A stretch of 64,000 nt of DNA from Brachyspira pilosicoli. Lineage in GTDB: Bacteria > Spirochaetota > Brachyspiria > Brachyspirales > Brachyspiraceae. The DNA is taken from NCBI RefSeq assembly GCF_008016535.1, contig NZ_SAXY01000025.1, positions 1-64,000 of the forward strand, written 5' to 3'. The position numbers and the translations under genes were made by a program. Below the pieces are notes generated by a model. It was not told the DNA's origin. It saw only the letters and a program-made list of their open reading frames with translations, and did not search any database. Shown in pieces: positions 1-64,000 of the stretch; positions within the stretch are counted from its first letter, which is position 1; each line of letters begins with the position of its first letter.

Positions 1-29
1 TTAAATTCTGTGCTATAATCTTTTTTCAT
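1..29 (-). CDS. IS481-like transposase, N-terminal fragment cut by window edge
   Basis: Nine codons are visible, reading MKKDYSTEF, identical to the start of the transposase at 19550. Only the first part of the N-terminal helix-turn-helix region is present. Whether this copy is intact cannot be judged here. Confidence 0.75.
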
Positions 30-127
30 AGTAGCATCCTTTTTATTTGTTTTCTGTTCAAAATATTATAACAAGGATACTGCTTTTTTTATACTAAAAA
101 ATGTCCAATATCTCATACTCCTAAACA
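1..127 (-). mobile_element. Left-truncated IS481-like element, copy 1 (window edge)
   Basis: The first 127 bases match the transposase-start end of the IS copies at 7.2, 19.5 and 54.3 kb. Reading on the minus strand, the outer end begins TGTTTAGGAGTATGAGATAT and is followed by the untranslated leader and the start codon at 29-27. The rest of the element lies outside the window. It has the same orientation as copy 2 at 6.6-7.3 kb, so the sugar-uptake genes between them are bracketed by two direct IS copies. Confidence 0.85.
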
Positions 128-146
128 AAAAAACTTTATATTTTAA

Positions 147-175
147 TTGACTTAATTATATTTTATTAGTATACT
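147..175 (+). promoter_or_regulatory. Sigma70-type promoter for the sugar ABC operon
   Basis: TTGACT at 147-152 and TATACT at 170-175 are separated by 17 bases and lie 33 bases upstream of the binding-protein start codon. The -35 box begins 19 bases past the IS end at 127, so the IS has not disrupted it. Confidence 0.6.
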
Positions 176-208
176 ATAGTATATAAAATTATTCGTAAGG
201 AAATATAT

Positions 209-1459
209 ATGAAGAATATTATTTTATTAGTTTTATTAAGTTTATTTGTCTATGGCTGTGGTTCTGGTAATAGTTCTTCTGGAAGCAATACTTTAACTTT
301 ATGGATGCCTCCTTATGGAACTGAAGATACACTTGATAAAAATTTTTGGGAAGAATTGGTAAAACCTTTTGAAGAGGAAAATAATGTAAAAATTAATGTA
401 GAAATCATTTCTTGGGCTAATTATGAAGAGAAATATTTGACTGGTGTAAGTTCTGGAAGAGGTCCAGATGTTGGATATATGTATAATGAAATAATAGCAG
501 ATTTTTTAGATTTAGGTGCAATATATCCAATAGATGAATATCTAACAGAAGCAGATAAAACTAATTATCTATATTTGGAAGATGCTAAAATAAATGGTGA
601 GTTATATGGTTTACCTATTGTTGTTGGTAATGCTAGAATAATAGTATATAACAAAACTTTATTAGATAAAGAAGGCGTAAAACCTCCTGTTACTTGGCAG
701 GATTTTATAGATGCTAACGTAAAACTTACAAAAGATACTAACGGAGATGGCGTAATAGACCAATTTGGTACTATAATGACAATGGGCGGCGGACATTTTG
801 GTAATATGAATGGATATCTTACTCCTTTCTTATGGCAGGCAGGCGGAGATTTCTTTACTGAAGATGGTAAAATAGCTTTTGATTCTCCTGAAGCTTTAAA
901 GACAATTCAGTTTTTATATGATTTAAAATTTAAATATAAAGTTCTTCATGAATCTACAATGTCAATAGCTGGAAGTGAGGGGTCTGATGTATTTAACAAA
1001 GGAAATGTTGCTTTTACTATTACAGATACAAGATCTACATCTAAATTTTTAAATAATGTTGATTTTGAATGGGGCTTTATAGTTTCTTTAAAAGATAAAC
1101 AGCAGAAAACTTTTATTGCTATAGACCAATTGGTTTTAATGTCTAAAGATAAAAAAGATTTATCATATAAATTAATGCATTATTTAACAAGTGCTGCTAG
1201 CATGGAAAAGTTCCATACAGATTTAGCAAAGTTCCCTCCTATCTCTAAAGAAGAAAAATATTTAGATGATCCTTTATATCAGGAACTTTATACTACTCAA
1301 ACAGATATTTTAAAAACATTACCTAAAGTAAAAGGTTCTACAGTAGTATTTGATGCATTAACTAAAAATATACAATCTATGATGTTGGGTGAGAAAACTC
1401 CTGAGCAAGTAATTAAAGAGTCTGCTGAATATGGTAGACAGGTTTTAGAAAACAATTAA
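209..1459 (+). CDS. Sugar ABC transporter solute-binding lipoprotein (family 1)
   Basis: The 416-aa product starts with a short hydrophobic leader ending in the lipobox-like VYGC at about residue 17, so it should be a lipid-anchored periplasmic binding protein. The body has the family-1 (MalE-like) pattern: an early strand TLTLWMPP, a WANYEEKY segment and a hinge region PDVGYMYNEI. Length is normal for the family. AAGGAA lies 8-9 bases before the ATG. Two permease genes follow in the same direction with short gaps, so this is the first gene of a carbohydrate importer. No ATPase is encoded nearby, which is common where a shared MsmK-type ATPase serves several importers. The substrate cannot be read from sequence; the downstream DUF4091 protein and mutarotase suggest an oligosaccharide or galactose-containing sugar (inference). 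Confidence 0.9.
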   Translation: MKNIILLVLLSLFVYGCGSGNSSSGSNTLTLWMPPYGTEDTLDKNFWEELVKPFEEENNVKINVEIISWANYEEKYLTGVSSGRGPDVGYMYNEIIADFLDLGAIYPIDEYLTEADKTNYLYLEDAKINGELYGLPIVVGNARIIVYNKTLLDKEGVKPPVTWQDFIDANVKLTKDTNGDGVIDQFGTIMTMGGGHFGNMNGYLTPFLWQAGGDFFTEDGKIAFDSPEALKTIQFLYDLKFKYKVLHESTMSIAGSEGSDVFNKGNVAFTITDTRSTSKFLNNVDFEWGFIVSLKDKQQKTFIAIDQLVLMSKDKKDLSYKLMHYLTSAASMEKFHTDLAKFPPISKEEKYLDDPLYQELYTTQTDILKTLPKVKGSTVVFDALTKNIQSMMLGEKTPEQVIKESAEYGRQVLENN

Positions 1460-1488
1460 TTATTTATTTTTTAATGAGAGATTAAATT

Positions 1489-2367
1489 ATGAAAACTGAA
1501 AAAAGAAGATTTAATAAAGATTTTATAAGCGGATATTTATTTATATCTCCTAGTTTATTTTTTATAATAGTCTTTTCTATAGTACCATTATTAATGGTGT
1601 TCTTTTTTAGTTTTCAAAAATATAATGTTGTGCAGGCTCCAGAATTTATAGGGTTGGAAAATTATAAAAGAATGTTTTCTGATCCTTTTATGAAGCCTGC
1701 ATTAATTAATACTTTTATATATACGATAATCACTGTACCTATACAAACATTATTATCTTTATTAATAGCAAGTATTATATGCCGTAAGATAAAGAGTAAA
1801 ATAGATGGTTTTGTAAAGAGTTCTATGTTTGTACCTGTTATAGCTTCTGCTATATTGGTTGGGGCTATTTGGAGAATATTATTATCTACTAATGATGGTA
1901 TTATTAATGGGTATTTAAATCTTATTGGTATAAAATCTATAAATTGGCTTGGAGATAAATATTTAGCATTATTGAGTGTATGTTTTTTAACTATATGGAA
2001 GAATGTTGGATATTTTATGGTTATATATATAGCGGGTATTTTAGATATACCTCAAAATTTATATGAAGCGGCTGATGTAGATGGTGCTGATAAGTATAGT
2101 AAATTTATTAATATTACTATCCCAGCGCTAAAACCTATAAATTTTTTAGTTATTGCATTAGGACTTATATGGGCTTTCCAAGCATTTGAAATAATATATG
2201 CATTAACTAGCGGAGGACCTGGCACAGCAACTATTACTTTAGTTTATACTATTTATAATACCGCTTTTAGGCAATTTAATATGGGATTTGCTTCAGCTGT
2301 ATCTGTATTATTATTTATAATAGTGCTTGTGGTTTCTATTTTACAAAAAAAAATAATGAAGGACTAA
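1489..2367 (+). CDS. Sugar ABC transporter permease, MalF-like
   Basis: The 292-aa inner-membrane protein has about six hydrophobic segments, the first around residues 15-40. The EAA loop that contacts the ATPase is visible as YEAADVDGADKYSKFINITI near residues 193-212. It sits 29 bases after the binding-protein gene and 3 bases before the second permease, in one operon. GAGAG precedes the ATG. It should pair with the MalG-like permease that follows. Confidence 0.92.
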   Translation: MKTEKRRFNKDFISGYLFISPSLFFIIVFSIVPLLMVFFFSFQKYNVVQAPEFIGLENYKRMFSDPFMKPALINTFIYTIITVPIQTLLSLLIASIICRKIKSKIDGFVKSSMFVPVIASAILVGAIWRILLSTNDGIINGYLNLIGIKSINWLGDKYLALLSVCFLTIWKNVGYFMVIYIAGILDIPQNLYEAADVDGADKYSKFINITIPALKPINFLVIALGLIWAFQAFEIIYALTSGGPGTATITLVYTIYNTAFRQFNMGFASAVSVLLFIIVLVVSILQKKIMKD

Positions 2368-2370
2368 TTA

Positions 2371-3180
2371 ATGAAAGTATTGAAAAATCAGTTATTAAAT
2401 ATATTTTTAGTTTTTATAGCACTTTTATTTTTATATCCTTTTATATATATGGTTTTAACTTCTTTTACAAAGACTTATTCACTTGGAAAATTGAGTATTA
2501 ATTTATCTCAAATGAATTTAGATAATTATGTCACTATTTTCAAAAATTATAACTTTTTTACTTATTTTAAAAATAGTACAGTTGTTGTTATTATAGCTTG
2601 CTTTGTAAATGCAATTATATCTGTTATGGCGGCATATGGTTTTTCTAAGAAGAAATTTCCTTTTAGAGATATTATATTTTATATATATATAGCTACAATG
2701 ATGATGCCTGGGCAAGTAAAATTAGTTCCTATGTTCATTATAATGAAAGCTTTTGGTTTATTAGATAATAATATTGGTTTGGCAATACCTGTTATTAATG
2801 CTTTTGGTGTATTTTTAGTAAAACAATTTATGGATGCTTTGCCTAATGAACTTTTAGAATCTGCAAAGATGGATGGATGTTCTGAATGGAAGGTCTTTAC
2901 AAAAATAGTAGTTCCTTTGTCTAAGCCTGTAATTATTTCACTTACAATATTTACTTTTATAACAGTGTGGAATGATTTTACTTGGCCTTTGATAATGACA
3001 TCTGATTCTAATAAATATACTTTACCTTTAGCCCTTTCTACATTACAGGGCAACTATGTTAGTAATTATGGTTTAGTAATGGCTGGGGCTACTTTAAACT
3101 TTTTGCCGCCATTTATATTTTATATAATTTTAAGAAGACAATTTGTACAAGGTATTACCTTTACAGGTTCAAAAGAATAA
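2371..3180 (+). CDS. Sugar ABC transporter permease, MalG-like
   Basis: The 269-aa polytopic membrane protein carries an EAA-type loop, LLESAKMDGCSEWKVFTKIV, near residues 160-180, followed by the usual PLSKP. Length and the short N-terminal tail fit the MalG/UgpE group. AAGGA lies at the end of the previous gene and the gap is only 3 bases, indicating translational coupling. With the preceding genes it forms a binding protein plus permease pair lacking its own ATPase. Confidence 0.92.
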   Translation: MKVLKNQLLNIFLVFIALLFLYPFIYMVLTSFTKTYSLGKLSINLSQMNLDNYVTIFKNYNFFTYFKNSTVVVIIACFVNAIISVMAAYGFSKKKFPFRDIIFYIYIATMMMPGQVKLVPMFIIMKAFGLLDNNIGLAIPVINAFGVFLVKQFMDALPNELLESAKMDGCSEWKVFTKIVVPLSKPVIISLTIFTFITVWNDFTWPLIMTSDSNKYTLPLALSTLQGNYVSNYGLVMAGATLNFLPPFIFYIILRRQFVQGITFTGSKE

Positions 3181-3202
3181 TTTTTATTTAAGGATTAAGT
3201 TT

Positions 3203-4873
3203 ATGAAAGAAAATTTAGAATTAAAATTATTAAGTTCTTTGGCTAAGGTACTTCCGAATAGAGACAACATTGAGGAAAAATATATTAATAGGACAATTGC
3301 AAAAAATGAAGTATTTTCATTTCAAGTTGCGTATAAATATAATGATATACTTAATGGTACTAATAAAGTAAAAATAGAAATTAGAGTAAATAATAATATA
3401 GCTAAAAATGATGAAATTAAATTATATAATGTTAATTTAGTGCATACTGATTTAGCAACTTATCCAAAGGCATATAATGACCCTAATTATATATCTGTTA
3501 TGCCGGGGGTATTTCCTGATATATTGGAAGAGTCGGTTAATGGTGAAGCTATTTTATTGACATATTGGAGAGCTGTTTGGATAGATTTTAAGCCTTTAAA
3601 TGGAGCTGGAAAATATAATATAGAAGTTAGATTTATTTTAAATAATGATGAAAATGATTATTTAACTGTAACAAAAGAAATTGAGGTTTTAGATTTTGAA
3701 TTGCCTAAACAGACTTTATATTATACAAATTGGTTTCATTCAGATTGTTTAAGTTCTTATTATAATGCTGATATATTTAGCGAAAGACATTGGAATTTAA
3801 TAAGAAATTATGTGAAAACAGCAGCAGATTATGGAATGAATATGATATTAACTCCTGTTTTTACTCCTCCATTGGATATTGCTATAGGCGGAGAGCGTCC
3901 TACTGTGCAGCTTGTTGATATTACAATTGATGATGGTAAATATATATTTAAATTTGATAAACTTGAAAGATGGATAAAATTGTGTTTGGAATTAGGTATA
4001 GAATATTTTGAAATATCACATTTCTTTACACAGTGGGGCTCTAAAAATGCTCCTAAAATTGTAGCTAAGGATAAAAATGGAAATGAGAAGAAAATTTTTG
4101 GTTGGGATACAAAATCTGATTCTAAAGAATATGTTGATTTTTTAAATGAGTTTATATTAAATTTATTATCATTTCTACAAAAACTTGGTGTTGATAAAAA
4201 ATGTTTTTTCCATGTATCTGATGAGCCTTCTTTGGAGCATTTAGAAGATTATAAGAAAGCAAAAAATATTATAAAGCCTTTATTGAAGGATTATATTATT
4301 ATAGATGCTTTATCAGATATAGAGTTTTATAAATCCGGTGCTTTAGAAAATCCTATACCAGCTAATGACCATATAGATGATTTTATAAAGGCTGATGTTA
4401 AAAATTTGTGGACTTATTATTGTTGTGTACAATGTGTAAATGTTAGTAATAGATTTTTCTCTATGCCTAGTGCAAGAAATAGAATACTTGCAACACAATT
4501 GTTTAAATATGATATAGTGGGCTTTTTACATTGGGGATATAATTTTTGGTATTCACAATATTCAAGAAGACTTATAGATCCTTTTTATACAACAGATGCT
4601 GATATGGGATTTCCTGGAGGAGATTCTTTTGTGGTATATCCAGGAAAGAATGATGAGCCTATTGTTTCTTTAAGATTAAAAGTATTTAAACAGGCACTTG
4701 ATGATTTAAGAGCATTTCAATTGTTATCTTCAATTACTTCTAAAGACTTTGTTATGAAATTAATAGAAAATGATTCTGTAATAACCTTTAGTAAATTTCC
4801 TACGGAAGATGACTATATTTTAAAATTAAGAGATGAAGTTAATAAACATATTTTAGATAAAATAAACAATTAA
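3203..4873 (+). CDS. DUF4091-type (glycoside-hydrolase-like) protein
   Basis: The ATG at 3203 is chosen because AAGGAT precedes it by 7 bases and because an upstream in-frame ATG at 3143 would overlap the permease; the product is then 556 aa with no signal peptide. The N-terminal third looks like a beta-sandwich. The centre and C-terminus match the DUF4091 pattern of a TIM-barrel-like enzyme: NWFHSDCLSSYY near residue 180, MNMILTPVFTPPLD near 212, FHVSDEPSLEHLE near 335 and an FLHWGYNFWY segment near 445. The conserved D-E pair in VSDEPS is a plausible catalytic site, but no activity has been assigned with certainty. Its position right after a sugar importer suggests cytoplasmic processing of the imported saccharide (inference). 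Confidence 0.75.
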   Translation: MKENLELKLLSSLAKVLPNRDNIEEKYINRTIAKNEVFSFQVAYKYNDILNGTNKVKIEIRVNNNIAKNDEIKLYNVNLVHTDLATYPKAYNDPNYISVMPGVFPDILEESVNGEAILLTYWRAVWIDFKPLNGAGKYNIEVRFILNNDENDYLTVTKEIEVLDFELPKQTLYYTNWFHSDCLSSYYNADIFSERHWNLIRNYVKTAADYGMNMILTPVFTPPLDIAIGGERPTVQLVDITIDDGKYIFKFDKLERWIKLCLELGIEYFEISHFFTQWGSKNAPKIVAKDKNGNEKKIFGWDTKSDSKEYVDFLNEFILNLLSFLQKLGVDKKCFFHVSDEPSLEHLEDYKKAKNIIKPLLKDYIIIDALSDIEFYKSGALENPIPANDHIDDFIKADVKNLWTYYCCVQCVNVSNRFFSMPSARNRILATQLFKYDIVGFLHWGYNFWYSQYSRRLIDPFYTTDADMGFPGGDSFVVYPGKNDEPIVSLRLKVFKQALDDLRAFQLLSSITSKDFVMKLIENDSVITFSKFPTEDDYILKLRDEVNKHILDKINN

Positions 4874-5019
4874 CTTTTTTATTACATATTTTGAAAGAAA
4901 TTAGAATATGTATTTAATAAAAAATTATAATGATGCTTTTTAATTCTTTTATCATCTTTTTATTATAATATTAATATAAAAAATAAAAATAACATTTAAG
5001 ATTAAAAGAATATAAAAAT

Positions 5020-5317
5020 CATGAAGGATACAGATTAAGTAAAGAAGATATTTTTATTATATTAAAGTTTTATAAAATATTAAAAGAAAAATGTTACTAT
5101 AGAGCATGAATATTGAAATAATGATTCTGATAAAATTATGTTTTATATAACATTTAAATTGTATATAAATACAAAAAATATATATTAGCATAGATGCAAT
5201 GCTGTAATTAATAGAACTCAATTTGAAACAGATATTAATAGTTTAGGAAGAAAGGTTTTGTATGATGATGTAACAGAGGATATACTTGTGAAGCTAATAT
5301 TTGATTATAAGATGTAA
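5020..5317 (+). pseudogene. Degraded gene remnant, family not recognised
   Basis: The 490-base gap between the DUF4091 gene and galM holds two protein-like stretches. One (5020-5109) reads HEGYRLSKEDIFIILKFYK and ends in a stop. The other (about 5200-5317) reads QFETDINSLGRKVLYDDVTE and ends with a stop at 5315. Neither has a start codon with a ribosome site, and stops separate them. They look like pieces of one decayed gene. I do not recognise the family. Confidence 0.35.
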
Positions 5318-5362
5318 AATTATAAATAAATGGTTAAAAAAATATTACTAGGAGATAAGTAT

Positions 5363-6361
5363 ATGACAAAAGAAATATTTGGAGAAAATTCATTTGTATA
5401 CACATTAGAAAATAACAATGGATTAAAGTTAAAATTAGCAGATGTTGGAGCTTCTATCACAGGCATATTTTTTAAGAATAGAAGAGGAGAGAATATTGAA
5501 GTAGCTTTTGGTTCTGATGATATTAATTTTTATAGTGCTAAGGCAAAGAATGGTCATATGGGTGCTACAGTTGGTAGAGTTGCTGGAAGAACTTTGAATT
5601 CTGTTTTTAGAATAGGGGATAAAGAATATAAATTAAATCCAAATAAGCCTCCTCATCATGCACATGGCGGAGTTGATGGGCTTTCTTATGTGTTTTTTAC
5701 TTCAAAAGAAATTGATAAAAATAAAATAGAGTTTCATTATTTGTCAAAAGACGGTGAAGAAGGTTATCCAGGTAATTTAGATTTAACTGTTACATATACA
5801 CTTACAGAAGATAATGAAGTTGTAATAGATTATAAAGCAACAACTGATAAACCAACTCCAGTGAATATAATGAATCATTCTTATTTTAATTTGAATGGAA
5901 AGGGTAAAATTAACAATCATAAAATATCAATAGATGCTAATTATTATTTACCTGAAAGTGAAAATGGTGATAGTTCTGGAGAGATTATAAAAGTTGATAA
6001 TACTCCTTATGATTTTAGAAATATGAAAGAGATTGACAGTATAATAAAAGCCAAAGGCGGATGCGATAACTGTTTTGTATTTGATGATAATGATATCAAA
6101 AAATCTAGAGTAAAAGTTATTTCTGAAGAGAGTTTAATATCTTTAGAGGTGTTTACAGATATGCCTTCTGTTTTGCTTTATACTTCTAATTTTCTAAACA
6201 ATTTACAGGTGAGAGGACAAGTATTAAATAAACATGAAGCTTTTTGTTTGGAGACACAGTATTTTACTTTATCTTTAAATTATAATCATTTTCCAAGTAT
6301 AATACTTTATCCAGACAGAGAGTTTAAGCATAGAACTATTTATAAGTTTGCAGCTTTATAA
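5363..6361 (+). CDS. galM: Aldose 1-epimerase (galactose mutarotase)
   Basis: The start at 5363 is preferred over 5330 because TAGGAGA precedes it by 9 bases; the product is 332 aa, near the usual 340. It interconverts alpha and beta anomers of aldohexoses in the cytoplasm. Family signatures are visible: NGHMGATVGRVAGR near residue 65, the catalytic-type histidines in HHAHGG near residue 96, PVNIMNHSYFNLNG near 165, and a late glutamate in EAFCLETQYF that fits the catalytic base. It is probably part of the same sugar-use region as the upstream ABC genes, though 490 bases separate them. Confidence 0.9.
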   Translation: MTKEIFGENSFVYTLENNNGLKLKLADVGASITGIFFKNRRGENIEVAFGSDDINFYSAKAKNGHMGATVGRVAGRTLNSVFRIGDKEYKLNPNKPPHHAHGGVDGLSYVFFTSKEIDKNKIEFHYLSKDGEEGYPGNLDLTVTYTLTEDNEVVIDYKATTDKPTPVNIMNHSYFNLNGKGKINNHKISIDANYYLPESENGDSSGEIIKVDNTPYDFRNMKEIDSIIKAKGGCDNCFVFDDNDIKKSRVKVISEESLISLEVFTDMPSVLLYTSNFLNNLQVRGQVLNKHEAFCLETQYFTLSLNYNHFPSIILYPDREFKHRTIYKFAAL

Positions 6362-6430
6362 TGTATTTTTTTAAAACTAAATTAGTAAGTATTTATAGTG
6401 TTTTTAATTTTATTGTTTATATATGAGTTT

Positions 6431-6591
6431 TTTATTCAACTTTTTCCCGTAGCAAAAAGTACAATTTATTTAGCATTATACTTAAAAATATGTATCAAAT
6501 AATGTAGAATAAAACTCAATTTTAGTTTAAAAATGCAGCCTTTTTGGTTCTTTGTGGCAATACCCACAGGTACTTCCTTCGGTCGCAGTTT
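6431..6591. repeat. Dispersed modular repeat, locus 1
   Basis: Contains two blocks of a repeat family found at several places in the window. One is CAACTTTTTCCCGTAGCAAA at about 6438. The other, about 6535-6591, contains GCCTTTTTGGTTCTTTGTGG and the GC-richer unit CTTCCTTCGGTCGCA. The second block abuts and truncates IS copy 2, and the transposase frame reads on into it. Confidence 0.6.
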
Positions 6592-7186
6592 GTATAGATT
6601 TTATCCTAAAAGGTGAAGTTTTTAAGACATATTTTAAGAAAGATAAAGCACTATAAGGTGTTTTCTCTTCATAGATTTGCCTCCAACTATAACGAGTAGC
6701 TAAATCTACAGCTGTGAACTGATAAACTGTTTTTCTGCCTAATTTGATATATTTAGTGTCTATTTGAACTATTTTGCCCTCTTTTTGTATTTTAGAGACA
6801 AATTTTCGTTTATCATATCGCTTCTTTTTCTTTTTTGTTTTATATCTCCAAAGATTATTTCTTTTTAGTACATTCTCTATAGCTGTAACACCTATCTTAA
6901 TGCCTTCACGATTTAAATATGCTTTAATATAATGCTTACCTCGATATTCTTTAGTATAGAGTTCAATAATTAAATTAATAGCTTTTTGATTATTAAAGAT
7001 ATTTGGAGAAGTTTTTGGCTTAGTACTAAAATTAGCGACAGTTCCAGTGTCTTTATATTTTTTAAGCCAAGCATAAAAAGTAGATTTGGGTATTTCTTCT
7101 ATCTTTAGAAATCTTTTAATATTTTTAGTTTCTAATGCTTCATCCACTATAAATAATTTAAATTCTGTGCTATAATCTCTTTTCAT
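6527..7186 (-). pseudogene. IS481-like transposase, truncated
   Basis: The 219-aa reading frame equals the first 198 or so residues of the 311-aa intact transposase. It keeps the N-terminal helix-turn-helix and the first catalytic Asp (VQIDTKY), then leaves the family at IQT and continues into repeat DNA as ATEGSTCGYCHKEPKRLHF. The second Asp and the Glu of the DDE triad are missing, so it cannot be active. The departure point is the same as in the copy at 19550. Confidence 0.88.
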
Positions 7187-7284
7187 AGTAGCATCCTTTT
7201 TATTTGTTTTATGTTCAAAATATTATAACAAGGATACTGCTTTTTTTATACTAAAAAATGTCCAATATCTCACACTCCTAAACA
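6592..7284 (-). mobile_element. IS481-like element, copy 2, truncated at its 3' side
   Basis: The outer end near the transposase start is intact, ending at 7284 with the inverted-repeat sequence TGTTTAGGAGTGTGAGATAT on the minus strand. The other end is missing: IS sequence stops at about 6592, where the dispersed repeat begins. Comparison with the complete copy at 53.3-54.3 kb shows that about a third of the element is gone. No target duplication can be defined. Confidence 0.85.
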
Positions 7285-7303
7285 AAATAAAAAAATATTT
7301 TAG

Positions 7304-7333
7304 TTGACATAATATACATATATATTGTAAAAT
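7304..7333 (+). promoter_or_regulatory. Probable promoter of the TPR gene
   Basis: TTGACA at 7304-7309 and TAAAAT at 7328-7333 are 18 bases apart, 36 bases before the TPR gene start. The -35 box lies 19 bases outside the IS end. Confidence 0.5.
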
Positions 7334-7369
7334 ATAGTATATCATTTTATACATTTTGAGGTTTTACGT

Positions 7370-9613
7370 ATGCAAAACTCTATGGATAATATTTTAAATC
7401 ATATATCCTATAATATAAAAAATGAAGATTATGAAGGAACTTTAGAAGCATTAGATAATATTCTAAAAAAAGTACCAAAAAATTATAGAGCAAATCTATA
7501 TAAAGGACAATTATGTGTTGAGATAAAAAAATTTGATGATGCAATCAAATTTTTTGAAGAAGCTAAAAGAGTAGATATTAACACATTTAAATCATACAAT
7601 TTACTTGGTATAAGCTATCATGCAATAGGAAACTATGATAAAGCTATAGAATGCTTTTATGAAACATTAAAAATAATGCCAAAATCTTATACTGCATACA
7701 ATTTACTTGGCATAAGTTACTATAAAAAAAACGAACATGATAAAGCTATAGAATGTTTTAATAAAGCAATAGAAATTAATCCAAAATATGATAAAGCCTA
7801 TAACAATTTAGCGTTATATCACTATAGAAGCAAAAATTATGAAGCAGCAATAAACTTCTTTGAAAACTCAAAAAGTATGGATGAAATGACTTTTAAAGCT
7901 TATGATATGCTTGGAATGTGTTATTATAATATTGACAATTATGATAAAGCTATAGAATGTTTAAATAGATATTTGCAAAGCAACAGCCGTTCATACAAAA
8001 TATCAAATACATTAGGAGCAATATATTCCTACTTAAAAGATTATGACAAAGCAATAGAATATTTTAATAAGGCAATAGAAATTAATCCTAAATATGCTAA
8101 TGCCTACAACAATCTTGCATTAATATTTTTTAACAAAAAAAACTTTGATAAAGCAGCATTATATTTTGATAAAGCAAGAAAGTTTGATTTAGATTCTTTT
8201 ACAGATTATTATAAATTGGCAGTTAGTTATTATTCCAAAAAATACTATTATGAAGCAATAGAACATTTTAATAAGGTAATAGAAAGAAATCCTAATCCAT
8301 ATAAGGCTTATAATTTTATTGGGCTTTGCTACTTATCAAATGAAGAATATGATAAATCTATAGAATATTTTAAAAAGGCTATAGAAATAAATGATATGTA
8401 TTATAAGGCTTATAATAATTTAGCTAATGCATATTTAAATTTAAAAGATTATAATGAAGCTATAAAATATTTTAAATCTTCTATAGATATTAATGATAAT
8501 GATGAAGCTTATTATGGAATAGCTATTTGTTATTATAATAAAGGTGAAAAAGAAACTGCGGCATATTATCTAAATAAAAACATTGATAATATAAATGAAA
8601 ATTATATAGATATGCTTTTTAATATTTATATAGATTTAGAAGATTATGATAAGGCATTTGTATGTGTTAGAAAAAATAATAAATATTATGATAAGCTTAT
8701 AAATATTTTGTATGATAAAAAAGAGTATTCAAAAATAATAACTTTATTTGAAGAAAACAATAATAATCTAGTTAATAATGAGATTATAGCTAATTCATAC
8801 TTCTACACAAAAAATTATGATAAAGCTATAAAATACTATAAAAAACTTTTAGAAACAAACAAAGACAATTTTATTTATTATAACAATATTGCTATTTTGT
8901 TTTTCTTAAAAAATGACTACCCTTCTATTGTAGAAACTTATTTAAAATATTTAGAGAATAATAGTTTAGCGAGTTACAGTATATTTTTGCTTTCATACAG
9001 CTTACTTGCAAATAAAAAAATTAGTTATAATGATTTTTTAAAACTAACAGATAAATGTTTAGAGAAAAGCATCACATATACAAATTATACAAAAACAATA
9101 TATCAAACTTTTAAATATGATACCAACACTTTAAAAACCATATTTGAAAACAGAATACAATTTTGTGATTCTCATACTATATTAAAAGATGAGTTCACAG
9201 AAAATCATTTAAGAGCATTAAAACCTATATTAGAAAAGACAAATATAATTTCGTTTTATAAAAATATAGATGATATTAATAATTGGAATACTGACACTAT
9301 ATGCGTAGAATATGAATTATTGGATTCTAATATATGCATTATTAATAACAACAATAATATTTATGTATACGGTAAAAAGGCTAAGTTTTTATCATATAAT
9401 GAAAATATAGAATACGGCAATTTGCTTTCTATTTTTTATAAAGAGAGAGATAAAATAATATCATATAAAAAAGAGTTACAACTAAAAGTAAAAGCAGTAT
9501 ATTTATCATATAGTTTTGATGATTCTGATATAAATCTCATGAAATGCATACTAAAAAATGAAAACATAAAACTATATAAAATGAATAATGATAATTCATA
9601 TAACGAGATTTAA
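7370..9613 (+). CDS. Large tetratricopeptide-repeat protein
   Basis: The 747-aa protein has a GAGG ribosome site before its ATG and no signal peptide. Residues about 1-500 are TPR units of 34 residues with the consensus YDKAIEYFNKAIEINPKYAN; at least ten can be counted, the clearest around residues 80-390. The last 200 residues lack the pattern and contain a mixed alpha/beta stretch (ICVEYELLDSNICIINNN). TPR arrays are scaffolds for protein-protein contacts; nothing here names a partner. It is convergent with the OppA-like gene, with 5 bases between the stop codons. Confidence 0.88.
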   Translation: MQNSMDNILNHISYNIKNEDYEGTLEALDNILKKVPKNYRANLYKGQLCVEIKKFDDAIKFFEEAKRVDINTFKSYNLLGISYHAIGNYDKAIECFYETLKIMPKSYTAYNLLGISYYKKNEHDKAIECFNKAIEINPKYDKAYNNLALYHYRSKNYEAAINFFENSKSMDEMTFKAYDMLGMCYYNIDNYDKAIECLNRYLQSNSRSYKISNTLGAIYSYLKDYDKAIEYFNKAIEINPKYANAYNNLALIFFNKKNFDKAALYFDKARKFDLDSFTDYYKLAVSYYSKKYYYEAIEHFNKVIERNPNPYKAYNFIGLCYLSNEEYDKSIEYFKKAIEINDMYYKAYNNLANAYLNLKDYNEAIKYFKSSIDINDNDEAYYGIAICYYNKGEKETAAYYLNKNIDNINENYIDMLFNIYIDLEDYDKAFVCVRKNNKYYDKLINILYDKKEYSKIITLFEENNNNLVNNEIIANSYFYTKNYDKAIKYYKKLLETNKDNFIYYNNIAILFFLKNDYPSIVETYLKYLENNSLASYSIFLLSYSLLANKKISYNDFLKLTDKCLEKSITYTNYTKTIYQTFKYDTNTLKTIFENRIQFCDSHTILKDEFTENHLRALKPILEKTNIISFYKNIDDINNWNTDTICVEYELLDSNICIINNNNNIYVYGKKAKFLSYNENIEYGNLLSIFYKERDKIISYKKELQLKVKAVYLSYSFDDSDINLMKCILKNENIKLYKMNNDNSYNEI

Positions 9614-9618
9614 AATAT

Positions 9619-12207
9619 TTATTGTAATATAAAGTTTCTTGTTTCTATATAAGGCGTTTCATCGGCAATATAGGACTCTATTACAACAATATAATTACCT
9701 TTTGGAAGAGATGCTAATTCCTCTTTTGCTATAGTGAGCTTAAACACATCATTTTCTAAAACAGCATTATACTCTCTTTCGCTTCCATTTTGTAATTGAA
9801 GAAGCACTTTTACTTTTGTATTAGGGTCTGGCATCTCTAAAGCATTATTAGGATAATTGTATGATGAAACATAAATATCTATATTCATATCATTGTTTTT
9901 ATTTACTATTGCAGGCATTTCAATATCTTCTATTCTGCTCATTTTTGTTGATAGTTTTTCTATCCAATATTCAGCAGTGTAAGCATAATCTTTAAAAGCA
10001 GTTAATTCTATATAATTAGCCTTTGAATCTATTCTTGAAATAAAGAAAGGTCCATTTGATATATAAGCATGCCCGTATTTATCTATAAAGTCAATAGCAG
10101 CCTGATATCTTTTAATAGCCTCTTCTTTTGTAATAAAGTATTCTATTCCAACAGGTATATATTGAGAATCACGCATTTCAATTAATTTTTCTTTTATATC
10201 AGCTACACATATAGGATTTTTTACATCTATAGCAGTCAATGATTGATCCTGTGAAATAGTATAAACATTACCAGATTTAGAACCCTCAAGGACCATTTTC
10301 ATTATAGCTTCATTTATCTCAAAAGGAATAACAGTGTTTCTATTAGGGTTGCCTATTTTAGGACCAACTGCAGCAATAGCAATTTGCCTATTCATGTCCA
10401 TTGGCCAATAATAATTTCCATAGAGTGTAAAACTTCCATCTTCATTTATTATACTTCCAACGGCATTATCCATAGCAGAAGTATATCTTCCAGCCATAGC
10501 AGAATCATAATACTTATCATTTTCATTTGTCTTTGTTATTATGTTTGCAATAAATACACTTCCATACATCAAATCAACTAGAGACGAATCTATGCCATGA
10601 TGCCATTTAAAGCTTTTTGGTTTAAAATCACATTTTACATAAGCGGTAAGATTATCAGCCTTTTTATAAACTATCTCACCATTTTCAACTTTCGTAGTTA
10701 AACCTTCTTCCCATTTTTGAGTATAAGGGTTATACATTTTAGCATTATTAGGAACTTTTACAGTGCCTACAGGTATGCCGTTATCACCAGCTCTAACACC
10801 TATTTCTAAACTATTAGTATCAGCCTTACCAAGTATAAACTCTGTTTTTGCTGTGGAAGGCGATTCAAATGTAGCACCCGCATCAGAGCAAGGGCCTATC
10901 ATTATAGCAGAATATGCATCAGAAAATCCGCCTACACCTACAGGGTCCCAAGGGCTTATAAATAATGAACCTTGTGCAGAATGCTGGAGAACTCTTAATA
11001 CTTTTTCACCGTTTCTATTTGACTTTATGTCGGCACTTCTTATAGACCAATCATTAACACCATCGCCAACACCGTAAAGCATTCTTCTGTTAAATCTTTC
11101 TTTGTTTGCTACAAAAAACTGTGTTTGAGAGTTTAAATATATTCGCACAGCATCTTCAAGCCCAATCTCCTGCAAACGCATATTGCCGCTCCAATATTCA
11201 TCAGCTGTTAAAAACCAGCCGTTTGAATTTTTATCGCTTATTCTAGAAGCTTCTTTATTGTCATAATTCCAAAATTCAGCAATGTTTCCGCCCGGCATAT
11301 AGTTGCCCTCTCTTACATACATTTGCCTAAGTGTAACGTCCCACCAAGCTCTTGTAGCCCCTGCCCCCCAAGCTTCAGTTATAATATTCCATTCATAATC
11401 TTTTGGGTCAGAGCCGTATACAACTTGGGTGGATTTGTTTCTGTCGTATAATAGTTTTTCTACTTTTATGCCTGTCTTTTCTATTAAGTCAGATATTGCA
11501 TTGCCTGCAGGAAGCCTTCCTGTAGGGTCATCTACTCTTATAACAAATTTAATAGTTACTGTCTCACCATTATATTTCCACCAGCCATTTTCTTTTTTTA
11601 GCTTTCCTCTGTTTTCTGGAAGATTAGCAGCTTTTTCCATAGCATTATTTATATCGTTAATTGCTTTTTCTTCATTGCCGTTTGCTGTCATACCCATTTT
11701 TGAAGGAATGAGATTATATCTATAAGTGCCGGGCTGACCGGGTGTTGCCTGAGTAAATGAATGCTCCCCTGCCCCTCTTAAAATTTCATCAACAAGCTTT
11801 TTTCTATCTATCAAAAAATTCACTGCAAATCTTACTTCTCTTATAGCAAGAGGATTAAAATGAGTTTTTCCATCTCTTGTAATAACTGTATAAGGGGCTT
11901 TATTTGGAACAGGATTAAAAAGCAAAGACCAAGAACCAGAAGGCACAGCATAAGTATCAAGCTTCTCCAAATCGCTTTCACTTAATGATAAATATGTGCT
12001 TCCGTCTATACCGCTAGCCATTAAATCAGCACGGCCGTCTGCTACATCTTTAATGGCTATTGTCATATCTGTTCTCACTTCATATATTATTTTATCTATT
12101 AATGCCCCGCCTCTATCTATTTTTTTTATTTCTTCTTGGCTCTTATTAGAACATGAAATTAATATAGTGAATATTATTAAAAAAAAGAATTTATTATTAT
12201 ATTTCAT
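9619..12207 (-). CDS. OppA-like (SBP family 5) lipoprotein, unusually long
   Basis: The 862-aa product begins with a hydrophobic leader and the lipobox ILISC at about residue 19, so it should be lipid-anchored. The family-5 fold of peptide/nickel binding proteins is suggested by REVRFAVNFLIDRKKLVDEI near residue 125 and by the late AAIDFIDKYGHAYISNGPFF segment, a form of the conserved NGP motif. Typical family members are 520-600 aa; here about 300 extra residues lie in the middle. GGGGAT precedes the ATG. No transporter permease or ATPase genes are adjacent, so an orphan binding protein is likely. The ligand is unknown. Confidence 0.8.
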   Translation of the reverse strand: MKYNNKFFFLIIFTILISCSNKSQEEIKKIDRGGALIDKIIYEVRTDMTIAIKDVADGRADLMASGIDGSTYLSLSESDLEKLDTYAVPSGSWSLLFNPVPNKAPYTVITRDGKTHFNPLAIREVRFAVNFLIDRKKLVDEILRGAGEHSFTQATPGQPGTYRYNLIPSKMGMTANGNEEKAINDINNAMEKAANLPENRGKLKKENGWWKYNGETVTIKFVIRVDDPTGRLPAGNAISDLIEKTGIKVEKLLYDRNKSTQVVYGSDPKDYEWNIITEAWGAGATRAWWDVTLRQMYVREGNYMPGGNIAEFWNYDNKEASRISDKNSNGWFLTADEYWSGNMRLQEIGLEDAVRIYLNSQTQFFVANKERFNRRMLYGVGDGVNDWSIRSADIKSNRNGEKVLRVLQHSAQGSLFISPWDPVGVGGFSDAYSAIMIGPCSDAGATFESPSTAKTEFILGKADTNSLEIGVRAGDNGIPVGTVKVPNNAKMYNPYTQKWEEGLTTKVENGEIVYKKADNLTAYVKCDFKPKSFKWHHGIDSSLVDLMYGSVFIANIITKTNENDKYYDSAMAGRYTSAMDNAVGSIINEDGSFTLYGNYYWPMDMNRQIAIAAVGPKIGNPNRNTVIPFEINEAIMKMVLEGSKSGNVYTISQDQSLTAIDVKNPICVADIKEKLIEMRDSQYIPVGIEYFITKEEAIKRYQAAIDFIDKYGHAYISNGPFFISRIDSKANYIELTAFKDYAYTAEYWIEKLSTKMSRIEDIEMPAIVNKNNDMNIDIYVSSYNYPNNALEMPDPNTKVKVLLQLQNGSEREYNAVLENDVFKLTIAKEELASLPKGNYIVVIESYIADETPYIETRNFILQ

Positions 12208-12318
12208 TTTAATCCCCAGTTAGATGCAATAATACAACTTAACATAATATATAACATAAGAAATAAATGTCAATAAAATAATAAATTTATATTAAAGGAA
12301 AATTTTGTTTAAACAAAT

Positions 12319-12720
12319 TTAAATTCTATCTATAATAGCTTTTTGAATTTCAGGATTAAACTCTTCATAAAAACTATTATTAACAACATTATGCTTACCT
12401 TTAGGATTTTCTATTGTAAAAGTTTTTTTATTAATCCATTTCATATTTCTTCCAATTCCTATTCTATGATTTCCAATAGAGAATTTTTTAACAATTTTAT
12501 CATCAATTATTATACCAATAGCTTTAACTGTAATCATCTGAGTTTTTGGAGCAAATGATTTTATATAAATAATATCACCAACTTTTAAAGACTGTATGAA
12601 TTGATGTAAATCAGGAGCATCTTTTTCACCCCAACCTATTCCAGCAACATTATTATTAATAAATTCTTTACTTACATCTTCAGTATTATTAAAAGTAGCA
12701 CCTACTCCAAAAATAGCCAT
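12319..12720 (-). CDS. Small protein, possibly PUA/EVE-like, function unknown
   Basis: The ATG at 12720 is chosen because GGAGG lies 6 bases upstream; a longer frame from a TTG at 12747 has no ribosome site. The 133-aa product is MAIFGVGATFNNTEDVSKEF followed by a small beta-rich domain with VGDIIYIKSFAPKTQMITVK near residues 55-75. Short beta modules of this kind resemble the PUA/EVE/ASCH group that binds modified bases, but I see no diagnostic motif, so this is only a possibility. It stands alone between two lipoprotein genes. Confidence 0.6.
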   Translation of the reverse strand: MAIFGVGATFNNTEDVSKEFINNNVAGIGWGEKDAPDLHQFIQSLKVGDIIYIKSFAPKTQMITVKAIGIIIDDKIVKKFSIGNHRIGIGRNMKWINKKTFTIENPKGKHNVVNNSFYEEFNPEIQKAIIDRI

Positions 12721-12848
12721 TTTATCCTCCATTGTTGTTTCTAACAATAAAAATTATAGCATAAAAATATCAATTGTCAATAAAATAGGCATACAGATAA
12801 AAATCCATATGCCTAGTTTTATATTCTATTATTTAATCATTTATACTT

Positions 12849-13355
12849 TTATTTATTTTTATTCCAGTGTATAGACTTGATATAAAGCGATGAGAGATTA
12901 GTTAAATCTTTATCATCTTCTGCTTGTGTTGACAATATATAATAAATATCATCTACTCTCCATAATGTAAACTTTTCATTATTTGAAGTGGTATTATATT
13001 CTACAACAATGTTATTTTCTTCTTCTGTAAAGTTTTTTCCGCTATTAACATAATCCCCATAAAAAGAAAGTAAATTATTAGTATTTTTTGAAGCTCTGTA
13101 AGTATAATTATTATTCATATAATCAAAATTAACTTCGGCAACATCTTTGTTAGCTATAAAATATTTAGCATTTTGTCCATGTTCTGGAGGAGCTACTGTA
13201 GTGCTTATGCCTAAAGGAATAAAAGAATTTGGAGAATCCACTTGAACATAATCAGCAACCACTTCTGAAGAAGCATTATTTTCTTCTTTCTTGTCTGAAT
13301 CCGAACAAGAAGCTAAAGCCAAAACTATAACTAAACTAATAAATAACCTTATCAT
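12849..13355 (-). CDS. Small lipoprotein, function unknown
   Basis: The ATG at 13355 follows AAGAGGTG by a few bases and is preferred to an upstream GTG at 13364. The 168-aa product has a lipoprotein signal ending LALASC at about residue 17, an acidic Ser/Asn/Glu-rich linker, then a small beta-rich domain with YRASKNTNNLLSFYGDYVNS. I recognise no family. It is transcribed divergently from pyrG. Confidence 0.7.
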   Translation of the reverse strand: MIRLFISLVIVLALASCSDSDKKEENNASSEVVADYVQVDSPNSFIPLGISTTVAPPEHGQNAKYFIANKDVAEVNFDYMNNNYTYRASKNTNNLLSFYGDYVNSGKNFTEEENNIVVEYNTTSNNEKFTLWRVDDIYYILSTQAEDDKDLTNLSSLYIKSIHWNKNK

Positions 13356-13517
13356 AACTAACACCTCTTAAAAAATAATTATTAAAAAATCTTTATTTCT
13401 AATATATAACAAAAAATATTAAAATTAATAAAAAATTTACCTTGATTTTATATTTTTTTAATGATATTGTTTATAATCAAAATTATTAAAGGAATAAAAG
13501 GAATAATAGAGGAAACT

Positions 13518-15137
13518 ATGGATACTAAATACATATTTGTAACAGGCGGAGTTGTATCTGGACTTGGTAAAGGTATAACAGCTGCTTCACTTGGAAGACT
13601 ACTAAAAGCTCGCGGTTTAAGTGTAACTATACAAAAATTAGACCCTTACATCAATCTTGACCCGGGTACTATGAGTCCTTTTCAGCATGGTGAAGTTTTT
13701 GTTACTGATGATGGGGCTGAAACAGATTTAGATATTGGGCATTATGAAAGATTTATTGATGAAAATTTAAATAAATACAGCAATGTTACTACTGGTAAAA
13801 TATATCAGCATGTTATAAATATGGAAAGAGAAGGTAAATATCTTGGAGAAACTGTTCAGGTTATACCTCATATTACAAATGAAATAAAAAGAAGAATATA
13901 CAGAGAAAATGATACAAAAAAAACTGATATAGTTATCACAGAAATAGGCGGCACTATTGGTGATATAGAATCATTGCCATATATTGAAGCTATAAGGCAG
14001 GTAAAAACAGAATTAGGACAGGATAATGTTTTGTATGTACATGTTACATTGATACCTTTTATAAGTTCATCTGAAGAGATTAAGACAAAACCAACTCAGC
14101 ATAGTGTAAAAGAACTTATGCAAAGCGGCATTATACCTGATATATTAGTATGCAGAACAAATAAACATTTAGAAGAATCTCATAAATCTAAAATAGCATT
14201 ATTCTGTAACTTACCAAAACAAAATGTATTTGAGAACTTTGATGAGCCTAATATATATTCTGTACCATTAATGCTTGAAGCTCAGGGACTTTCAGATGTG
14301 GTATGTAAGCATTTCAAATTAGAAACTGCTAAGATAGATTTATCTAATTGGACAGAATTGGTAGCTAAACAAAAAAATATAGCTATACAAAATGAAAGAG
14401 TTAGTATTGCTATAGTTGGAAAATATATATCTATGAAAGATGCTTATATATCATTAATAGAGGCATTAAATCATGGCGGAATATATAACGACATTAATGT
14501 TGATATAAAATGGATAAATGCAGAAGAGTTGGAAGATAAAGAAGATATATCTACATATTTTGATGATGTTAATGGTCTTATTATACCCGGTGGATTTGGA
14601 GAGAGAGGAATAGAGGGAAAGATAAAAGCTATTAAATATGCTAGAGAAAATAAAATTCCTTATTTGGGAATATGTTTGGGTATGCAGCTTATGAGTATAG
14701 AGTTTGCAAGAAACGTATTAAAACTTGAAGATGCAAACACAATAGAGATAAATGAAAATTGTAAAAATCCAATAATCACTATGATGGAAGAACAAAAGAA
14801 AATTATGCTTAAAGGCGGCACTATGAGGCTTGGTGCTTTTGAATGTAATATAAAAGAAGGTTCTTTAGCTCATAAACTCTATAACTCAACAACAATAAGT
14901 GAAAGACATAGACATAGATATGAGTTTAACAATAAATATATAGAGAAAATGGAAAAAGCAGGATTTATAATTACAGGAAAAACAAAAGATGCTGATTTGG
15001 TTGAAATATCAGAAATAAAAGACCATCCATTTATGATAGGAGTTCAGTTTCATCCAGAATTGAAATCAAGAATAACAAACCCGCATCCTATATTTGTTGG
15101 CTTTATTGAAGCTGCTAAAAAATTTAAAAATAAATAA
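13518..15137 (+). CDS. pyrG: CTP synthase
   Basis: The start at 13518 ([19 protein letters not shown]) is chosen because AGAGGAAA precedes it and it matches the family N-terminus; a longer frame from 13461 adds residues not seen in the family. The 539-aa enzyme amidates UTP to CTP using glutamine. The synthetase domain has the P-loop-like [13 protein letters not shown] near residue 14 and the [15 protein letters not shown] segment near residue 147. The C-terminal glutamine amidotransferase has the nucleophile in [10 protein letters not shown] near residue 380 and the late His-Glu in QFHPE near 513. Length is normal. Confidence 0.97.
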
Positions 15138-15181
15138 TTTTTATTTGAATTATAAATACTAACAATTTTTAAGTTTGTCAA

Positions 15182-15470
15182 TTTTTTTTATTGTTCTTTT
15201 CCCGCCTTCGCACCCATACCTAAAGGTACTTCCTACGGTCGCACCCACAGGCACTCCTTTCAGTCGCAGGCACTTCCTTCGGTCGCTGTGCGGACTTCGT
15301 CAAAGAACAAAAAAGTGCAAATAAAGAATACAAAAAATTATACTAATTTTAAAAAAATATAGGATAACACTATGTATTTTAATTAAAAATTAGTAAAACT
15401 TTATTAAAAGCCAAAACTTTGAAGAAGTCCTCACCAAGTAGCTGCAAGAAAAGAACAATAAAAAATAAAA
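15182..15470. repeat. Dispersed modular repeat, locus 2
   Basis: This fills the 366-base gap between pyrG and the convergent tyrA-type gene. Outer arms TTGTTCTTT (15191-15199) and AAAGAACAA (15302-15310) are inverted repeats. Between them are three tandem units of about 19-25 bases related to GGCACTTCCTTCGGTCGCA, then GTGCGGACTTCGTC. A second block near 15420-15470 contains AAGTAGCTGCAAGAAAAGAA. I see no coding sequence. Confidence 0.7.
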
Positions 15471-15503
15471 AAATATAATTACTGAAAAATATAATATTAA
15501 AAA

Positions 15504-16340
15504 TCATTTGCTTTTAAAATTATTCCATTTCTCTTTTATACTATTAGAACTTAAAATTAATTCTCTAAGTTTTTCTCTGTCATTATTCTGTAATGCATTT
15601 TGAAAATCTTCTAGCCTTTTTATGTACTCTTCCAAAGACAAAGATAAATAATGAGAGTTTCTTGCAAAAAGTTCGCTCCACATATTAGCATCTATTGTAC
15701 CTACCCTTGTGTGGTCGCCTAAACTATTTCCTTCAAAACCAAGTGAAGCTAAAAAATCTTTATGATTAACTATAGAACAAGCTATTATATGCATAAGCTG
15801 ACTAGTAAAAGCTATCATCTTATCATGTTCTTTTTCTGTTGATACAATTACATTTTTGCATCCTATATTTAAAGCTAAATCTTCTATTTTTTTTATGTCT
15901 TCCTTATTAGCATTGTCATTAGCGATTATTATAGCATTAGAGTTTTTAAATAATGATTCGCTTGAGTTATTATAGCCGCCTTTCTCTTTACCTGCCATAG
16001 TATGAAGCGATACATATTTTTTTGTTTTTACTGCATTAAATATATCACTCTTAACCCCGCAAAAATCTGACAGTATCTTATCATCTGTAATAAATGAAGA
16101 ATATTTGTTTATAATATCTAAAGCTATAGAAGGCAAAGTGCATATCATAATAATGTGAGCCCAAGAAAACATCTCTTCTATATCTGAATAATCATAACTT
16201 CCTTTTTGTATATATTTATCTTTTAAAGCACTGTCTACAGCTTCTTTATTAGTATCTAAAGCCCATATATTATAACCATCTAAAGCCTTAACTAAAGAGC
16301 CACCCATTAAACCCAAACCAATAACAGCTATATTAATCAT
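15504..16340 (-). CDS. tyrA: Prephenate dehydrogenase (TyrA-type)
   Basis: The 278-aa cytoplasmic protein has an N-terminal NAD(P)-binding fold with VIGLGLMGGSLVKAL at residues 5-19 and an acidic ALDTN end of strand two. Later signatures are LSDFCGVKSDIF near residue 90, the substrate-binding histidine region VSLHTMAGKEKGGY near residue 112, and THOSE family-style helices with FTSQLMHIIACSIVNH near 175. It oxidises and decarboxylates prephenate to 4-hydroxyphenylpyruvate for tyrosine synthesis. AGGAG precedes the ATG. No chorismate-mutase or ACT domain is fused. The NYN-domain gene lies 55 bases upstream in the same direction. Confidence 0.88.
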   Translation of the reverse strand: MINIAVIGLGLMGGSLVKALDGYNIWALDTNKEAVDSALKDKYIQKGSYDYSDIEEMFSWAHIIMICTLPSIALDIINKYSSFITDDKILSDFCGVKSDIFNAVKTKKYVSLHTMAGKEKGGYNNSSESLFKNSNAIIIANDNANKEDIKKIEDLALNIGCKNVIVSTEKEHDKMIAFTSQLMHIIACSIVNHKDFLASLGFEGNSLGDHTRVGTIDANMWSELFARNSHYLSLSLEEYIKRLEDFQNALQNNDREKLRELILSSNSIKEKWNNFKSK

Positions 16341-16395
16341 AAATAAATCTCCTAATATATTATAACTTCATTGATAATAAACATCTAAATAATAT

Positions 16396-17175
16396 CTAGT
16401 CTAAACTTATAAAAAAATGGTACAGCTTTTGAATATTATCTATACTAAAATGATCTCTTTCCATTTTTATTGATATATCATTTTTTTTTAAGTATGTAAA
16501 TAATTTTTTTATCTTCTTGAAATAAGTCTTTTCTATAGCACTTTCTCCTTTCTCTAATTTAAAATCCATATTTACTTTATTACATATATCTGATATAGAA
16601 AACTTTTTACTTTCTGTATTTTCATAAACTTCAATAACCCTATTATAAAAAAACTTCAAATACTGCAAACTATATTCATCTAATTGATTATTTTTATCAT
16701 TCTCTTTTGATTCATATTCTTCTATTTTAAAAATCTTATTAGAAACACTTTTAAAAATATCTCTATCAGCATTGGTAATGGTTGTAACTATAGCAGTTAT
16801 AGCTCCATGCCTCTTTAATCTCTCCATTACAATAGTATAATCAACATCTCTGCTTATAAATACTACTATATCTGTATTTTTATTAATAACAAAATCTTCA
16901 AAAGCATCTATAGATGAAATCATATCGGACATATTTTTACCTTTGCGTATATTCACACGATGAATTATATCTATATGCAAATTTCTAAGTGATTTCCCAT
17001 AAGATTCTATAGACTTACTGTCGCCATAAGCTTTTTTTATTGAATAATAAATATCTTTATCTTTTAAGTTAGTTCTATAAAATTTAACTACATCTTCAAG
17101 AATCAATTTTAAATTAATATTAAAGTTTAAATGAGTAATATTCTCTAAGTCTATATAAATACCAATTCTTTTCAT
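16396..17175 (-). CDS. NYN (LabA/PIN-like) domain protein
   Basis: The 259-aa protein opens with KRIGIYIDLENITH, the usual first acidic strand of NYN-domain predicted RNases. Further acidic positions appear in MSDMISSIDAFED near residue 85 and in VVFISRDVDYTIVMERLKRH near residues 105-125. The Asp residues in IDLEN, SDMISSID and SRDVDY are the expected metal ligands. The C-terminal 90 residues are helical and basic (KIKKLFTYLKKNDISIKMER), resembling a small winged-helix or OST-HTH-type RNA-binding module; that part is tentative. It probably acts on RNA in the cytoplasm. Confidence 0.78.
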   Translation of the reverse strand: MKRIGIYIDLENITHLNFNINLKLILEDVVKFYRTNLKDKDIYYSIKKAYGDSKSIESYGKSLRNLHIDIIHRVNIRKGKNMSDMISSIDAFEDFVINKNTDIVVFISRDVDYTIVMERLKRHGAITAIVTTITNADRDIFKSVSNKIFKIEEYESKENDKNNQLDEYSLQYLKFFYNRVIEVYENTESKKFSISDICNKVNMDFKLEKGESAIEKTYFKKIKKLFTYLKKNDISIKMERDHFSIDNIQKLYHFFISLD

Positions 17176-17409
17176 AAATAATCCAAAATTATATAATTTC
17201 TTTTTATTTTATAAACTAATCTCAAAAAAAACAATACCTAAAAAAACAATGAAATATTTAATTTATGTATTTTTTATTCAAATGCAGTGTAAAATTTTTA
17301 ACATAAAAAATTGCAGCAAGCGGTTATGATTTATAATTAGGCATAAAATATAGTAAGATTTAATATTTTTATTAGTACAATAAGAAAAATGTATATAAGT
17401 AAGATTTTT

Positions 17410-17458
17410 TTAAGAAATAAAATACTATTAAATTTAAAAATAGCACTTTATTTCTTAA
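17410..17458 (-). terminator. Strong hairpin downstream of the OppA-like gene
   Basis: TTAAGAAATAAA at 17410-17421 pairs perfectly with TTTATTTCTTAA at 17447-17458 and the stem extends inward with few mismatches. On the minus strand it is followed by an A-run rather than a T-run, so it is not a textbook intrinsic terminator. It may protect or end the transcript. The rest of the 300-base gap (17176-17476) holds nothing I can name. Confidence 0.45.
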
Positions 17459-17476
17459 AATTATAATTTATTAAAA

Positions 17477-19117
17477 CTACTCTTCAATATATGCATAATT
17501 AAATTTATATCTTCCCAAAGGTTCATCAATATAATTTTTTAATTTGGGATTTACAACTAAAAAGTCTGTTCTATATATAAAAGGTATTATAGGCATCTCT
17601 TCAAAAAGAATTGCCTCTGCTTCTTTTAATGCTTCCATTCTATCTTTTTTATTTGTTGAAGTGGCGGCAAAGTTTATTAAATAATCATATCTTTCATTTG
17701 AAAAGCCGCCGTAGTTTATATCGCTATCGCTTGTCATAATTTGAAGTATTGTAAGCGGGTCATTATAATCGCCTGTCCAGCTTGTTCTAGCTATTTTGTA
17801 GTTGCCTGATTGTCTGAAAGGAAGTGTGATTTTTGACTCTTCCGTTCTAACTACTACATCAATATTTAAATTATTTTTCCACATTTGTTGAATTGCCTCT
17901 AATACTGTGGTATAAAAACCAGATGAAACTTTTACTTCTAATATTGGAAAGTTTTCTCCGTTTGGGTATCCTGCTTCAGATAATAATTTTTTTGCCTCTT
18001 CTACATTATTGCTGTAATTATTAGCTATTATAAAATTGCTGCTCTCTTCTCTAAAAGATTTTTCAAAACCTTTTACAATAGGAGCAACAAAGCTTTCTGC
18101 TGCTATTAGTTTGCCGTGGCCAATATTGCTTACTATGTAATTTCTGTCTATTGCTAGAGATAATGCTTTTCTTACTCTCTTGTCGGACAATGTTTTATCT
18201 TTTGTGTTTAAATCTAAATAATAAACTCCTATAATGTCACTTACAGCCATAAGGTTTTCTTTTATCAAACTTTCTATTTCACCAATAGGTGGTGCATTAA
18301 TAGAAAAATCAACATCGCCTGTTCTAACAGCATTTAAAGAAATATATTCATCGGCTATCAAAACAAAATTAATTTTTTTAGCAATCTGATTTTTATAATC
18401 CCAATAATTAGTATTAAGCTCAAATGCTATTAACTCATCAGGCTTTCTCTCTGTCATCTTGTAAGCACCATTTCCAATATATGCCTCAGGCTTCCAAGTC
18501 CAATCATCGCCGTATTTATTTATAATATCCTCTCTCACAGGCATATAACATCCCCCAGAAGCCAAAATATCTTCAAAATATAGTGTAGGATTTTCAAGTT
18601 CTATTGCAAGAGTGTTCTCATCTGCCGCAGTAACGCCCAAACTTTCAATAGGTTTTTTACCTGTGTTTATATTTTTTGCATTTTTTATATAATACATTAA
18701 ATATGCTATAGGTGAAGCTGTTTTAGGATCAACCACTCTTCTATATGAATAAACAAAATCATTAGCTGTAAGTTTTTTACCGTCACTCCATTTTGCATCT
18801 TCTCTTATATGAAATGTGTATTTTAATTTATCTTCACTTATCTCCCATTTATCTGAAGCACCTCCAACTATTTTGTTGCTTATATCTTTTGTTAATAATC
18901 CTTCAAAAGCATGATTAATATAAATAAACCCATATGTTTCATCATTTATTGCTGGGTCAATAGACTGAAGCTCATAACCTAAGTTTACTGTAAGTTCATC
19001 TTTAATGCTTTTTGTTTCTTTACTGCAAGAGATGATTAATAATAAAGTTAGAAAAATAAAAAATGTTTGAAATAAAGTTTTAATAAAAAAGTTTTTTGGT
19101 TTAAAATTACAAGTCAT
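17477..19117 (-). CDS. OppA-like lipoprotein under TPP riboswitch control
   Basis: The 546-aa product has a long hydrophobic leader and the lipobox LLIISC at about residue 31. Family-5 binding-protein marks are clear: LGYELQSIDPAINDETYGFI near residue 46, the KWSDGKKLTANDFVYSYRRV signature at about 106-125, and a late RTSWTGDYNDPLTILQ near residue 440. Length is typical for OppA/DppA. AAGGAG precedes the ATG. The leader of about 280 bases contains a TPP riboswitch, so expression should fall when thiamine pyrophosphate is plentiful. That argues for uptake of thiamine, a precursor or a thiamine-containing compound rather than general peptides (inference). No permease or ATPase is adjacent. Confidence 0.88.
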   Translation of the reverse strand: MTCNFKPKNFFIKTLFQTFFIFLTLLLIISCSKETKSIKDELTVNLGYELQSIDPAINDETYGFIYINHAFEGLLTKDISNKIVGGASDKWEISEDKLKYTFHIREDAKWSDGKKLTANDFVYSYRRVVDPKTASPIAYLMYYIKNAKNINTGKKPIESLGVTAADENTLAIELENPTLYFEDILASGGCYMPVREDIINKYGDDWTWKPEAYIGNGAYKMTERKPDELIAFELNTNYWDYKNQIAKKINFVLIADEYISLNAVRTGDVDFSINAPPIGEIESLIKENLMAVSDIIGVYYLDLNTKDKTLSDKRVRKALSLAIDRNYIVSNIGHGKLIAAESFVAPIVKGFEKSFREESSNFIIANNYSNNVEEAKKLLSEAGYPNGENFPILEVKVSSGFYTTVLEAIQQMWKNNLNIDVVVRTEESKITLPFRQSGNYKIARTSWTGDYNDPLTILQIMTSDSDINYGGFSNERYDYLINFAATSTNKKDRMEALKEAEAILFEEMPIIPFIYRTDFLVVNPKLKNYIDEPLGRYKFNYAYIEE

Positions 19118-19305
19118 AAAAAACTCCTTAAAAATAAAAAGTATTAAAGAGAGATTTTTATAACACCGTTTGTCTTGCTTTATTTAATTTTCTTTAACTA
19201 AATTTGTTTTTTAGTCTTGTTTGTTTAAAGAATAATTTAATAAAACAAGACCAACATTAGAAAAGGTCTCATTTTATTAAAAGTATAAATAGAATAATAA
19301 AAGAG

Positions 19306-19400
19306 ATAATTCCCTACGCTGGCATTACCCAAACAGGTTATAAGGGTCGAAATTTAATTATATAAACTTCCTCTCAGCCTTTTATAAGCTCCCCATGTTG
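19306..19400 (-). promoter_or_regulatory. TPP (THI-box) riboswitch
   Basis: Read on the minus strand, the conserved parts appear in order: GGGGAGCTTATAAAAGGCTGAGAGGAAG (split here for length: GGGGAGCTT, then GGCTGAGAGG), a variable P3 arm, GACCCTTATAACCTG, and GGGTAATGCCAGCGTAGGGA at 19310-19330. The CTGAGA and the CCTG...TAATGCCAGCGTAGGGA blocks are diagnostic of the thiamine-pyrophosphate aptamer. It lies 190 bases upstream of the OppA-like gene in the same direction. Downstream, GAGACC (19265-19270) can pair with GGTCTT (19247-19252), and an overlapping stem pairs 19243-19251 with 19214-19222. The two are mutually exclusive, which fits a switching expression platform, but no clear T-run follows. 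Confidence 0.93.
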
Positions 19401-19405
19401 ATAAT

Positions 19406-19433
19406 ATTGTATAATATTCTTATTTTTAATCAA
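19406..19433 (-). promoter_or_regulatory. Probable promoter for the riboswitch leader
   Basis: On the minus strand TTGATT (19433-19428) and TACAAT (19411-19406) are 16 bases apart, a few bases upstream of the aptamer. The IS target duplication starts at 19438, so the insertion stopped about 5 bases short of the -35 box. Confidence 0.5.
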
Positions 19434-20417
19434 GATAGTAGAGTATAAATTTGTTAAGGAGTGTGAGATATTGGACATTTTTTAGTATAAAAAAAGCAGT
19501 ATCCTTGTTATAATATTTTGAACATAAAACAAATAAAAAGGATGCTACTATGAAAAAAGATTATAGCACAGAATTTAAATTATTTATAGTGGATGAAGCA
19601 TTAAAAACTAAAAATATTAAAAGATTTTTAAAGATAGAAGAAATACCCAAATCTACTTTTTATGCTTGGCTTAAAAAATATAAAGACACTGGAACTGTCG
19701 CTAATTTTAGTACTAAGCCAAAAACTTCTCCAAATATCTTTAATAATCAAAAAGCTATTAATTTAATTATTGAACTCTATACTAAAGAATATCGAGGTAA
19801 GCATTATATTAAAGCATATTTAAATCGTGAAGGCATTAAGATAGGGGTTACAGCTATAGAGAATGTACTAAAAAGAAATAATCTTTGGAGATATAAAACA
19901 AAAAAGAAAAAGAAGCGATATGATAAGCGTAAATTTGTCTCTAAAATACAAAAAGAAGGCAAAATAGTTCAAATAGACACTAAATATATCAAATTAGGCA
20001 GAAAAACAGTCTATCAGTTCACTGCTGTCGATTTAGCTACTCGCTATAGTTGGAGGCAAATCTATGAGGATAAAACACCTTATAGTGCTTTATCTTTCTT
20101 AAAATATGTATTGAAAACTTCACCTTTTAGGATAAAATCTATACAAACTGCGACCGAAGGAAGTGCCTGTGGCAACAATGGTATAGAATATACTTATCGC
20201 TGTATTAATACTCCTAAAATCAATATTTTTGATGAATACTGCTTAAAAAATAAATTAGAGAGGAGATATATTCCTATAGCAACACCAAGATACAATGGCG
20301 TAGTAGAAAGAGTACACGGTATAGACGAAAGAGAATTTTATTCAAGATTAAATAAAAATATCACTGTAGAATTATTAAGAGAAAAATTAAAAGAATATAC
20401 ACATTTTTATAACAATC

Positions 20418-21439
20418 TGCACAGGTGCCAAACATATTGCAGTTAGGAATTCCTTAATTTATTAAAGTATAGCATAGGTGTATCATAATTTAAAGCAGAA
20501 TGTATTCGTTTATAATTGAAAAAATGATTATATTTTTGTATGTTTTTATTTGCTTTCTCTAATGTTAATTCTTGTGTACAAAAGTCATAAAATTCTTTTT
20601 GGTCTTGTCATTGTGTACTCTCTACTACACCATTATACCAAGGTGATGCAATTGGACTATAAACCCTTTTAATATAGTTTTTCTTACAAAATATATCTAA
20701 TGGGTGTTCAGTATTAAATGAATGTTTACGGTAAGTAAATTCTGTACCATTGTCTGTTTGAATACAATGTACTCTAAAAGGAAAATAATCTATAAGTCGT
20801 TTCATAAAATCAATGGTACTGTATGGACTTTTTTCATCGTATAAATATCTAAAGCTCATTCTTGTTGCTATATCTACAGCAGTAAATTGATAATAATGTA
20901 TTTCTCCAAAAAAAGCATATTTAACATCTATTTGTACCTTTTCTCCTGCTTCTTTAATATAAATAGCATGCTTTCCTTTATGTTTTCTCTTAATTTTTTT
21001 CTTTTTACTTCTATACAAATTATTTTCTTTTAGAACAGTTTCTATAGCTGTTGTTCCTACTTTAATGTCTTCTAACTCTAATTGTTTTTTTATTTTTAAT
21101 TTACCATAACCGTATAATTTTCTTATTTCAATTATTCTTTTAATAATCTTTTTATTTTTCAATTTATTTTTATTATTCTTAGGTTTAGTAGATTTAGGTT
21201 TTATAATAGAATAAGTTTCTAATTGGCTTTTCCAATAATAATATGTTCTAATACTAATCTTATATTTTAAAGCTAATACTTCTTTATTTTTAACTTTATT
21301 AATTTTTAGAACTATCTTTTTTCTTTGATTTGAAGTATATTCTTTCATAGGTATTCCTTTAAATTTGAACTATATATATTATAAGGAATACCTACTTTTT
21401 TAAACTAAAAAAACGTGCAATATGTATGGCTCCTAAACA
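20418..21439 (-). mobile_element. Second IS481-like element nested in copy 3
   Basis: This 1,022-base element has imperfect inverted ends TGCACAGGTGCCAAACATAT and (right, reverse-complemented) TGTTTAGGAGCCATACATAT. It is flanked by a perfect 15-base direct repeat ATTTTTATAACAATC at 20403-20417 and 21440-21454. The duplicated target is part of the host transposase gene, and the continuous sequence is seen in the intact copy at 53.3 kb, so the insertion is directly demonstrated. It encodes one transposase frame on the minus strand. Confidence 0.93.
20443..21348 (-). pseudogene. Nested IS transposase with an in-frame stop
   Basis: The frame from 21348 to the stop at 20443 would be 301 aa. It holds an N-terminal helix-turn-helix, a basic linker rich in KKK, and DDE positions in VQIDVKY, IQTDNGTEF and NGVVES. 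A TGA at about 20608-20610 interrupts it after NGVVESTQ, where related transposases have an Arg (a CGA to TGA change would explain it). Downstream codons QDQKEFYDF and HSALNYDTPM are still in frame and family-like. A single nonsense mutation has probably inactivated it. It is about a third identical by eye to the host IS transposase. Confidence 0.85.
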
Positions 21440-21686
21440 ATTTTTATAACAATCAAAGATTGATTTCTTCGTTATTGTATATTACAATCAAAGAAAGAAT
21501 CAAAAATATTATAGCAAGTAAAAGTACAATATCTATGGCTCCATGACAGTAGAGTATAAATTTTTAAGTTTATAAATTTAAAGTTTTTGAATTTTATTGT
21601 TTTCCTTTACTGATTTGTATATTTTGATAAGGTTTTAATTTTTATAAAGATAAAATTATTATTTTTGTATATATTAGTAGAGTGTA

Positions 21687-22062
21687 GATTTAAGATGTTT
21701 GCACTTTTTGCAACTTTTTGCTGCGGGAAAAAGTTGAATAAAACAAAAACTTACATGAAAAAATATTTTTGTTTAACTATATATTGAAGTTTGTTAAAAA
21801 CTATTTATTTAAATTAAGATATTTACGGGGCTTTACCTTTAACGAAGTACACACCGTGTAATGCGAGAAAAAGAACAACAAAATCTTTATCTTTTTTATT
21901 ATTGTGCTGCACCCCAAGTTCTTTTGTTGACACAAAGAACCAAAAAGACTGCGTTTAACTAAGTATAACTTTTTATGTATATACAAAATATAGATATTAT
22001 TTTAGATTTACATATTCCAAAATAATAGCACTTTTTGCTACGAGAAAAGTTGAATAAAAAAG
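21687..22062. repeat. Dispersed modular repeat, locus 3 (several blocks)
   Basis: In the 560-base gap between the IS and the SRP RNA there are three blocks of the repeat family. About 21700-21742 has GCACTTTTTGCAACTTTTTG followed by CTGCGGGAAAAAGTTGAATA. About 21825-21955 has GGGGCTTTACC and AAAGAACCAAAAAGACTGCG. About 22028-22060 has GCACTTTTTGCTACGAGAAA. No gene is supported here. Confidence 0.6.
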
Positions 22063-22110
22063 TTATATAGGAAAATATATTTATATTAAAAAATTGTTAT
22101 AAATAAAAAA

Positions 22111-22217
22111 GGCCCCTTATAACAGGAGAACTAGCACCCAGTTGGGTTGACTTACCGTTGCTTCCTTCCGAACCTGGCGGATTCATCATCAACTGCCGTA
22201 GAACCCCGTTATAAGAG
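22111..22217 (-). ncRNA. ffs: Small bacterial signal recognition particle RNA (4.5S-type)
   Basis: On the minus strand the sequence holds the universal SRP domain IV core CCAGGTTCGGAAGGAAGCA near the middle, with the asymmetric and GGAA-tetraloop features that bind Ffh. The ends TTATAAC and GTTATAA pair to close a single long hairpin of about 107 nt. A T-run directly after GGGGCC should terminate it. It follows tRNA-Ser by 18 bases and is probably co-transcribed with both tRNAs. Confidence 0.95.
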
Positions 22218-22235
22218 ATGTAGAAAACTAAACTA

Positions 22236-22320
22236 CGGAGAGAGTGGGATTCGAACCCACGGTACTTTAACATACACACGACTTCCAATCGTGCTCCTTC
22301 AACCGCTCGGACATCTCTCC
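22236..22320 (-). tRNA. tRNA-Ser (anticodon GGA)
   Basis: On the minus strand GGAGAGA pairs with TCTCTCC at the acceptor stem. The anticodon arm is CACGA-TTGGAAG-TCGTG, giving anticodon GGA for UCC/UCU. A long variable arm, typical of serine tRNAs, and GGTTCGAATCC in the T arm are present. The gene is 85 nt including the discriminator G; CCA is not encoded. Confidence 0.96.
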
Positions 22321-22336
22321 ATATATTTAATTTAAA

Positions 22337-22410
22337 CGTGCCTGAGAAGATTTGAACTTCCAACCTTCAGAACCGCAATCTGATGCTCTATCCAATTGAG
22401 CTACAGGCAC
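22337..22410 (-). tRNA. tRNA-Arg (anticodon GCG)
   Basis: On the minus strand GTGCCTG pairs with CAGGCAC. The anticodon arm is TCAGA-TTGCGGT-TCTGA, giving anticodon GCG, which reads CGC and by wobble CGU. Most bacteria decode this box with an ACG (inosine) arginine tRNA. The T arm GTTCAAATC and D arm AGCTCAATTGGATAGAGC are normal. It is the first of the RNA cluster. Confidence 0.94.
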
Positions 22411-22430
22411 ATAGGTTTTATAGTCTAAAA

Positions 22431-22459
22431 ATCATAACATAAAAATATTTTTTTTGCAA
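22431..22459 (-). promoter_or_regulatory. Promoter of the tRNA/SRP RNA cluster
   Basis: On the minus strand TTGCAA (22459-22454) and TATGAT (22436-22431) are 17 bases apart, about 20 bases before tRNA-Arg. The rest of the gap up to 22619 has no gene. Confidence 0.55.
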
Positions 22460-22619
22460 ATATTTATTTGTATATTAGTTATTTGTTTAGTCATTTTTTA
22501 TAAAAGCGTATATGTCTTTAAATAAAAATATTCTAAATGCTAATGAAATCATAACTTTTATAAATTCTAATACGATAAAAACCTTTATTTGCTTCATAAA
22601 AAATTAATTTGACTACTAT

Positions 22620-22640
22620 CATATATATATATATATATAT
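22620..22640. repeat. (AT)n dinucleotide tract
   Basis: About ten and a half AT units directly follow the stop codon of the minus-strand acetyltransferase gene. Length variation would not change the protein. Confidence 0.8.
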
Positions 22641-23129
22641 TTATAAAGTCAAATCTATGTAATAAAGAACTATATCCTCATATTCATTATTTTTATTAAG
22701 ATATCCTTTTTTTACAATACCTATTTCATTAAAACCTATTTTTTTATATAGTTTATGAGCAGTTTCATTAGATAATACAACAGCATTAAACTGAAGTATT
22801 CTATATCCAAATTTAGCTCCCTGTTTAATAGAATCTCTGACCAAAGCCTCACCTACTCCTTTACCCCTAATATTTTTATCTACTGCATAAGAAGCATTGC
22901 ATATATGTCCGCATCTTCCTATATTATTAGGGTGAAGTATGTAAACTCTATAAACTTTTTCGCTTTCTATTACTAAGCCAGTATGGTCTTGAGAAGAAAA
23001 ATATTTATCTGTCTCATCTTCATCTTTTAAAACATCTATTTGAGGAAAATAAATACCATCCTCTATAATATTATTCCATATCTTTATAGCATCTTTAGCA
23101 TATTTTTTATTATATTTTATTATTTCCAT
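22641..23129 (-). CDS. GNAT-family N-acetyltransferase
   Basis: The ATG at 23129 (MEIIKYNKKYAKDAI) is chosen because AAAGGA precedes it; the frame upstream has no ribosome site. The 162-aa product has the acetyl-CoA loop RGKGVGEALVRDSIKQGAKF near residues 90-110 (R-G-K-G-V-G) and the late FNAVVLSNETAHKLYKKIGF segment, both standard for GNAT enzymes. The substrate is unknown. It is divergent from the MATE gene. Confidence 0.88.
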   Translation of the reverse strand: MEIIKYNKKYAKDAIKIWNNIIEDGIYFPQIDVLKDEDETDKYFSSQDHTGLVIESEKVYRVYILHPNNIGRCGHICNASYAVDKNIRGKGVGEALVRDSIKQGAKFGYRILQFNAVVLSNETAHKLYKKIGFNEIGIVKKGYLNKNNEYEDIVLYYIDLTL

Positions 23130-23257
23130 AGTTAAGTCCTTTATATTATTATATATTATATGCATACTATTGACAAATAAATGAAAATATTTATACTTAA
23201 TATTGGTCTGAAAGCGTACTTCCAATATTTTTTATTTAAACTAAACAGGCACATAAA

Positions 23258-24601
23258 ATGGAACTTAATAATAAAACTTTAATAGAAAATAATAGCATAA
23301 AATTATTTTTTAAATTTGCTATACCAAGCATTTTAGGCATGATTATGGGAAGTGCTGCAGTATTTGTAGATGGCTTTTTTGTGGCACATTTTATATCTGC
23401 TAATGCTTTCACTGCAATTAATATAGTTTGGCCAATCACTGCTTTATCATTTGGTATATACGTAATGCTTACAATAGGCTCTATTGCCCTCGCTGGCAAA
23501 TGCATAGGGGAAAATAATATAAGAAGAGCTAATTTAATATTCACTCAAACATTAATTGTAGTGCTTACAATAGCAACTTTGCCTCTTATAATAGCATATA
23601 TACTTAGAAAAAATTTACTTCCATTGTTTGGAGCTCATGGAGAAATATATCAATTATCATTAGATTATATTGAGGGCGTATTATTTGCTACATTTTTTTG
23701 GGGAATCGCTTATGTACTTAGTCAATTTGTAAGGCTTAATGGCTCACCAAAATTTGCTTCTTTAATGTTTATAATATCTTCTATAGCAAATATGATATTA
23801 GACCCTATTTTTATTGTAGTTTTTAAGTTAGGAATATCTGGTGCTGCTTGGGCTACTGCAATATCTCAAATGATTGCATTTATTATGGGGTTGTTATACT
23901 TCTTTAAGCCAAATTGTAAATTAAAAATTATAAAAGTTTATGGAGGCTGGATTTATATATTAAAAGCATCATTCAATGGATTTTCAGAGTTTCTAAGTAA
24001 TTTATCTTCAGGACTCATACCTTGGCTATTTAATATCACAGCATATAATATTTCTGGTAATAACGGCATACTTGTTTATTCCGTTGCTAATTATGCCATC
24101 ATGTTTTTTATAATGCTTGCATATTCTATTGGTGAAGCATTAGAACCATTAGTAAGCGTTTCATATGGTGCTAAAAATAAAAATAGAATGAAGGATTTTC
24201 TAAAAATATCAATATTTTTAATTTCTATTATATCAATACTAATATCAATTATATTATTAATAAATCCAAGTTCATTAGTAAAAATGCTTTTACAAGATGT
24301 TGATGTACAAACATTTGAAGAAGCTAATTTTTTTGTAAGAGCATCAATACCTACCTTTATAGGTGTAGGAATAAATATTATAATGAGTGCCTACTACACA
24401 TCTGTACAAAAGGCAGGAGCTTCAGCAATAGTTGCAGCCTTAAGAAGCACAATACTTCCAATAGTATTAGTATTAACTCTGCCTAATATAATAGGTTTTA
24501 TAGGTTTAATTTTAGTTCTTCCTATAAGCGAAATAGCAACCTTAATTGTTTCTGTTCTGTTATACAAAAATAGAAAACCGGATATTTTAATTAATTTATA
24601 A
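23258..24601 (+). CDS. MATE-family efflux transporter
   Basis: The 447-aa inner-membrane protein has about twelve hydrophobic segments in two similar halves. Early motifs IPSILGMIMGSAAVFVDGFF near residues 20-40 and GIYVMLTIGSIALAGKCIGE near 65-85 fit the NorM/MepA/DinF superfamily. The second half has GEALEPLVSVSYGAKN near residue 290. Members use a sodium or proton gradient to export cationic drugs or metabolites; the substrate is not predictable. It stands alone as a single-gene unit. Confidence 0.9.
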   Translation: MELNNKTLIENNSIKLFFKFAIPSILGMIMGSAAVFVDGFFVAHFISANAFTAINIVWPITALSFGIYVMLTIGSIALAGKCIGENNIRRANLIFTQTLIVVLTIATLPLIIAYILRKNLLPLFGAHGEIYQLSLDYIEGVLFATFFWGIAYVLSQFVRLNGSPKFASLMFIISSIANMILDPIFIVVFKLGISGAAWATAISQMIAFIMGLLYFFKPNCKLKIIKVYGGWIYILKASFNGFSEFLSNLSSGLIPWLFNITAYNISGNNGILVYSVANYAIMFFIMLAYSIGEALEPLVSVSYGAKNKNRMKDFLKISIFLISIISILISIILLINPSSLVKMLLQDVDVQTFEEANFFVRASIPTFIGVGINIIMSAYYTSVQKAGASAIVAALRSTILPIVLVLTLPNIIGFIGLILVLPISEIATLIVSVLLYKNRKPDILINL

Positions 24602-24649
24602 GATAATATTAAAAAATTCTTTCAAATAACTCAAAATACCATCATTTCA

Positions 24650-24805
24650 TTTATTCAACTTTTTCCCGCCTTCGCGGTGCGGACTTCGTCAAAGTTGCAA
24701 AAAGTGCAAGTAACAAGATAACACTAAATATTAATAATTATACTTTATTAAAAAGAAATTATTAAATTTGAGCTAAATTAAGCCTTTTTGCTTCTTATGG
24801 CAATA
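24650..24805. repeat. Dispersed modular repeat, locus 4
   Basis: CAACTTTTTCCCGCCTTCGC is followed by GGTGCGGACTTCGTCAAAGT and TGCAAAAAGTGCAAG, so the arms CAACTTTTT and AAAGTTG pair. A separate end block, AGCCTTTTTGCTTC, lies near 24781. It separates the convergent MATE and DJ-1-like genes and could act as a transcript end. Confidence 0.6.
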
Positions 24806-24866
24806 TGCATGTATTTATTTATGTATTTACAAACTTTAAATTTTTAATATATACTATCAAACAAAT

Positions 24867-25382
24867 TTATACTGCTTCTAAAGCATTAAGCAAAACATTG
24901 CCAAACTCTTTTGCAGATTGCGGCCCATTAGCTGTTATTATATTGCCAGATACTACAACATTCTCCTCTACAATATTAGCATTATTATGCCTAACAGGAG
25001 ATTCATTTTCTTTTAAACAAGCAACATTAATATTTGCCAATATACCAGCATTAGCCATTATAACAACACCGCTCCCAATACCAGCTACTATTTTTCCATT
25101 ATCAAGAAATAACTTAGCAAGCCCCTGTGCACGCCAATCGTCCCAAAGCTTTATAGAGCCAACCCCCCCAACAAAAACTATAGCATCAAAATTATCCGTA
25201 CTCACTTCGCTAAATAAAAACTCTGTATTAACAGTACTGCCCAATTTCCCATGTGCCTCGCCTATTATGCTAGAAGTTAATTTTATATCATATCCTTTAG
25301 CTTCTAAAATCTTTTTGCTTTCAAAAAACTCTTCATCTTGAAAATTTTCATTTGCAACCACATATACTACACTTTTAGACAT
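24867..25382 (-). CDS. DJ-1/PfpI-family protein lacking the nucleophile Cys
   Basis: The 171-aa protein has the DJ-1/PfpI fold pattern: SVVYVVANENFQDEEFFESK at the start (with the conserved Glu near residue 17), YDIKLTSS, and FDAIVFVGGVGSIKLWDD near residues 65-82. At the nucleophile elbow the family has A-I-C-H/A; here it reads VAGIGSGVVIMANAGIL near residue 98, with Gly where the cysteine should be. So the usual deglycase, chaperone or protease chemistry is doubtful. AGGAG precedes the ATG. It lies 22 bases downstream of glgA in the same direction. Confidence 0.85.
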   Translation of the reverse strand: MSKSVVYVVANENFQDEEFFESKKILEAKGYDIKLTSSIIGEAHGKLGSTVNTEFLFSEVSTDNFDAIVFVGGVGSIKLWDDWRAQGLAKLFLDNGKIVAGIGSGVVIMANAGILANINVACLKENESPVRHNNANIVEENVVVSGNIITANGPQSAKEFGNVLLNALEAV

Positions 25383-25404
25383 TTTTTAAACATTCTCCTT
25401 TTTA

Positions 25405-26898
25405 TTATAGTCCGCAATTTTTATCATAATTCTTCTTGTTTTCTATAGCAATCTTATATGCCTTTACATATTCTTTAGCACTCTTCTCCCAAGAATTATC
25501 TATCTTCATCACACGTTTTTGCATAGCTTCAAATTTATCCCTATGATCATAATAAACACTAATAGCCCAGCCAATAGTATTATATAAAGCAGAATTATTA
25601 GAATCATAAAACTTAAATCCAGAACCTTCCCCTGTAGCCTCGTTATAATTTTCAACAGTATCTTCAAGCCCTCCAGTAGCATGCACTATAGGAATAGTTC
25701 CATATCTTAGAGAATACATCTGATTAAGTCCGCAAGGCTCAAACAAAGAAGGCATTACAAACATATCAGCACCCGCCTCTATTAAATGTGATAATTCATT
25801 GCTATAACCAATATAAGAGCCAATTCTTCCAGGATATCTCTTAGGCAAATCACCAAAGAAACTTTCAAAACCTTTATCGCCTGTACCAAGTATACAAAAT
25901 TGAAACTTCATATTAGCCATTAAAGGCTCAATAACAGAAGCAAGTAAATGATACCCCTTCTGATCAACAAACCTTCCTATAGCTCCAATCAAAGCTACAT
26001 CATCATCTTCTGCAAGCAAAAATCTCTTTTGTAACTCTATTTTACATATTTTTTTACCTTTCATATCTTTAGAAGAGAAATGTGCCGCTATCATAGTATC
26101 TTTTTCTGGCGACCAAACATCTTCATCTATTCCGTTTAATATGCCAAAGAAACTTGTTGTTTTATTATTTAAATAAGGTGCTATTCCATGACCGCCATAA
26201 GGAGAAGCTATCTCTCTTGCATAAGTTGGGCTTACTGTTGTAACTAAATCAGAGAAAAATATTCCGCCCTTTAATAAATTAATATTGCCATGGTCCTCAA
26301 AAGTATCTGGGCTAAAATTATTCCAACCTAAACCCAAATAATTATAAGTGCTTGCTGCATTATAAATACCCTGATAGTTGGCATTATGTATAGTAAGTAC
26401 GCTTGCCGCCTTACCTACTTCATCATTCCAATGCCAAGTTTTTATATATGCTGGTATTGCTGCTGTTTGCCAATCATTAGCATGAATTATATCTGGTTTT
26501 AAATTTAAATCTTTACATAATTGAAGCACTGCTCTTGAAAAAAATCCAAATCTCCAAGCATTGTCCTGATAATCATTAAAAGCATTATCATGATAAAGCC
26601 CTTCTCTGCTAAAGAAATGATGATGCTCTATAAAATAAAAATCTATACCATTATATACTGTCTTAAAAACACTGCACCACTCTTCGCCTGTACCCATCCA
26701 TACACCCATAGTAGGAAGTACATTTTCTAAATGACAGCCCTTAAAATCAATGTCTCTGTATTTTGGAATAACAACAGAAACCTCTACATCTAACTTTTTT
26801 AAATATATTGGTAAAGATCCAGCAACATCTGCTAAACCTCCTGTCTTTATAAAAGGAACAGCCTCTGATGAAGCTATAACTACTCTCATTTTTGACAT
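25405..26898 (-). CDS. glgA: Glycogen synthase (ADP-glucose type, GT5)
   Basis: The 497-aa enzyme transfers glucose from ADP-glucose to a growing alpha-1,4-glucan. The N-terminus has the substrate loop FIKTGGLADVAGSLP at residues 16-30 (K-x-G-G-L). Further family marks are PDIIHANDWQTAAIPAYI near residue 134, VSPTYAREIASPYGGHGI near 225, LNGIDEDVWSP near 255, and the C-terminal MPSLFEPCGLNQMYSLRYGT near 380 with the catalytic Glu. Length is typical. AGGAG precedes the ATG by seven bases. No other glg genes are in the window. Confidence 0.95.
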   Translation of the reverse strand: MSKMRVVIASSEAVPFIKTGGLADVAGSLPIYLKKLDVEVSVVIPKYRDIDFKGCHLENVLPTMGVWMGTGEEWCSVFKTVYNGIDFYFIEHHHFFSREGLYHDNAFNDYQDNAWRFGFFSRAVLQLCKDLNLKPDIIHANDWQTAAIPAYIKTWHWNDEVGKAASVLTIHNANYQGIYNAASTYNYLGLGWNNFSPDTFEDHGNINLLKGGIFFSDLVTTVSPTYAREIASPYGGHGIAPYLNNKTTSFFGILNGIDEDVWSPEKDTMIAAHFSSKDMKGKKICKIELQKRFLLAEDDDVALIGAIGRFVDQKGYHLLASVIEPLMANMKFQFCILGTGDKGFESFFGDLPKRYPGRIGSYIGYSNELSHLIEAGADMFVMPSLFEPCGLNQMYSLRYGTIPIVHATGGLEDTVENYNEATGEGSGFKFYDSNNSALYNTIGWAISVYYDHRDKFEAMQKRVMKIDNSWEKSAKEYVKAYKIAIENKKNYDKNCGL

Positions 26899-26984
26899 AT
26901 TAAAAACTCCTAAATATGTAAATATATTTTAAATATACTACTTTATAAAAAAACTTCAAGCAAAAATAATAATATATTTTTTAG

Positions 26985-27070
26985 TTATTTAAATAATGTT
27001 TAAATAATAATTGTTTTGTAAAATAAAGTCTCACTATTTTAATAGGGATAATTTTTAAAGTAATAGCTGC
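26985..27070 (+). repeat. Direct repeat, left copy, flanking the glycosyltransferase cluster
   Basis: About 85 bases containing GTTTAAATAATAATTGTTTT and AATTTTTAAAGTAAT recur at 31699-31785 with only scattered differences and in the same orientation. The two copies bracket the glycosyltransferase genes. No coding sequence is evident in the 286-base gap in which this copy lies. Confidence 0.7.
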
Positions 27071-27184
27071 ATTATTAAACTGAATATTTCAATATAAAAT
27101 AACTATTAAAAATATTAAATTATTTATTTTTTTGCTGTTATATATTATAATAATAAAGATTAAAATAAATTAGGAATATAAAAA

Positions 27185-28096
27185 ATGAAAAAGAAAATAG
27201 CTCTTTTGTTATGCTCTACAGGAAATGAAGCTTTTGCAGTTGGAAATGTTATAATAGGTGCTAAAAAATATCTATTTCAAAATTTAAAAGATGAAGAATA
27301 TGACATTGTATTTTATACAGATAAACTAGAAGCCAATGATGAAAACGCTCTTAAAAAAATTTTCCCAAGAATAATTATTAGAATCTATGAACCTCCATTT
27401 AATATTAATGATAATACGGCAGATATAACATATTATTCATTCTTTACTTTTGCCAGATTTGAAATATTTGATATGCTTGATGATTATAAAACAATACTTT
27501 ATATGGATACTGATATGGTTATACAAAAAGATATATCAAATATTATAAATATAAATGACTGTTTTTCTATAAGTTTTTATAAAAATGGAACTATACCATT
27601 GCATTATAAAATGAGAGAATTCACTTTAAATAAAATGAAAGAAAAATATAATATGGATATGATAAGAGCAATGGCTGGACTATTTTTAATTAATGATAAT
27701 TTTCCAAGATATAAAGAATTAAAAGAATGGTGTTATAAACAAATAAAAATTTATGAATGTAACGATGAAGACATACTAAATATATGCTTACAAGAATTCA
27801 ATGTAAAGCCAAATGTTTTAAGCGAACATTATAATTGTATGCCTGACTCACCTATTGTAAATGATGCATACATAGTTCATTCTATAGGACCTGCAAAATT
27901 CTGGAGAGGAACTTACAATAAATATTGGGAAGAAAATAATAAAATATGGATAGAAGCAGGCGGAAATACAACTTATAATGAAATATATAAAAAAAGAAAA
28001 ATTATAGACAAAATAGTGTGGCTTATACCAAATTATAATTTAAGAAATAAAGTTAGAGGATTTTTATTAAGAAAAATTGGTCTTTCTGGAAGATAG
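27185..28096 (+). CDS. Glycosyltransferase family 8 protein
   Basis: The 303-aa protein has the GT8 (GT-A fold) nucleotide-binding and metal motif TILYMDTDMVIQKDI near residues 98-112, with D-T-D as the metal ligands. Before it YYSFFTFARFEIFDML gives the usual acceptor-side helix, and later NVLSEHYNCMP and IVHSIGPAKFWRG contain the late His used by the family. It is cytoplasmic, likely decorating lipo-oligosaccharide or another surface glycan. The next glycosyltransferase gene starts 30 bases downstream. Confidence 0.87.
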   Translation: MKKKIALLLCSTGNEAFAVGNVIIGAKKYLFQNLKDEEYDIVFYTDKLEANDENALKKIFPRIIIRIYEPPFNINDNTADITYYSFFTFARFEIFDMLDDYKTILYMDTDMVIQKDISNIININDCFSISFYKNGTIPLHYKMREFTLNKMKEKYNMDMIRAMAGLFLINDNFPRYKELKEWCYKQIKIYECNDEDILNICLQEFNVKPNVLSEHYNCMPDSPIVNDAYIVHSIGPAKFWRGTYNKYWEENNKIWIEAGGNTTYNEIYKKRKIIDKIVWLIPNYNLRNKVRGFLLRKIGLSGR

Positions 28097-28126
28097 AAAT
28101 TATAAACAAAAGAGGTAAATAAAAAA

Positions 28127-29140
28127 ATGCAAGATTATAATATATGTTTATGTGCTGATAATAACTATGCAAAATATATGGGCGTTACTATGGCTTCTAT
28201 ATTAAAAAATACTGACGATGATGAAAATATTATATTTCACATAATAGAACCTAATATTTCTGAAAATACTAAAAACAAACTTTTTTCTTTAAAGAAGATA
28301 AAAGATTTTGATATAAAGTTTTACAGAGTAGAAAATAACAAATATGATAATCTAGCTATATGTTTAAGATTATTGATACCAGAATTAATTAATAATGCTG
28401 ATAAAGTATTGTATTTAGATTCTGATATTATAGTTAATGGAAGTTTAAAAGAATTGTTTTCTGTAGACATTGATAATTATTATGCATTAGTTATAAAAGA
28501 TTTATATGTAGATATATATAAAGAACACAAAGAATCTATAGGTATTGGAAAAGATAGACAATATTTTAATTCTGGCGTGTTATTATTAAATAATAAACTA
28601 TGTATAGAGGATAATATGCCAGAAAAATTTTATTCTTTTTTTGAAGAAAACAAAAGCAAACTAAAATTTATAGACCAAGATATATTAAATCATTGTTTTA
28701 TGGATAAAGCTAAATTTGTATACAGAAAATGGAATTATCTGCCATCAAAAGAGTATAATTTAAAATCTACAGAACCTACAAAAGATGAAGCTGTCATTAT
28801 TCATTTTGTTGAACATAAACCTTGGAAAGAAAAATGCGGACAGCCGTATTTTTTAGAAGATTATTGGAAATACTATCAGCTTACCCCTTGGTTTTTTGAA
28901 GAACCAATAACAGCTATTCAAACTATGATTAAGCAGCAGTTTTATGATTATGATGATATTAGATTTAGAAGTAATCATTTAAAATTATTTGGTGTTTACA
29001 CAAGCTCTAAAAAATTACAAATTGTTATTTTTGGTATAAGAATCACTATAGATGCTGTTGATTACAGAAATATATCAAAAATAGCATGGTGGATACCTGT
29101 AAAAAAATGGCGTGAAGATTTTAAAAATAAATTTAGATAA
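28127..29140 (+). CDS. Glycosyltransferase family 8 protein
   Basis: The 337-aa protein starts YNICLCADNNYAKYMGVTMA, the family-8 nucleotide-binding strand and helix. The metal motif is VLYLDSDIIVNGSLKELF near residue 97-114. FNSGVLLLNN near 145 and FIDQDILNHCF near 183 are also typical, as is the late IIHFVEHKPWKEKCG near 222. The C-terminal 80 residues resemble those of the gene at 30537. It is part of the three-gene run 27185-30223. Confidence 0.9.
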   Translation: MQDYNICLCADNNYAKYMGVTMASILKNTDDDENIIFHIIEPNISENTKNKLFSLKKIKDFDIKFYRVENNKYDNLAICLRLLIPELINNADKVLYLDSDIIVNGSLKELFSVDIDNYYALVIKDLYVDIYKEHKESIGIGKDRQYFNSGVLLLNNKLCIEDNMPEKFYSFFEENKSKLKFIDQDILNHCFMDKAKFVYRKWNYLPSKEYNLKSTEPTKDEAVIIHFVEHKPWKEKCGQPYFLEDYWKYYQLTPWFFEEPITAIQTMIKQQFYDYDDIRFRSNHLKLFGVYTSSKKLQIVIFGIRITIDAVDYRNISKIAWWIPVKKWREDFKNKFR

Positions 29141-29155
29141 AATAAGAATATAAAT

Positions 29156-30223
29156 ATGATAAAAGTAAGTATAATAATATTAGTTTACAATACTGAACAA
29201 TATTTAGAAAAATGCTTAAATAGTGTTATCAATCAAACTCTTAAAGAAATTGAAATTATATGCATAGATGATAAAAGCACAGATAACAGCATTAATATAA
29301 TAAAAGAATTTCAAAAGAAAGATAATAGAATAATACTTATAGAAAGCGAAAAAAATATGGGCATGGGCTATAATAGAGATGTTGGAATAAAACAAGCAAA
29401 AGGAGAATATATAGGCTTTGTAGATTCTGATGATTATGTAAATGAAAATTATTTTTATGAATTATATAGTACATCAAAAAAATATAATAGCGATTTAACA
29501 AAAACAGAAAATATAGAAACATATAATAAAAATTATGAAATAAAAACAAATTTAAAAAGCCAAAATGAACCCATAGAAGAAGGATTATATGAGTTATCAA
29601 TCGCTGATTTCATCAATTCAATGAATATTACTAAACCAAATAATAAACCAATAACAACGACTGTATGGAGTAAATTATTAAAAAGAGAATTTATTTTAAA
29701 AAACAATATAATGTTTAATTCTATAAGAAATGGTGAAGATTTATGCTTCATATTAACTGTGTTGGCTTTTAATCCTATTATAGCTATAAATAATAAAGCC
29801 GTATACAATTGCGTACAAAGAAATAAAGAAGGTACACATATAGTAAATAAAGATTATATAGGAAATATTATAGAAATTTCTAATGAATCTTTAAAAGCTT
29901 ATTATCAAAACAACAGAAAATATATTGGTTATGTATTTGATATTATTGTATATATGCTGTTTAATACTATAAATAGCTTATATTCAAAGGAAAATATTAA
30001 AAAAGAGTATAATAGAATATATAAACTATTCAAAAATATAAACCTAAATAAAAATGATTTAAAAGCATCAAATGCTTATCTAAAAAATGCTTACTTTAAA
30101 ACATTAGAAAAAAATAATTATAAAACTTTTTATTACTACTTCGTCACTTTGTATAAAACTATAAGAAAATGTACCCCATCTTTCATATTAAAAATACTAA
30201 GAAGCAAAAATATTATACCATAA
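29156..30223 (+). CDS. Glycosyltransferase family 2 protein
   Basis: The 355-aa protein begins KVSIIILVYNTEQYLEKCLN, the GT2 N-terminus, with IICIDDKSTDNSINI near residues 34-48 and the DxD-type IGFVDSDDYVNENYFYELY near 86-104. A possible acceptor-binding ENGEDL-type motif is present as RNGEDLCFIL near 190. Hydrophobic membrane segments are not evident, so it is likely a soluble or peripheral cytoplasmic enzyme. It starts 16 bases after the preceding GT8 gene and ends the plus-strand run. Confidence 0.9.
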   Translation: MIKVSIIILVYNTEQYLEKCLNSVINQTLKEIEIICIDDKSTDNSINIIKEFQKKDNRIILIESEKNMGMGYNRDVGIKQAKGEYIGFVDSDDYVNENYFYELYSTSKKYNSDLTKTENIETYNKNYEIKTNLKSQNEPIEEGLYELSIADFINSMNITKPNNKPITTTVWSKLLKREFILKNNIMFNSIRNGEDLCFILTVLAFNPIIAINNKAVYNCVQRNKEGTHIVNKDYIGNIIEISNESLKAYYQNNRKYIGYVFDIIVYMLFNTINSLYSKENIKKEYNRIYKLFKNINLNKNDLKASNAYLKNAYFKTLEKNNYKTFYYYFVTLYKTIRKCTPSFILKILRSKNIIP

Positions 30224-30351
30224 CAAATTAATCTAAAATATTGCTCCTGAATTTATCTCTTAATTTTTTATAGACATCTATCAAATTATTTTTTTATTAT
30301 ATAAAGTTAAATTTATATTATTCAGACTATAAAACATAATATTGAAATTCT

Positions 30352-30522
30352 TTATATTTTTAAGGATAATAATTTATTTTTATTTTCTTCTGTTATTCCG
30401 CCGTCTAGTAAATGAAAATATATTTCTTCATCTTCTTTAGAATTTGAAAGTATTGAAGCAATAGTTGTACCCATATATTTTGCATAATTATCATCTGCTG
30501 ATAAACATATATCCATTCGCAT
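30352..30522 (-). pseudogene. Truncated family-8 glycosyltransferase start
   Basis: A 56-codon frame with an AAGGA ribosome site reads MRMDICLSADDNYAKYMGTT and continues IASILSNSKEDEE, matching the first 56 residues of the GT8 proteins at 28127 and 31562. It ends at a stop (30352-30354) just after KLLSLKI, before the DxD motif. It is too short to be an enzyme and looks like a deletion remnant directly downstream of the intact gene at 30537. Confidence 0.8.
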
Positions 30523-30536
30523 AAAATTATCCTTTA

Positions 30537-31562
30537 TTAAACATCGAAAGCTCTTTTAAAAGCTTCCCTCCACTTCCTTACTGGTATAAACCAAGCTATT
30601 TTATTTACATTCTTAAAACTCATTTCTATTCGTATCTTTATAAAAAATATCACTATCTCTAAAGTATTTCTATTATGATAAACACCAAAACATCTTACAT
30701 CATTTATTTTTAATTTAGCCTCTTCATAATCTCCGTACTTTTGAGCCAATATAGTTTGTATAGCATCTATAGGCCGCTCCAAAAACCAAGGTGTTAATTG
30801 ATAATATTTCCAAAACTCATCAGCAAAAAAAGAAACATTACATTCTTTTTTCCAAGGTTTTCCTATGCAATGCATAATACTAATATTATTAATATCTGGT
30901 CTAAGTTTTCTATAGCACGATTTACTATCCAAAAAATCCCATTTTTTATCTATAAACTTTACTCTATTTTTTAAACAATAATTAAGTATATCCTGATCTT
31001 TATAGCTTAATATAGGCATAGTATCTACTGCATTATAAAATTTATCTTCTAAATTATCCTTTATCCAAAGTTTATTATTTATCATTAAAAAACCAGCATT
31101 AAAATATTTATCCGTCTTACTAAAACCTATAGGTCCTTTAACTTCATCTATCCTATCCATAACATCTTCTACTACATAAGCATAATAATCTTCCATATCA
31201 TTTAAAAACAATTCTCTTAAGCTTGAATTAATTATCATATCTCCGTCTAAATATACTATCTTTTCAGCATTAGGAATTAAAGAAGGAATTGACAATCTAA
31301 ACCAAGTAGAATTAGCCTTCATATTATATTTTGAGATATATTTAAAAATTTCTTCTTTAGGTTCTACAAAACTTATATTACAATCTCTTATTTTTTTTAA
31401 AGATAAAAGTTTTTGTTTATTTAAATCATTGATATTTTCTGAAATTATATATATATTAATATTCTCATCATCTTCAGCATTTGAAAGTAATGATGCTATT
31501 GCAGTTCCCATATATGGAGCATACCCGTCATTTGAAGCAAAACATACATTTATATCTATCAT
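30537..31562 (-). CDS. Glycosyltransferase family 8 protein
   Basis: The 341-aa protein begins INVCFASNDGYAPYMGTAIA and has the metal motif KIVYLDGDMIINSSLRELF near residue 97 (D-G-D), FNAGFLMINN near 150, SYKDQDILNYCL near 185 and the late IMHCIGKPWKKECN near 222. It is a close paralogue of the gene at 28127, including the shared C-terminal FWKYYQLTPWFLERPIDAIQ. The ribosome site is weak (AGG). It is convergent with the plus-strand glycosyltransferase run. Confidence 0.9.
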   Translation of the reverse strand: MIDINVCFASNDGYAPYMGTAIASLLSNAEDDENINIYIISENINDLNKQKLLSLKKIRDCNISFVEPKEEIFKYISKYNMKANSTWFRLSIPSLIPNAEKIVYLDGDMIINSSLRELFLNDMEDYYAYVVEDVMDRIDEVKGPIGFSKTDKYFNAGFLMINNKLWIKDNLEDKFYNAVDTMPILSYKDQDILNYCLKNRVKFIDKKWDFLDSKSCYRKLRPDINNISIMHCIGKPWKKECNVSFFADEFWKYYQLTPWFLERPIDAIQTILAQKYGDYEEAKLKINDVRCFGVYHNRNTLEIVIFFIKIRIEMSFKNVNKIAWFIPVRKWREAFKRAFDV

Positions 31563-31633
31563 AACATACCTATAAAATTAAAAATTACTATAAATATTTA
31601 CATTTTGAAATATATATTATTTTATATAAAAAA

Positions 31634-31660
31634 ACAATAATAAATAAATAAATAAATAAT
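31634..31660. repeat. AAAT tetranucleotide tract
   Basis: About five AAATA-type units lie upstream of the minus-strand glycosyltransferase. Slippage could alter upstream spacing, but no promoter element is clear. Confidence 0.5.
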
Positions 31661-31698
31661 ATATATTTATATAATTAAAATTATTATAATATTTTATC

Positions 31699-31785
31699 TA
31701 TTCAAATAGTGTTTAAATAATAATTGTTTTGTAGAATAAAGGCTAACTCCTTTAATAGGGCTAATTTTTAAAGTAATGGTTGCTA
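31699..31785 (+). repeat. Direct repeat, right copy, flanking the glycosyltransferase cluster
   Basis: Matches 26985-27070 in the same orientation, with shared GTTTAAATAATAATTGTTTT and AATTTTTAAAGTAAT. The pair could have mediated duplication or loss of the glycosyltransferase cassette. Confidence 0.7.
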
Positions 31786-31836
31786 TTTTTATTTTTTTGT
31801 TTTTCACAATAAGATATCTCTCACGAACGGAATTAA

Positions 31837-32148
31837 TTATCTCTTCCGACAAACCCAAAATATTTTTCTAAAAAAAGAGGTATACAATTTATTATACAAT
31901 TGAAAAGACTTTAATTTTTTTAAAGCATTACTATAGTAAAATTTTAAAAATAAATTTGTTGGCCTACAATTATTATCTCTATAAATATGCATAAATAATT
32001 CTTTAAAATAATTAAATATATCCTCTGAATAACTATTAACAAAATAAAAAAATAAATGATTAAATAAAAAATTTTTTAAATAATATTCATATCTTAATGC
32101 ATGCGTATGATAATGCTCTATTAAATATGGAAATAAATCATAAGCCAA
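31837..32148 (-). pseudogene. C-terminal fragment, possibly of a glycosyltransferase
   Basis: This 103-codon open frame begins just beyond the valS stop with no ATG or ribosome site; the only start is a TTG. It reads ALRYEYYLKNFLFNHLFFYF then SYSEDIFNYFKELF, a Tyr/Phe-rich helical tail like those at the end of GT2 proteins here. It is probably the remnant of a longer gene whose front was deleted next to valS. Function cannot be assigned. Confidence 0.4.
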
Positions 32149-32175
32149 GTTTTTAATTATGAAATATATTAAAAA

Positions 32176-34830
32176 TCATAGAGAAGCTAAAACTTCCTCT
32201 ATACCTTTTAATTTATCTTCAAACTCTTTTTTCTTTCTATTTTCTGTGTCTATCGCTTCTCGTCTAGCTTTACTCATAAAGTTTTCATTAGAAAGTTTTT
32301 TGTTTACAGCTTCCAAATCTTTTTTGTAACCTGCTGCTTCTTTTTCTAATCTCTTCTTCTCTGCTTCTAAATCTATTATGCCAACAAGATTAACATTGAT
32401 TTCACCGCCTTCAAATACTTTTACAAATGAACCCTTGTTTCTTTCACTATCTTTTGAAGAAACTATGTTCAATGATTCTGTAAGTGAAAGTGCTGATATA
32501 ATATCTTTATAGCTTTCTGAAGTATTTTTGAAATAATCAGAACTGTAGCGAATTATTACATCAAGTTTTTTGTTTGGTGGCAAATTAAATGATGAGCGAG
32601 AATTTCTTATTCCAGACACTATGTCTTGAATTAAGTTGAAATCTTTTTCTATATCTTCAAATATGTATTTAGCATTAGATTTTGGGTACTCTCTAATCAT
32701 CAATGCTTTTGAATCGATATTATGTTTTGGTAAATTAGAATAAATTTCTTCTGTGATAAATGGCATAAATGGGTGAATCATAGCCATTGATTCTTCAAGT
32801 ACATATAAAAGAACTGCAATAGTTTTTTCTTTTTTGCTTTCATCTTTCAAATCAAATTTACTTATCTCTATATACCAATCACAAAACTCATTCCAATAGA
32901 ATTTATAAATAGTCTGAGAAGCCTCATCAAATCTATACTCTTTTAATTTATGAGTAGTTGATTCAATAGCTTTTTGAAGCCTTGATAATATCCATTTGTC
33001 TTTATTTTCAAGTATATAACTATCTAAATCTTTTATATTAGCATTATCTTCAATGTTTCCAAAAATATATTTAGCACTGTTGTAAATTTTATTAGCAAAC
33101 TTTCCTCCCATTTTGAAAAGTTCTCTGTCAAGCCAAATATCCTGTCCGCCTAATGAAGTTATAAATGATAAAGTAAATCTAAATGCATCAGCTCCATGTT
33201 CATCTATAATTTCTATAGGGTCAATACCGTTTCCTAAACTCTTAGACATTTTTCTTCCGATTTTATCTCTTATAAGTCCGTTAAGATAAACATCTTTGAA
33301 AGGTACATCATTCATAAAATGAGTACCTGCCATAATCATTCTAGCAACCCAGAAGAATAATATATCATAACCTGTAACAAGTGCTGTAGTAGGATAGAAA
33401 TATTCTAATTCCTCATTCTTCTCTGGCCAGCCGAAAGTAGAGAAAGGCCATAACCAAGAAGAAAACCAAGTATCAAGTACATCTTCATCTTGATGAATAT
33501 TTTTAGATTTACATTTAGTACATTCTGTAATATCAGTTTTTGAAACCATCATCTCGCCGCAGTCATCACAGTACCAAACAGGAATTCTATGCCCCCACCA
33601 TAATTGTCTGCTTATACACCAATCTCTAATATCAGTCATCCAGTGATTGTAAGTGTTAATCCATCTTTCAGGATATATTTTGGTATTGCCGTCATTAACA
33701 GCCTTGTATGCTTTTTCTGCCAAAGGCTTCATTTTTACAAACCATTGGTCACTGTAATAAGGCTCTACAACATTATGACATCTGTAGCAGTGTCCTACTT
33801 GATGCTTGATATTATCTTTTCCAACGAATGCTCCTATCTCTTCAAGTTCTTTTATAATTAAATCTCTTGCCTCTTTTACAGTTTTTCCTTGATAATTAGA
33901 TGGAGTGTTTTCATTAAATGTGCCGTCTGCATTAAGTATATTTATTATTTCTAAATTATGTCTTTGAGCTATAGCAAAGTCATTAGGGTCATGTGCTGGA
34001 GTAATTTTTAAAGCTCCTGTACCGAACTCTTTATCAACATAAGTATCTTTTACTAATCTTAATTTTCTGCCTACTATAGGAAGTATTAAAACGTCTTGTT
34101 CTGTAAGATGAGCGTATCTTTCATCATCTGGGTGAACAGCAATAGCAACGTCAGCCAAAATAGTTTCAGGTCTTGTAGTAGCTATCTCAATATATTCATC
34201 TTTTCCTTCTATTTGGTATTTAACATGATACAAAGCACCAGCAACTTCTTCGTGTTCAACTTCATCATTAGCCAAAGCAGTGCCGCAGCTTGGACAATAG
34301 TTAATAAGATATTTTCCTCTATATATTAAACCCTGATTATAAAGCTCAACAAATACCTCTCTAACAGCATTGCTTAAACCTTCGTCAAGAGTAAATCTTT
34401 CTCTATCCCAATCGCATGAACAGCCTATTTTCTCTAATTGCTTTACTATTATAGAGTGATGTTCATTAGCTACTTCCCAAGTTTTTTTAACGAATGCCTC
34501 TCTTCCTAAATCATGCTTATTTTTGCCTTCAGCTTTTAATCTTCTTTCAACAACATTTTGTGTAGCAATACCCGCATGGTCAGTACCCGGCATCCATAAA
34601 GTGCATTTTCCAAGCATTCTATGGAATCTTATAAGTATATCCTGAAGCGTGTTATTGAGACCATGTCCCATATGAAGTACGCCTGTAACATTTGGAGGAG
34701 GTATGACTATAGAATATGGTTCTTTATTTTTATCCATAACTGCATGGAAAAATCCGCTTTCTTTCCAGAAATTATATAATTTGTCTTCAATGTTTTTAGG
34801 GGTATATGACTCTTCTAAAGTATGTTTCAT
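32176..34830 (-). CDS. valS: Valyl-tRNA synthetase
   Basis: The ATG at 34830 (MKHTLEESYTPKNIEDKLY) follows GAGGAAAAAGAAT and is preferred over a TTG at 34845. The 884-aa class I synthetase has the HIGH motif as PPPNVTGVLHMGHGLNNTLQ near residue 44, the editing domain with TTRPETILADVAIAVHP near 215, the KMSKS motif as GRKMSKSLGNGIDP near 530, and a C-terminal coiled coil (LEAEKKRLEKEAAGYKKDLE) near 815-880. CxxC zinc-type pairs (YCPSCG, YCDDCG, CTKCKSK) are present. It begins 26 bases after the restriction endonuclease gene, so the genes may be co-transcribed. Confidence 0.97.
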   Translation of the reverse strand: MKHTLEESYTPKNIEDKLYNFWKESGFFHAVMDKNKEPYSIVIPPPNVTGVLHMGHGLNNTLQDILIRFHRMLGKCTLWMPGTDHAGIATQNVVERRLKAEGKNKHDLGREAFVKKTWEVANEHHSIIVKQLEKIGCSCDWDRERFTLDEGLSNAVREVFVELYNQGLIYRGKYLINYCPSCGTALANDEVEHEEVAGALYHVKYQIEGKDEYIEIATTRPETILADVAIAVHPDDERYAHLTEQDVLILPIVGRKLRLVKDTYVDKEFGTGALKITPAHDPNDFAIAQRHNLEIINILNADGTFNENTPSNYQGKTVKEARDLIIKELEEIGAFVGKDNIKHQVGHCYRCHNVVEPYYSDQWFVKMKPLAEKAYKAVNDGNTKIYPERWINTYNHWMTDIRDWCISRQLWWGHRIPVWYCDDCGEMMVSKTDITECTKCKSKNIHQDEDVLDTWFSSWLWPFSTFGWPEKNEELEYFYPTTALVTGYDILFFWVARMIMAGTHFMNDVPFKDVYLNGLIRDKIGRKMSKSLGNGIDPIEIIDEHGADAFRFTLSFITSLGGQDIWLDRELFKMGGKFANKIYNSAKYIFGNIEDNANIKDLDSYILENKDKWILSRLQKAIESTTHKLKEYRFDEASQTIYKFYWNEFCDWYIEISKFDLKDESKKEKTIAVLLYVLEESMAMIHPFMPFITEEIYSNLPKHNIDSKALMIREYPKSNAKYIFEDIEKDFNLIQDIVSGIRNSRSSFNLPPNKKLDVIIRYSSDYFKNTSESYKDIISALSLTESLNIVSSKDSERNKGSFVKVFEGGEINVNLVGIIDLEAEKKRLEKEAAGYKKDLEAVNKKLSNENFMSKARREAIDTENRKKKEFEDKLKGIEEVLASL

Positions 34831-34856
34831 ATTCTTTTTCCTCAATTTTTTATATA

Positions 34857-35729
34857 TTATTTTTTTACATCTAATTTTTTTAATATTTCATTAAATTTAT
34901 TTATTATATCATTTTTAGAATGATTTTTTAATTCTAAATATTCTATATTTAATTTTGATAATTGTTTTTTATTTTGCTCACTTAAAGTATCTGCAACAAA
35001 AATATCAGAATTACGAGCTATAACAGCATCAGCTGATTCTGGATTTCCTTTACCCATCAATTTTACTTCACATCTTAACCATTTATTATCTTTTGTCAAG
35101 ATTTTAAAATCAACTTCTCTATCAAAATCTAAATTACCATCTTTTTTAAAAACTTCAGAATTAATACTACTCTTTTTTACATTACATAATTCACATAATT
35201 TCAACATCAATGGTTTTTCTACTTTTTTACCAATTGAAGACCAAGCACCTCCACGTATGGCTATTTTTTTTGTAGCTAAAGCATTTATTACTAATAAACT
35301 TTCAGCTAATGATAATTCTATAGATACATTATTATATGTGATTTTTATCTGTACATATAATGCCTCATTATCATCTATACTTAATTCATCTATTAAAGAT
35401 GTAAGATAGTCAAAATTTGATTTTGATACATCTAATACAATTTCTTTTGTTGCACTTCCATGTATATTATTTATAGTTTTTTTATTCATACCAGCATAAA
35501 TAGCTATATCTTCAGTTTTCAAATCATCTCTAACTATAAAATATTTTTTATACCATTCTAAATCAATTGAATTACTATTTAATTTTGCTTCAACTATATC
35601 TTTAAAAAACTTTATAGAAAAATCAAAAAATTTGGCATTTATAGCATTTATTATTTCACTACGATAATCATCTCCATTAATAAGTTTTTCTACAGTATCA
35701 TTTATTATTCTATCTTCAAATTTCATCAT
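34857..35729 (-). CDS. Type II restriction endonuclease (CfrBI-like, tentative)
   Basis: The 290-aa protein overlaps the methyltransferase gene by 14 bases and so is its likely partner. The C-terminal half has a PD-(D/E)xK-type core: LDFDREVDFKILTKDNKW near residue 205 supplies the Asp, and LRCEVKLMGKGNPESADAVI near 223 supplies the E-x-K. The residues between match the known spacing. SDIFVADTLSEQNKKQL follows. The N-terminal half is mostly helical. The motif style recalls the CfrBI group, but recognition sequence cannot be read from the protein. Confidence 0.72.
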   Translation of the reverse strand: MMKFEDRIINDTVEKLINGDDYRSEIINAINAKFFDFSIKFFKDIVEAKLNSNSIDLEWYKKYFIVRDDLKTEDIAIYAGMNKKTINNIHGSATKEIVLDVSKSNFDYLTSLIDELSIDDNEALYVQIKITYNNVSIELSLAESLLVINALATKKIAIRGGAWSSIGKKVEKPLMLKLCELCNVKKSSINSEVFKKDGNLDFDREVDFKILTKDNKWLRCEVKLMGKGNPESADAVIARNSDIFVADTLSEQNKKQLSKLNIEYLELKNHSKNDIINKFNEILKKLDVKK

Positions 35730-36891
35730 AAAAACCTTTATCTAATATAATATCATAATATTTTTTATTTATTTCACATAGTATTGGTAATCTTTCCATT
35801 TCTAAAGCAACTTTACCAAAAGTACCTATACCAGCAAATGGATCCAATACCGTGTCATATTTAAAAGAATAATATGTTAAAATTTTTCTACATAATTCTT
35901 CTGGAAAAACTGCAGGATGTACTTTACTTGATTTTGGAGATATATACCAACAATTTGATGTATCAATAGGAATATTTTTATCATTTGCTAATGATTTACT
36001 ATATTTTTTTATATTTTTATCCAATAAAAAATTAGAATTCTTGCGATATACCATAATACTTTCATTTATACAATTTGGCTTATAAGATAAAGGCATTCTA
36101 GTTTGTTGATAACCTCCATTTCTATTTTTTACTGTAACTTCTGGTTTTATCCACTGTATTTCATCAACAAAATAAAAATTTGATTTTAATAATAAATTAT
36201 GAAAATCAAAATGTATAGGATATCTAATACTTTCAAATTCTCTACCAACTCTTTTTGTTATAACAGGAGAAATATTAATTATTATAAATCTTCCGTCTTC
36301 TAAAACTCTATTACATTCCTTTAATGTTAAAAACATTTTATTTAAATATTCTTTATATGATTTATAATTTGAATATTCTCTAGCATTATAATATGGTGGT
36401 GATGTAAATATGAGCTGTACTTCACCATCTGGAATTTTTTTTATAGTATCTATATTATCTCCACATAACAAAGTAGGCTTAGTTATTGCTTTAATTCTAT
36501 TTGTATTAGATGCTGAAGATTTACTTTTATATTTATAATATTCTTTCATTTTTATTAAAACTTCATTATCAAAATAATTATAAATATCATCTCCTAATTT
36601 ACGAAAACTATAATTATTTTTTTGTTTATATAAACATGTACGATACATCTGATATACCAATTCCATAATATTGCATGAATATACATTATTTTTTATAAAG
36701 TTTAAAATTTTTTCATCGTTTTTCTGTCTACCTATAGAAGATACTATTTCTCTTCTTAATTCTATATTATAGTTAGAAGAATTAAACATTGATATTAATA
36801 AATCTAAATTTTCTTCTGATTTTTTTAAACCTAATTCTTTAATATCTGATAATGTATATTTATTTTTTATTATACTGATATTATTAACCAT
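35716..36891 (-). CDS. DNA methyltransferase, SPPY type (restriction-modification)
   Basis: The 391-aa protein has a helical N-terminal region of about 150 residues, then the catalytic motif IV as IFTSPPYYNAREYS near residue 183 and the SAM-binding motif I late, as DPFAGIGTFGKVALEMER near 355. This order (IV before I) and the TSPPY tetrad fit a beta-class N4-cytosine or N6-adenine methyltransferase; SPPY favours N4-cytosine. It would protect host DNA from the overlapping downstream nuclease. AAAGG precedes the ATG. It is divergent from the sugar-binding gene at 37103. Confidence 0.87.
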   Translation of the reverse strand: MVNNISIIKNKYTLSDIKELGLKKSEENLDLLISMFNSSNYNIELRREIVSSIGRQKNDEKILNFIKNNVYSCNIMELVYQMYRTCLYKQKNNYSFRKLGDDIYNYFDNEVLIKMKEYYKYKSKSSASNTNRIKAITKPTLLCGDNIDTIKKIPDGEVQLIFTSPPYYNAREYSNYKSYKEYLNKMFLTLKECNRVLEDGRFIIINISPVITKRVGREFESIRYPIHFDFHNLLLKSNFYFVDEIQWIKPEVTVKNRNGGYQQTRMPLSYKPNCINESIMVYRKNSNFLLDKNIKKYSKSLANDKNIPIDTSNCWYISPKSSKVHPAVFPEELCRKILTYYSFKYDTVLDPFAGIGTFGKVALEMERLPILCEINKKYYDIILDKGFYDEI

Positions 36892-37036
36892 AATTACCTT
36901 TAATTTTTTAATTATAATATTTTATACTATATATAATATTTTTCAATTATTAATTTTTTTATGTGTTTTATTGAATTTATCTTGATATTTAAATAAAAAT
37001 ATAATCTTAAAAAAATTGGTATATATATGTAATTAT

Positions 37037-37064
37037 TTGAATTATTATAAAAACTTGCTATACT
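37037..37064 (+). promoter_or_regulatory. Probable promoter of binding-protein gene 1
   Basis: TTGAAT at 37037-37042 and TATACT at 37059-37064 are 16 bases apart, 38 bases before the ATG. The 211-base divergent gap holds no other gene. Confidence 0.5.
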
Positions 37065-37102
37065 AATTATATAATAAATAATTACAAAAAGAGGATAGCA
37101 TT

Positions 37103-38413
37103 ATGCTTAAAAAAATATTTATACTTGTTATTATTACAGCTATGATGTTAATATCATGTAATAATAAAACAGAAACAGCTTCATCAACAGAACTTCCTGT
37201 AATAGATGAAAATACTGAAACAGAATTAGAAGTGTGGGGCTGGAATGTTGCTGCTCGTGCTTTGACAGAGATGGCAGATATATTTATGCAAAAGTATCCA
37301 AAGATAAAAGTAACAGTTCAAGAGTTTGGAGGGGTACAAGCTTATGAAAAATATGGAGTTGTGTTAGCATCAGGGAAAGAAATACCAGATATAATGCAAA
37401 TAGAAAGTGATTATGTTCAAACTTATACTGAAACATATCCTCAAAGATTTATGGATTTAAAAAATTATATAGATATAGAAGGTAAAGTAGACCCTTCAAA
37501 ACTTTCTACTAGCTACGATAGTGAAAGAAGATTGGTTTCTATACCTTGGGATTCAGGTCCTGTGGTAATGTTTTATAGAGAAGATATGTTTAAAGAAGCA
37601 GGAATTGATCCTAACTCTATAGTAACTTATGATGATTTTATTAAGGCAGGAAAACAGTTGCAAGAAAAATTTCCTAATGTAAAAATGACAGGTTTCCCAT
37701 ACAGCAGAGATGATAATTTGTGGAGATGTTTACTAGTTCAAAATGAAGTATATTTTTTAAATGCTCAAGGAGAAATTACTATTTCATCTGATAAAGCTAT
37801 AGAAAGCATATCTATGCTAAAAAGATTTATAGATGAAGGCATAGCAATGAATACAGTAAATTGGGATAGTTCTATAATGGCAAACAAAAATGGAGATATA
37901 GCTTCATATATAATAGGCGGCTGGTGGGGAGGCACTATAAAAGATCAGATGCCTGAGATGAAAGGTAAATGGAAAATTATGCCTATGCCAGCATACACTG
38001 CTGGAGGAGTGAGAGCTTCTTCTTTGGGTGGTTCTGATTTAACTATTACTGCTACTGACCCTGTTAAACAAGCTGCTGCAATTGAATTTGTTAAGCAAAC
38101 TTTATTGAACGTTGATAATCAAATTATAATGTATGAGAAATATGGTTTATTTCCATCATATTTGCCTGCTTATGATGACCCAAGATTTTTGAAGTCTGAT
38201 GATTATTTCGGAGATGAATATAATAGTATTTTAGCAAATGTTACAAAAGAAATACCTCAGGTAATATATACTACTAAAGATTATGCGGAAATTAGAAGTG
38301 TTTCTATGAGCACTTATGAAGAGGTATTAAATAATAATGCTGATATAAAACAAGCATTAGAAAGTGCTGCAAATCAAATAAGCAGTTCTACAGGAAGAAA
38401 AATAGCGAAATAA
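37103..38413 (+). CDS. Sugar ABC solute-binding lipoprotein, paralogue 1
   Basis: The 436-aa lipoprotein has a leader ending MLISC at about residue 19 and a mature family-1 binding-protein body: TETELEVWGWNVAARALTEM near residue 38, IPDIMQIESDYVQTY near 103 and SIPWDSGPVVMFYREDMF near 150. GGWWGGT near 270 and SLGGSDLTITATDPVKQAA near 310 are typical ligand-site loops. It is followed by two near-identical paralogues. GAGGAT precedes the ATG. Compared with paralogues 2 and 3 it is clearly diverged over its whole length, except that its 3' end is identical to that of paralogue 2. Confidence 0.92.
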   Translation: MLKKIFILVIITAMMLISCNNKTETASSTELPVIDENTETELEVWGWNVAARALTEMADIFMQKYPKIKVTVQEFGGVQAYEKYGVVLASGKEIPDIMQIESDYVQTYTETYPQRFMDLKNYIDIEGKVDPSKLSTSYDSERRLVSIPWDSGPVVMFYREDMFKEAGIDPNSIVTYDDFIKAGKQLQEKFPNVKMTGFPYSRDDNLWRCLLVQNEVYFLNAQGEITISSDKAIESISMLKRFIDEGIAMNTVNWDSSIMANKNGDIASYIIGGWWGGTIKDQMPEMKGKWKIMPMPAYTAGGVRASSLGGSDLTITATDPVKQAAAIEFVKQTLLNVDNQIIMYEKYGLFPSYLPAYDDPRFLKSDDYFGDEYNSILANVTKEIPQVIYTTKDYAEIRSVSMSTYEEVLNNNADIKQALESAANQISSSTGRKIAK

Positions 38414-38523
38414 GAATATATTAATTTGCAGTATATTTATTTTATATTTATACTGCTGTAAAGAATTTATAGATATATAGTTTTATATTAGAAAAATAAT
38501 TATTAATTAATTTTATTTTCAAA

Positions 38524-38552
38524 TTGCTTTTTATATAAAAGTTGATTATAAT
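38524..38552 (+). promoter_or_regulatory. Promoter of binding-protein gene 2
   Basis: TTGCTT at 38524-38529 and TATAAT at 38547-38552 are 17 bases apart, 33 bases before the ATG. AGGAGA follows as ribosome site. The same promoter is duplicated at 40019-40047. Confidence 0.65.
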
Positions 38553-38585
38553 AAATATTATTAAATAAATATTAGGAGAATCGCT

Positions 38586-39908
38586 ATGACTAAAAACTTT
38601 TTTTGTAGTTTTTTGTTAGTATTGTTTGTGGTTTTTATGACTGCTTGTTCTGGCAATAAAGGTGCAGATCAAACAAGTTCTAAACTTCCGACAATAGATG
38701 CTAATACAGAAACAGAAATAACAGTGTGGGCTTGGAATGTTGCTGCTAAAGCTTTAATGGAAACAGCAAAAGTGTTCAATGAGAAATATCCAAAAATTAA
38801 AGTAAATGTACAAGAATTTGGATTAGCTCAAAATGTATACGAAAGATATGGTGTAATATTGTCTTCAGGAAATGGAGTACCTGATGTAATTCAGATAGAA
38901 AGCGATTATATACAAACTTTTTCTGAAGCTTATCCTCAATATTTTTTTGATATGAAAGATTATATAACTATTGATGGAGTAGTGGACCCTTCTAAAATTG
39001 CTTCAAGTTATGACAGCACAGGTAAATTAGTATCTATACCTTGGGATTCTGGTCCTGTAGTTATGTTTTATAGAGTAGATTTGTTTAAAGAGGCAGGAAT
39101 TGATCCTAATTCTATTGTAACTTTTGAGGATTATATTGCAGCAGGCAAGAAGCTTCAGGAAAAATTTCCTAATGTTTATATGACAGGTCTTCCTTTTACT
39201 CAAGATGAGAATTTATTCAGATCATTATTAATAGCTAATAAATCATATTATTTGAATGATAAGGGAGAAATAACTGTTTCATCTCAAAAAGCTATAGAAA
39301 CTCTTGAAATGATAAAAAGACTTATAGATGAAGGCGTTGCTAAGAATGTAGTTAACTGGGATGGTTCTATAGTTGCTAATAAAAACGGAGAAGTTGCTTC
39401 ATACATAATAGGCGGCTGGTGGGGCGGTACTATAAAAGACCAAATGCCTGAAATGAAAGGTAAATGGGGAGTTATGCCTATACCTGCTCTTAATAAAGAT
39501 GCTGCTAGAGCTTCTTCATCTGGAGGTGCTGGGCTTTCTATAACTGCTACTGATCCTATCAAACAGGCTGCTGCTTTAGGGTTTATAAAAGAGAGTTTAA
39601 TGAATGTGGATAATCAAATTATGATGTATGAAAAATTTAGTTTATTCCCTTCTTATCTTCCTGCTTATGATGATGAAAGATTCTTAAAAGCTGATGATTA
39701 TTTCGGAGATAATTTTAATAAAACATTGGCTGATGTAACTAAGCAAATACCTAATGTTATATATAATTCTGATGACTTTGCTGAAGTAAGAAATACAGTT
39801 GTAAGCGTTTATGAAGATGTTATAAATAACAATAAGGATATAGCTTCTTCATTACAAGATGCAGCAAATCAAATAAGCAGTTCTACAGGAAGAAAAATAG
39901 CGAAATAA
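38586..39908 (+). CDS. Sugar ABC solute-binding lipoprotein, paralogue 2
   Basis: The 440-aa lipoprotein has a leader ending VFMTAC at about residue 21. Family-1 positions are as in paralogue 1: ITVWAWNVAAKALMETAKVF near residue 45 and SIPWDSGPVVMFYRVDLF near 152. It is identical to paralogue 3 until the last dozen residues, where it carries the SSSTGRKIAK tail of paralogue 1. So it is a recombinant produced by the tandem duplication. It has its own promoter and ribosome site. No permease gene is adjacent; the nearest are at 51.0-52.7 kb. Confidence 0.93.
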   Translation: MTKNFFCSFLLVLFVVFMTACSGNKGADQTSSKLPTIDANTETEITVWAWNVAAKALMETAKVFNEKYPKIKVNVQEFGLAQNVYERYGVILSSGNGVPDVIQIESDYIQTFSEAYPQYFFDMKDYITIDGVVDPSKIASSYDSTGKLVSIPWDSGPVVMFYRVDLFKEAGIDPNSIVTFEDYIAAGKKLQEKFPNVYMTGLPFTQDENLFRSLLIANKSYYLNDKGEITVSSQKAIETLEMIKRLIDEGVAKNVVNWDGSIVANKNGEVASYIIGGWWGGTIKDQMPEMKGKWGVMPIPALNKDAARASSSGGAGLSITATDPIKQAAALGFIKESLMNVDNQIMMYEKFSLFPSYLPAYDDERFLKADDYFGDNFNKTLADVTKQIPNVIYNSDDFAEVRNTVVSVYEDVINNNKDIASSLQDAANQISSSTGRKIAK

Positions 39909-40018
39909 GAATATATTAATTTGCAGTATATTTATTTTATATTTATACTGCTGTAAAGAATTTATAGATATATAGTTTTATATTAGAAAAATAATTATTA
40001 ATTAATTTTATTTTCAAA

Positions 40019-40047
40019 TTGCTTTTTATATAAAAGTTGATTATAAT
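40019..40047 (+). promoter_or_regulatory. Promoter of binding-protein gene 3 (duplicated copy)
   Basis: An exact copy of the promoter at 38524-38552, displaced by 1,495 bases, with TTGCTT and TATAAT at 17-base spacing. Confidence 0.65.
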
Positions 40048-40080
40048 AAATATTATTAAATAAATATTAGGAGAATCGCT

Positions 40081-41403
40081 ATGACTAAAAACTTTTTTTG
40101 TAGTTTTTTGTTAGTATTGTTTGTGGTTTTTATGACTGCTTGTTCTGGCAATAAAGGTGCAGATCAAACAAGTTCTAAACTTCCGACAATAGATGCTAAT
40201 ACAGAAACAGAAATAACAGTGTGGGCTTGGAATGTTGCTGCTAAAGCTTTAATGGAAACAGCAAAAGTGTTCAATGAGAAATATCCAAAAATTAAAGTAA
40301 ATGTACAAGAATTTGGATTAGCTCAAAATGTATACGAAAGATATGGTGTAATATTGTCTTCAGGAAATGGAGTACCTGATGTAATTCAGATAGAAAGCGA
40401 TTATATACAAACTTTTTCTGAAGCTTATCCTCAATATTTTTTTGATATGAAAGATTATATAACTATTGATGGAGTAGTGGACCCTTCTAAAATTGCTTCA
40501 AGTTATGACAGCACAGGTAAATTAGTATCTATACCTTGGGATTCTGGTCCTGTAGTTATGTTTTATAGAGTAGATTTGTTTAAAGAGGCAGGAATTGATC
40601 CTAATTCTATTGTAACTTTTGAGGATTATATTGCAGCAGGCAAGAAGCTTCAGGAAAAATTTCCTAATGTTTATATGACAGGTCTTCCTTTTACTCAAGA
40701 TGAGAATTTATTCAGATCATTATTAATAGCTAATAAATCATATTATTTGAATGATAAGGGAGAAATAACTGTTTCATCTCAAAAAGCTATAGAAACTCTT
40801 GAAATGATAAAAAGACTTATAGATGAAGGCGTTGCTAAGAATGTAGTTAACTGGGATGGTTCTATAGTTGCTAATAAAAACGGAGAAGTTGCTTCATACA
40901 TAATAGGCGGCTGGTGGGGCGGTACTATAAAAGACCAAATGCCTGAAATGAAAGGTAAATGGGGAGTTATGCCTATACCTGCTCTTAATAAAGATGCTGC
41001 TAGAGCTTCTTCATCTGGAGGTGCTGGGCTTTCTATAACTGCTACTGATCCTATCAAACAGGCTGCTGCTTTAGGGTTTATAAAAGAGAGTTTAATGAAT
41101 GTGGATAATCAAATTATGATGTATGAAAAATTTAGTTTATTCCCTTCTTATCTTCCTGCTTATGATGATGAAAGATTCTTAAAAGCTGATGATTATTTCG
41201 GAGATAATTTTAATAAAACATTGGCTGATGTAACTAAGCAAATACCTAATGTTATATATAATTCTGATGACTTTGCTGAAGTAAGAAATACAGTTGTAAG
41301 CGTTTATGAAGATGTTATAAATAACAATAAGGATATAGCTTCTTCATTACAAGATGCAGCAAATCAAATAAGCTCTGCTACAGGAAGAACAATAGCTAAA
41401 TAA
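40081..41403 (+). CDS. Sugar ABC solute-binding lipoprotein, paralogue 3
   Basis: The 440-aa product is identical to paralogue 2 except at the end, where SSATGRTIAK replaces SSSTGRKIAK. The sequence after its stop differs from that after paralogues 1 and 2, so this copy keeps the ancestral 3' end. Same lipobox (VFMTAC) and family-1 motifs. The intergenic regions before paralogues 2 and 3 are the same, so both should be expressed alike and would raise binding-protein dosage. A bidirectional terminator follows. Confidence 0.93.
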   Translation: MTKNFFCSFLLVLFVVFMTACSGNKGADQTSSKLPTIDANTETEITVWAWNVAAKALMETAKVFNEKYPKIKVNVQEFGLAQNVYERYGVILSSGNGVPDVIQIESDYIQTFSEAYPQYFFDMKDYITIDGVVDPSKIASSYDSTGKLVSIPWDSGPVVMFYRVDLFKEAGIDPNSIVTFEDYIAAGKKLQEKFPNVYMTGLPFTQDENLFRSLLIANKSYYLNDKGEITVSSQKAIETLEMIKRLIDEGVAKNVVNWDGSIVANKNGEVASYIIGGWWGGTIKDQMPEMKGKWGVMPIPALNKDAARASSSGGAGLSITATDPIKQAAALGFIKESLMNVDNQIMMYEKFSLFPSYLPAYDDERFLKADDYFGDNFNKTLADVTKQIPNVIYNSDDFAEVRNTVVSVYEDVINNNKDIASSLQDAANQISSATGRTIAK

Positions 41404-41434
41404 TTTTTATAGTTTATTAATAGTTTATTCAGAA

Positions 41435-41477
41435 AAAAATAGCCTTAAAAGTGTTATTATACTTTTAAGGCTTTTAT
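41435..41477. terminator. Bidirectional intrinsic terminator
   Basis: GCCTTAAAAGT (41442-41452) pairs with ACTTTTAAGGC (41461-41471), an 11-bp perfect stem. TTTTATT follows on the plus strand, and an A-run before the stem gives a T-run on the minus strand. It separates convergent paralogue 3 and the first DUF285-type gene. Confidence 0.88.
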
Positions 41478-41496
41478 TATATAAAATATTTTAAAA

Positions 41497-44039
41497 TCAA
41501 TCTCTAAGTTTAAAACTGCAAATTATAAATACTAAAAAAGTATAAATAAATCTGCTGCTAATTTTATTATAATTTTTATTTTCAAAACTAAGATTAATTT
41601 CTATCATATCATCATATTCTGTATCTTCGTCAATATCTGCAGACATTGAGAAAATATCATCATCATTTGATTGGAATATATATGTTATACTATCTCCAAA
41701 CTTATCATGAGTATACATCTCATATCTTTTTGCAAAATCCTTAAAAGCTCCGTAAGTTCCTTCTATGCTTGATAATTTTTTTATTTCTTTTTGCAAGTTC
41801 TTCTTATCTAATTTAACTAATGTTAATTGCTCTAAAGGCTGTGATAATTTATAACATGCAAGGTGCTTTATCCATTTGTCTATAGTTTCATCACTCATTT
41901 CTACAGGACTTGCTAAACCAACAAAACTATCAGCATCAATTTTTATTTCTTTATTTTCAGAATCTAAATATTTACCTTCTCCTAAATATCTAAAAGTTGT
42001 TATAATTTTTTTGTCTTTATCATATAAGTTCCATATTAAAGTTGAGACAAATTTGTTCATTAAAATATTATCAATAAAATATTCTCTAAATAAATCATAA
42101 TTATATATTTCGCCGTCTATTAATATAATGCTTAAAAGATAAGAATTTGCTCTCATAAGCTTATGTATTTCTTTTTCTAAATATTTTATTTCTTCTTTTA
42201 ATTCTTCATTAAAATTTTTAGGTATGCTTTTCAATGTTTTATTATTTTTTATATCAAATAAACTTAAAGAATAATCACTATTTAAAATTAATTTATAATC
42301 TTTATTGAACTCTCTTTCACCTTTAGAATTAAATCCAAAATTTGCCATACACTTTAATTTAAACTCGCTATAGCTAATATTCATTTTTTCAAGCACTTCA
42401 TCAATAATTTTAGAAGCCTCTTTTTTTATATCTCTTTTCTTTGTAGTAGTATATATTTCATATAACAATTTTAGAGCATATTTACTTTCTATATTGAGTT
42501 TTATTAGTGAAAGAAAAAAACTTGAATCAATCTTTAATTCATATATATCTTTTAAAGCTTCATCTCCTCCATATATTCCATAAATTAAACAAGCAGCATC
42601 TCCTTTGTTTTCTAAATAAAACTCTTTAATTTGTTTTACGAATGTTTCCATATCAAGCAAGTTCACTATATCATCAATTCTTTTTAGCCTTATAATATTA
42701 CTCAAAGATAAATACTCTGAATATATATACTTTATAACTTTAATATTTACTTCTCTTGATTTGTCTTTTACAAGTACATGGCATTCTTTTATGAATTTAA
42801 GTCTCTTATCTTCTTTGTAATTATTTTTTATATAATTTTCTGCATCTTCTATAGTATTAAAATTATCTTCAGAAATTGAAAGCTCTTCTCTAAAATCGCT
42901 TTCAATTTTTTTCTCAATCTTACAATTTTTTTATTTTTATCTTTAAGTATTAAATTATATATTTCTTTTGCATTATTATTTGTTATAGTTATATAATTTT
43001 CTTTAGGATAAAAAACTTGCATATATACTTTAAGTCTTGTATGTAATTTATCCTCATCATCGCAAAAAGTACCAACTTCCTGCAAATTATCTAAATTCCA
43101 ATTTTCTAAAGATTCATAACAATCATACTTATAAGCAAATCTAAATAGTCCCGCTGCAGTTATTAATTTTTGTGTATTCCATTTATCAAGAGGCTGATTA
43201 AAACTTTGTGCCATATAAAACATCATATCCATATTTTCTACATTAGATACATTCCAACTATTTAAAGGCTGATTAAATTTCATGCATGAGAAAAATGTCT
43301 TTTCCATATTTATAACATTAGAAGTGTTCCATTTATCAAAAGGCTGATTTAATTTTTCGCATTGCCTAAACAAAGAATCCATATTCGTAACATTAGAAAC
43401 GTCCCAATCATTAATATTCTGATTAAAAGCATCACAATATGCAAACATACTTGATAAATCTTTAACTTTATTTATATTCCAAGTATTTAAAGGCTGATTA
43501 AATCTTTTTGCCTTAATAAACATATTAGACATATCTTCAACATTAGAAGTATCCCATTTATCCAAAGGCTGATTAAAAAATTCACATTCCTGAAACATTC
43601 CCCTCATATTTTTTACTTTTGATGTGTTCCAGCTATTTAAAGGCTGATTAAACTCTTTGGCACCGCAAAACATAAATGACATGTATTCAACATTAGAAAC
43701 GTCCCAATTATCCAAAGGCTGATCAAAATTAGAACAATAAGCAAACATATTATTCATACTTCTTACTTTAGATACATTCTAATTACTTAAATCCTGATCA
43801 AAATCTATAGATGAGTATCTTACAAGCATATTATAACCCATATATGCAAACATCATATCCATATTTGTAACATTAGATACGTCCCAATCTTCTATGCCTT
43901 CAAAATCTTTTCTTTTACTTTCATAAAAAAGTTTACTCATATCTGTAATAAGACTTGTATCAACACAATTAAGTTTTATACCATCAGTAAATACCAATTT
44001 TTTTAATTCTGTTTTTGTTGTTGGTTTATATTTTTTCAT
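41497..44039 (-). pseudogene. DUF285-DUF4132-like fusion gene A, broken
   Basis: The reading starts at 44039 (MKKYKPTTKTELKKLVF) and is interrupted twice. A TAG at 43779-43781 replaces the Trp codon expected in DLSN-W-NVSKV, and the frame resumes unchanged. Near 42906-42912 an A-run is one base short, shifting the frame; the C-terminal part (41497-42705) is in the restored frame. The N-terminal half has about ten 23-25-residue DUF285 repeats (FNQPLDKWDTSNVEDMSNMF). The C-terminal half has a HEAT-like region and DUF4132-like marks: YSEFKLKCMANFGFNSKGER, then MNKFVSTLIWNLYDKD and KLSQPLEQLTLVKLD. There is no signal peptide, so the intact ancestor was probably cytoplasmic. Confidence 0.8.
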
Positions 44040-44117
44040 AACCTCTCCTAAAGATAGTTATATAATTTTATCATATATAAAAATTTTTGTGTTTCATAAA
44101 AAATTTTAAAATAATTA

Positions 44118-46394
44118 TTAAAATAAATCTGTTAATCTAAAATCCAAAATTATAAATACTAAAAAAGTATAAACAAATCTATTGCTTATTTGCTTTTTAG
44201 CTTTTTTAAAATCAATAGTAATATTTACCAAATCATCATATTCAATATCTTCATCAACTTTTGCAGACATAGTAAAAATATATCCATCATTTGCTGTAAA
44301 TGTATAGGTTATAGTATCATTATCTGCATCATTGCTATGCATATCATATTTTTTAGTAAATGCCTTAAAAGCTCCATAGCTTGCATCTATATTTTTTATC
44401 TTTTTTATTTCTTTTTTTATATTATCTTTATTTAATTTTATAGATGTAAATTGATTTATAGGCTGTGATAATTCATTATCTTCAATATGTTTTCTCCATT
44501 TATCTACAGTTTCATCGTTCATTTCTATAGGGCTTGCTAAACTTATAAAATTATTATCATCAATTTTTATTTTTTTATTATCACAGTTTAAATAGTTTCC
44601 ATCATTTGTATATATAAAAGTTGTTATAAAGTTCTTATCTTTGTCATATAAGTTCCATATTAACCCAGAACCAAATTTATTCATTAAATAATTGTCAATA
44701 AAAACTTCTTTAAATAAATCATAGTTAAATATATCACCATCTATTAACATAATATTTAAAATATGCGAACTATGATTAATAAACTTATTTACTTCTTTAC
44801 CTAATTCTTTTATTTTATCTTTTAATTTTTTATCAAGATTTTGAGGTAGTTTTTTTAATTCTTTATTATTTTTTATATCAAATAAACTTAAAGTATAATC
44901 ATTGTTAACAATTAATTTATAATCATCATTTAATATTTTTTCACCTTTAGAATTAAATCCAAAATTAGTCGTACATCTTAATCTAAATTCAGTATAACTA
45001 ATATTCATTTTTTCAAGCAATTCATTAATCATTTTTGCTGCTTCTTTACGAATTGCACTTTTAGTTGAATTTATATATATTTTATATAATAAACTCTGAG
45101 CGTATCTGCTTTCTATATTGAAGCTTATCATTGTAAGGAGATTTATTGATTCAATAGTATAAATTAATTCTGATATTTTCTTTAAAGCTTCATCTCCTCC
45201 GTACATAGCATAAACAAAAGCAGTAATATCTTCATCTTGATTTTTTAAATAAATTTCCTTAGTAAAATTCACAAATTATTTTAAATCAAGCAAATTAACC
45301 ATATTATCAATTTTTTCTAATTTTTTAATAGTTTTCTTTAAAGACAAATATTCTGAATATATATACTTTATAAGATTGATATTTACTTCTCTTGATTTAT
45401 CTTTTATTAATACATGACAATTCTTTATAAACTCAAGTTTCTTATCATATTTTTTAGCATTGTAATTTCTTTCATCATATTTTTCTGCTTTTTCTATAGT
45501 TTTGAAATTATAATCATTTGTGACAAATGAAAGCTATGATGAAAAATCAGTTTCAAGTCTTTTTTTCAATCTTACAACTTTTTTATTTTTATCATCTGCA
45601 ATAAGCTCATATATTTCTTTAACATTAAATTTTGTTATACTTATAATATCTTCCTTAGGAAAAAATGCCTGCCTATATACTTGAATTCTTTTAGGTAATT
45701 TATCCGTATCATCACAAATTATACTTATAGCTTGTAAACTGTCTAAATTCCAATTTGCTAAAGATTCATAATGATCAAACTTGCGTGCATAGGCAAACAA
45801 CAACATTACACTAATGACATTTCTTGTATCCCATTTATCAAGAGGCTGATTAAATTCTTCTGTAAAAGCAAACATATGCTCTATATTTGTTACTTTAGAC
45901 ATATTCCAGCTATTTAAAGGCTGATTAAATTTACCGCATGCTCTAAATGCAAATTCCATACTTTCAACATTAGAAGTATCCCATTTATCTAAAGGCTGAT
46001 TAAAAATTTCACAGTCCTCAAATATACATTTCATATTTTTCACATTAGATACGTCCCAATCATTAAGAGGCTGATCAAAAGCTTTACAATAACGAAACGT
46101 CTTTGATAAATCTTCAACATTAGATACATTCCAATTATTTAAATTAGAATTAAACTCTGTATTTGAGTATTTTCCCAAAACATTGTAGCCCATATATGCA
46201 AACATATAAGCCATATTCTCAACATTAGAAGTATCCCACTCTTCTATGCCATCAAAATCTTTTCTTTCACTTTTATTAAAAAGGTCGCTCATATCTGTAA
46301 TAAGACTTGTATCAATACAACTAAGTTTTATACCGTTGTTGGTGAATACTAATCTTTTTAATTCTTCTTTTGTTGTTGGTTTATATTTTTTCAT
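44118..46394 (-). pseudogene. DUF285-DUF4132-like fusion gene B, broken
   Basis: The frame runs from 46394 (MKKYKPTTKEELKRLVF) to 44118 in a single register but carries two internal stops: TAG at 45534-45536, where the paralogue has Glu (SEFSEELSS), and TAA at 45276-45278, where it has Ser (DKESFI). The N-terminal part has about six DUF285 repeats; the C-terminal part has YTEFRLRCTTNFGFNSKGEK, MNKFGSGLIWNLYDKD and ELSQPINQFTSIKL, matching the DUF4132 pattern. Two base substitutions would restore the gene. RBS and start look normal. Confidence 0.8.
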
Positions 46395-46523
46395 AATCTC
46401 ATATCCTCATTATAAATTTTAATATATGTAAATAGTAGCACTCAATTAACTACAAATAATAATACTTACTATATACCTAAACAAATATATTTTGTCAAAA
46501 TAATTTTTTAATTTAAAATATTT

Positions 46524-46730
46524 GCAGGGCTTTGCCCCGCACCCCAGTTCTTTTTGTGGCCAAAAGAACCAAAAAGACTGCATTTAATAAAGTATAGCTT
46601 TTTATGTATATATAAAATATATATATTATTTTATATATACCAAAGATATAAAGCTAAAGCATTTGCACTTTTTAGTTCTTTTACCAACTCCGCAGAGTAT
46701 AGCTGCAAGAAAAAGAACAATAAAAAAAAT
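46524..46730. repeat. Dispersed modular repeat, locus 5
   Basis: GCAGGGCTTTGCCCCGCACC is followed by GTTCTTTTTGTGGCCAAAAG and AACCAAAAAGACTGCATTTA. A second block near 46670-46728 has GCACTTTTTAGTTCTTTTAC and TAGCTGCAAGAAAAAGAACA. The 366-base gap between fusion genes B and C holds only this. Confidence 0.65.
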
Positions 46731-46760
46731 TATGTTTTATAAACAATTTTAAAATAATTA

Positions 46761-49326
46761 TTAAAATAAATCTGTTAATCTAAAATCATGAATCATCAAT
46801 ATCAATAAACTATAAATAAATCTTTTACTTGTCTCTTCTCCATTTTCAAAATAAATATTAATTTTTACTTTATCGCTATAGCTTGTATCAGCATTAACAT
46901 CTGCAGTTATCAAAAAACTATCCCCATCATCTGACTCAAATGAATATGATTTAATAACTTTATATCCTACAAAATCTGCATCCATATCATATCTGCTTCC
47001 AAAATTCTTAAAAGTAACATAACTTATTTCCACATTTTGAATCTTTTCTATTTCCTTTTGCAAATTATTTTTATCTAATTTTATAAGTGATAATTGTTCT
47101 AATGGCTGTGATAATTCATAATCTTCAAGTTGCTTTCTCCATTTAGATATAGTTTCATCTTCTATTTCTACAGGACTTGCTAAACCTACAAAACTATTAT
47201 CATCAATTTTTACTTCTTCATCATCACAGTTTGAATAGCTTCCATCGCCTGAATATCTAAAAGTTGTTAAAAAATTATAATCTTTATCATATAGATTCCA
47301 TATTAATGTTGAAGCAAACTTATTCATCATTCATTATCAACAAAAACATCTTTATAAAAATCATAACTGTATGTTCTACCTTCTATTAGTAGAACACTTA
47401 AAAGATGAGAAGTATTTTTTATAAAGTCAGCAACTTCTTTTCTTAAATTTTTTATTTCTTCTTTTAAATTTTCATCAAAGTTTTGAGGAATCTTTTTTAA
47501 TTCTTTATTATTTTTTATATCAAACAAGCTTAAAGAATAATCACTGTTTAAAATTAATTTATAATCCTTATTTAAAAGCATCTCTCCTTCAGAATTAAAT
47601 AATAAATTTGAAGAAAATCTTAATTGGAATTCATTATAGTCAATATCCATTTTTTTCATCACTTCGTCAATCAATTTATCAGCTTCATAACGAACTTCAG
47701 ATTTTTTTGTGCTTGTATATATTTTATACAATAACCTAAGTGCATACTTACTTTCACTATTTAGTTTAATTATTAAAAGAGAAAGTTTTGTATCTTGTTC
47801 TTTTTTATATATATTATACAGAGCATCATCACCTCCATATATTCCATAAATAAAAGCGGCTGTTTCTTTATTGGTTTTATCATAAATGTTTTTAATAAAC
47901 TCTATGAATGATTCTTTATCAAGAAAATTAACTATATTGTCAATTTGTGTTAATCTTTTAACATCTCTTTTAAGAAGCAAATATTCCAAATATATATATT
48001 TTAAAACTTTATTTTCAACTTCTCTTGATTTGTCTTTTATTAAAACCTTACAATCATTTATAAAGCTTACTTTCTTATCATCTTTTTTATTATAATTATC
48101 TTCCACATACTTTTCTACTTCTTCTATGGTTTTAAAATTATAATTATTAGTAACTGATGAAAGCTCTTCACTAAACTCGCTTTCTAATCTCTTTTTTAAT
48201 GACAAAACTTTTTTATTTGTGTCTTTCGATATAGCATTATATGCTTCTCTTACATTCTCTTTTGTGATAGTTAAATAATCTTTATAAGAACCATAAAATG
48301 CCTGAAGATATGCTTTGATTCTTAAAGGCAACTCTTCATATCTGCCAAAGCATAAATTACTCATTTCTGATACTTTACTTAAATCCCAATTTGATAATGA
48401 GTCAAAACTATTATAACCTTTGGCAAAGTCAAACATTCCAAACATCGTTTTTAATTTTTTTGTATCCCATTTATCCAAAGGCTGATTAAAAGATTCAGTA
48501 CCGCGAAACATACATTCCATAGTTTTTACATTGGAAACATTCCAGCTATTTAAAGGCTGATTAAATTTTAAAGCCTCATTAAACATCTCATGCATATTTT
48601 CAACCTTTGAAGTATTCCATTTATCTAAAGGCTGATTGAATTTGAAAGCACTTCTAAACATACCTTCCATAGTTTTTACTTTAGATACGTCCCAATCATT
48701 AAGAGGCTGATTAAAATTAACGCATATACTAAACATATAACCCATATCTTCAACTTTACTAACATTCCAATTACTTATATCTTGATTAAACGCTTTAGCA
48801 TAATTAAACATAGCCCTCATAGTTGTAACCTTTGAAACGTCCCATTTGTCTAAAGGCTGATTAAAACTTTCAGCTACCTGAAACATACCGCTCATATTTG
48901 TTACATTGGATACATTCCAGCTATTTAAAGGCTGATTAAATTTTTTACAGTTATCAAACATTCTAAACATATCCTCAACATTTGAAACGTCCCATTTATC
49001 TAAAGGCTGGTTAAAATCATTACAATAATAAAACATAAAACTCATATGCTTAACTTTAGATACATTCCATTTGTTAAGATTATGATTAAACTTAGCTTTA
49101 GAACGGCTTTCAAAACTATCATAACTCATATATGCAAACATATAAGACATATCCTCAACATTAGAAACATCCCAATCTTCTATGCCTTCAAAATCTTTTC
49201 TGCTGCTTTTATAAAAAAGCTCACTCATATCTGTGATAAGGCTTGTATCTACATCATAGAGTTTTATTCCGTCAGCATATACTAATTTTTCTAATTCTTC
49301 TTTTGTTTGCGGTTTATATTTTTCAT
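46761..49326 (-). pseudogene. DUF285-DUF4132-like fusion gene C, broken
   Basis: The ATG at 49326 has the perfect ribosome site AGGAGG, but the A-run after it has five A where paralogues A and B have six, so the frame is lost at codon 3. The rest reads through from 49228 for 633 codons: about eleven DUF285 repeats, then the HEAT-like and DUF4132-like region (YNEFQLRFSSNLLFNSEGEM). A second one-base deletion near 47328 separates the last 189 codons (MNKFASTLIWNLYDKDYNF, YELSQPLEQLSLIKLD). The A-run makes slippage-based on/off switching conceivable, but the second lesion argues for decay. Confidence 0.8.
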
Positions 49327-49570
49327 AAGTTCCTCCTGAATATGAGTTTACATAATTTGCATTTATATAGTATATATGATATTAAATGAATTTCTATAAT
49401 AAAAAATGATTTTATTTAGTATTGTTATTATTTTAGCAATATGATTGATTATAATTTACGGCAGTGTTTTTTTGTTATATGAAATTAATATATTTTTGTG
49501 AAGTATAGTTATATAAAATAATACTGTTGAATAATAAAAAATATACTGGTTTTTTTTTACATTTTTGAAA

Positions 49571-49599
49571 TTGATTTTTATGTAAAATGTTATTATAAT
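49571..49599 (+). promoter_or_regulatory. Promoter of binding-protein gene 4
   Basis: TTGATT at 49571-49576 and TATAAT at 49594-49599 are 17 bases apart, 30 bases before the ATG. Spacing and flanks resemble the promoters at 38524 and 40019. The 302-base gap otherwise holds nothing named. Confidence 0.65.
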
Positions 49600-49629
49600 A
49601 TATTTATATTAAGTAATAGGAGAATCATT

Positions 49630-50950
49630 ATGATTAGGAAGCTTTTTGTATGCATCTGTTTGGTATCGGTTACAATTATGATGATGGCTTGTTCAGGAAA
49701 CAAACCTGCCGAGCAAACTGTAGTTGAACTTACAACAATAGATGCAAACACAGAAACAGAAATAACAGTGTGGGGGTGGAATGTTGCTGCTAAGGCTTTA
49801 ATGGAAACAGCAAAAACATTCAATGAAAAATACCCTAAAATTAAAATTAATGTTCAGGAATTTGGAGGTCCGCCTCAATTATATGAAAAAGCTGGTGTTG
49901 TATTGTCTTCTGGGCAGGGAATACCAGATGTAATGCAAATCGAAAGTGATTTCATTCAAACTTATGTAGAAACTTATCCTCAAAGATTTTTAGATATGAA
50001 AACTTTAGCTCCAGCTGATTTAGATTCTAAAGTTGACCCTTCAAAAGTACCTACAAGTTATGATTCAGAGGGAAGATTAACTTCAATACCTTGGGATTCA
50101 GGTCCTGTAGTTGTTTATTATAGAGAAGACCTATTCAGACAAGCTGGTATAGATACCAATCAAATAAAAACTTATGAAGATTTAATACAGGCTGGTAAAG
50201 ATTTACAAGCTAAATTGCCTAATGTAAAATTAACATGTTTTGGATTTACTCAAGATGATGGTATATGGAGAACTTTAATGGTTCAAAATAATGTTTATTA
50301 TCTTGATACAAATGGAAATATTACTTTATCATCTCCTAAAGCTGTAGTTAGTGAAAAGACTTATAGATGAAGGTTTGGTATTAAATACAACTAGCTGGGA
50401 TGCTGGAATAAGGGCACATAAAAATGGCGAAATAGCTATAAGCTTTAATGGCGGCTGGTGGGGCGGCACTATGAAAGACCAAATGCCTGAAATGAAAGGA
50501 AAATGGAGAGCTATGGAAATGCCTGCTTATACAGAAGGCGGAGTAAGGGCTTCTTCTTTAGGAGGTTCTACTCTAACAATAACAGCTACTGATCCTATTA
50601 AACAGGCTGCTGCTTGGGCTTTTGTAGAGCATTCTTTACTTAATGTAGACAGTCAGCTTTTGATGTATGAAAAATTCGGTTTGTTCCCTTCTTATCTTCC
50701 TGCTTATGAAGATGAAAGATTTAAACAGCCAGATCCTTATTTTGGTAATCAAAATTATAATGAAATATTAGGTAATGTTACAAAAAATATACCTCCTGCT
50801 ATTTATAATTCAGATGATTATTCCGATTTAAGAAATGTAGCTGTTAGTGCTTATGAAGAGATAGTAAACAATAATTCAGATATACAGGCAACTTTAGATG
50901 CTGCTGCTGAACAGGCAAATAGTATAACTGGAAGAAAGATTGTAAAATAA
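49630..50950 (+). pseudogene. Sugar ABC solute-binding lipoprotein, paralogue 4, frameshifted
   Basis: The N-terminal part (49630 onward) has a leader ending MMMAC at about residue 21, EITVWGWNVAAKALMETAKT and SIPWDSGPVVVYYREDLF. After SPKAVV the frame breaks: about 11 bases are missing relative to paralogues 2 and 3 in the A-I-E-T-L-E-M-I-K-R segment. The rest (50351 onward, KRLIDEGLVLNTTSWDAG) continues in another frame with GGWWGGTMKDQMPEMKGKW and a normal C-terminus. AGGAG precedes the start. The two permease genes directly downstream are intact. Confidence 0.88.
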
Positions 50951-51045
50951 TAAAAATAATGATATAGTTTCTGTATATGATATTTGTTTTATCATATACA
51001 GAAATTGCAATATTACGCAATATAAACAACAAGGAAATAAGCATT

Positions 51046-51903
51046 ATGAGAACAAAAAAAAACATCACGCCTTGGCTCTTTATTGCTCCCGCTTTAATAT
51101 TTATAGTTTGTTTTAGCATATATCCGCTTATAGAAACAATAATTTTAAGCTTTATGACCCAAAATAGGGGGCAATTAGTTTTTAATGGAATTAACAATTT
51201 CAAAAGGCTTTTATCAGATCAATATTTCTATGTATCTTTAAAAAACTCACTAATATACTTAATTATACAAGTGCCAATAATGACAATGTTAGCTATATTA
51301 CTGTCTTTGGCATTGCATAGAGGAATTACTAAATTAAAAGGTTTATATAGAACAGTATTTTTTATACCGTTTATAGTAGAATCTGTTGCATATAGTTTAA
51401 TGTTTGTATTATTGTTTCAAGAGAGAGGTGTTGTAAATTTTTTACTATCTCTATTTAATTTAGGACCTGTTATGTGGCTTACTCAGACTTGGCCTGCTAG
51501 GATAGTAATAATGCTTATAATGACTTGGAGATGGACTGGATATAATATGATAATAATATTAGCAGGACTTCAGGGTATATCTGAAGATTATTATGAAGCT
51601 GCAACAATTGACGGAGCTAATGCCGTGCAGCAGTTTATACATATAACAATACCTATGCTTAAACCTGTTATATTATTTTCAACAATACTTTCTACAATAG
51701 GTACTCTAAATTTATTTACAGAACCTTACCTTTTAACAAATGGAGGTCCTAATAATTCTACTATAAGTTTGGGATTATATATATACAGACAGGCTTTCCA
51801 ATCTATAAACCTAACTTATGCGGCAACTATTTCTGTAGCAATACTTGTAATAGTTGGACTTCTTTCTAGATTGCAATTAAAAGTTGGAGGGGATAAAAAA
51901 TGA
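51046..51903 (+). CDS. Sugar ABC transporter permease, MalF-like
   Basis: The ATG at 51046 (MRTKKNITPWLFIAPAL) follows AAGGAA and is preferred over an upstream ATG at 50977. The 285-aa membrane protein has about six hydrophobic segments and the EAA loop YYEAATIDGANAVQQFIHIT near residues 185-204. It sits 95 bases after the broken binding-protein gene and overlaps the next permease by 4 bases. With that gene it could work with the binding proteins at 37-41 kb, since its own is frameshifted (inference). Confidence 0.92.
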   Translation: MRTKKNITPWLFIAPALIFIVCFSIYPLIETIILSFMTQNRGQLVFNGINNFKRLLSDQYFYVSLKNSLIYLIIQVPIMTMLAILLSLALHRGITKLKGLYRTVFFIPFIVESVAYSLMFVLLFQERGVVNFLLSLFNLGPVMWLTQTWPARIVIMLIMTWRWTGYNMIIILAGLQGISEDYYEAATIDGANAVQQFIHITIPMLKPVILFSTILSTIGTLNLFTEPYLLTNGGPNNSTISLGLYIYRQAFQSINLTYAATISVAILVIVGLLSRLQLKVGGDKK

Positions 51904-52733
51904 GAAACTCAAAACAACAAAAAATGACTAGAATAATTCTTTATATAGTTCTTACAATAGGTATGATAGCTTGTATTTATCCTTTATTCTTCATGTTAAT
52001 AGCTTCTACAAGAGTGTCTGGAGATATTTTCTTGTTTCCGCCTCCTATAACTTTTGGGGATAATTTCTTTGAAAATTTAAAAAATCTTCAAGAGAGAATA
52101 CCTATATGGAATGCTTTATTTAATTCATTTAAAATTGCTATTCTTTATACAGTGATAAATTTATTAGTTTGTTCTATGGCAGCATATTCTATTTCTAAAT
52201 TTAATTACAAAGGAAGAAATATAGTATTTGTTATAATAATGCTTACTATGATGCTTCCTGCACATGCTAAATTAGTTCCTTTATATAGAATGATGACAAC
52301 ATTAAATATACAAAATACTCACTTAGCTATAATACTTCCTGATATAGCCGGAGCTTTTGGTATATTTTTGATGAGGCAGAACTTCCATTCTGTTCCAGAC
52401 ACTCTTATAGAGGCTGCAAGAATAGATGGGGCAAATGAATGGACTATATTTTTGAAAATAGTTATGCCTTTAATGATTCCTGCTTTAACAGCATTGGGAA
52501 TATACATGTTTGTTGCTCAGTGGACTAACTTTACTTGGCCTTTGATAATATTAAACTCTCCTGATAAGTTTACTTTGCCTGTAGCATTGGCTCAGTTAAA
52601 AGCAGACACGAGAATAGATTATGGACAGATAATGGTTGGTGCTATATTTGCTGTTGTTCCTATAATGGCAGTGTTCTTAGCATTACAAAAATATTTTATA
52701 TCTGGTTTAACAGGCGGTGCTGTAAAAGAATAA
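51900..52733 (+). CDS. Sugar ABC transporter permease, MalG-like
   Basis: The start overlaps the previous stop as ATGA, with GGAGGGG upstream, indicating translational coupling. The 277-aa membrane protein has the EAA loop LIEAARIDGANEWTIFLKIV near residues 165-184 followed by MPLMIP. About six hydrophobic segments. It ends the operon; a terminator follows and no ATPase gene is present. Confidence 0.93.
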   Translation: MRNSKQQKMTRIILYIVLTIGMIACIYPLFFMLIASTRVSGDIFLFPPPITFGDNFFENLKNLQERIPIWNALFNSFKIAILYTVINLLVCSMAAYSISKFNYKGRNIVFVIIMLTMMLPAHAKLVPLYRMMTTLNIQNTHLAIILPDIAGAFGIFLMRQNFHSVPDTLIEAARIDGANEWTIFLKIVMPLMIPALTALGIYMFVAQWTNFTWPLIILNSPDKFTLPVALAQLKADTRIDYGQIMVGAIFAVVPIMAVFLALQKYFISGLTGGAVKE

Positions 52734-52749
52734 TGATTTATTAAATTAT

Positions 52750-52790
52750 TAAAGAGAGGCTTTCTTTTAAGTCTCTCTTTTTTATTTATT
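52750..52790 (+). terminator. Intrinsic terminator after the permease operon
   Basis: AAAGAGAG near 52751 pairs with CTCTCTTT near 52773, with further pairing inside (CTT with AAG), then a TTTTTTATTTATTTTTTT tract. Confidence 0.85.
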
Positions 52791-52895
52791 TTTTTTATAA
52801 TAACTATACAATATTTATATGTAATAAAAATATATTAACCAAAAATAAAAAAGCTTTTTTGTTTAAATTAATTATTTTTTATAAGGGGTTAATAT

Positions 52896-53169
52896 ATGTT
52901 TATAAAATTCAGTTTCTTTTTCTTATGACAGCTCTGATAATATATTAAATGATGTTTCTTTTTATATAGATAATGTAGATAATACATGTACGGCAATAGT
53001 TGAAAAAAATGGATGCGGCAAAACTACTCTCGCTAAGCTTATAACGGGTATATTAAAACCTAATTCTGGAAGCATAGAATATTCGAATAAAAATTTTTTA
53101 AATCGAATAGTTAATATAAAATGGTTGATAAGCAAAGAAAATAATTATAGTAAATTAATTGTTAGATGA
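52896..53169 (+). pseudogene. ABC-transporter ATPase remnant
   Basis: An ATG with AAGGGG upstream starts MFIKFSFFF and then shifts by one base; the next frame reads YDSSDNILNDVSFYIDN and has a Walker A loop, EKNGCGKTTLAKLITG, followed by LKPNSGSIEYSNKN. The sequence style fits the N-terminus of an energy-coupling-factor/CbiO-type ATPase. It ends at 53169, just before IS copy 4, with no signature motif or Walker B. The rest was deleted, perhaps with the IS insertion. Confidence 0.7.
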
Positions 53170-53300
53170 TAGAAATTATTAAAAAAGAAGTAAAATAGTA
53201 AGTTTTTTTAAATTACAGTATTATAGTTAAACTATTAATGTATATAGTTAGCAGTAATATAAAAACTTCAAAATTATAATTTTAAATATGAATATAATTA

Positions 53301-54335
53301 TGTCATGGAGCCATAGATATTGTACTTTTACTTGCTATAATATTTTTGATTCTTTCTTTGATTGTAATATAACCTAACGAAGAAATCAATCTTTGATTGT
53401 TATAAAAATGTGTATATTCTTTTAATTTTTCTCTTAATAATTCTGCAGTTATATTTTTATTTAATCGTGAATAAAATTCTCTTTCGTCTATACCGTGTAC
53501 TCTTTCTACTACGCCATTGTATCTTGGTGTTGCTACTGGAATATATCTTCTCTCTAATTTATTTTTCAAGCAATATTCATCAAAAATATTTATTTTAGGA
53601 GTATTAATACAGCGATAAGTATATTCTATACCATTGTCTGTTTGTATAGCTTGTATCTTAAAAGGTGAAGTTTTTAAGACATATTTTAAGAAAGATAAAG
53701 CACTAGAAGGTGTTTTATCTTCATAGATTTGCCTCCAACTATAGCGAGTAGCTAAATCGACAGCAGTGAACTGATAGACTGTTTTTCTGCCTAATTTGAT
53801 ATATTTAGTATCTATTTGAACTATTTTGCCTTCTTTTTGTATTTTAGAGACAAATTTACGCTTATCATATCGCTTCTTTTTCTTTTTTGTTTTGTATCTC
53901 CAAAGATTATTTCTTTTTAGTACATTCTCTATAGCTGTAACACCTATTCTAATGCCTTTACGATTTAAATATGCTTTAATATAATGCTTACCTCGATATT
54001 CTTTAGTATAGAGTTCAATAATTAAATTAATAGCTTTTTGATTATTAAAGATATTTGGAGAAGTTTTTGGCTTAGTACTAAAATTAGCGACAGTTCCAGT
54101 GTCTTTATATTTCTTAAGCCAAGTATAAAAAGTGGATTTATTTATTCTTTCCATCTTTAAAAATCTTTTAATATTTTTAGTTTCTAATGCTTCATCCACT
54201 ATAAATAATTTAAATTCTGTGCTATAATCTCTTTTCATAGTAGTATCCTTTATTTATTTTATATATCAAAATATTATAACAAGGATACTGCTTTTTTTAT
54301 ACTAAAAAATGTCCAATATCTCACACTCCTAAACA
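53301..54335 (-). mobile_element. Complete IS481-like element, copy 4
   Basis: The 1,035-base element has inverted ends TGTCATGGAGCCATAGATAT at 53301 and (minus strand from 54335) TGTTTAGGAGTGTGAGATAT. It is the only full-length uninterrupted copy in the window and serves as the reference for the others. I find no obvious target duplication in the flanks, unlike copy 3; flanking deletion or recombination may have removed it. Confidence 0.9.
53303..54238 (-). CDS. IS481-like transposase, apparently intact
   Basis: The 311-aa protein has an N-terminal helix-turn-helix (STEFKLFIVDEALETKNIKR), a second DNA-binding segment to about residue 115, a basic stretch TKKKKKRYDKRK, then the DDE integrase core: VQIDTKYIKLG near residue 141, IQTDNGIEYTY near 198 and NGVVERVHGIDEREFY near 244. 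All three acidic residues are present. The stop codon lies inside the terminal inverted repeat. The single frame and the NGVVERVH...REFY signature fit IS481 rather than the two-frame IS3 family. Confidence 0.93.
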   Translation of the reverse strand: MKRDYSTEFKLFIVDEALETKNIKRFLKMERINKSTFYTWLKKYKDTGTVANFSTKPKTSPNIFNNQKAINLIIELYTKEYRGKHYIKAYLNRKGIRIGVTAIENVLKRNNLWRYKTKKKKKRYDKRKFVSKIQKEGKIVQIDTKYIKLGRKTVYQFTAVDLATRYSWRQIYEDKTPSSALSFLKYVLKTSPFKIQAIQTDNGIEYTYRCINTPKINIFDEYCLKNKLERRYIPVATPRYNGVVERVHGIDEREFYSRLNKNITAELLREKLKEYTHFYNNQRLISSLGYITIKERIKNIIASKSTISMAP

Positions 54336-54428
54336 TAATTTATTTTTAAGCTATTGCAATAAACTTTAACTTATAATATAATAATTTAGATAGTTTAGAA
54401 TAATTTAATTTTTTTTGGAGATAAATCA

Positions 54429-54632
54429 ATGAAAAAAAATATACATCCAGAATACTATGAAACTGATGTAAATTGTGCTTGCGGTGCTAATTTCAAAATA
54501 CATTCAGTTCAAAAAACTTTACACGTTGACATTTGTCATAATTGTCACCCTTTCTTTACTGGTAAACAAAAAATATTGGATACTGCTGGTAGAGTTGATA
54601 AATTCAAAAAACGTTATGGCTTAAAAAAATAA
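54429..54632 (+). CDS. rpmE: 50S ribosomal protein L31
   Basis: The 67-aa protein has the L31 pattern [20 protein letters not shown], the zinc-type cysteines in NCACGANF and [13 protein letters not shown], and the C-terminal [14 protein letters not shown]. The C-x-C ... C-x-x-C set indicates the zinc-bound (C+) form. GGAG precedes the ATG. The gene lies next to the IS start and has its own terminator. Confidence 0.97.
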
Positions 54633-54661
54633 TTATTTAATCAATAAATATACAAATATTT

Positions 54662-54720
54662 AAGTCTATAAAGTATTATATCTATATTATTATATACTTT
54701 GTAGACTTTATTTATTGATG
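54662..54720 (+). terminator. Intrinsic terminator after rpmE
   Basis: AAGTCTATAAAGTAT (54662-54676) pairs with ATACTTTGTAGACTT (54694-54708), a 15-bp stem with one G-U pair, then TATTTATT. Confidence 0.85.
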
Positions 54721-54731
54721 AAGGCAGGCTT

Positions 54732-54947
54732 ATGGATAGCGACGGCGTTTACAAAAGAGTAAATATCAATAAAGTAATATCTCAAATATTAAAGACCAAC
54801 CCTAAAATAACAGAATCTAAAGCAAATGAATTAGCATACAAAATGATAAAAGAACTTAATAAAAAAGTTTCTTCTATGGTAACCGATTTTGAAAGCGGCG
54901 AAGGCGACTTTATGGCTTGTTATTTTGAATCTATAGAAAAGCAATAA
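54732..54947 (+). CDS. Small protein, function unknown
   Basis: The 71-aa product MDSDGVYKRVNINKVISQIL is followed by a helical, charged body (SKANELAYKMIKELNKKVSS) and an acidic C-terminus (FESGEGDFMACYFESIEKQ). No signal peptide or membrane segment. AAGG-like bases lie 9 before the ATG. I recognise no family. It follows the rpmE terminator, so it needs its own promoter. Confidence 0.55.
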   Translation: MDSDGVYKRVNINKVISQILKTNPKITESKANELAYKMIKELNKKVSSMVTDFESGEGDFMACYFESIEKQ

Positions 54948-55074
54948 ATCTATTTAAAAATAAATTAAGATATAGTAAAACAAACAAGCTTTGTTAATTT
55001 ATATATACTATCAAATTTTTTACCACTCAAAAAATATGTTATTATTTTATATATTCTCTATATATGAAACTAAA

Positions 55075-55225
55075 ATACTTGCACTTTTTGGTTCTTTTTG
55101 CTGCGGGAAAAAGAACAATAGAATTTTCTTATTTGTGGGGACTAGTCCCCTGCGAAGCGTGCCCTTAGGGTACACGCCCATAGTTCTTTTATTGGTATAA
55201 AAGAACCAAAAGAACTGCATTTTTA
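55075..55225. repeat. Dispersed modular repeat, locus 6
   Basis: GCACTTTTTGGTTCTTTTTG and CTGCGGGAAAAAGAACAATA are followed by the perfect palindrome GGGGACTAGTCCCC (about 55137-55150), a second stem GCGTGCCCTTAGGGTACACG and AAAAGAACCAAAAGAACTGC. The 388-base gap between the small protein and mutL holds only this repeat. Confidence 0.65.
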
Positions 55226-55336
55226 TTAAATATAACTAAAAACATATGGTATTATTTTATATATTTATATAAGCAATAAAATTAAAACAATATAAATATT
55301 CATTAATTCGCTTTCAAAATATATATAATAGCTAAA

Positions 55337-57172
55337 TCATCTAAAGAATTTTTTATCTAGATAATCTTTTGAAAGTCTTAAAACAAATGGTCTTCCATGC
55401 GGGCAATTAGTTAATATATTTTCTTCTTCAAGTAAATCAAGTAATGTTTGCATATCATTAATGGAAAGTTTATCCCCTGCCTTTGGTGAATATTTACAAG
55501 ATATTGTGCTGCATGTATGTTTTATTAATTTCTCTAAACTATTATTACTCTCTTTGGAAATATATATATCCAAAATATCTTTAATAACTTTCTCTATCTT
55601 TTGATTTTTAGGAATATATATTGGAACTTCATCTATTATAATGCTATTTTTTGAATTAGCTTCAAACTTTATACCTATAGATTCTATCTGTTCTTTTGAA
55701 GAGTTTAATATATCTATTTCATAATCTATATATTCTATTTCACAAGGTATAAGCAGTTTCTCATATTCTAATTTACCATTAATTAAAGTTTTGTATATTC
55801 TCTCATAATTGAGCCTTTCGTATGCAGCATGCTGATCTATAATATACATTTCGCCTCCTCTCTCGGCTATAATATATGAAGAGAAAACCTGCCCTACTAC
55901 TTTTACATACTCACCAAACTCTATATTATTTTTTTGAGTTTCTAAATTATTATTATTATTATTATTTATATCATTTTTATTATATAACTCATTATTAGCA
56001 TTAGATACTAATTCATTATTAAATTGAAAATTATTACTAGTTTTTGCTTCATCAAAATTATTATTAGAAAAATTATTATTAGGATTATTTGTAGTTATAT
56101 TATTACTACTTTGTAGTGGAAATGTTGGAGTAATATCTTTATCAACATCAACTTCAATATTAACAGAAGAAAAATTATTTACACTATTAATATTATTGTA
56201 TATAGCATTATAAATTATGCCTGAAATATCTCTTTCATTTTTTATTCTCACTTCCTTTTTACTTGGATGCACATTAACATCAACTTTATTTGTATCTACA
56301 TTAATATATAAAAAGAAAAATGGATATCTCTCTTTCGGTATGGCATTAGAATAGGCATTTTTTATAGCGTATGCAATAACTCTATTTTCTATTGGTCTAT
56401 TATTTAAAAATATAAAATTATTCTTCCTCATAGACTGGCTTATTTTAGAATTAGAAAAAAGTCCGTATATATTTATATCATTTTTCTCTATATTTAATTC
56501 TATTAAATTTGAAAAAATATTACTATCATTCAAATAATTTTCAATTCTATCTTTTAAATTATCAACTTTCAAATAACTATTTACAAGCTTTCCATTATTA
56601 TATAGTTTTATAGTGATATTAGGCTGAACCAAAGCCTCCATATCAAATACTTCTTTAACCAAATAAAACTCTCTTGATATATGCTTTAAAAACTTGTATC
56701 TTGCAGGTATATTAAAAAAAAGATTTTTAGCAGTAATCTTAGTTCCATTAACAGAAGCATATGGTTTGTGTTCTAATATTTTCCCAGCCTCAACAACAAT
56801 CTTCCCCCCTGTTTTTTCATCAATACTCTTTGAAACTATTTCTAAATTTGTAACATCCGCTATAGAAGCTAATGCCTCACCTCTAAAACCTAAAGTATAT
56901 ATATTATCCAAATCTTCTATAGAATAAATTTTACTAGTAGCATGATGAGTAATTGCTAATGGAAGTTCATCAAAAGCCATACCGCTTCCATTATCTTCTA
57001 CTATCATAGTTTTTATTCCAGCATCTTCTACTTTTACCTCTATATTATCAGCACCGCTATCAACAGCATTTTCAAGAAGCTCTTTTAACATTGAAGAAGG
57101 TCTCTCTATTATCTCTCCAGCAGCTATACGATTTGCCACAGATTGCGGAAGTTTCATTATACTTTTTTTCAT
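55337..57172 (-). CDS. mutL: DNA mismatch repair protein MutL
   Basis: The 611-aa protein couples mismatch recognition by MutS to strand removal. The N-terminal GHKL ATPase has LLENAVDSGADNIEVKV near residue 30, DNGSGM near 60, GFRGEALASIADV near 95 and NKVDVNVHPSKKEVR near 290. An Asn-rich linker (about 345-410) contains an in-frame trinucleotide run of seven or so AAT-type codons (55946-55967). The C-terminal domain keeps the endonuclease motif DQHAAYERLNYE near residue 437 and the CPHGRPFVLRLS motif near 592, so it should be a nicking-type MutL. The ribosome site is weak. Confidence 0.95.
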   Translation of the reverse strand: MKKSIMKLPQSVANRIAAGEIIERPSSMLKELLENAVDSGADNIEVKVEDAGIKTMIVEDNGSGMAFDELPLAITHHATSKIYSIEDLDNIYTLGFRGEALASIADVTNLEIVSKSIDEKTGGKIVVEAGKILEHKPYASVNGTKITAKNLFFNIPARYKFLKHISREFYLVKEVFDMEALVQPNITIKLYNNGKLVNSYLKVDNLKDRIENYLNDSNIFSNLIELNIEKNDINIYGLFSNSKISQSMRKNNFIFLNNRPIENRVIAYAIKNAYSNAIPKERYPFFFLYINVDTNKVDVNVHPSKKEVRIKNERDISGIIYNAIYNNINSVNNFSSVNIEVDVDKDITPTFPLQSSNNITTNNPNNNFSNNNFDEAKTSNNFQFNNELVSNANNELYNKNDINNNNNNNLETQKNNIEFGEYVKVVGQVFSSYIIAERGGEMYIIDQHAAYERLNYERIYKTLINGKLEYEKLLIPCEIEYIDYEIDILNSSKEQIESIGIKFEANSKNSIIIDEVPIYIPKNQKIEKVIKDILDIYISKESNNSLEKLIKHTCSTISCKYSPKAGDKLSINDMQTLLDLLEEENILTNCPHGRPFVLRLSKDYLDKKFFR

Positions 57173-57289
57173 GTTTGAATTATATTATATTTCCAATAAA
57201 AAATAAAATTTTTTAATTATTATAATACCCATAATTGCGTATTTTTTTAATATATATTATTATTAGAAAAATATTTTTGGTTTTAATTT

Positions 57290-57508
57290 ATGAAAAAACT
57301 TTTATTTATTGCAATACTATCTATTATAGTTATTTTCTCTCAAGAAGAATGTAAAGGTCCAGACGGAGATTCTAAACCTACCCCATTTAGACATGACAAA
57401 AATTTTATAAAATATAGTTATAACATGACAATAGAAGATTTTCTTTTTTGTTCAGCAATATTTCTTTCTATAGTTGTGCCGTCTTTTCTTTTAATAAATA
57501 AAAAATAA
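57290..57508 (+). CDS. Small membrane protein, function unknown
   Basis: The 72-aa product has a hydrophobic N-terminus (LLFIAILSIIVIFS), a short polar middle (EECKGPDGDSKPTPF) and a second hydrophobic segment at the end (FLFCSAIFLSIVVPSFLLI). It could be a two-pass or signal-anchored protein. No family recognised and the ribosome site is weak. It is divergent from mutL and co-directional with lepA. Confidence 0.45.
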   Translation: MKKLLFIAILSIIVIFSQEECKGPDGDSKPTPFRHDKNFIKYSYNMTIEDFLFCSAIFLSIVVPSFLLINKK

Positions 57509-57692
57509 TTTTTTAAATTTACTATTATTTATAATTTAAAAAAACTATGATAATAATAATTACTTAAAATAACTAATATAAATTAAATACCATATTCCTG
57601 CATAAAAAATAATTTGCAAAAACAACCTTGCTATATTATAATATTCTATCAATCTTTAATTATTAATTTTTTAAAAGGATATATTTTAATAA

Positions 57693-59504
57693 ATGTCATA
57701 CGCAGAGAAAATTAGGAATTTTTGTATTATAGCACATGTTGACCATGGAAAAAGCACTTTAGCTGACAGAATTATAGAACATACTAAAGCTGTATCAAGC
57801 AGAGAGATGAAGGCACAAATTTTGGACTCTATGGATATAGAAAGAGAGAGAGGGATAACAATAAAAAGCCAGGCTGTAAAACTTTCTTATGAAGCAAAAG
57901 ACGGAGAAGTATATACTCTTAATTTGATTGACACACCCGGACACGTTGACTTTAATTATGAAGTTTCTCGTTCACTTGCTGCTTGTGAGGGTGCTATACT
58001 TGTAGTTGATGCTGCTCAAGGGGTTGAGGCTCAAACTATTTCTAATTTTTATCTTGCTTTTGAAAATAATTTAGAGATTGTACCTGTTATAAACAAAATA
58101 GATTTACCTGCTGCTAATATTGAACTTTGTAAAGAGCAGATGGAAAAAGAGTTTGGTGTTAATAAAGATGATATTGTTTTAGCGAGTGCAAAAAATGATA
58201 TAGGAATAGACGAGATACTTGAAGTAGTTGTTAAGATGATACCAGCTCCAAAAGATAATACTGATAAAAAAACAAGAGCGTTAATATTTGATTCTTATTA
58301 TGACCCTTTTCGCGGTGCTGTTATGATAGTGAGAATATTTGACGGCTCTATTAAAAAAGATGATAAGCTTCTTTTGATGGAAACTAAAGCAGAGTATGAA
58401 GTTGAAGAATGCGGTACACTTTTACTTGGACTTAAATCTGCAAATGAACTTAAAAGCGGTGAAGTGGGTTACATTATTGCGGGCATTAAAAATATATCTG
58501 ACATAAAAATAGGTGATACTATTACCCTCGAAGAAAACCCTTCCGATGAACCTTTGATTGGCTATAAAGAAGTTTTACCTATGGTATTTGCGGGCATTTT
58601 CCCTGCAGAGGATGAAGATTATACAAACCTACAAAAGGCATTAGAAAAATTAAAACTTAATGATGCTTCTTTGGTTTATGAGCCAGAGCGTTCCATTGCT
58701 TTAGGGTTTGGATACAGATGCGGTTTCTTAGGACTCTTGCACTTAGAAATTGTTCAAGAACGTCTTGAGAGGGAGTTTAATCTTAATCTTGTAATAACTA
58801 GCCCTTCTGTAGAAGTGAAATTAAAACTCACAAATGGAGAAGAAAAACTCATTGATAACCCTGCCGACTTTCCTTCTGCACAGTATATAGAAAAATGTTA
58901 TGAGCCTTTTATTAATGCTCTTATAATAGTACCTACTGATTATTTAGGAAACATTATATCTCTTTGTATAGACAGAAGAGGAACACAAACTTCTCTAACA
59001 TATTTAGATGATAAAAGAGCAGAAATAAAATTTGACTTACCTTTAATAGAAGTAGTATACGACTTTTATGATAAATTAAAATCTATATCAAGAGGTTATG
59101 CTTCATTTGATTATGATTTTTCTGATTTTAGAGAAAGCCAAATAGAAAAAATAGACATACTTGTTCATGGTGAAGTTGTAGATGCATTATCATTTATGGC
59201 TCATAGAAGCAACGCAGAAAGCAGAGGAAGACAGATTATAGAAAAATTAAAACATCTCATACCAAAGCATATGTTTCAGATTCCTCTACAAGCAGCAATT
59301 GCAGGACGAATCATTGCACGTGAAAATATAAGTGCATTAAGAAAAAATGTTACAGCTAAATGTTATGGTGGAGACATTACAAGAAAAAGAAAATTATTAG
59401 AGAAACAGAAAGAAGGTAAAAAGAGAATGAAAGCTATTGGAAACGTAGAGATTCCGCAGGATGCATTTATAAGCGTACTTAAAACTGATGACAACAATAA
59501 ATAA
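57693..59504 (+). CDS. lepA: Elongation factor 4 (LepA) GTPase
   Basis: The 603-aa GTPase back-translocates stalled ribosomes. G1 is [17 protein letters not shown] at residues 11-27, the switch I region [10 protein letters not shown] near 55, G3 [14 protein letters not shown] near 80 and G4 NKIDLPAAN near 134. Domain IV/V and the LepA-specific C-terminus follow, with [20 protein letters not shown] near 545 and the final [19 protein letters not shown]. Length is typical. AAAGGAT lies 13 bases before the ATG. Confidence 0.97.
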
Positions 59505-59544
59505 TTTTTAGTAATAGTTAATAAATGATTATTATATAAATATA

Positions 59545-59570
59545 GTATGACATAAAAATATATGCCATAC
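59545..59570. terminator. Weak hairpin between convergent lepA and toxin-like gene
   Basis: GTATGACATA (59545-59554) and TATGCCATAC (59561-59570) pair with one mismatch. A T-rich stretch follows but no clear run. It may end transcripts of either gene. Confidence 0.35.
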
Positions 59571-59603
59571 CATATTAATTTGATATTGAATGATATTAAA
59601 CGA

Positions 59604-59954
59604 TTAATTTATAATCATTTTTAATTCATTATATTTTTTTCTAACAATGTATATTTCATCCCCTATTCTATCTGATTTCTTTATCATAGCATGATATAAA
59701 AACCAATTATTATTTTCTTTATAACAAAATATTCTTATATCATGATGTCTTATTTCCCATATACCATCTTCAATTTTTTTATACAGTTTAGATGACATAA
59801 TGATTTTATTAGAAAAAGAATTAATTAAATAGTTTATTTTAGATTCTATAGTTTCTTTTCTAATACTATTTTCAATAAATGATAGAACACCATCATCTAT
59901 CATGCATACTATATTGCCTAAAGATAAATATTTTTTTATATTTAATTTTTTCAT
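59604..59954 (-). CDS. RelE/Gp49-like toxin-type protein, no protein antitoxin
   Basis: The 116-aa protein has AAAAGGAGAATATAAATG at its start, a strong site. The N-terminal half is helical (SIRKETIESKINYLINSFSN). The second half has the beta-strand pattern of RelE/HigB (phage Gp49-like) mRNA-interferase toxins: KIEDGIWEIRHHDIRIFCY near residues 60-80, then WFLYHAMIKKSDRIGDEIY near 82-101 and a late basic helix IVRKKYNEL. The conserved W-E-I-R, I-F and H-x-x-I-K-K positions are those seen in that group. No helix-turn-helix or other antitoxin gene lies on either side. Instead a promoter, five 77-bp repeats and a hairpin stand immediately upstream. Assignment is from motif pattern only. Confidence 0.7.
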   Translation of the reverse strand: MKKLNIKKYLSLGNIVCMIDDGVLSFIENSIRKETIESKINYLINSFSNKIIMSSKLYKKIEDGIWEIRHHDIRIFCYKENNNWFLYHAMIKKSDRIGDEIYIVRKKYNELKMIIN

Positions 59955-59995
59955 TTATATTCTCCTTTTATATATCTACTATCACAAATATACCA

Positions 59996-60025
59996 TCATT
60001 GTACTTAAATAATTAAGTACAATGA
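59996..60025 (-). terminator. 13-bp perfect hairpin between repeats and toxin-like gene
   Basis: TCATTGTACTTAA (59996-60008) and TTAAGTACAATGA (60013-60025) form a perfect stem with loop ATAA, 41 bases before the toxin-like start codon. The tract after it on the minus strand is only moderately T-rich (TGGTATATTTGTGAT), so it could be a leaky terminator or processing site. Confidence 0.65.
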
Positions 60026-60079
60026 CGTTTTAATTATGTAGGGAGTTTCCCCAAGTAGACCCAGAAATATGGTCGCAAA

Positions 60080-60458
60080 TGTACTTAATTATATAAGCAC
60101 ATGAGCTATGGGCATTAAGCCGTTATGACGAGTTTCCTCTGACAGTTACGCAGTAAATGTACTTAATTATATAAGCACATTAGTTATGGCATTAAGCCGT
60201 TATGACGAGTTTCCTCTGACAGTTACACCAGATACGCAGTAAATGTACTTAATTATATAAGCACATGAGCTATGGCATTAAGCCGTTATGACGAGTTTCC
60301 TCTGACAGTTACGCAGTAAATGTACTTAATTATATAAGCACATTAGTTATGGCATTAAGCCGTTATGACGAGTTTCCTCTGACAGTTACGCAGTAAATGT
60401 ACTTAATTATATAAGCACATGAGCTATGGCATTAAGCCGTTATGACGAGTTTCCTCTG
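60080..60458 (-). repeat. Five tandem 77-bp repeats, candidate antitoxin RNA
   Basis: Units start at 60080, 60158, 60244, 60321 and 60398, each beginning TGTACTTAATTATATAAGCA and ending GCAGTAAA on the plus strand. Lengths are 78, 86 (with a 9-base insert, ACCAGATAC), 77, 77 and a partial last unit. Two variants alternate (GAGCTATGG and TTAGTTATGG), an A-B-A-B-A order. On the minus strand each unit can form TGTGCTTA/TAAGTACA and GAG-GAAA-CTC, the latter with a GNRA tetraloop. The GGAAACT motif recurs once more on each side, near 60515 and 60045. There is no open reading frame across the units. Confidence 0.85.
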
Positions 60459-60533
60459 ATTACTATGTTATATATAATTACAAACATAGTCAGTTATATA
60501 GTCTATAAAGAAAAGTTTCCTCTATGTACCTAT

Positions 60534-60562
60534 AATATAATAAATATGTTTATATTTGTCAA
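60534..60562 (-). promoter_or_regulatory. Strong promoter reading into the repeat array
   Basis: On the minus strand a consensus TTGACA (60562-60557) and TATATT (60539-60534) are separated by 17 bases. Transcription would start near 60527 and cross a leader hairpin (ACTATGTT at 60462-60469 with AACATAGT at 60483-60490), the repeats and then the toxin-like gene. Confidence 0.72.
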
Positions 60563-60581
60563 GTATTTTTTATATGATATT

Positions 60582-60977
60582 TTAATTTTTTACAATCAAA
60601 ATTCCTAGATATATAAGTACTAATCCTGAAACTATTAATGATATACCAATACAGCTTTCAGAAAAAGGAAGTTTTATATTTCTTGGTTTATTTGGATCAA
60701 ACCATAAAGGTAATTTATCCCCAGCCTTTCTGAAAGGATAATGGCTTTTAAGTTTTGCATATAGTTTTCCGTATTTTTCAGTTTCATAACTTATAACCAT
60801 TGTATTTTTGTGTCTTAATTTTCCAGATTTATATACTTTTTCACTATTATGTTGTTCAACTATACATACAGTATGCACATATTTTTTTGAAACAATAACA
60901 ACAGCAGCAAGTCTTTTTATTCCTCCTAAGATCAATAATATTCCTAATACAAATACTGCTATTATTTTTATATTCAT
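60582..60977 (-). CDS. DUF3592-type membrane protein
   Basis: The 131-aa protein has a membrane segment at each end (IIAVFVLGILLILGGI near residue 4; GISLIVSGLVLIYLGILIV near 110). Between them is a small beta domain with NTMVISYETEKYGKLYAKLK and KLPLWFDPNKPRNIKLP, the DUF3592 pattern. GGAA precedes the ATG. Function of the family is unknown. Confidence 0.7.
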   Translation of the reverse strand: MNIKIIAVFVLGILLILGGIKRLAAVVIVSKKYVHTVCIVEQHNSEKVYKSGKLRHKNTMVISYETEKYGKLYAKLKSHYPFRKAGDKLPLWFDPNKPRNIKLPFSESCIGISLIVSGLVLIYLGILIVKN

Positions 60978-61049
60978 AGTATTCCAATAAGTTTAAAAGA
61001 TTTAGTAATATAAAAAATATATATAATATTATATACTAAAAAATTTTAA

Positions 61050-61172
61050 GTTTGTCAATTGTTTTGTTGTTCTTTTTCCTGCAGCTCGCACCCATACCTA
61101 AAGGTACTTCCTACGGTCGCAGGCACTTCCTTCGGTCGCGGTGCGGACTTCGTCAAAAGAACCAAAAACAAT
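61050..61172. repeat. Dispersed modular repeat, locus 7
   Basis: GTTGTTCTTTTTCCTGCAGC, then the two tandem units GGTACTTCCTACGGTCGCA and GGCACTTCCTTCGGTCGCG, then GTGCGGACTTCGTCAAAAGA and ACCAAAAAC. Outer arms GTTCTTTT and AAAAGAAC pair. It matches locus 2 (15182-15310) closely, including the flanking TTTTAAGTTTGTCAATT. It fills the 300-base gap before the AraC-type gene. Confidence 0.72.
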
Positions 61173-61280
61173 ATAAATATTTTATTATCTTAGTTTTAAA
61201 ATAAATCTATTATAAAAAGACAAGTAATGTCAAGATATAATCTTTAATTGTTGTATAATTAAATAAAGAGGTATAAAACA

Positions 61281-62243
61281 ATGTATGAATGGAATAAATT
61301 AATACAAATAATTATAGATGAAATTGATGAATGCATTAAAAAGTATAAAAATGAAGAATTAACATTAAATAATATTTCTAATAGATTAGGATATTCAGAG
61401 TTTTATATTACAAAGAAGTTTAAAAAGATAACTGGAATAACATTTAAAGAATATACAAGACTAATAAAATTATCTTTTGCTTTAAAAGAGGTAAGAGATA
61501 CTAAAAGAAAACTATTAGATATTGCATTTGATTATGGATTTTCTTCACATGAGTCATTTACGAGGTATTTTAAAGAATTATATAATATTACTCCAATAGA
61601 ATATAGAAGAAACCCTAAACCTTTAATGCTTCGTACAAAGATAACAGCATTTGACAGATACTTATTCGGATTAGGTGAAATAGGAATGTATAAATCTAAT
61701 GAAGAAGTAAAAGTATATTTTATAAAAATTCCATCACATAAGTTTCTTTATATTAAAAATTATGAAAGCAACGGTTATTGGGACTTTTGGCAGAAACAAA
61801 ACCTTATAAAAGGTCAGGATTATAAAACAGTATGCGGTATACTTGATAGCATTAAGGGTAAATTAGATGATAACGGAGGAAGTGAAATTAATTGCTCAAG
61901 CGGACAAATTATGGCTTATATTAATGATGAGAAAGGGAGATTTTGTGATTGGGAAATTAGGAGAGTTGAATGTTGGGGTATAAGGCTTCCTTTTAATTAT
62001 TGTGAAGATGTGCCTAAAAATATGCATTTGCTTAATGTATATGAATCTGATTATGTGGTATTTGAACATGGTGCTTTTAATTATATTCAAGAAAATAATA
62101 CTGTAGAGAAAAAAATTGAAGAAGCAATGAAAAATTTTAATGATGAACATTATATTATAGATACTTCTCCAAATAAAATAATGTATTTTTATTATAATCC
62201 TAATGAATATTTTAAATACATACGTCCAGTTTGCAGAATATAA
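61281..62243 (+). CDS. AraC-family regulator with GyrI-like effector domain
   Basis: The 320-aa protein has two helix-turn-helices in its first 115 residues: LTLNNISNRLGYSEFYITKK near 27-46 and KLLDIAFDYGFSSHESFTRY near 75-95, followed by FKELYNITPIEYRR, the family signature. Residues about 125-320 look like a GyrI/SoxL effector-binding domain (DRYLFGLGEIGMYKSNEEVK, then IPSHKFLYIKNYESNGYW), as in Rob. Such proteins sense small molecules and control efflux or sugar genes. AGAGG precedes the ATG. It is convergent with the metal transporter. Confidence 0.85.
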   Translation: MYEWNKLIQIIIDEIDECIKKYKNEELTLNNISNRLGYSEFYITKKFKKITGITFKEYTRLIKLSFALKEVRDTKRKLLDIAFDYGFSSHESFTRYFKELYNITPIEYRRNPKPLMLRTKITAFDRYLFGLGEIGMYKSNEEVKVYFIKIPSHKFLYIKNYESNGYWDFWQKQNLIKGQDYKTVCGILDSIKGKLDDNGGSEINCSSGQIMAYINDEKGRFCDWEIRRVECWGIRLPFNYCEDVPKNMHLLNVYESDYVVFEHGAFNYIQENNTVEKKIEEAMKNFNDEHYIIDTSPNKIMYFYYNPNEYFKYIRPVCRI

Positions 62244-62326
62244 AAAATATTTTTAGAGCTAATTCTATAAATAATAATAATACATTTACATTAGTTTAAG
62301 TATTTAAAAACATATACAAATAATTT

Positions 62327-63130
62327 TCACTTTTTATTTAAGAAAAATTTTATTATCGCAATTAATACAAAACTTATTACGCTTATTAAAACTATAGTAG
62401 AGCCCGGTTTTAATCCCTCATAATATGAAAGAAATATTCCTAAAACTGTAAAAACTAAATTAAATAATACAGCATAAACAATAGTTTTTTTATAGCTATT
62501 AGCTACCTGCATAGAACAAGCAACAGGAACCACCATCATAGATGATACAATCAAAGCACCAACAGCCCTCGCCGATATAGAAACTACTATTGCTGTAAGT
62601 ATTGTAAAAATAAAGTTAATTCTATTTACAGGAACACCAGAAAGTTTTGCAAGTCTTTCATTGAATGCTATATAAAAAATCTCTTTGTATAAAAATATAA
62701 ATATTAACATAGAAATAATACTTATAATTACAACCAACTTTAATTCAAAATCACTAATAGCTACAATGCTTCCAAATAAAAAACTATTAAAATTAGCATT
62801 ATTAGAAACAAAACCAGATAATAACCCCGCAAGCCCAATAGCAAAAGACATAATGATTGATATAGACATCTCGCCATATCTTGCAATTTTTTTTCTTATA
62901 AACTCTATAGATAAAGCAGATAAAACACAAAATATCATAGAAGCTAGTATCGGATTAATATTAAATACAAGTCCAAAAGTCACGCCCGCAAGAGAAGTAT
63001 GAGATATAGCATCTCCTATCATAGAAAGCCTTTTTAATACAACTAAAACCCCAATAGAAGGTATTATGATAGCTAAAAGCACCCCCACCAAAAAAGCCCT
63101 ACGCATAAACTCATATTGAAATATTTCCAT
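62327..63130 (-). CDS. znuB: Zinc/manganese ABC transporter permease (ZnuB-like)
   Basis: The 267-aa polytopic inner-membrane protein fits the ABC-3 metal permease family: about eight hydrophobic segments, SMIGDAISHTSLAGVTFGLV near residues 35-54 (the conserved D-A-x-S-H-x-x-L), and RAVGALIVSSMMVVPVACSM near 187-206. AAGG precedes the ATG and the ATPase gene ends 24 bases upstream. Together with the ATPase and the truncated binding protein it forms a metal importer. Confidence 0.9.
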   Translation of the reverse strand: MEIFQYEFMRRAFLVGVLLAIIIPSIGVLVVLKRLSMIGDAISHTSLAGVTFGLVFNINPILASMIFCVLSALSIEFIRKKIARYGEMSISIIMSFAIGLAGLLSGFVSNNANFNSFLFGSIVAISDFELKLVVIISIISMLIFIFLYKEIFYIAFNERLAKLSGVPVNRINFIFTILTAIVVSISARAVGALIVSSMMVVPVACSMQVANSYKKTIVYAVLFNLVFTVLGIFLSYYEGLKPGSTIVLISVISFVLIAIIKFFLNKK

Positions 63131-63154
63131 TTGTAAACAACCTTTTATATATTA

Positions 63155-63892
63155 TTAGCAAGAACAACTGCTTCCGTCTGGATGCTTGTGCTTATGTGAT
63201 AATTCCATGTTTATTTGATTTTTATCTAACTCAACTAATGTGCCATTTTCAAAACAAAAAACTCTATTTGAAATTTTTGACATTCTCTCAATATCATGTG
63301 TAACCATTACAATAGTTACTTTTTTATCTTTATTTAAAGTGTGAAGCATATTATATAAAAAATTAATAGTTTCAATATCAACCCCGTTAGTAGGTTCATC
63401 TAATATTAATAAATTAGGGTTTTGTACTAAAGTTCTTGCTAAAAAAACTCTCTGTATCTGCCCGCCTGAAAGTTTTGATATAAGTCTCTCTTTATAATCA
63501 TATATACCTAAAAGTTTTAATGCTTCAAATACTTTTTCTTTATGCTTTTTATTTGGAAACTTAAATAAACCAATATCTGCAAACATATTAGACATTACTA
63601 TCTCATAAACAGTTGCAGGGAAATTTAATATTTTATAGTATGCATTCTGTTCTAAATATCCAATGTGCTGCCAATTTTTAAATCTTTTAATGTCTTCACC
63701 GTATAGTTTTATTTCGCCTCTATACTGATTAATTTCGCCTAAAATAAGTTTTAATATAGTGCTTTTGCCTGCACCATTAGAACCTATAATAGAAACAAAG
63801 TCTCCTTTATTTATATCAAAGCTTATGCATTTTAATATGTCTTCTTGAGTGTATCCGAAATGCACATTTTTAAAACTTATTATATTTTCCAT
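63155..63892 (-). CDS. znuC: Zinc/manganese ABC transporter ATPase (ZnuC-like), His/Cys tail
   Basis: The 245-aa ATPase has Walker A SIIGSNGAGKSTILKLILG near residue 35, the Q-loop YLEQNAYYK near 79, the signature SKLSGGQIQRVFLARTLVQN near 139, Walker B NLLILDEPTNGVD near 161 and MVTHDIERMSKISNRV near 196. The extreme C-terminus, ELSHKHKHPDGSSCSC, is His- and Cys-rich and could bind metal. AAGG precedes the ATG. Confidence 0.92.
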   Translation of the reverse strand: MENIISFKNVHFGYTQEDILKCISFDINKGDFVSIIGSNGAGKSTILKLILGEINQYRGEIKLYGEDIKRFKNWQHIGYLEQNAYYKILNFPATVYEIVMSNMFADIGLFKFPNKKHKEKVFEALKLLGIYDYKERLISKLSGGQIQRVFLARTLVQNPNLLILDEPTNGVDIETINFLYNMLHTLNKDKKVTIVMVTHDIERMSKISNRVFCFENGTLVELDKNQINMELSHKHKHPDGSSCSC

Positions 63893-63925
63893 TAAAAAAC
63901 CTTAATTAATTATTTTATTATTTTA

Positions 63926-64000
63926 TTAATTATTAAGAGCATTTGTTATAGCTTCGAGATTTTTTTGCATTATAGAAAAATAATCCTCTCCAGATTTTAT
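63926..64000 (-). CDS. znuA: Metal-binding lipoprotein (ZnuA-like), C-terminal end only
   Basis: The last 24 codons and the stop are visible, reading KSGEDYFSIMQKNLEAITNA and ending LNN. This helix ends cluster A-1 (ZnuA/PsaA) binding proteins, and the position upstream of the ATPase and permease fits. The main body and metal ligands lie outside the window. Confidence 0.7.
   Translation of the reverse strand: MKSGEDYFSIMQKNLEAITNALNN

Follow-up and report, generated by a model that had tools for sequence, protein, structure and literature searches.

Precise insertion of a dispersed 24-nt repeat into the second catalytic Asp codon of IS481-family transposase genes in Brachyspira pilosicoli, and its occurrence in other bacteria

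Very small repeats are abundant in bacteria, but proof that they move is difficult to obtain, since one seldom knows the ancestral state. The cyanobacterial SDRs, as Elhai et al. are said to have described them in 2008, are dispersed sequences of 21-27 nt that form hairpins with compensatory changes, are nested in other repeats and are confined to a cyanobacterial subgroup, the enzyme concerned being reportedly unknown. The double-hairpin elements of fungal mitochondria are said by Paquin et al. to measure 26-79 nt, and the palindromic elements of Rickettsia are about 100-150 bp long. In PMC2800124, the double-hairpin elements and the yeast GC clusters appear as short hairpin elements of an AT-rich genome, lying mostly between genes and sometimes within them. 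REP and REPIN sequences with RAYT (PMC3116915 and PMC3733652) are short palindromic repeats present in many copies, and PMC3733652 presents the Rickettsia element as a palindromic repeat that lies in frame within coding genes.

Here we consider a unit of 24 nt (CGACCGAAGGAAGTRCCTGTGG+2; full form 5'-CGACCGAAGGAAGTGCCTGTGGTR-3') that is present in insertion sequences (IS) and in intergenic repeats of Brachyspira pilosicoli. At this locus it is a transposase gene that supplies the ancestral state, with dozens of sister copies serving as natural empty sites. The window, that is, the whole stretch of 64,000 nt that was analysed (contig NZ_SAXY01000025.1, positions 1 to 64,000), contains the following features, where F1 and F2 denote two diverged IS481 families and A and B two kinds of intergenic hairpin repeat.

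19452..20417, plus strand: IS copy 3 (F1), with ORF 19550-20446, from tblastn and rve_3; left end approximate
20151..20174, plus strand: unit CGACCGAAGGAAGTGCCTGTGGCA in IS copy 3, at CAAACTG^ACAATGG, from alignment
6562..7284, minus strand: IS copy 2, which ends at the unit; right end approximate
6562..6585, minus strand: unit in its GTACCTGTGG variant, where the truncated IS copy 2 ends, followed by the 3' half of a family-A hairpin repeat
53395..54343, minus strand: IS copy 1 (the F1 reference), both sites empty; ORF 53303-54238, 311 aa, intact
20455..21420, minus strand: second IS481-family element (the F2 reference), both Asp sites empty
15228..15304, minus strand: B repeat with three units (GACGAAGTCCGCA...), intergenic
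61106..61157, minus strand: B repeat with two units, intergenic
24673..24693, minus strand: B repeat without a unit (GTCCGCACCGCGAAGGCGGG; L244), from reading of the repeats

The best plasmid match of the host transposase by tblastn is annotated as IS481 (32% identity over 96%), the protein carries the motifs QID, QTD and VVE, and Pfam rve_3 matches it below the cut-off; on its sequence, the host element is assigned to the IS481 family, with a predicted IS481-type transposase having the DDE motif. The element has the ends TGTTTAGGAG..GGCTCCATGACA, and many of its copies show direct repeats of about 13-14 nt. A 3' anchor places F1 at 88 positions of the genome and another anchor places F2 at 15, and the indel scan took in 93 F1 and 24 F2 pieces. 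In copy 3 the F1 similarity stops at 20417, from where the sequence continues into the terminal part of the F2 element next to it; the ORF of the F2 reference is shortened, with 246 aa versus 301 in several F2 copies. It is also noted that C46:13988, C59:540, C74:16209, C84:15920, C85:161 and C89:4179 look like hybrids, with an F2 5' part and an F1 3' part.

The unit is inserted at CAAACnG^ACAATGG, inside the codon of the second catalytic Asp, at the same base in 11 IS copies, namely 10 of the 88 found with the 3' anchor together with truncated copy 2 of the window. The indel scan located it at a single F1 position, 706, where it splits the Asp codon of QTD, and the pairwise scan gave an identical +24 junction in 9 of the 83 F1 pieces spanning this position; the hybrid C89, with the same junction, and copy 2, with its left side, raise the carriers from 9 to the 11 F1-type matches. 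Two of the carriers, C60:266 and C90:42915, have a common upstream flank and may be one duplicated structure. The initial annotation had placed the unit at the same base in copies 2 and 3, had taken the gain in copy 3 to be +24 with the frame kept and had ended the IS of copy 2 at the unit, and all of this is borne out: copy 3 reads QTATEGSACGNNG where the intact copy reads QTDNG, the insert is in frame at one base in the aligned carrying copies with the Asp lost, and copy 2 goes on into half of an intergenic repeat. The Asp codon, described there as replaced, is actually split (G^AC). With the IS copies of this genome aligned, the unit sits always at this one F1 codon and, in F2, at the homologous one. 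The scope now reaches beyond that single window, to the 88 anchor matches of F1, a further insert site immediately behind the first Asp, and the same lesion in a second IS family.

The Asp at the site belongs to the DDE motif. The unit is absent from 74 of the 84 F1 copies of the linkage set, and in the aligned copies that lack it the insertion site is GAC or GAT, which keeps the catalytic Asp; therefore the unit came in. An origin of the unit as native IS sequence is rejected on these grounds and on its presence in unrelated contexts. No target duplication is seen at the IS site; this, with the length of 24 nt, sets the unit apart from a MITE with its terminal inverted repeats and target duplication. 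Among the genomes of the genus, the IS-type junction was seen in the present one only. In F2 the unit occupies the homologous codon in 1 of the 20 spanning pieces.

How the unit reached so many copies can be read in two ways. One reading, to which we give somewhat less than an even chance, is that there was a single entry of the unit, into one F1 copy, and that transposition in trans and gene conversion, once into F2, did the rest, with any present-day mobility of the unit being unnecessary. It agrees with the identical junction in the scanned F1 copies, with the mosaic character of the IS copies and the existence of F1/F2 hybrids, and with CAAACAGACAATGGTA at the second-Asp site, common to the F1 and F2 references. 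By contrast, the junctions in F1 are of two alleles (T..C and A..T), and the F2 carrier has junction letters of its own, a private unit variant and F2-type letters on both sides of the unit, about 8 nt off on the left and 12 nt on the right, which would limit a conversion tract to a very short length.

The tree and the linkage bear on the same question. In a quick tree of 64 F1 copies made with the inserts taken out, in which only 6 of the 61 inner branches are strongly supported, the unit-bearing rows are scattered, requiring 8 changes for 8 rows, while the insert at the first Asp requires 5 for 6. For the linkage, in which 6 of the 84 copies (2 of the 10 filled ones) were dropped beforehand, D' between insert and SNP is 1.0 at -2, +1, +10 and +11, as a single insertion would have it, 0.58 at +4, 0.61 at +49, and 0.06-0.28 at the twelve remaining SNPs within 60 nt, whereas the mean D' between SNPs is 0.68 at 3-12 nt, 0.54 at 12-25 nt and 0.42 at 25-40 nt. 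Thus, apart from some exceptions, the insert is linked to most SNPs 10-40 nt away less than SNPs are on average linked to each other, which speaks against a single insertion. The linkage data lean towards repeated insertion or very short conversion tracts, favouring neither of the two over the other. Of the two explanations offered in the initial annotation, repeated insertion at one site, or else a very local transfer, thus draws some support from the scatter in the tree, the weak SNP linkage and the F2 carrier, and spread of a defective copy in trans draws some from the frameshifted first-Asp copies C49:75449 and C58:154, around which perfect direct repeats flank two different sites. These direct repeats fit movement of dead copies in trans, and with it the single insertion, which combined with gene conversion accounts for the IS pattern almost as well as the reading that we prefer, in which the unit itself is mobile.

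Among F1 copies with enough sequence, a full-length ORF is present in 43 of the 51 empty ones versus 1 of the 11 insert-bearing ones, and the hybrid C89, which was counted with F2, keeps its full-length ORF despite the unit. The transposase of unit-bearing copies may well be inactive, to judge from the lost Asp. A shared function of the insert-bearing copies, such as a dominant-negative protein, is unlikely because only that one F1 copy in 11, besides the hybrid, has a full-length ORF.

Besides the unit, the same IS families contain further short inserts rich in GC, which lie close to the first Asp, to the catalytic Glu or to the 3' end; several of these, like the presence of the unit far beyond the genus, had not been foreseen in the initial annotation. 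A different insert, of net +19, occupies position 536, within the codon that follows the first catalytic Asp, in 6 of the 72 spanning F1 pieces, and shifts the reading frame. Three inserts coexist in one F2 copy, C38:66848. The first, located one or two codons past the first Asp, is a piece of B repeat (1 of 21); the second is the unit, at the second Asp (1 of 20); the third, close to the 3' end, is GGCGAATGCCCGCAGATGCG, which C25:18395 has as well (2 of 15). F2 relatives in other genomes of the genus (G014, G022 and G023) have TGCCGCAGGCACGCAGAGCG a few codons before the catalytic Glu, and further inserts are present in G005, G010 and G024. Catalytic codons are frequent, though not the sole, places of insertion, and the data do not indicate targeting. 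Targeting to hairpin loops as a rule for the IS sites is unsupported (six sites, combined p 0.13), although the second-Asp site of F1 is a hairpin centre (top 2.6%). Reading of the letters gave CAAAYAGAYA as a candidate target motif near both Asp sites, at differing offsets.

We now turn to the dispersal of the unit. The query TGCGACCGAAGGAAGT, consisting of its first 16 nt and the preceding base, has exact matches in the window at 20149-20164 (plus strand) and 6572-6587 (minus strand), and at up to 3 mismatches 7 window matches, versus 0.02 expected from shuffles. In the genome (2.76 Mb, 113 contigs), 90 near matches at up to 2 mismatches were obtained and none with the reversed control. The 63 distinct contexts that were read are IS copies and the A (CTTCTTTTG..CAAAGAAG) and B (GACGAAGTCCGCA..GCGAAGGCGGG) repeats, inside both of which the unit is nested; in the 30 B repeats read out of 85 places, units are present in 9 and lacking in 21. 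The repeat context TTCTTTTG, with the unit within it, is common to this genome and Brachyspira records. As to the intergenic repeats listed in the initial annotation, those at 15.2 kb and 61.1 kb stand, with three and two units, while the one at 20.1 kb is the IS copy itself. Three side observations may be put here: L096 (G012) and L102 (G013) look like chimeric repeats, with halves of different kinds joined through the unit; in L251 (C38:103106) the module of a B repeat is joined to some 40 nt from the first-Asp region of F2, a mirror image of the B-module insert in F2; and a run of CTCACAG heptamers is found near the fused repeat, within 1401-1800 of L251.

The nesting of units in A and B repeats, the chimeric repeats joined through the unit (copy 2, L096 and L102) and the F2 piece fused to a B repeat could also be explained if the unit were not itself a mobile element but the loop module of longer intergenic repeats; recombination at short homologies or hairpin template switching would exchange it, and the IS would have been hit by a patch. 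This explanation is unlikely, for the IS site and the sites of RUG322 and KSB1 described below have gained exactly 24 nt with no surrounding repeat, and several phyla have these 24 nt next to differing flanks.

Within the genus, the unit at up to 3 mismatches is present in 22 of the 26 genomes, with the reversed control giving 0. A scan of 84,980 species (257 billion bases) with a degenerate 23-mer, for which arithmetic gives about 0.1 chance matches, yielded at least 99 stretches; among the matches listed, 40 are from Brachyspira, 28 from Pseudomonadota, 15 from Bacillota, 6 from Poribacteria, 3 from Campylobacterota, 3 unassigned and 1 each from four more phyla. Named carriers other than Brachyspira among the matches listed are Kangiella aquimarina, K. 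shandongensis, Oleiagrimonas soli and Marinithermofilum abyssi, the remaining ones being MAGs or uncultured assemblies, in which misbinning is possible. Note that the 23-mer of the scan starts with G, with some copies in the genus being preceded by A, and therefore any rule that the unit always follows G is partly built in.

The identical 24 nt stands in unlike flanks across several phyla, and empty and filled sites recur there. In one genome, clostridial RUG322, CCTTCGGACTGA^GCACTC is present with and without exactly 24 nt; TTGAGG^GAGG of a KSB1 record is likewise present in both forms; and further pairs are found within a Poribacteria MAG and when an actinomycete is compared with a Calditrichota MAG. 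At some of the sites outside Brachyspira a GC may have been duplicated, and such GC-flanked sites, for example that of RUG322, can equally be read as 22 nt with a duplicated GC. Stems of at least 6 bp hug the unit in 7 of the 43 distinct non-Brachyspira flanks (permuted mean 0.93, maximum 5) and in 0 of the 15 Brachyspira flanks. No unit match was obtained in viral contigs with the exact pattern, nor in plasmids, phages and E. coli genomes; for the plasmids, E 0.01 by arithmetic just admits an exact match of 24 nt, and at E 1 the sole match, a weak one, was to Streptomyces (80% identity, E 0.9). In L298, from a Campylobacteraceae MAG, the unit is inside a long open frame of 585 codons that runs off the stretch, possibly an in-frame insertion in a protein gene. 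Tandem arrays of units with a period of about 24-25 nt are seen in L289, L313 and L321, from Oleiagrimonas and a betaproteobacterial MAG. In a literature text search, no paper was found to contain any of four 15-16-mers of the unit, and the literature on Brachyspira repeats, among the matches listed, does not name it.

Concerning the structure, covariation across 72 distinct units picks out pairs 5-9 and 15-23, with 0 of 2000 shuffles as good, and positions 5 and 9 make a Watson-Crick pair in 196 of 213 contexts, with 0 of 5000 shuffles as good, the shuffles in both cases ignoring relatedness. The closing pair of the second hairpin gives no covariation signal in the 213 contexts (757 of 5000 shuffles as good), and the 72 distinct units give none for one long hairpin. 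The unit probably forms two adjacent mini-hairpins, for which the covariation argues and against which the energy folding argues, the latter preferring one imperfect long hairpin (-3.0 kcal/mol, z -2.7). The three other inserts of the genome all have two strict 3-bp mini-hairpins, versus 0.2-0.8% of shuffles, by a test devised after looking at the same three inserts; the unit itself fails this strict test. In the window, single mini-hairpins are not enriched (165 versus a control mean of 179), and adjacent pairs number 5 versus a control mean of 1.5 and maximum of 4. Rfam gave no gathering-score match for the 10 that were tried among 99 unit-bearing stretches.

As for the mover, it might be a REP-associated tyrosine (Y1) transposase, with the unit as a loop variant of the REP sequences that it moves. 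Several units outside Brachyspira do lie in hairpins ending in CTAC, the GTAG tag reversed, and Y1_Tnp (PF01797) is present in 18 of the 24 non-Brachyspira carriers searched versus 5 of the 14 control genomes. However, no GTAG tag came to notice when the A and B repeats were read, and PF01797 gave 0 matches in this genome (G000), as in all 6 Brachyspira carriers searched and 6 of the 24 others, so that 18 of the 30 unit-bearing genomes searched have Y1_Tnp and 12 have none. We consider this explanation very improbable, with a Y1 transposase rejected as the mover and Y1-driven REP identity rejected for this genome.

Based on the above, we propose that the unit is likely a non-autonomous, very small mobile repeat of 24 nt that inserted and then spread among the IS copies. 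The unit would be moved, as DNA or through RNA, by an enzyme. In this genome it went into IS481-family transposase genes precisely and with no target duplication at the IS site, and the insertion keeps the reading frame while removing the second catalytic Asp. The broken copies would then multiply passively, being mobilised in trans by intact relatives, and recombination (gene conversion) among the approximately 90 mosaic IS copies would carry the insert between backgrounds. A broader proposal, put forward tentatively and as clearly short of even, is that the unit is a stand-alone 24-nt mobile element that is the same across phyla, inserts precisely and is moved by a trans-acting machine. That near-identical units, together with sites that are precisely empty or filled, exist in unrelated bacteria raises a testable question, namely, what inserts 24 nt?

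Finally, we compare the unit with the known systems. It resembles the fungal double-hairpin elements and the yeast GC clusters in being a short hairpin element of an AT-rich genome that is mostly intergenic and at times in genes, and differs from them in that they are mitochondrial. With REP and REPIN sequences it has in common the many short copies and, for some units, a hairpin with a GTAG-like end, but a Y1 transposase was not found in this genome and the unit is without a tag of its own. In-frame insertion into a coding gene is what it has in common with the Rickettsia palindromic elements, but at only 24 nt it would be smaller than those elements are said to be. Set against the SDRs as they are reported to be, the unit appears to behave like them: its 24 nt lie within their 21-27 nt, its 90 matches make for many dispersed copies, it is nested in other repeats, and it has precise empty and filled sites. 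Unlike the SDRs, with their reported confinement to a cyanobacterial subgroup, it extends over Brachyspira and several other phyla, and a single genome has many IS copies of both the empty and the filled kind; if it is indeed a stand-alone element, mobile DNA this small would be shared by many bacteria rather than being an oddity of cyanobacteria.
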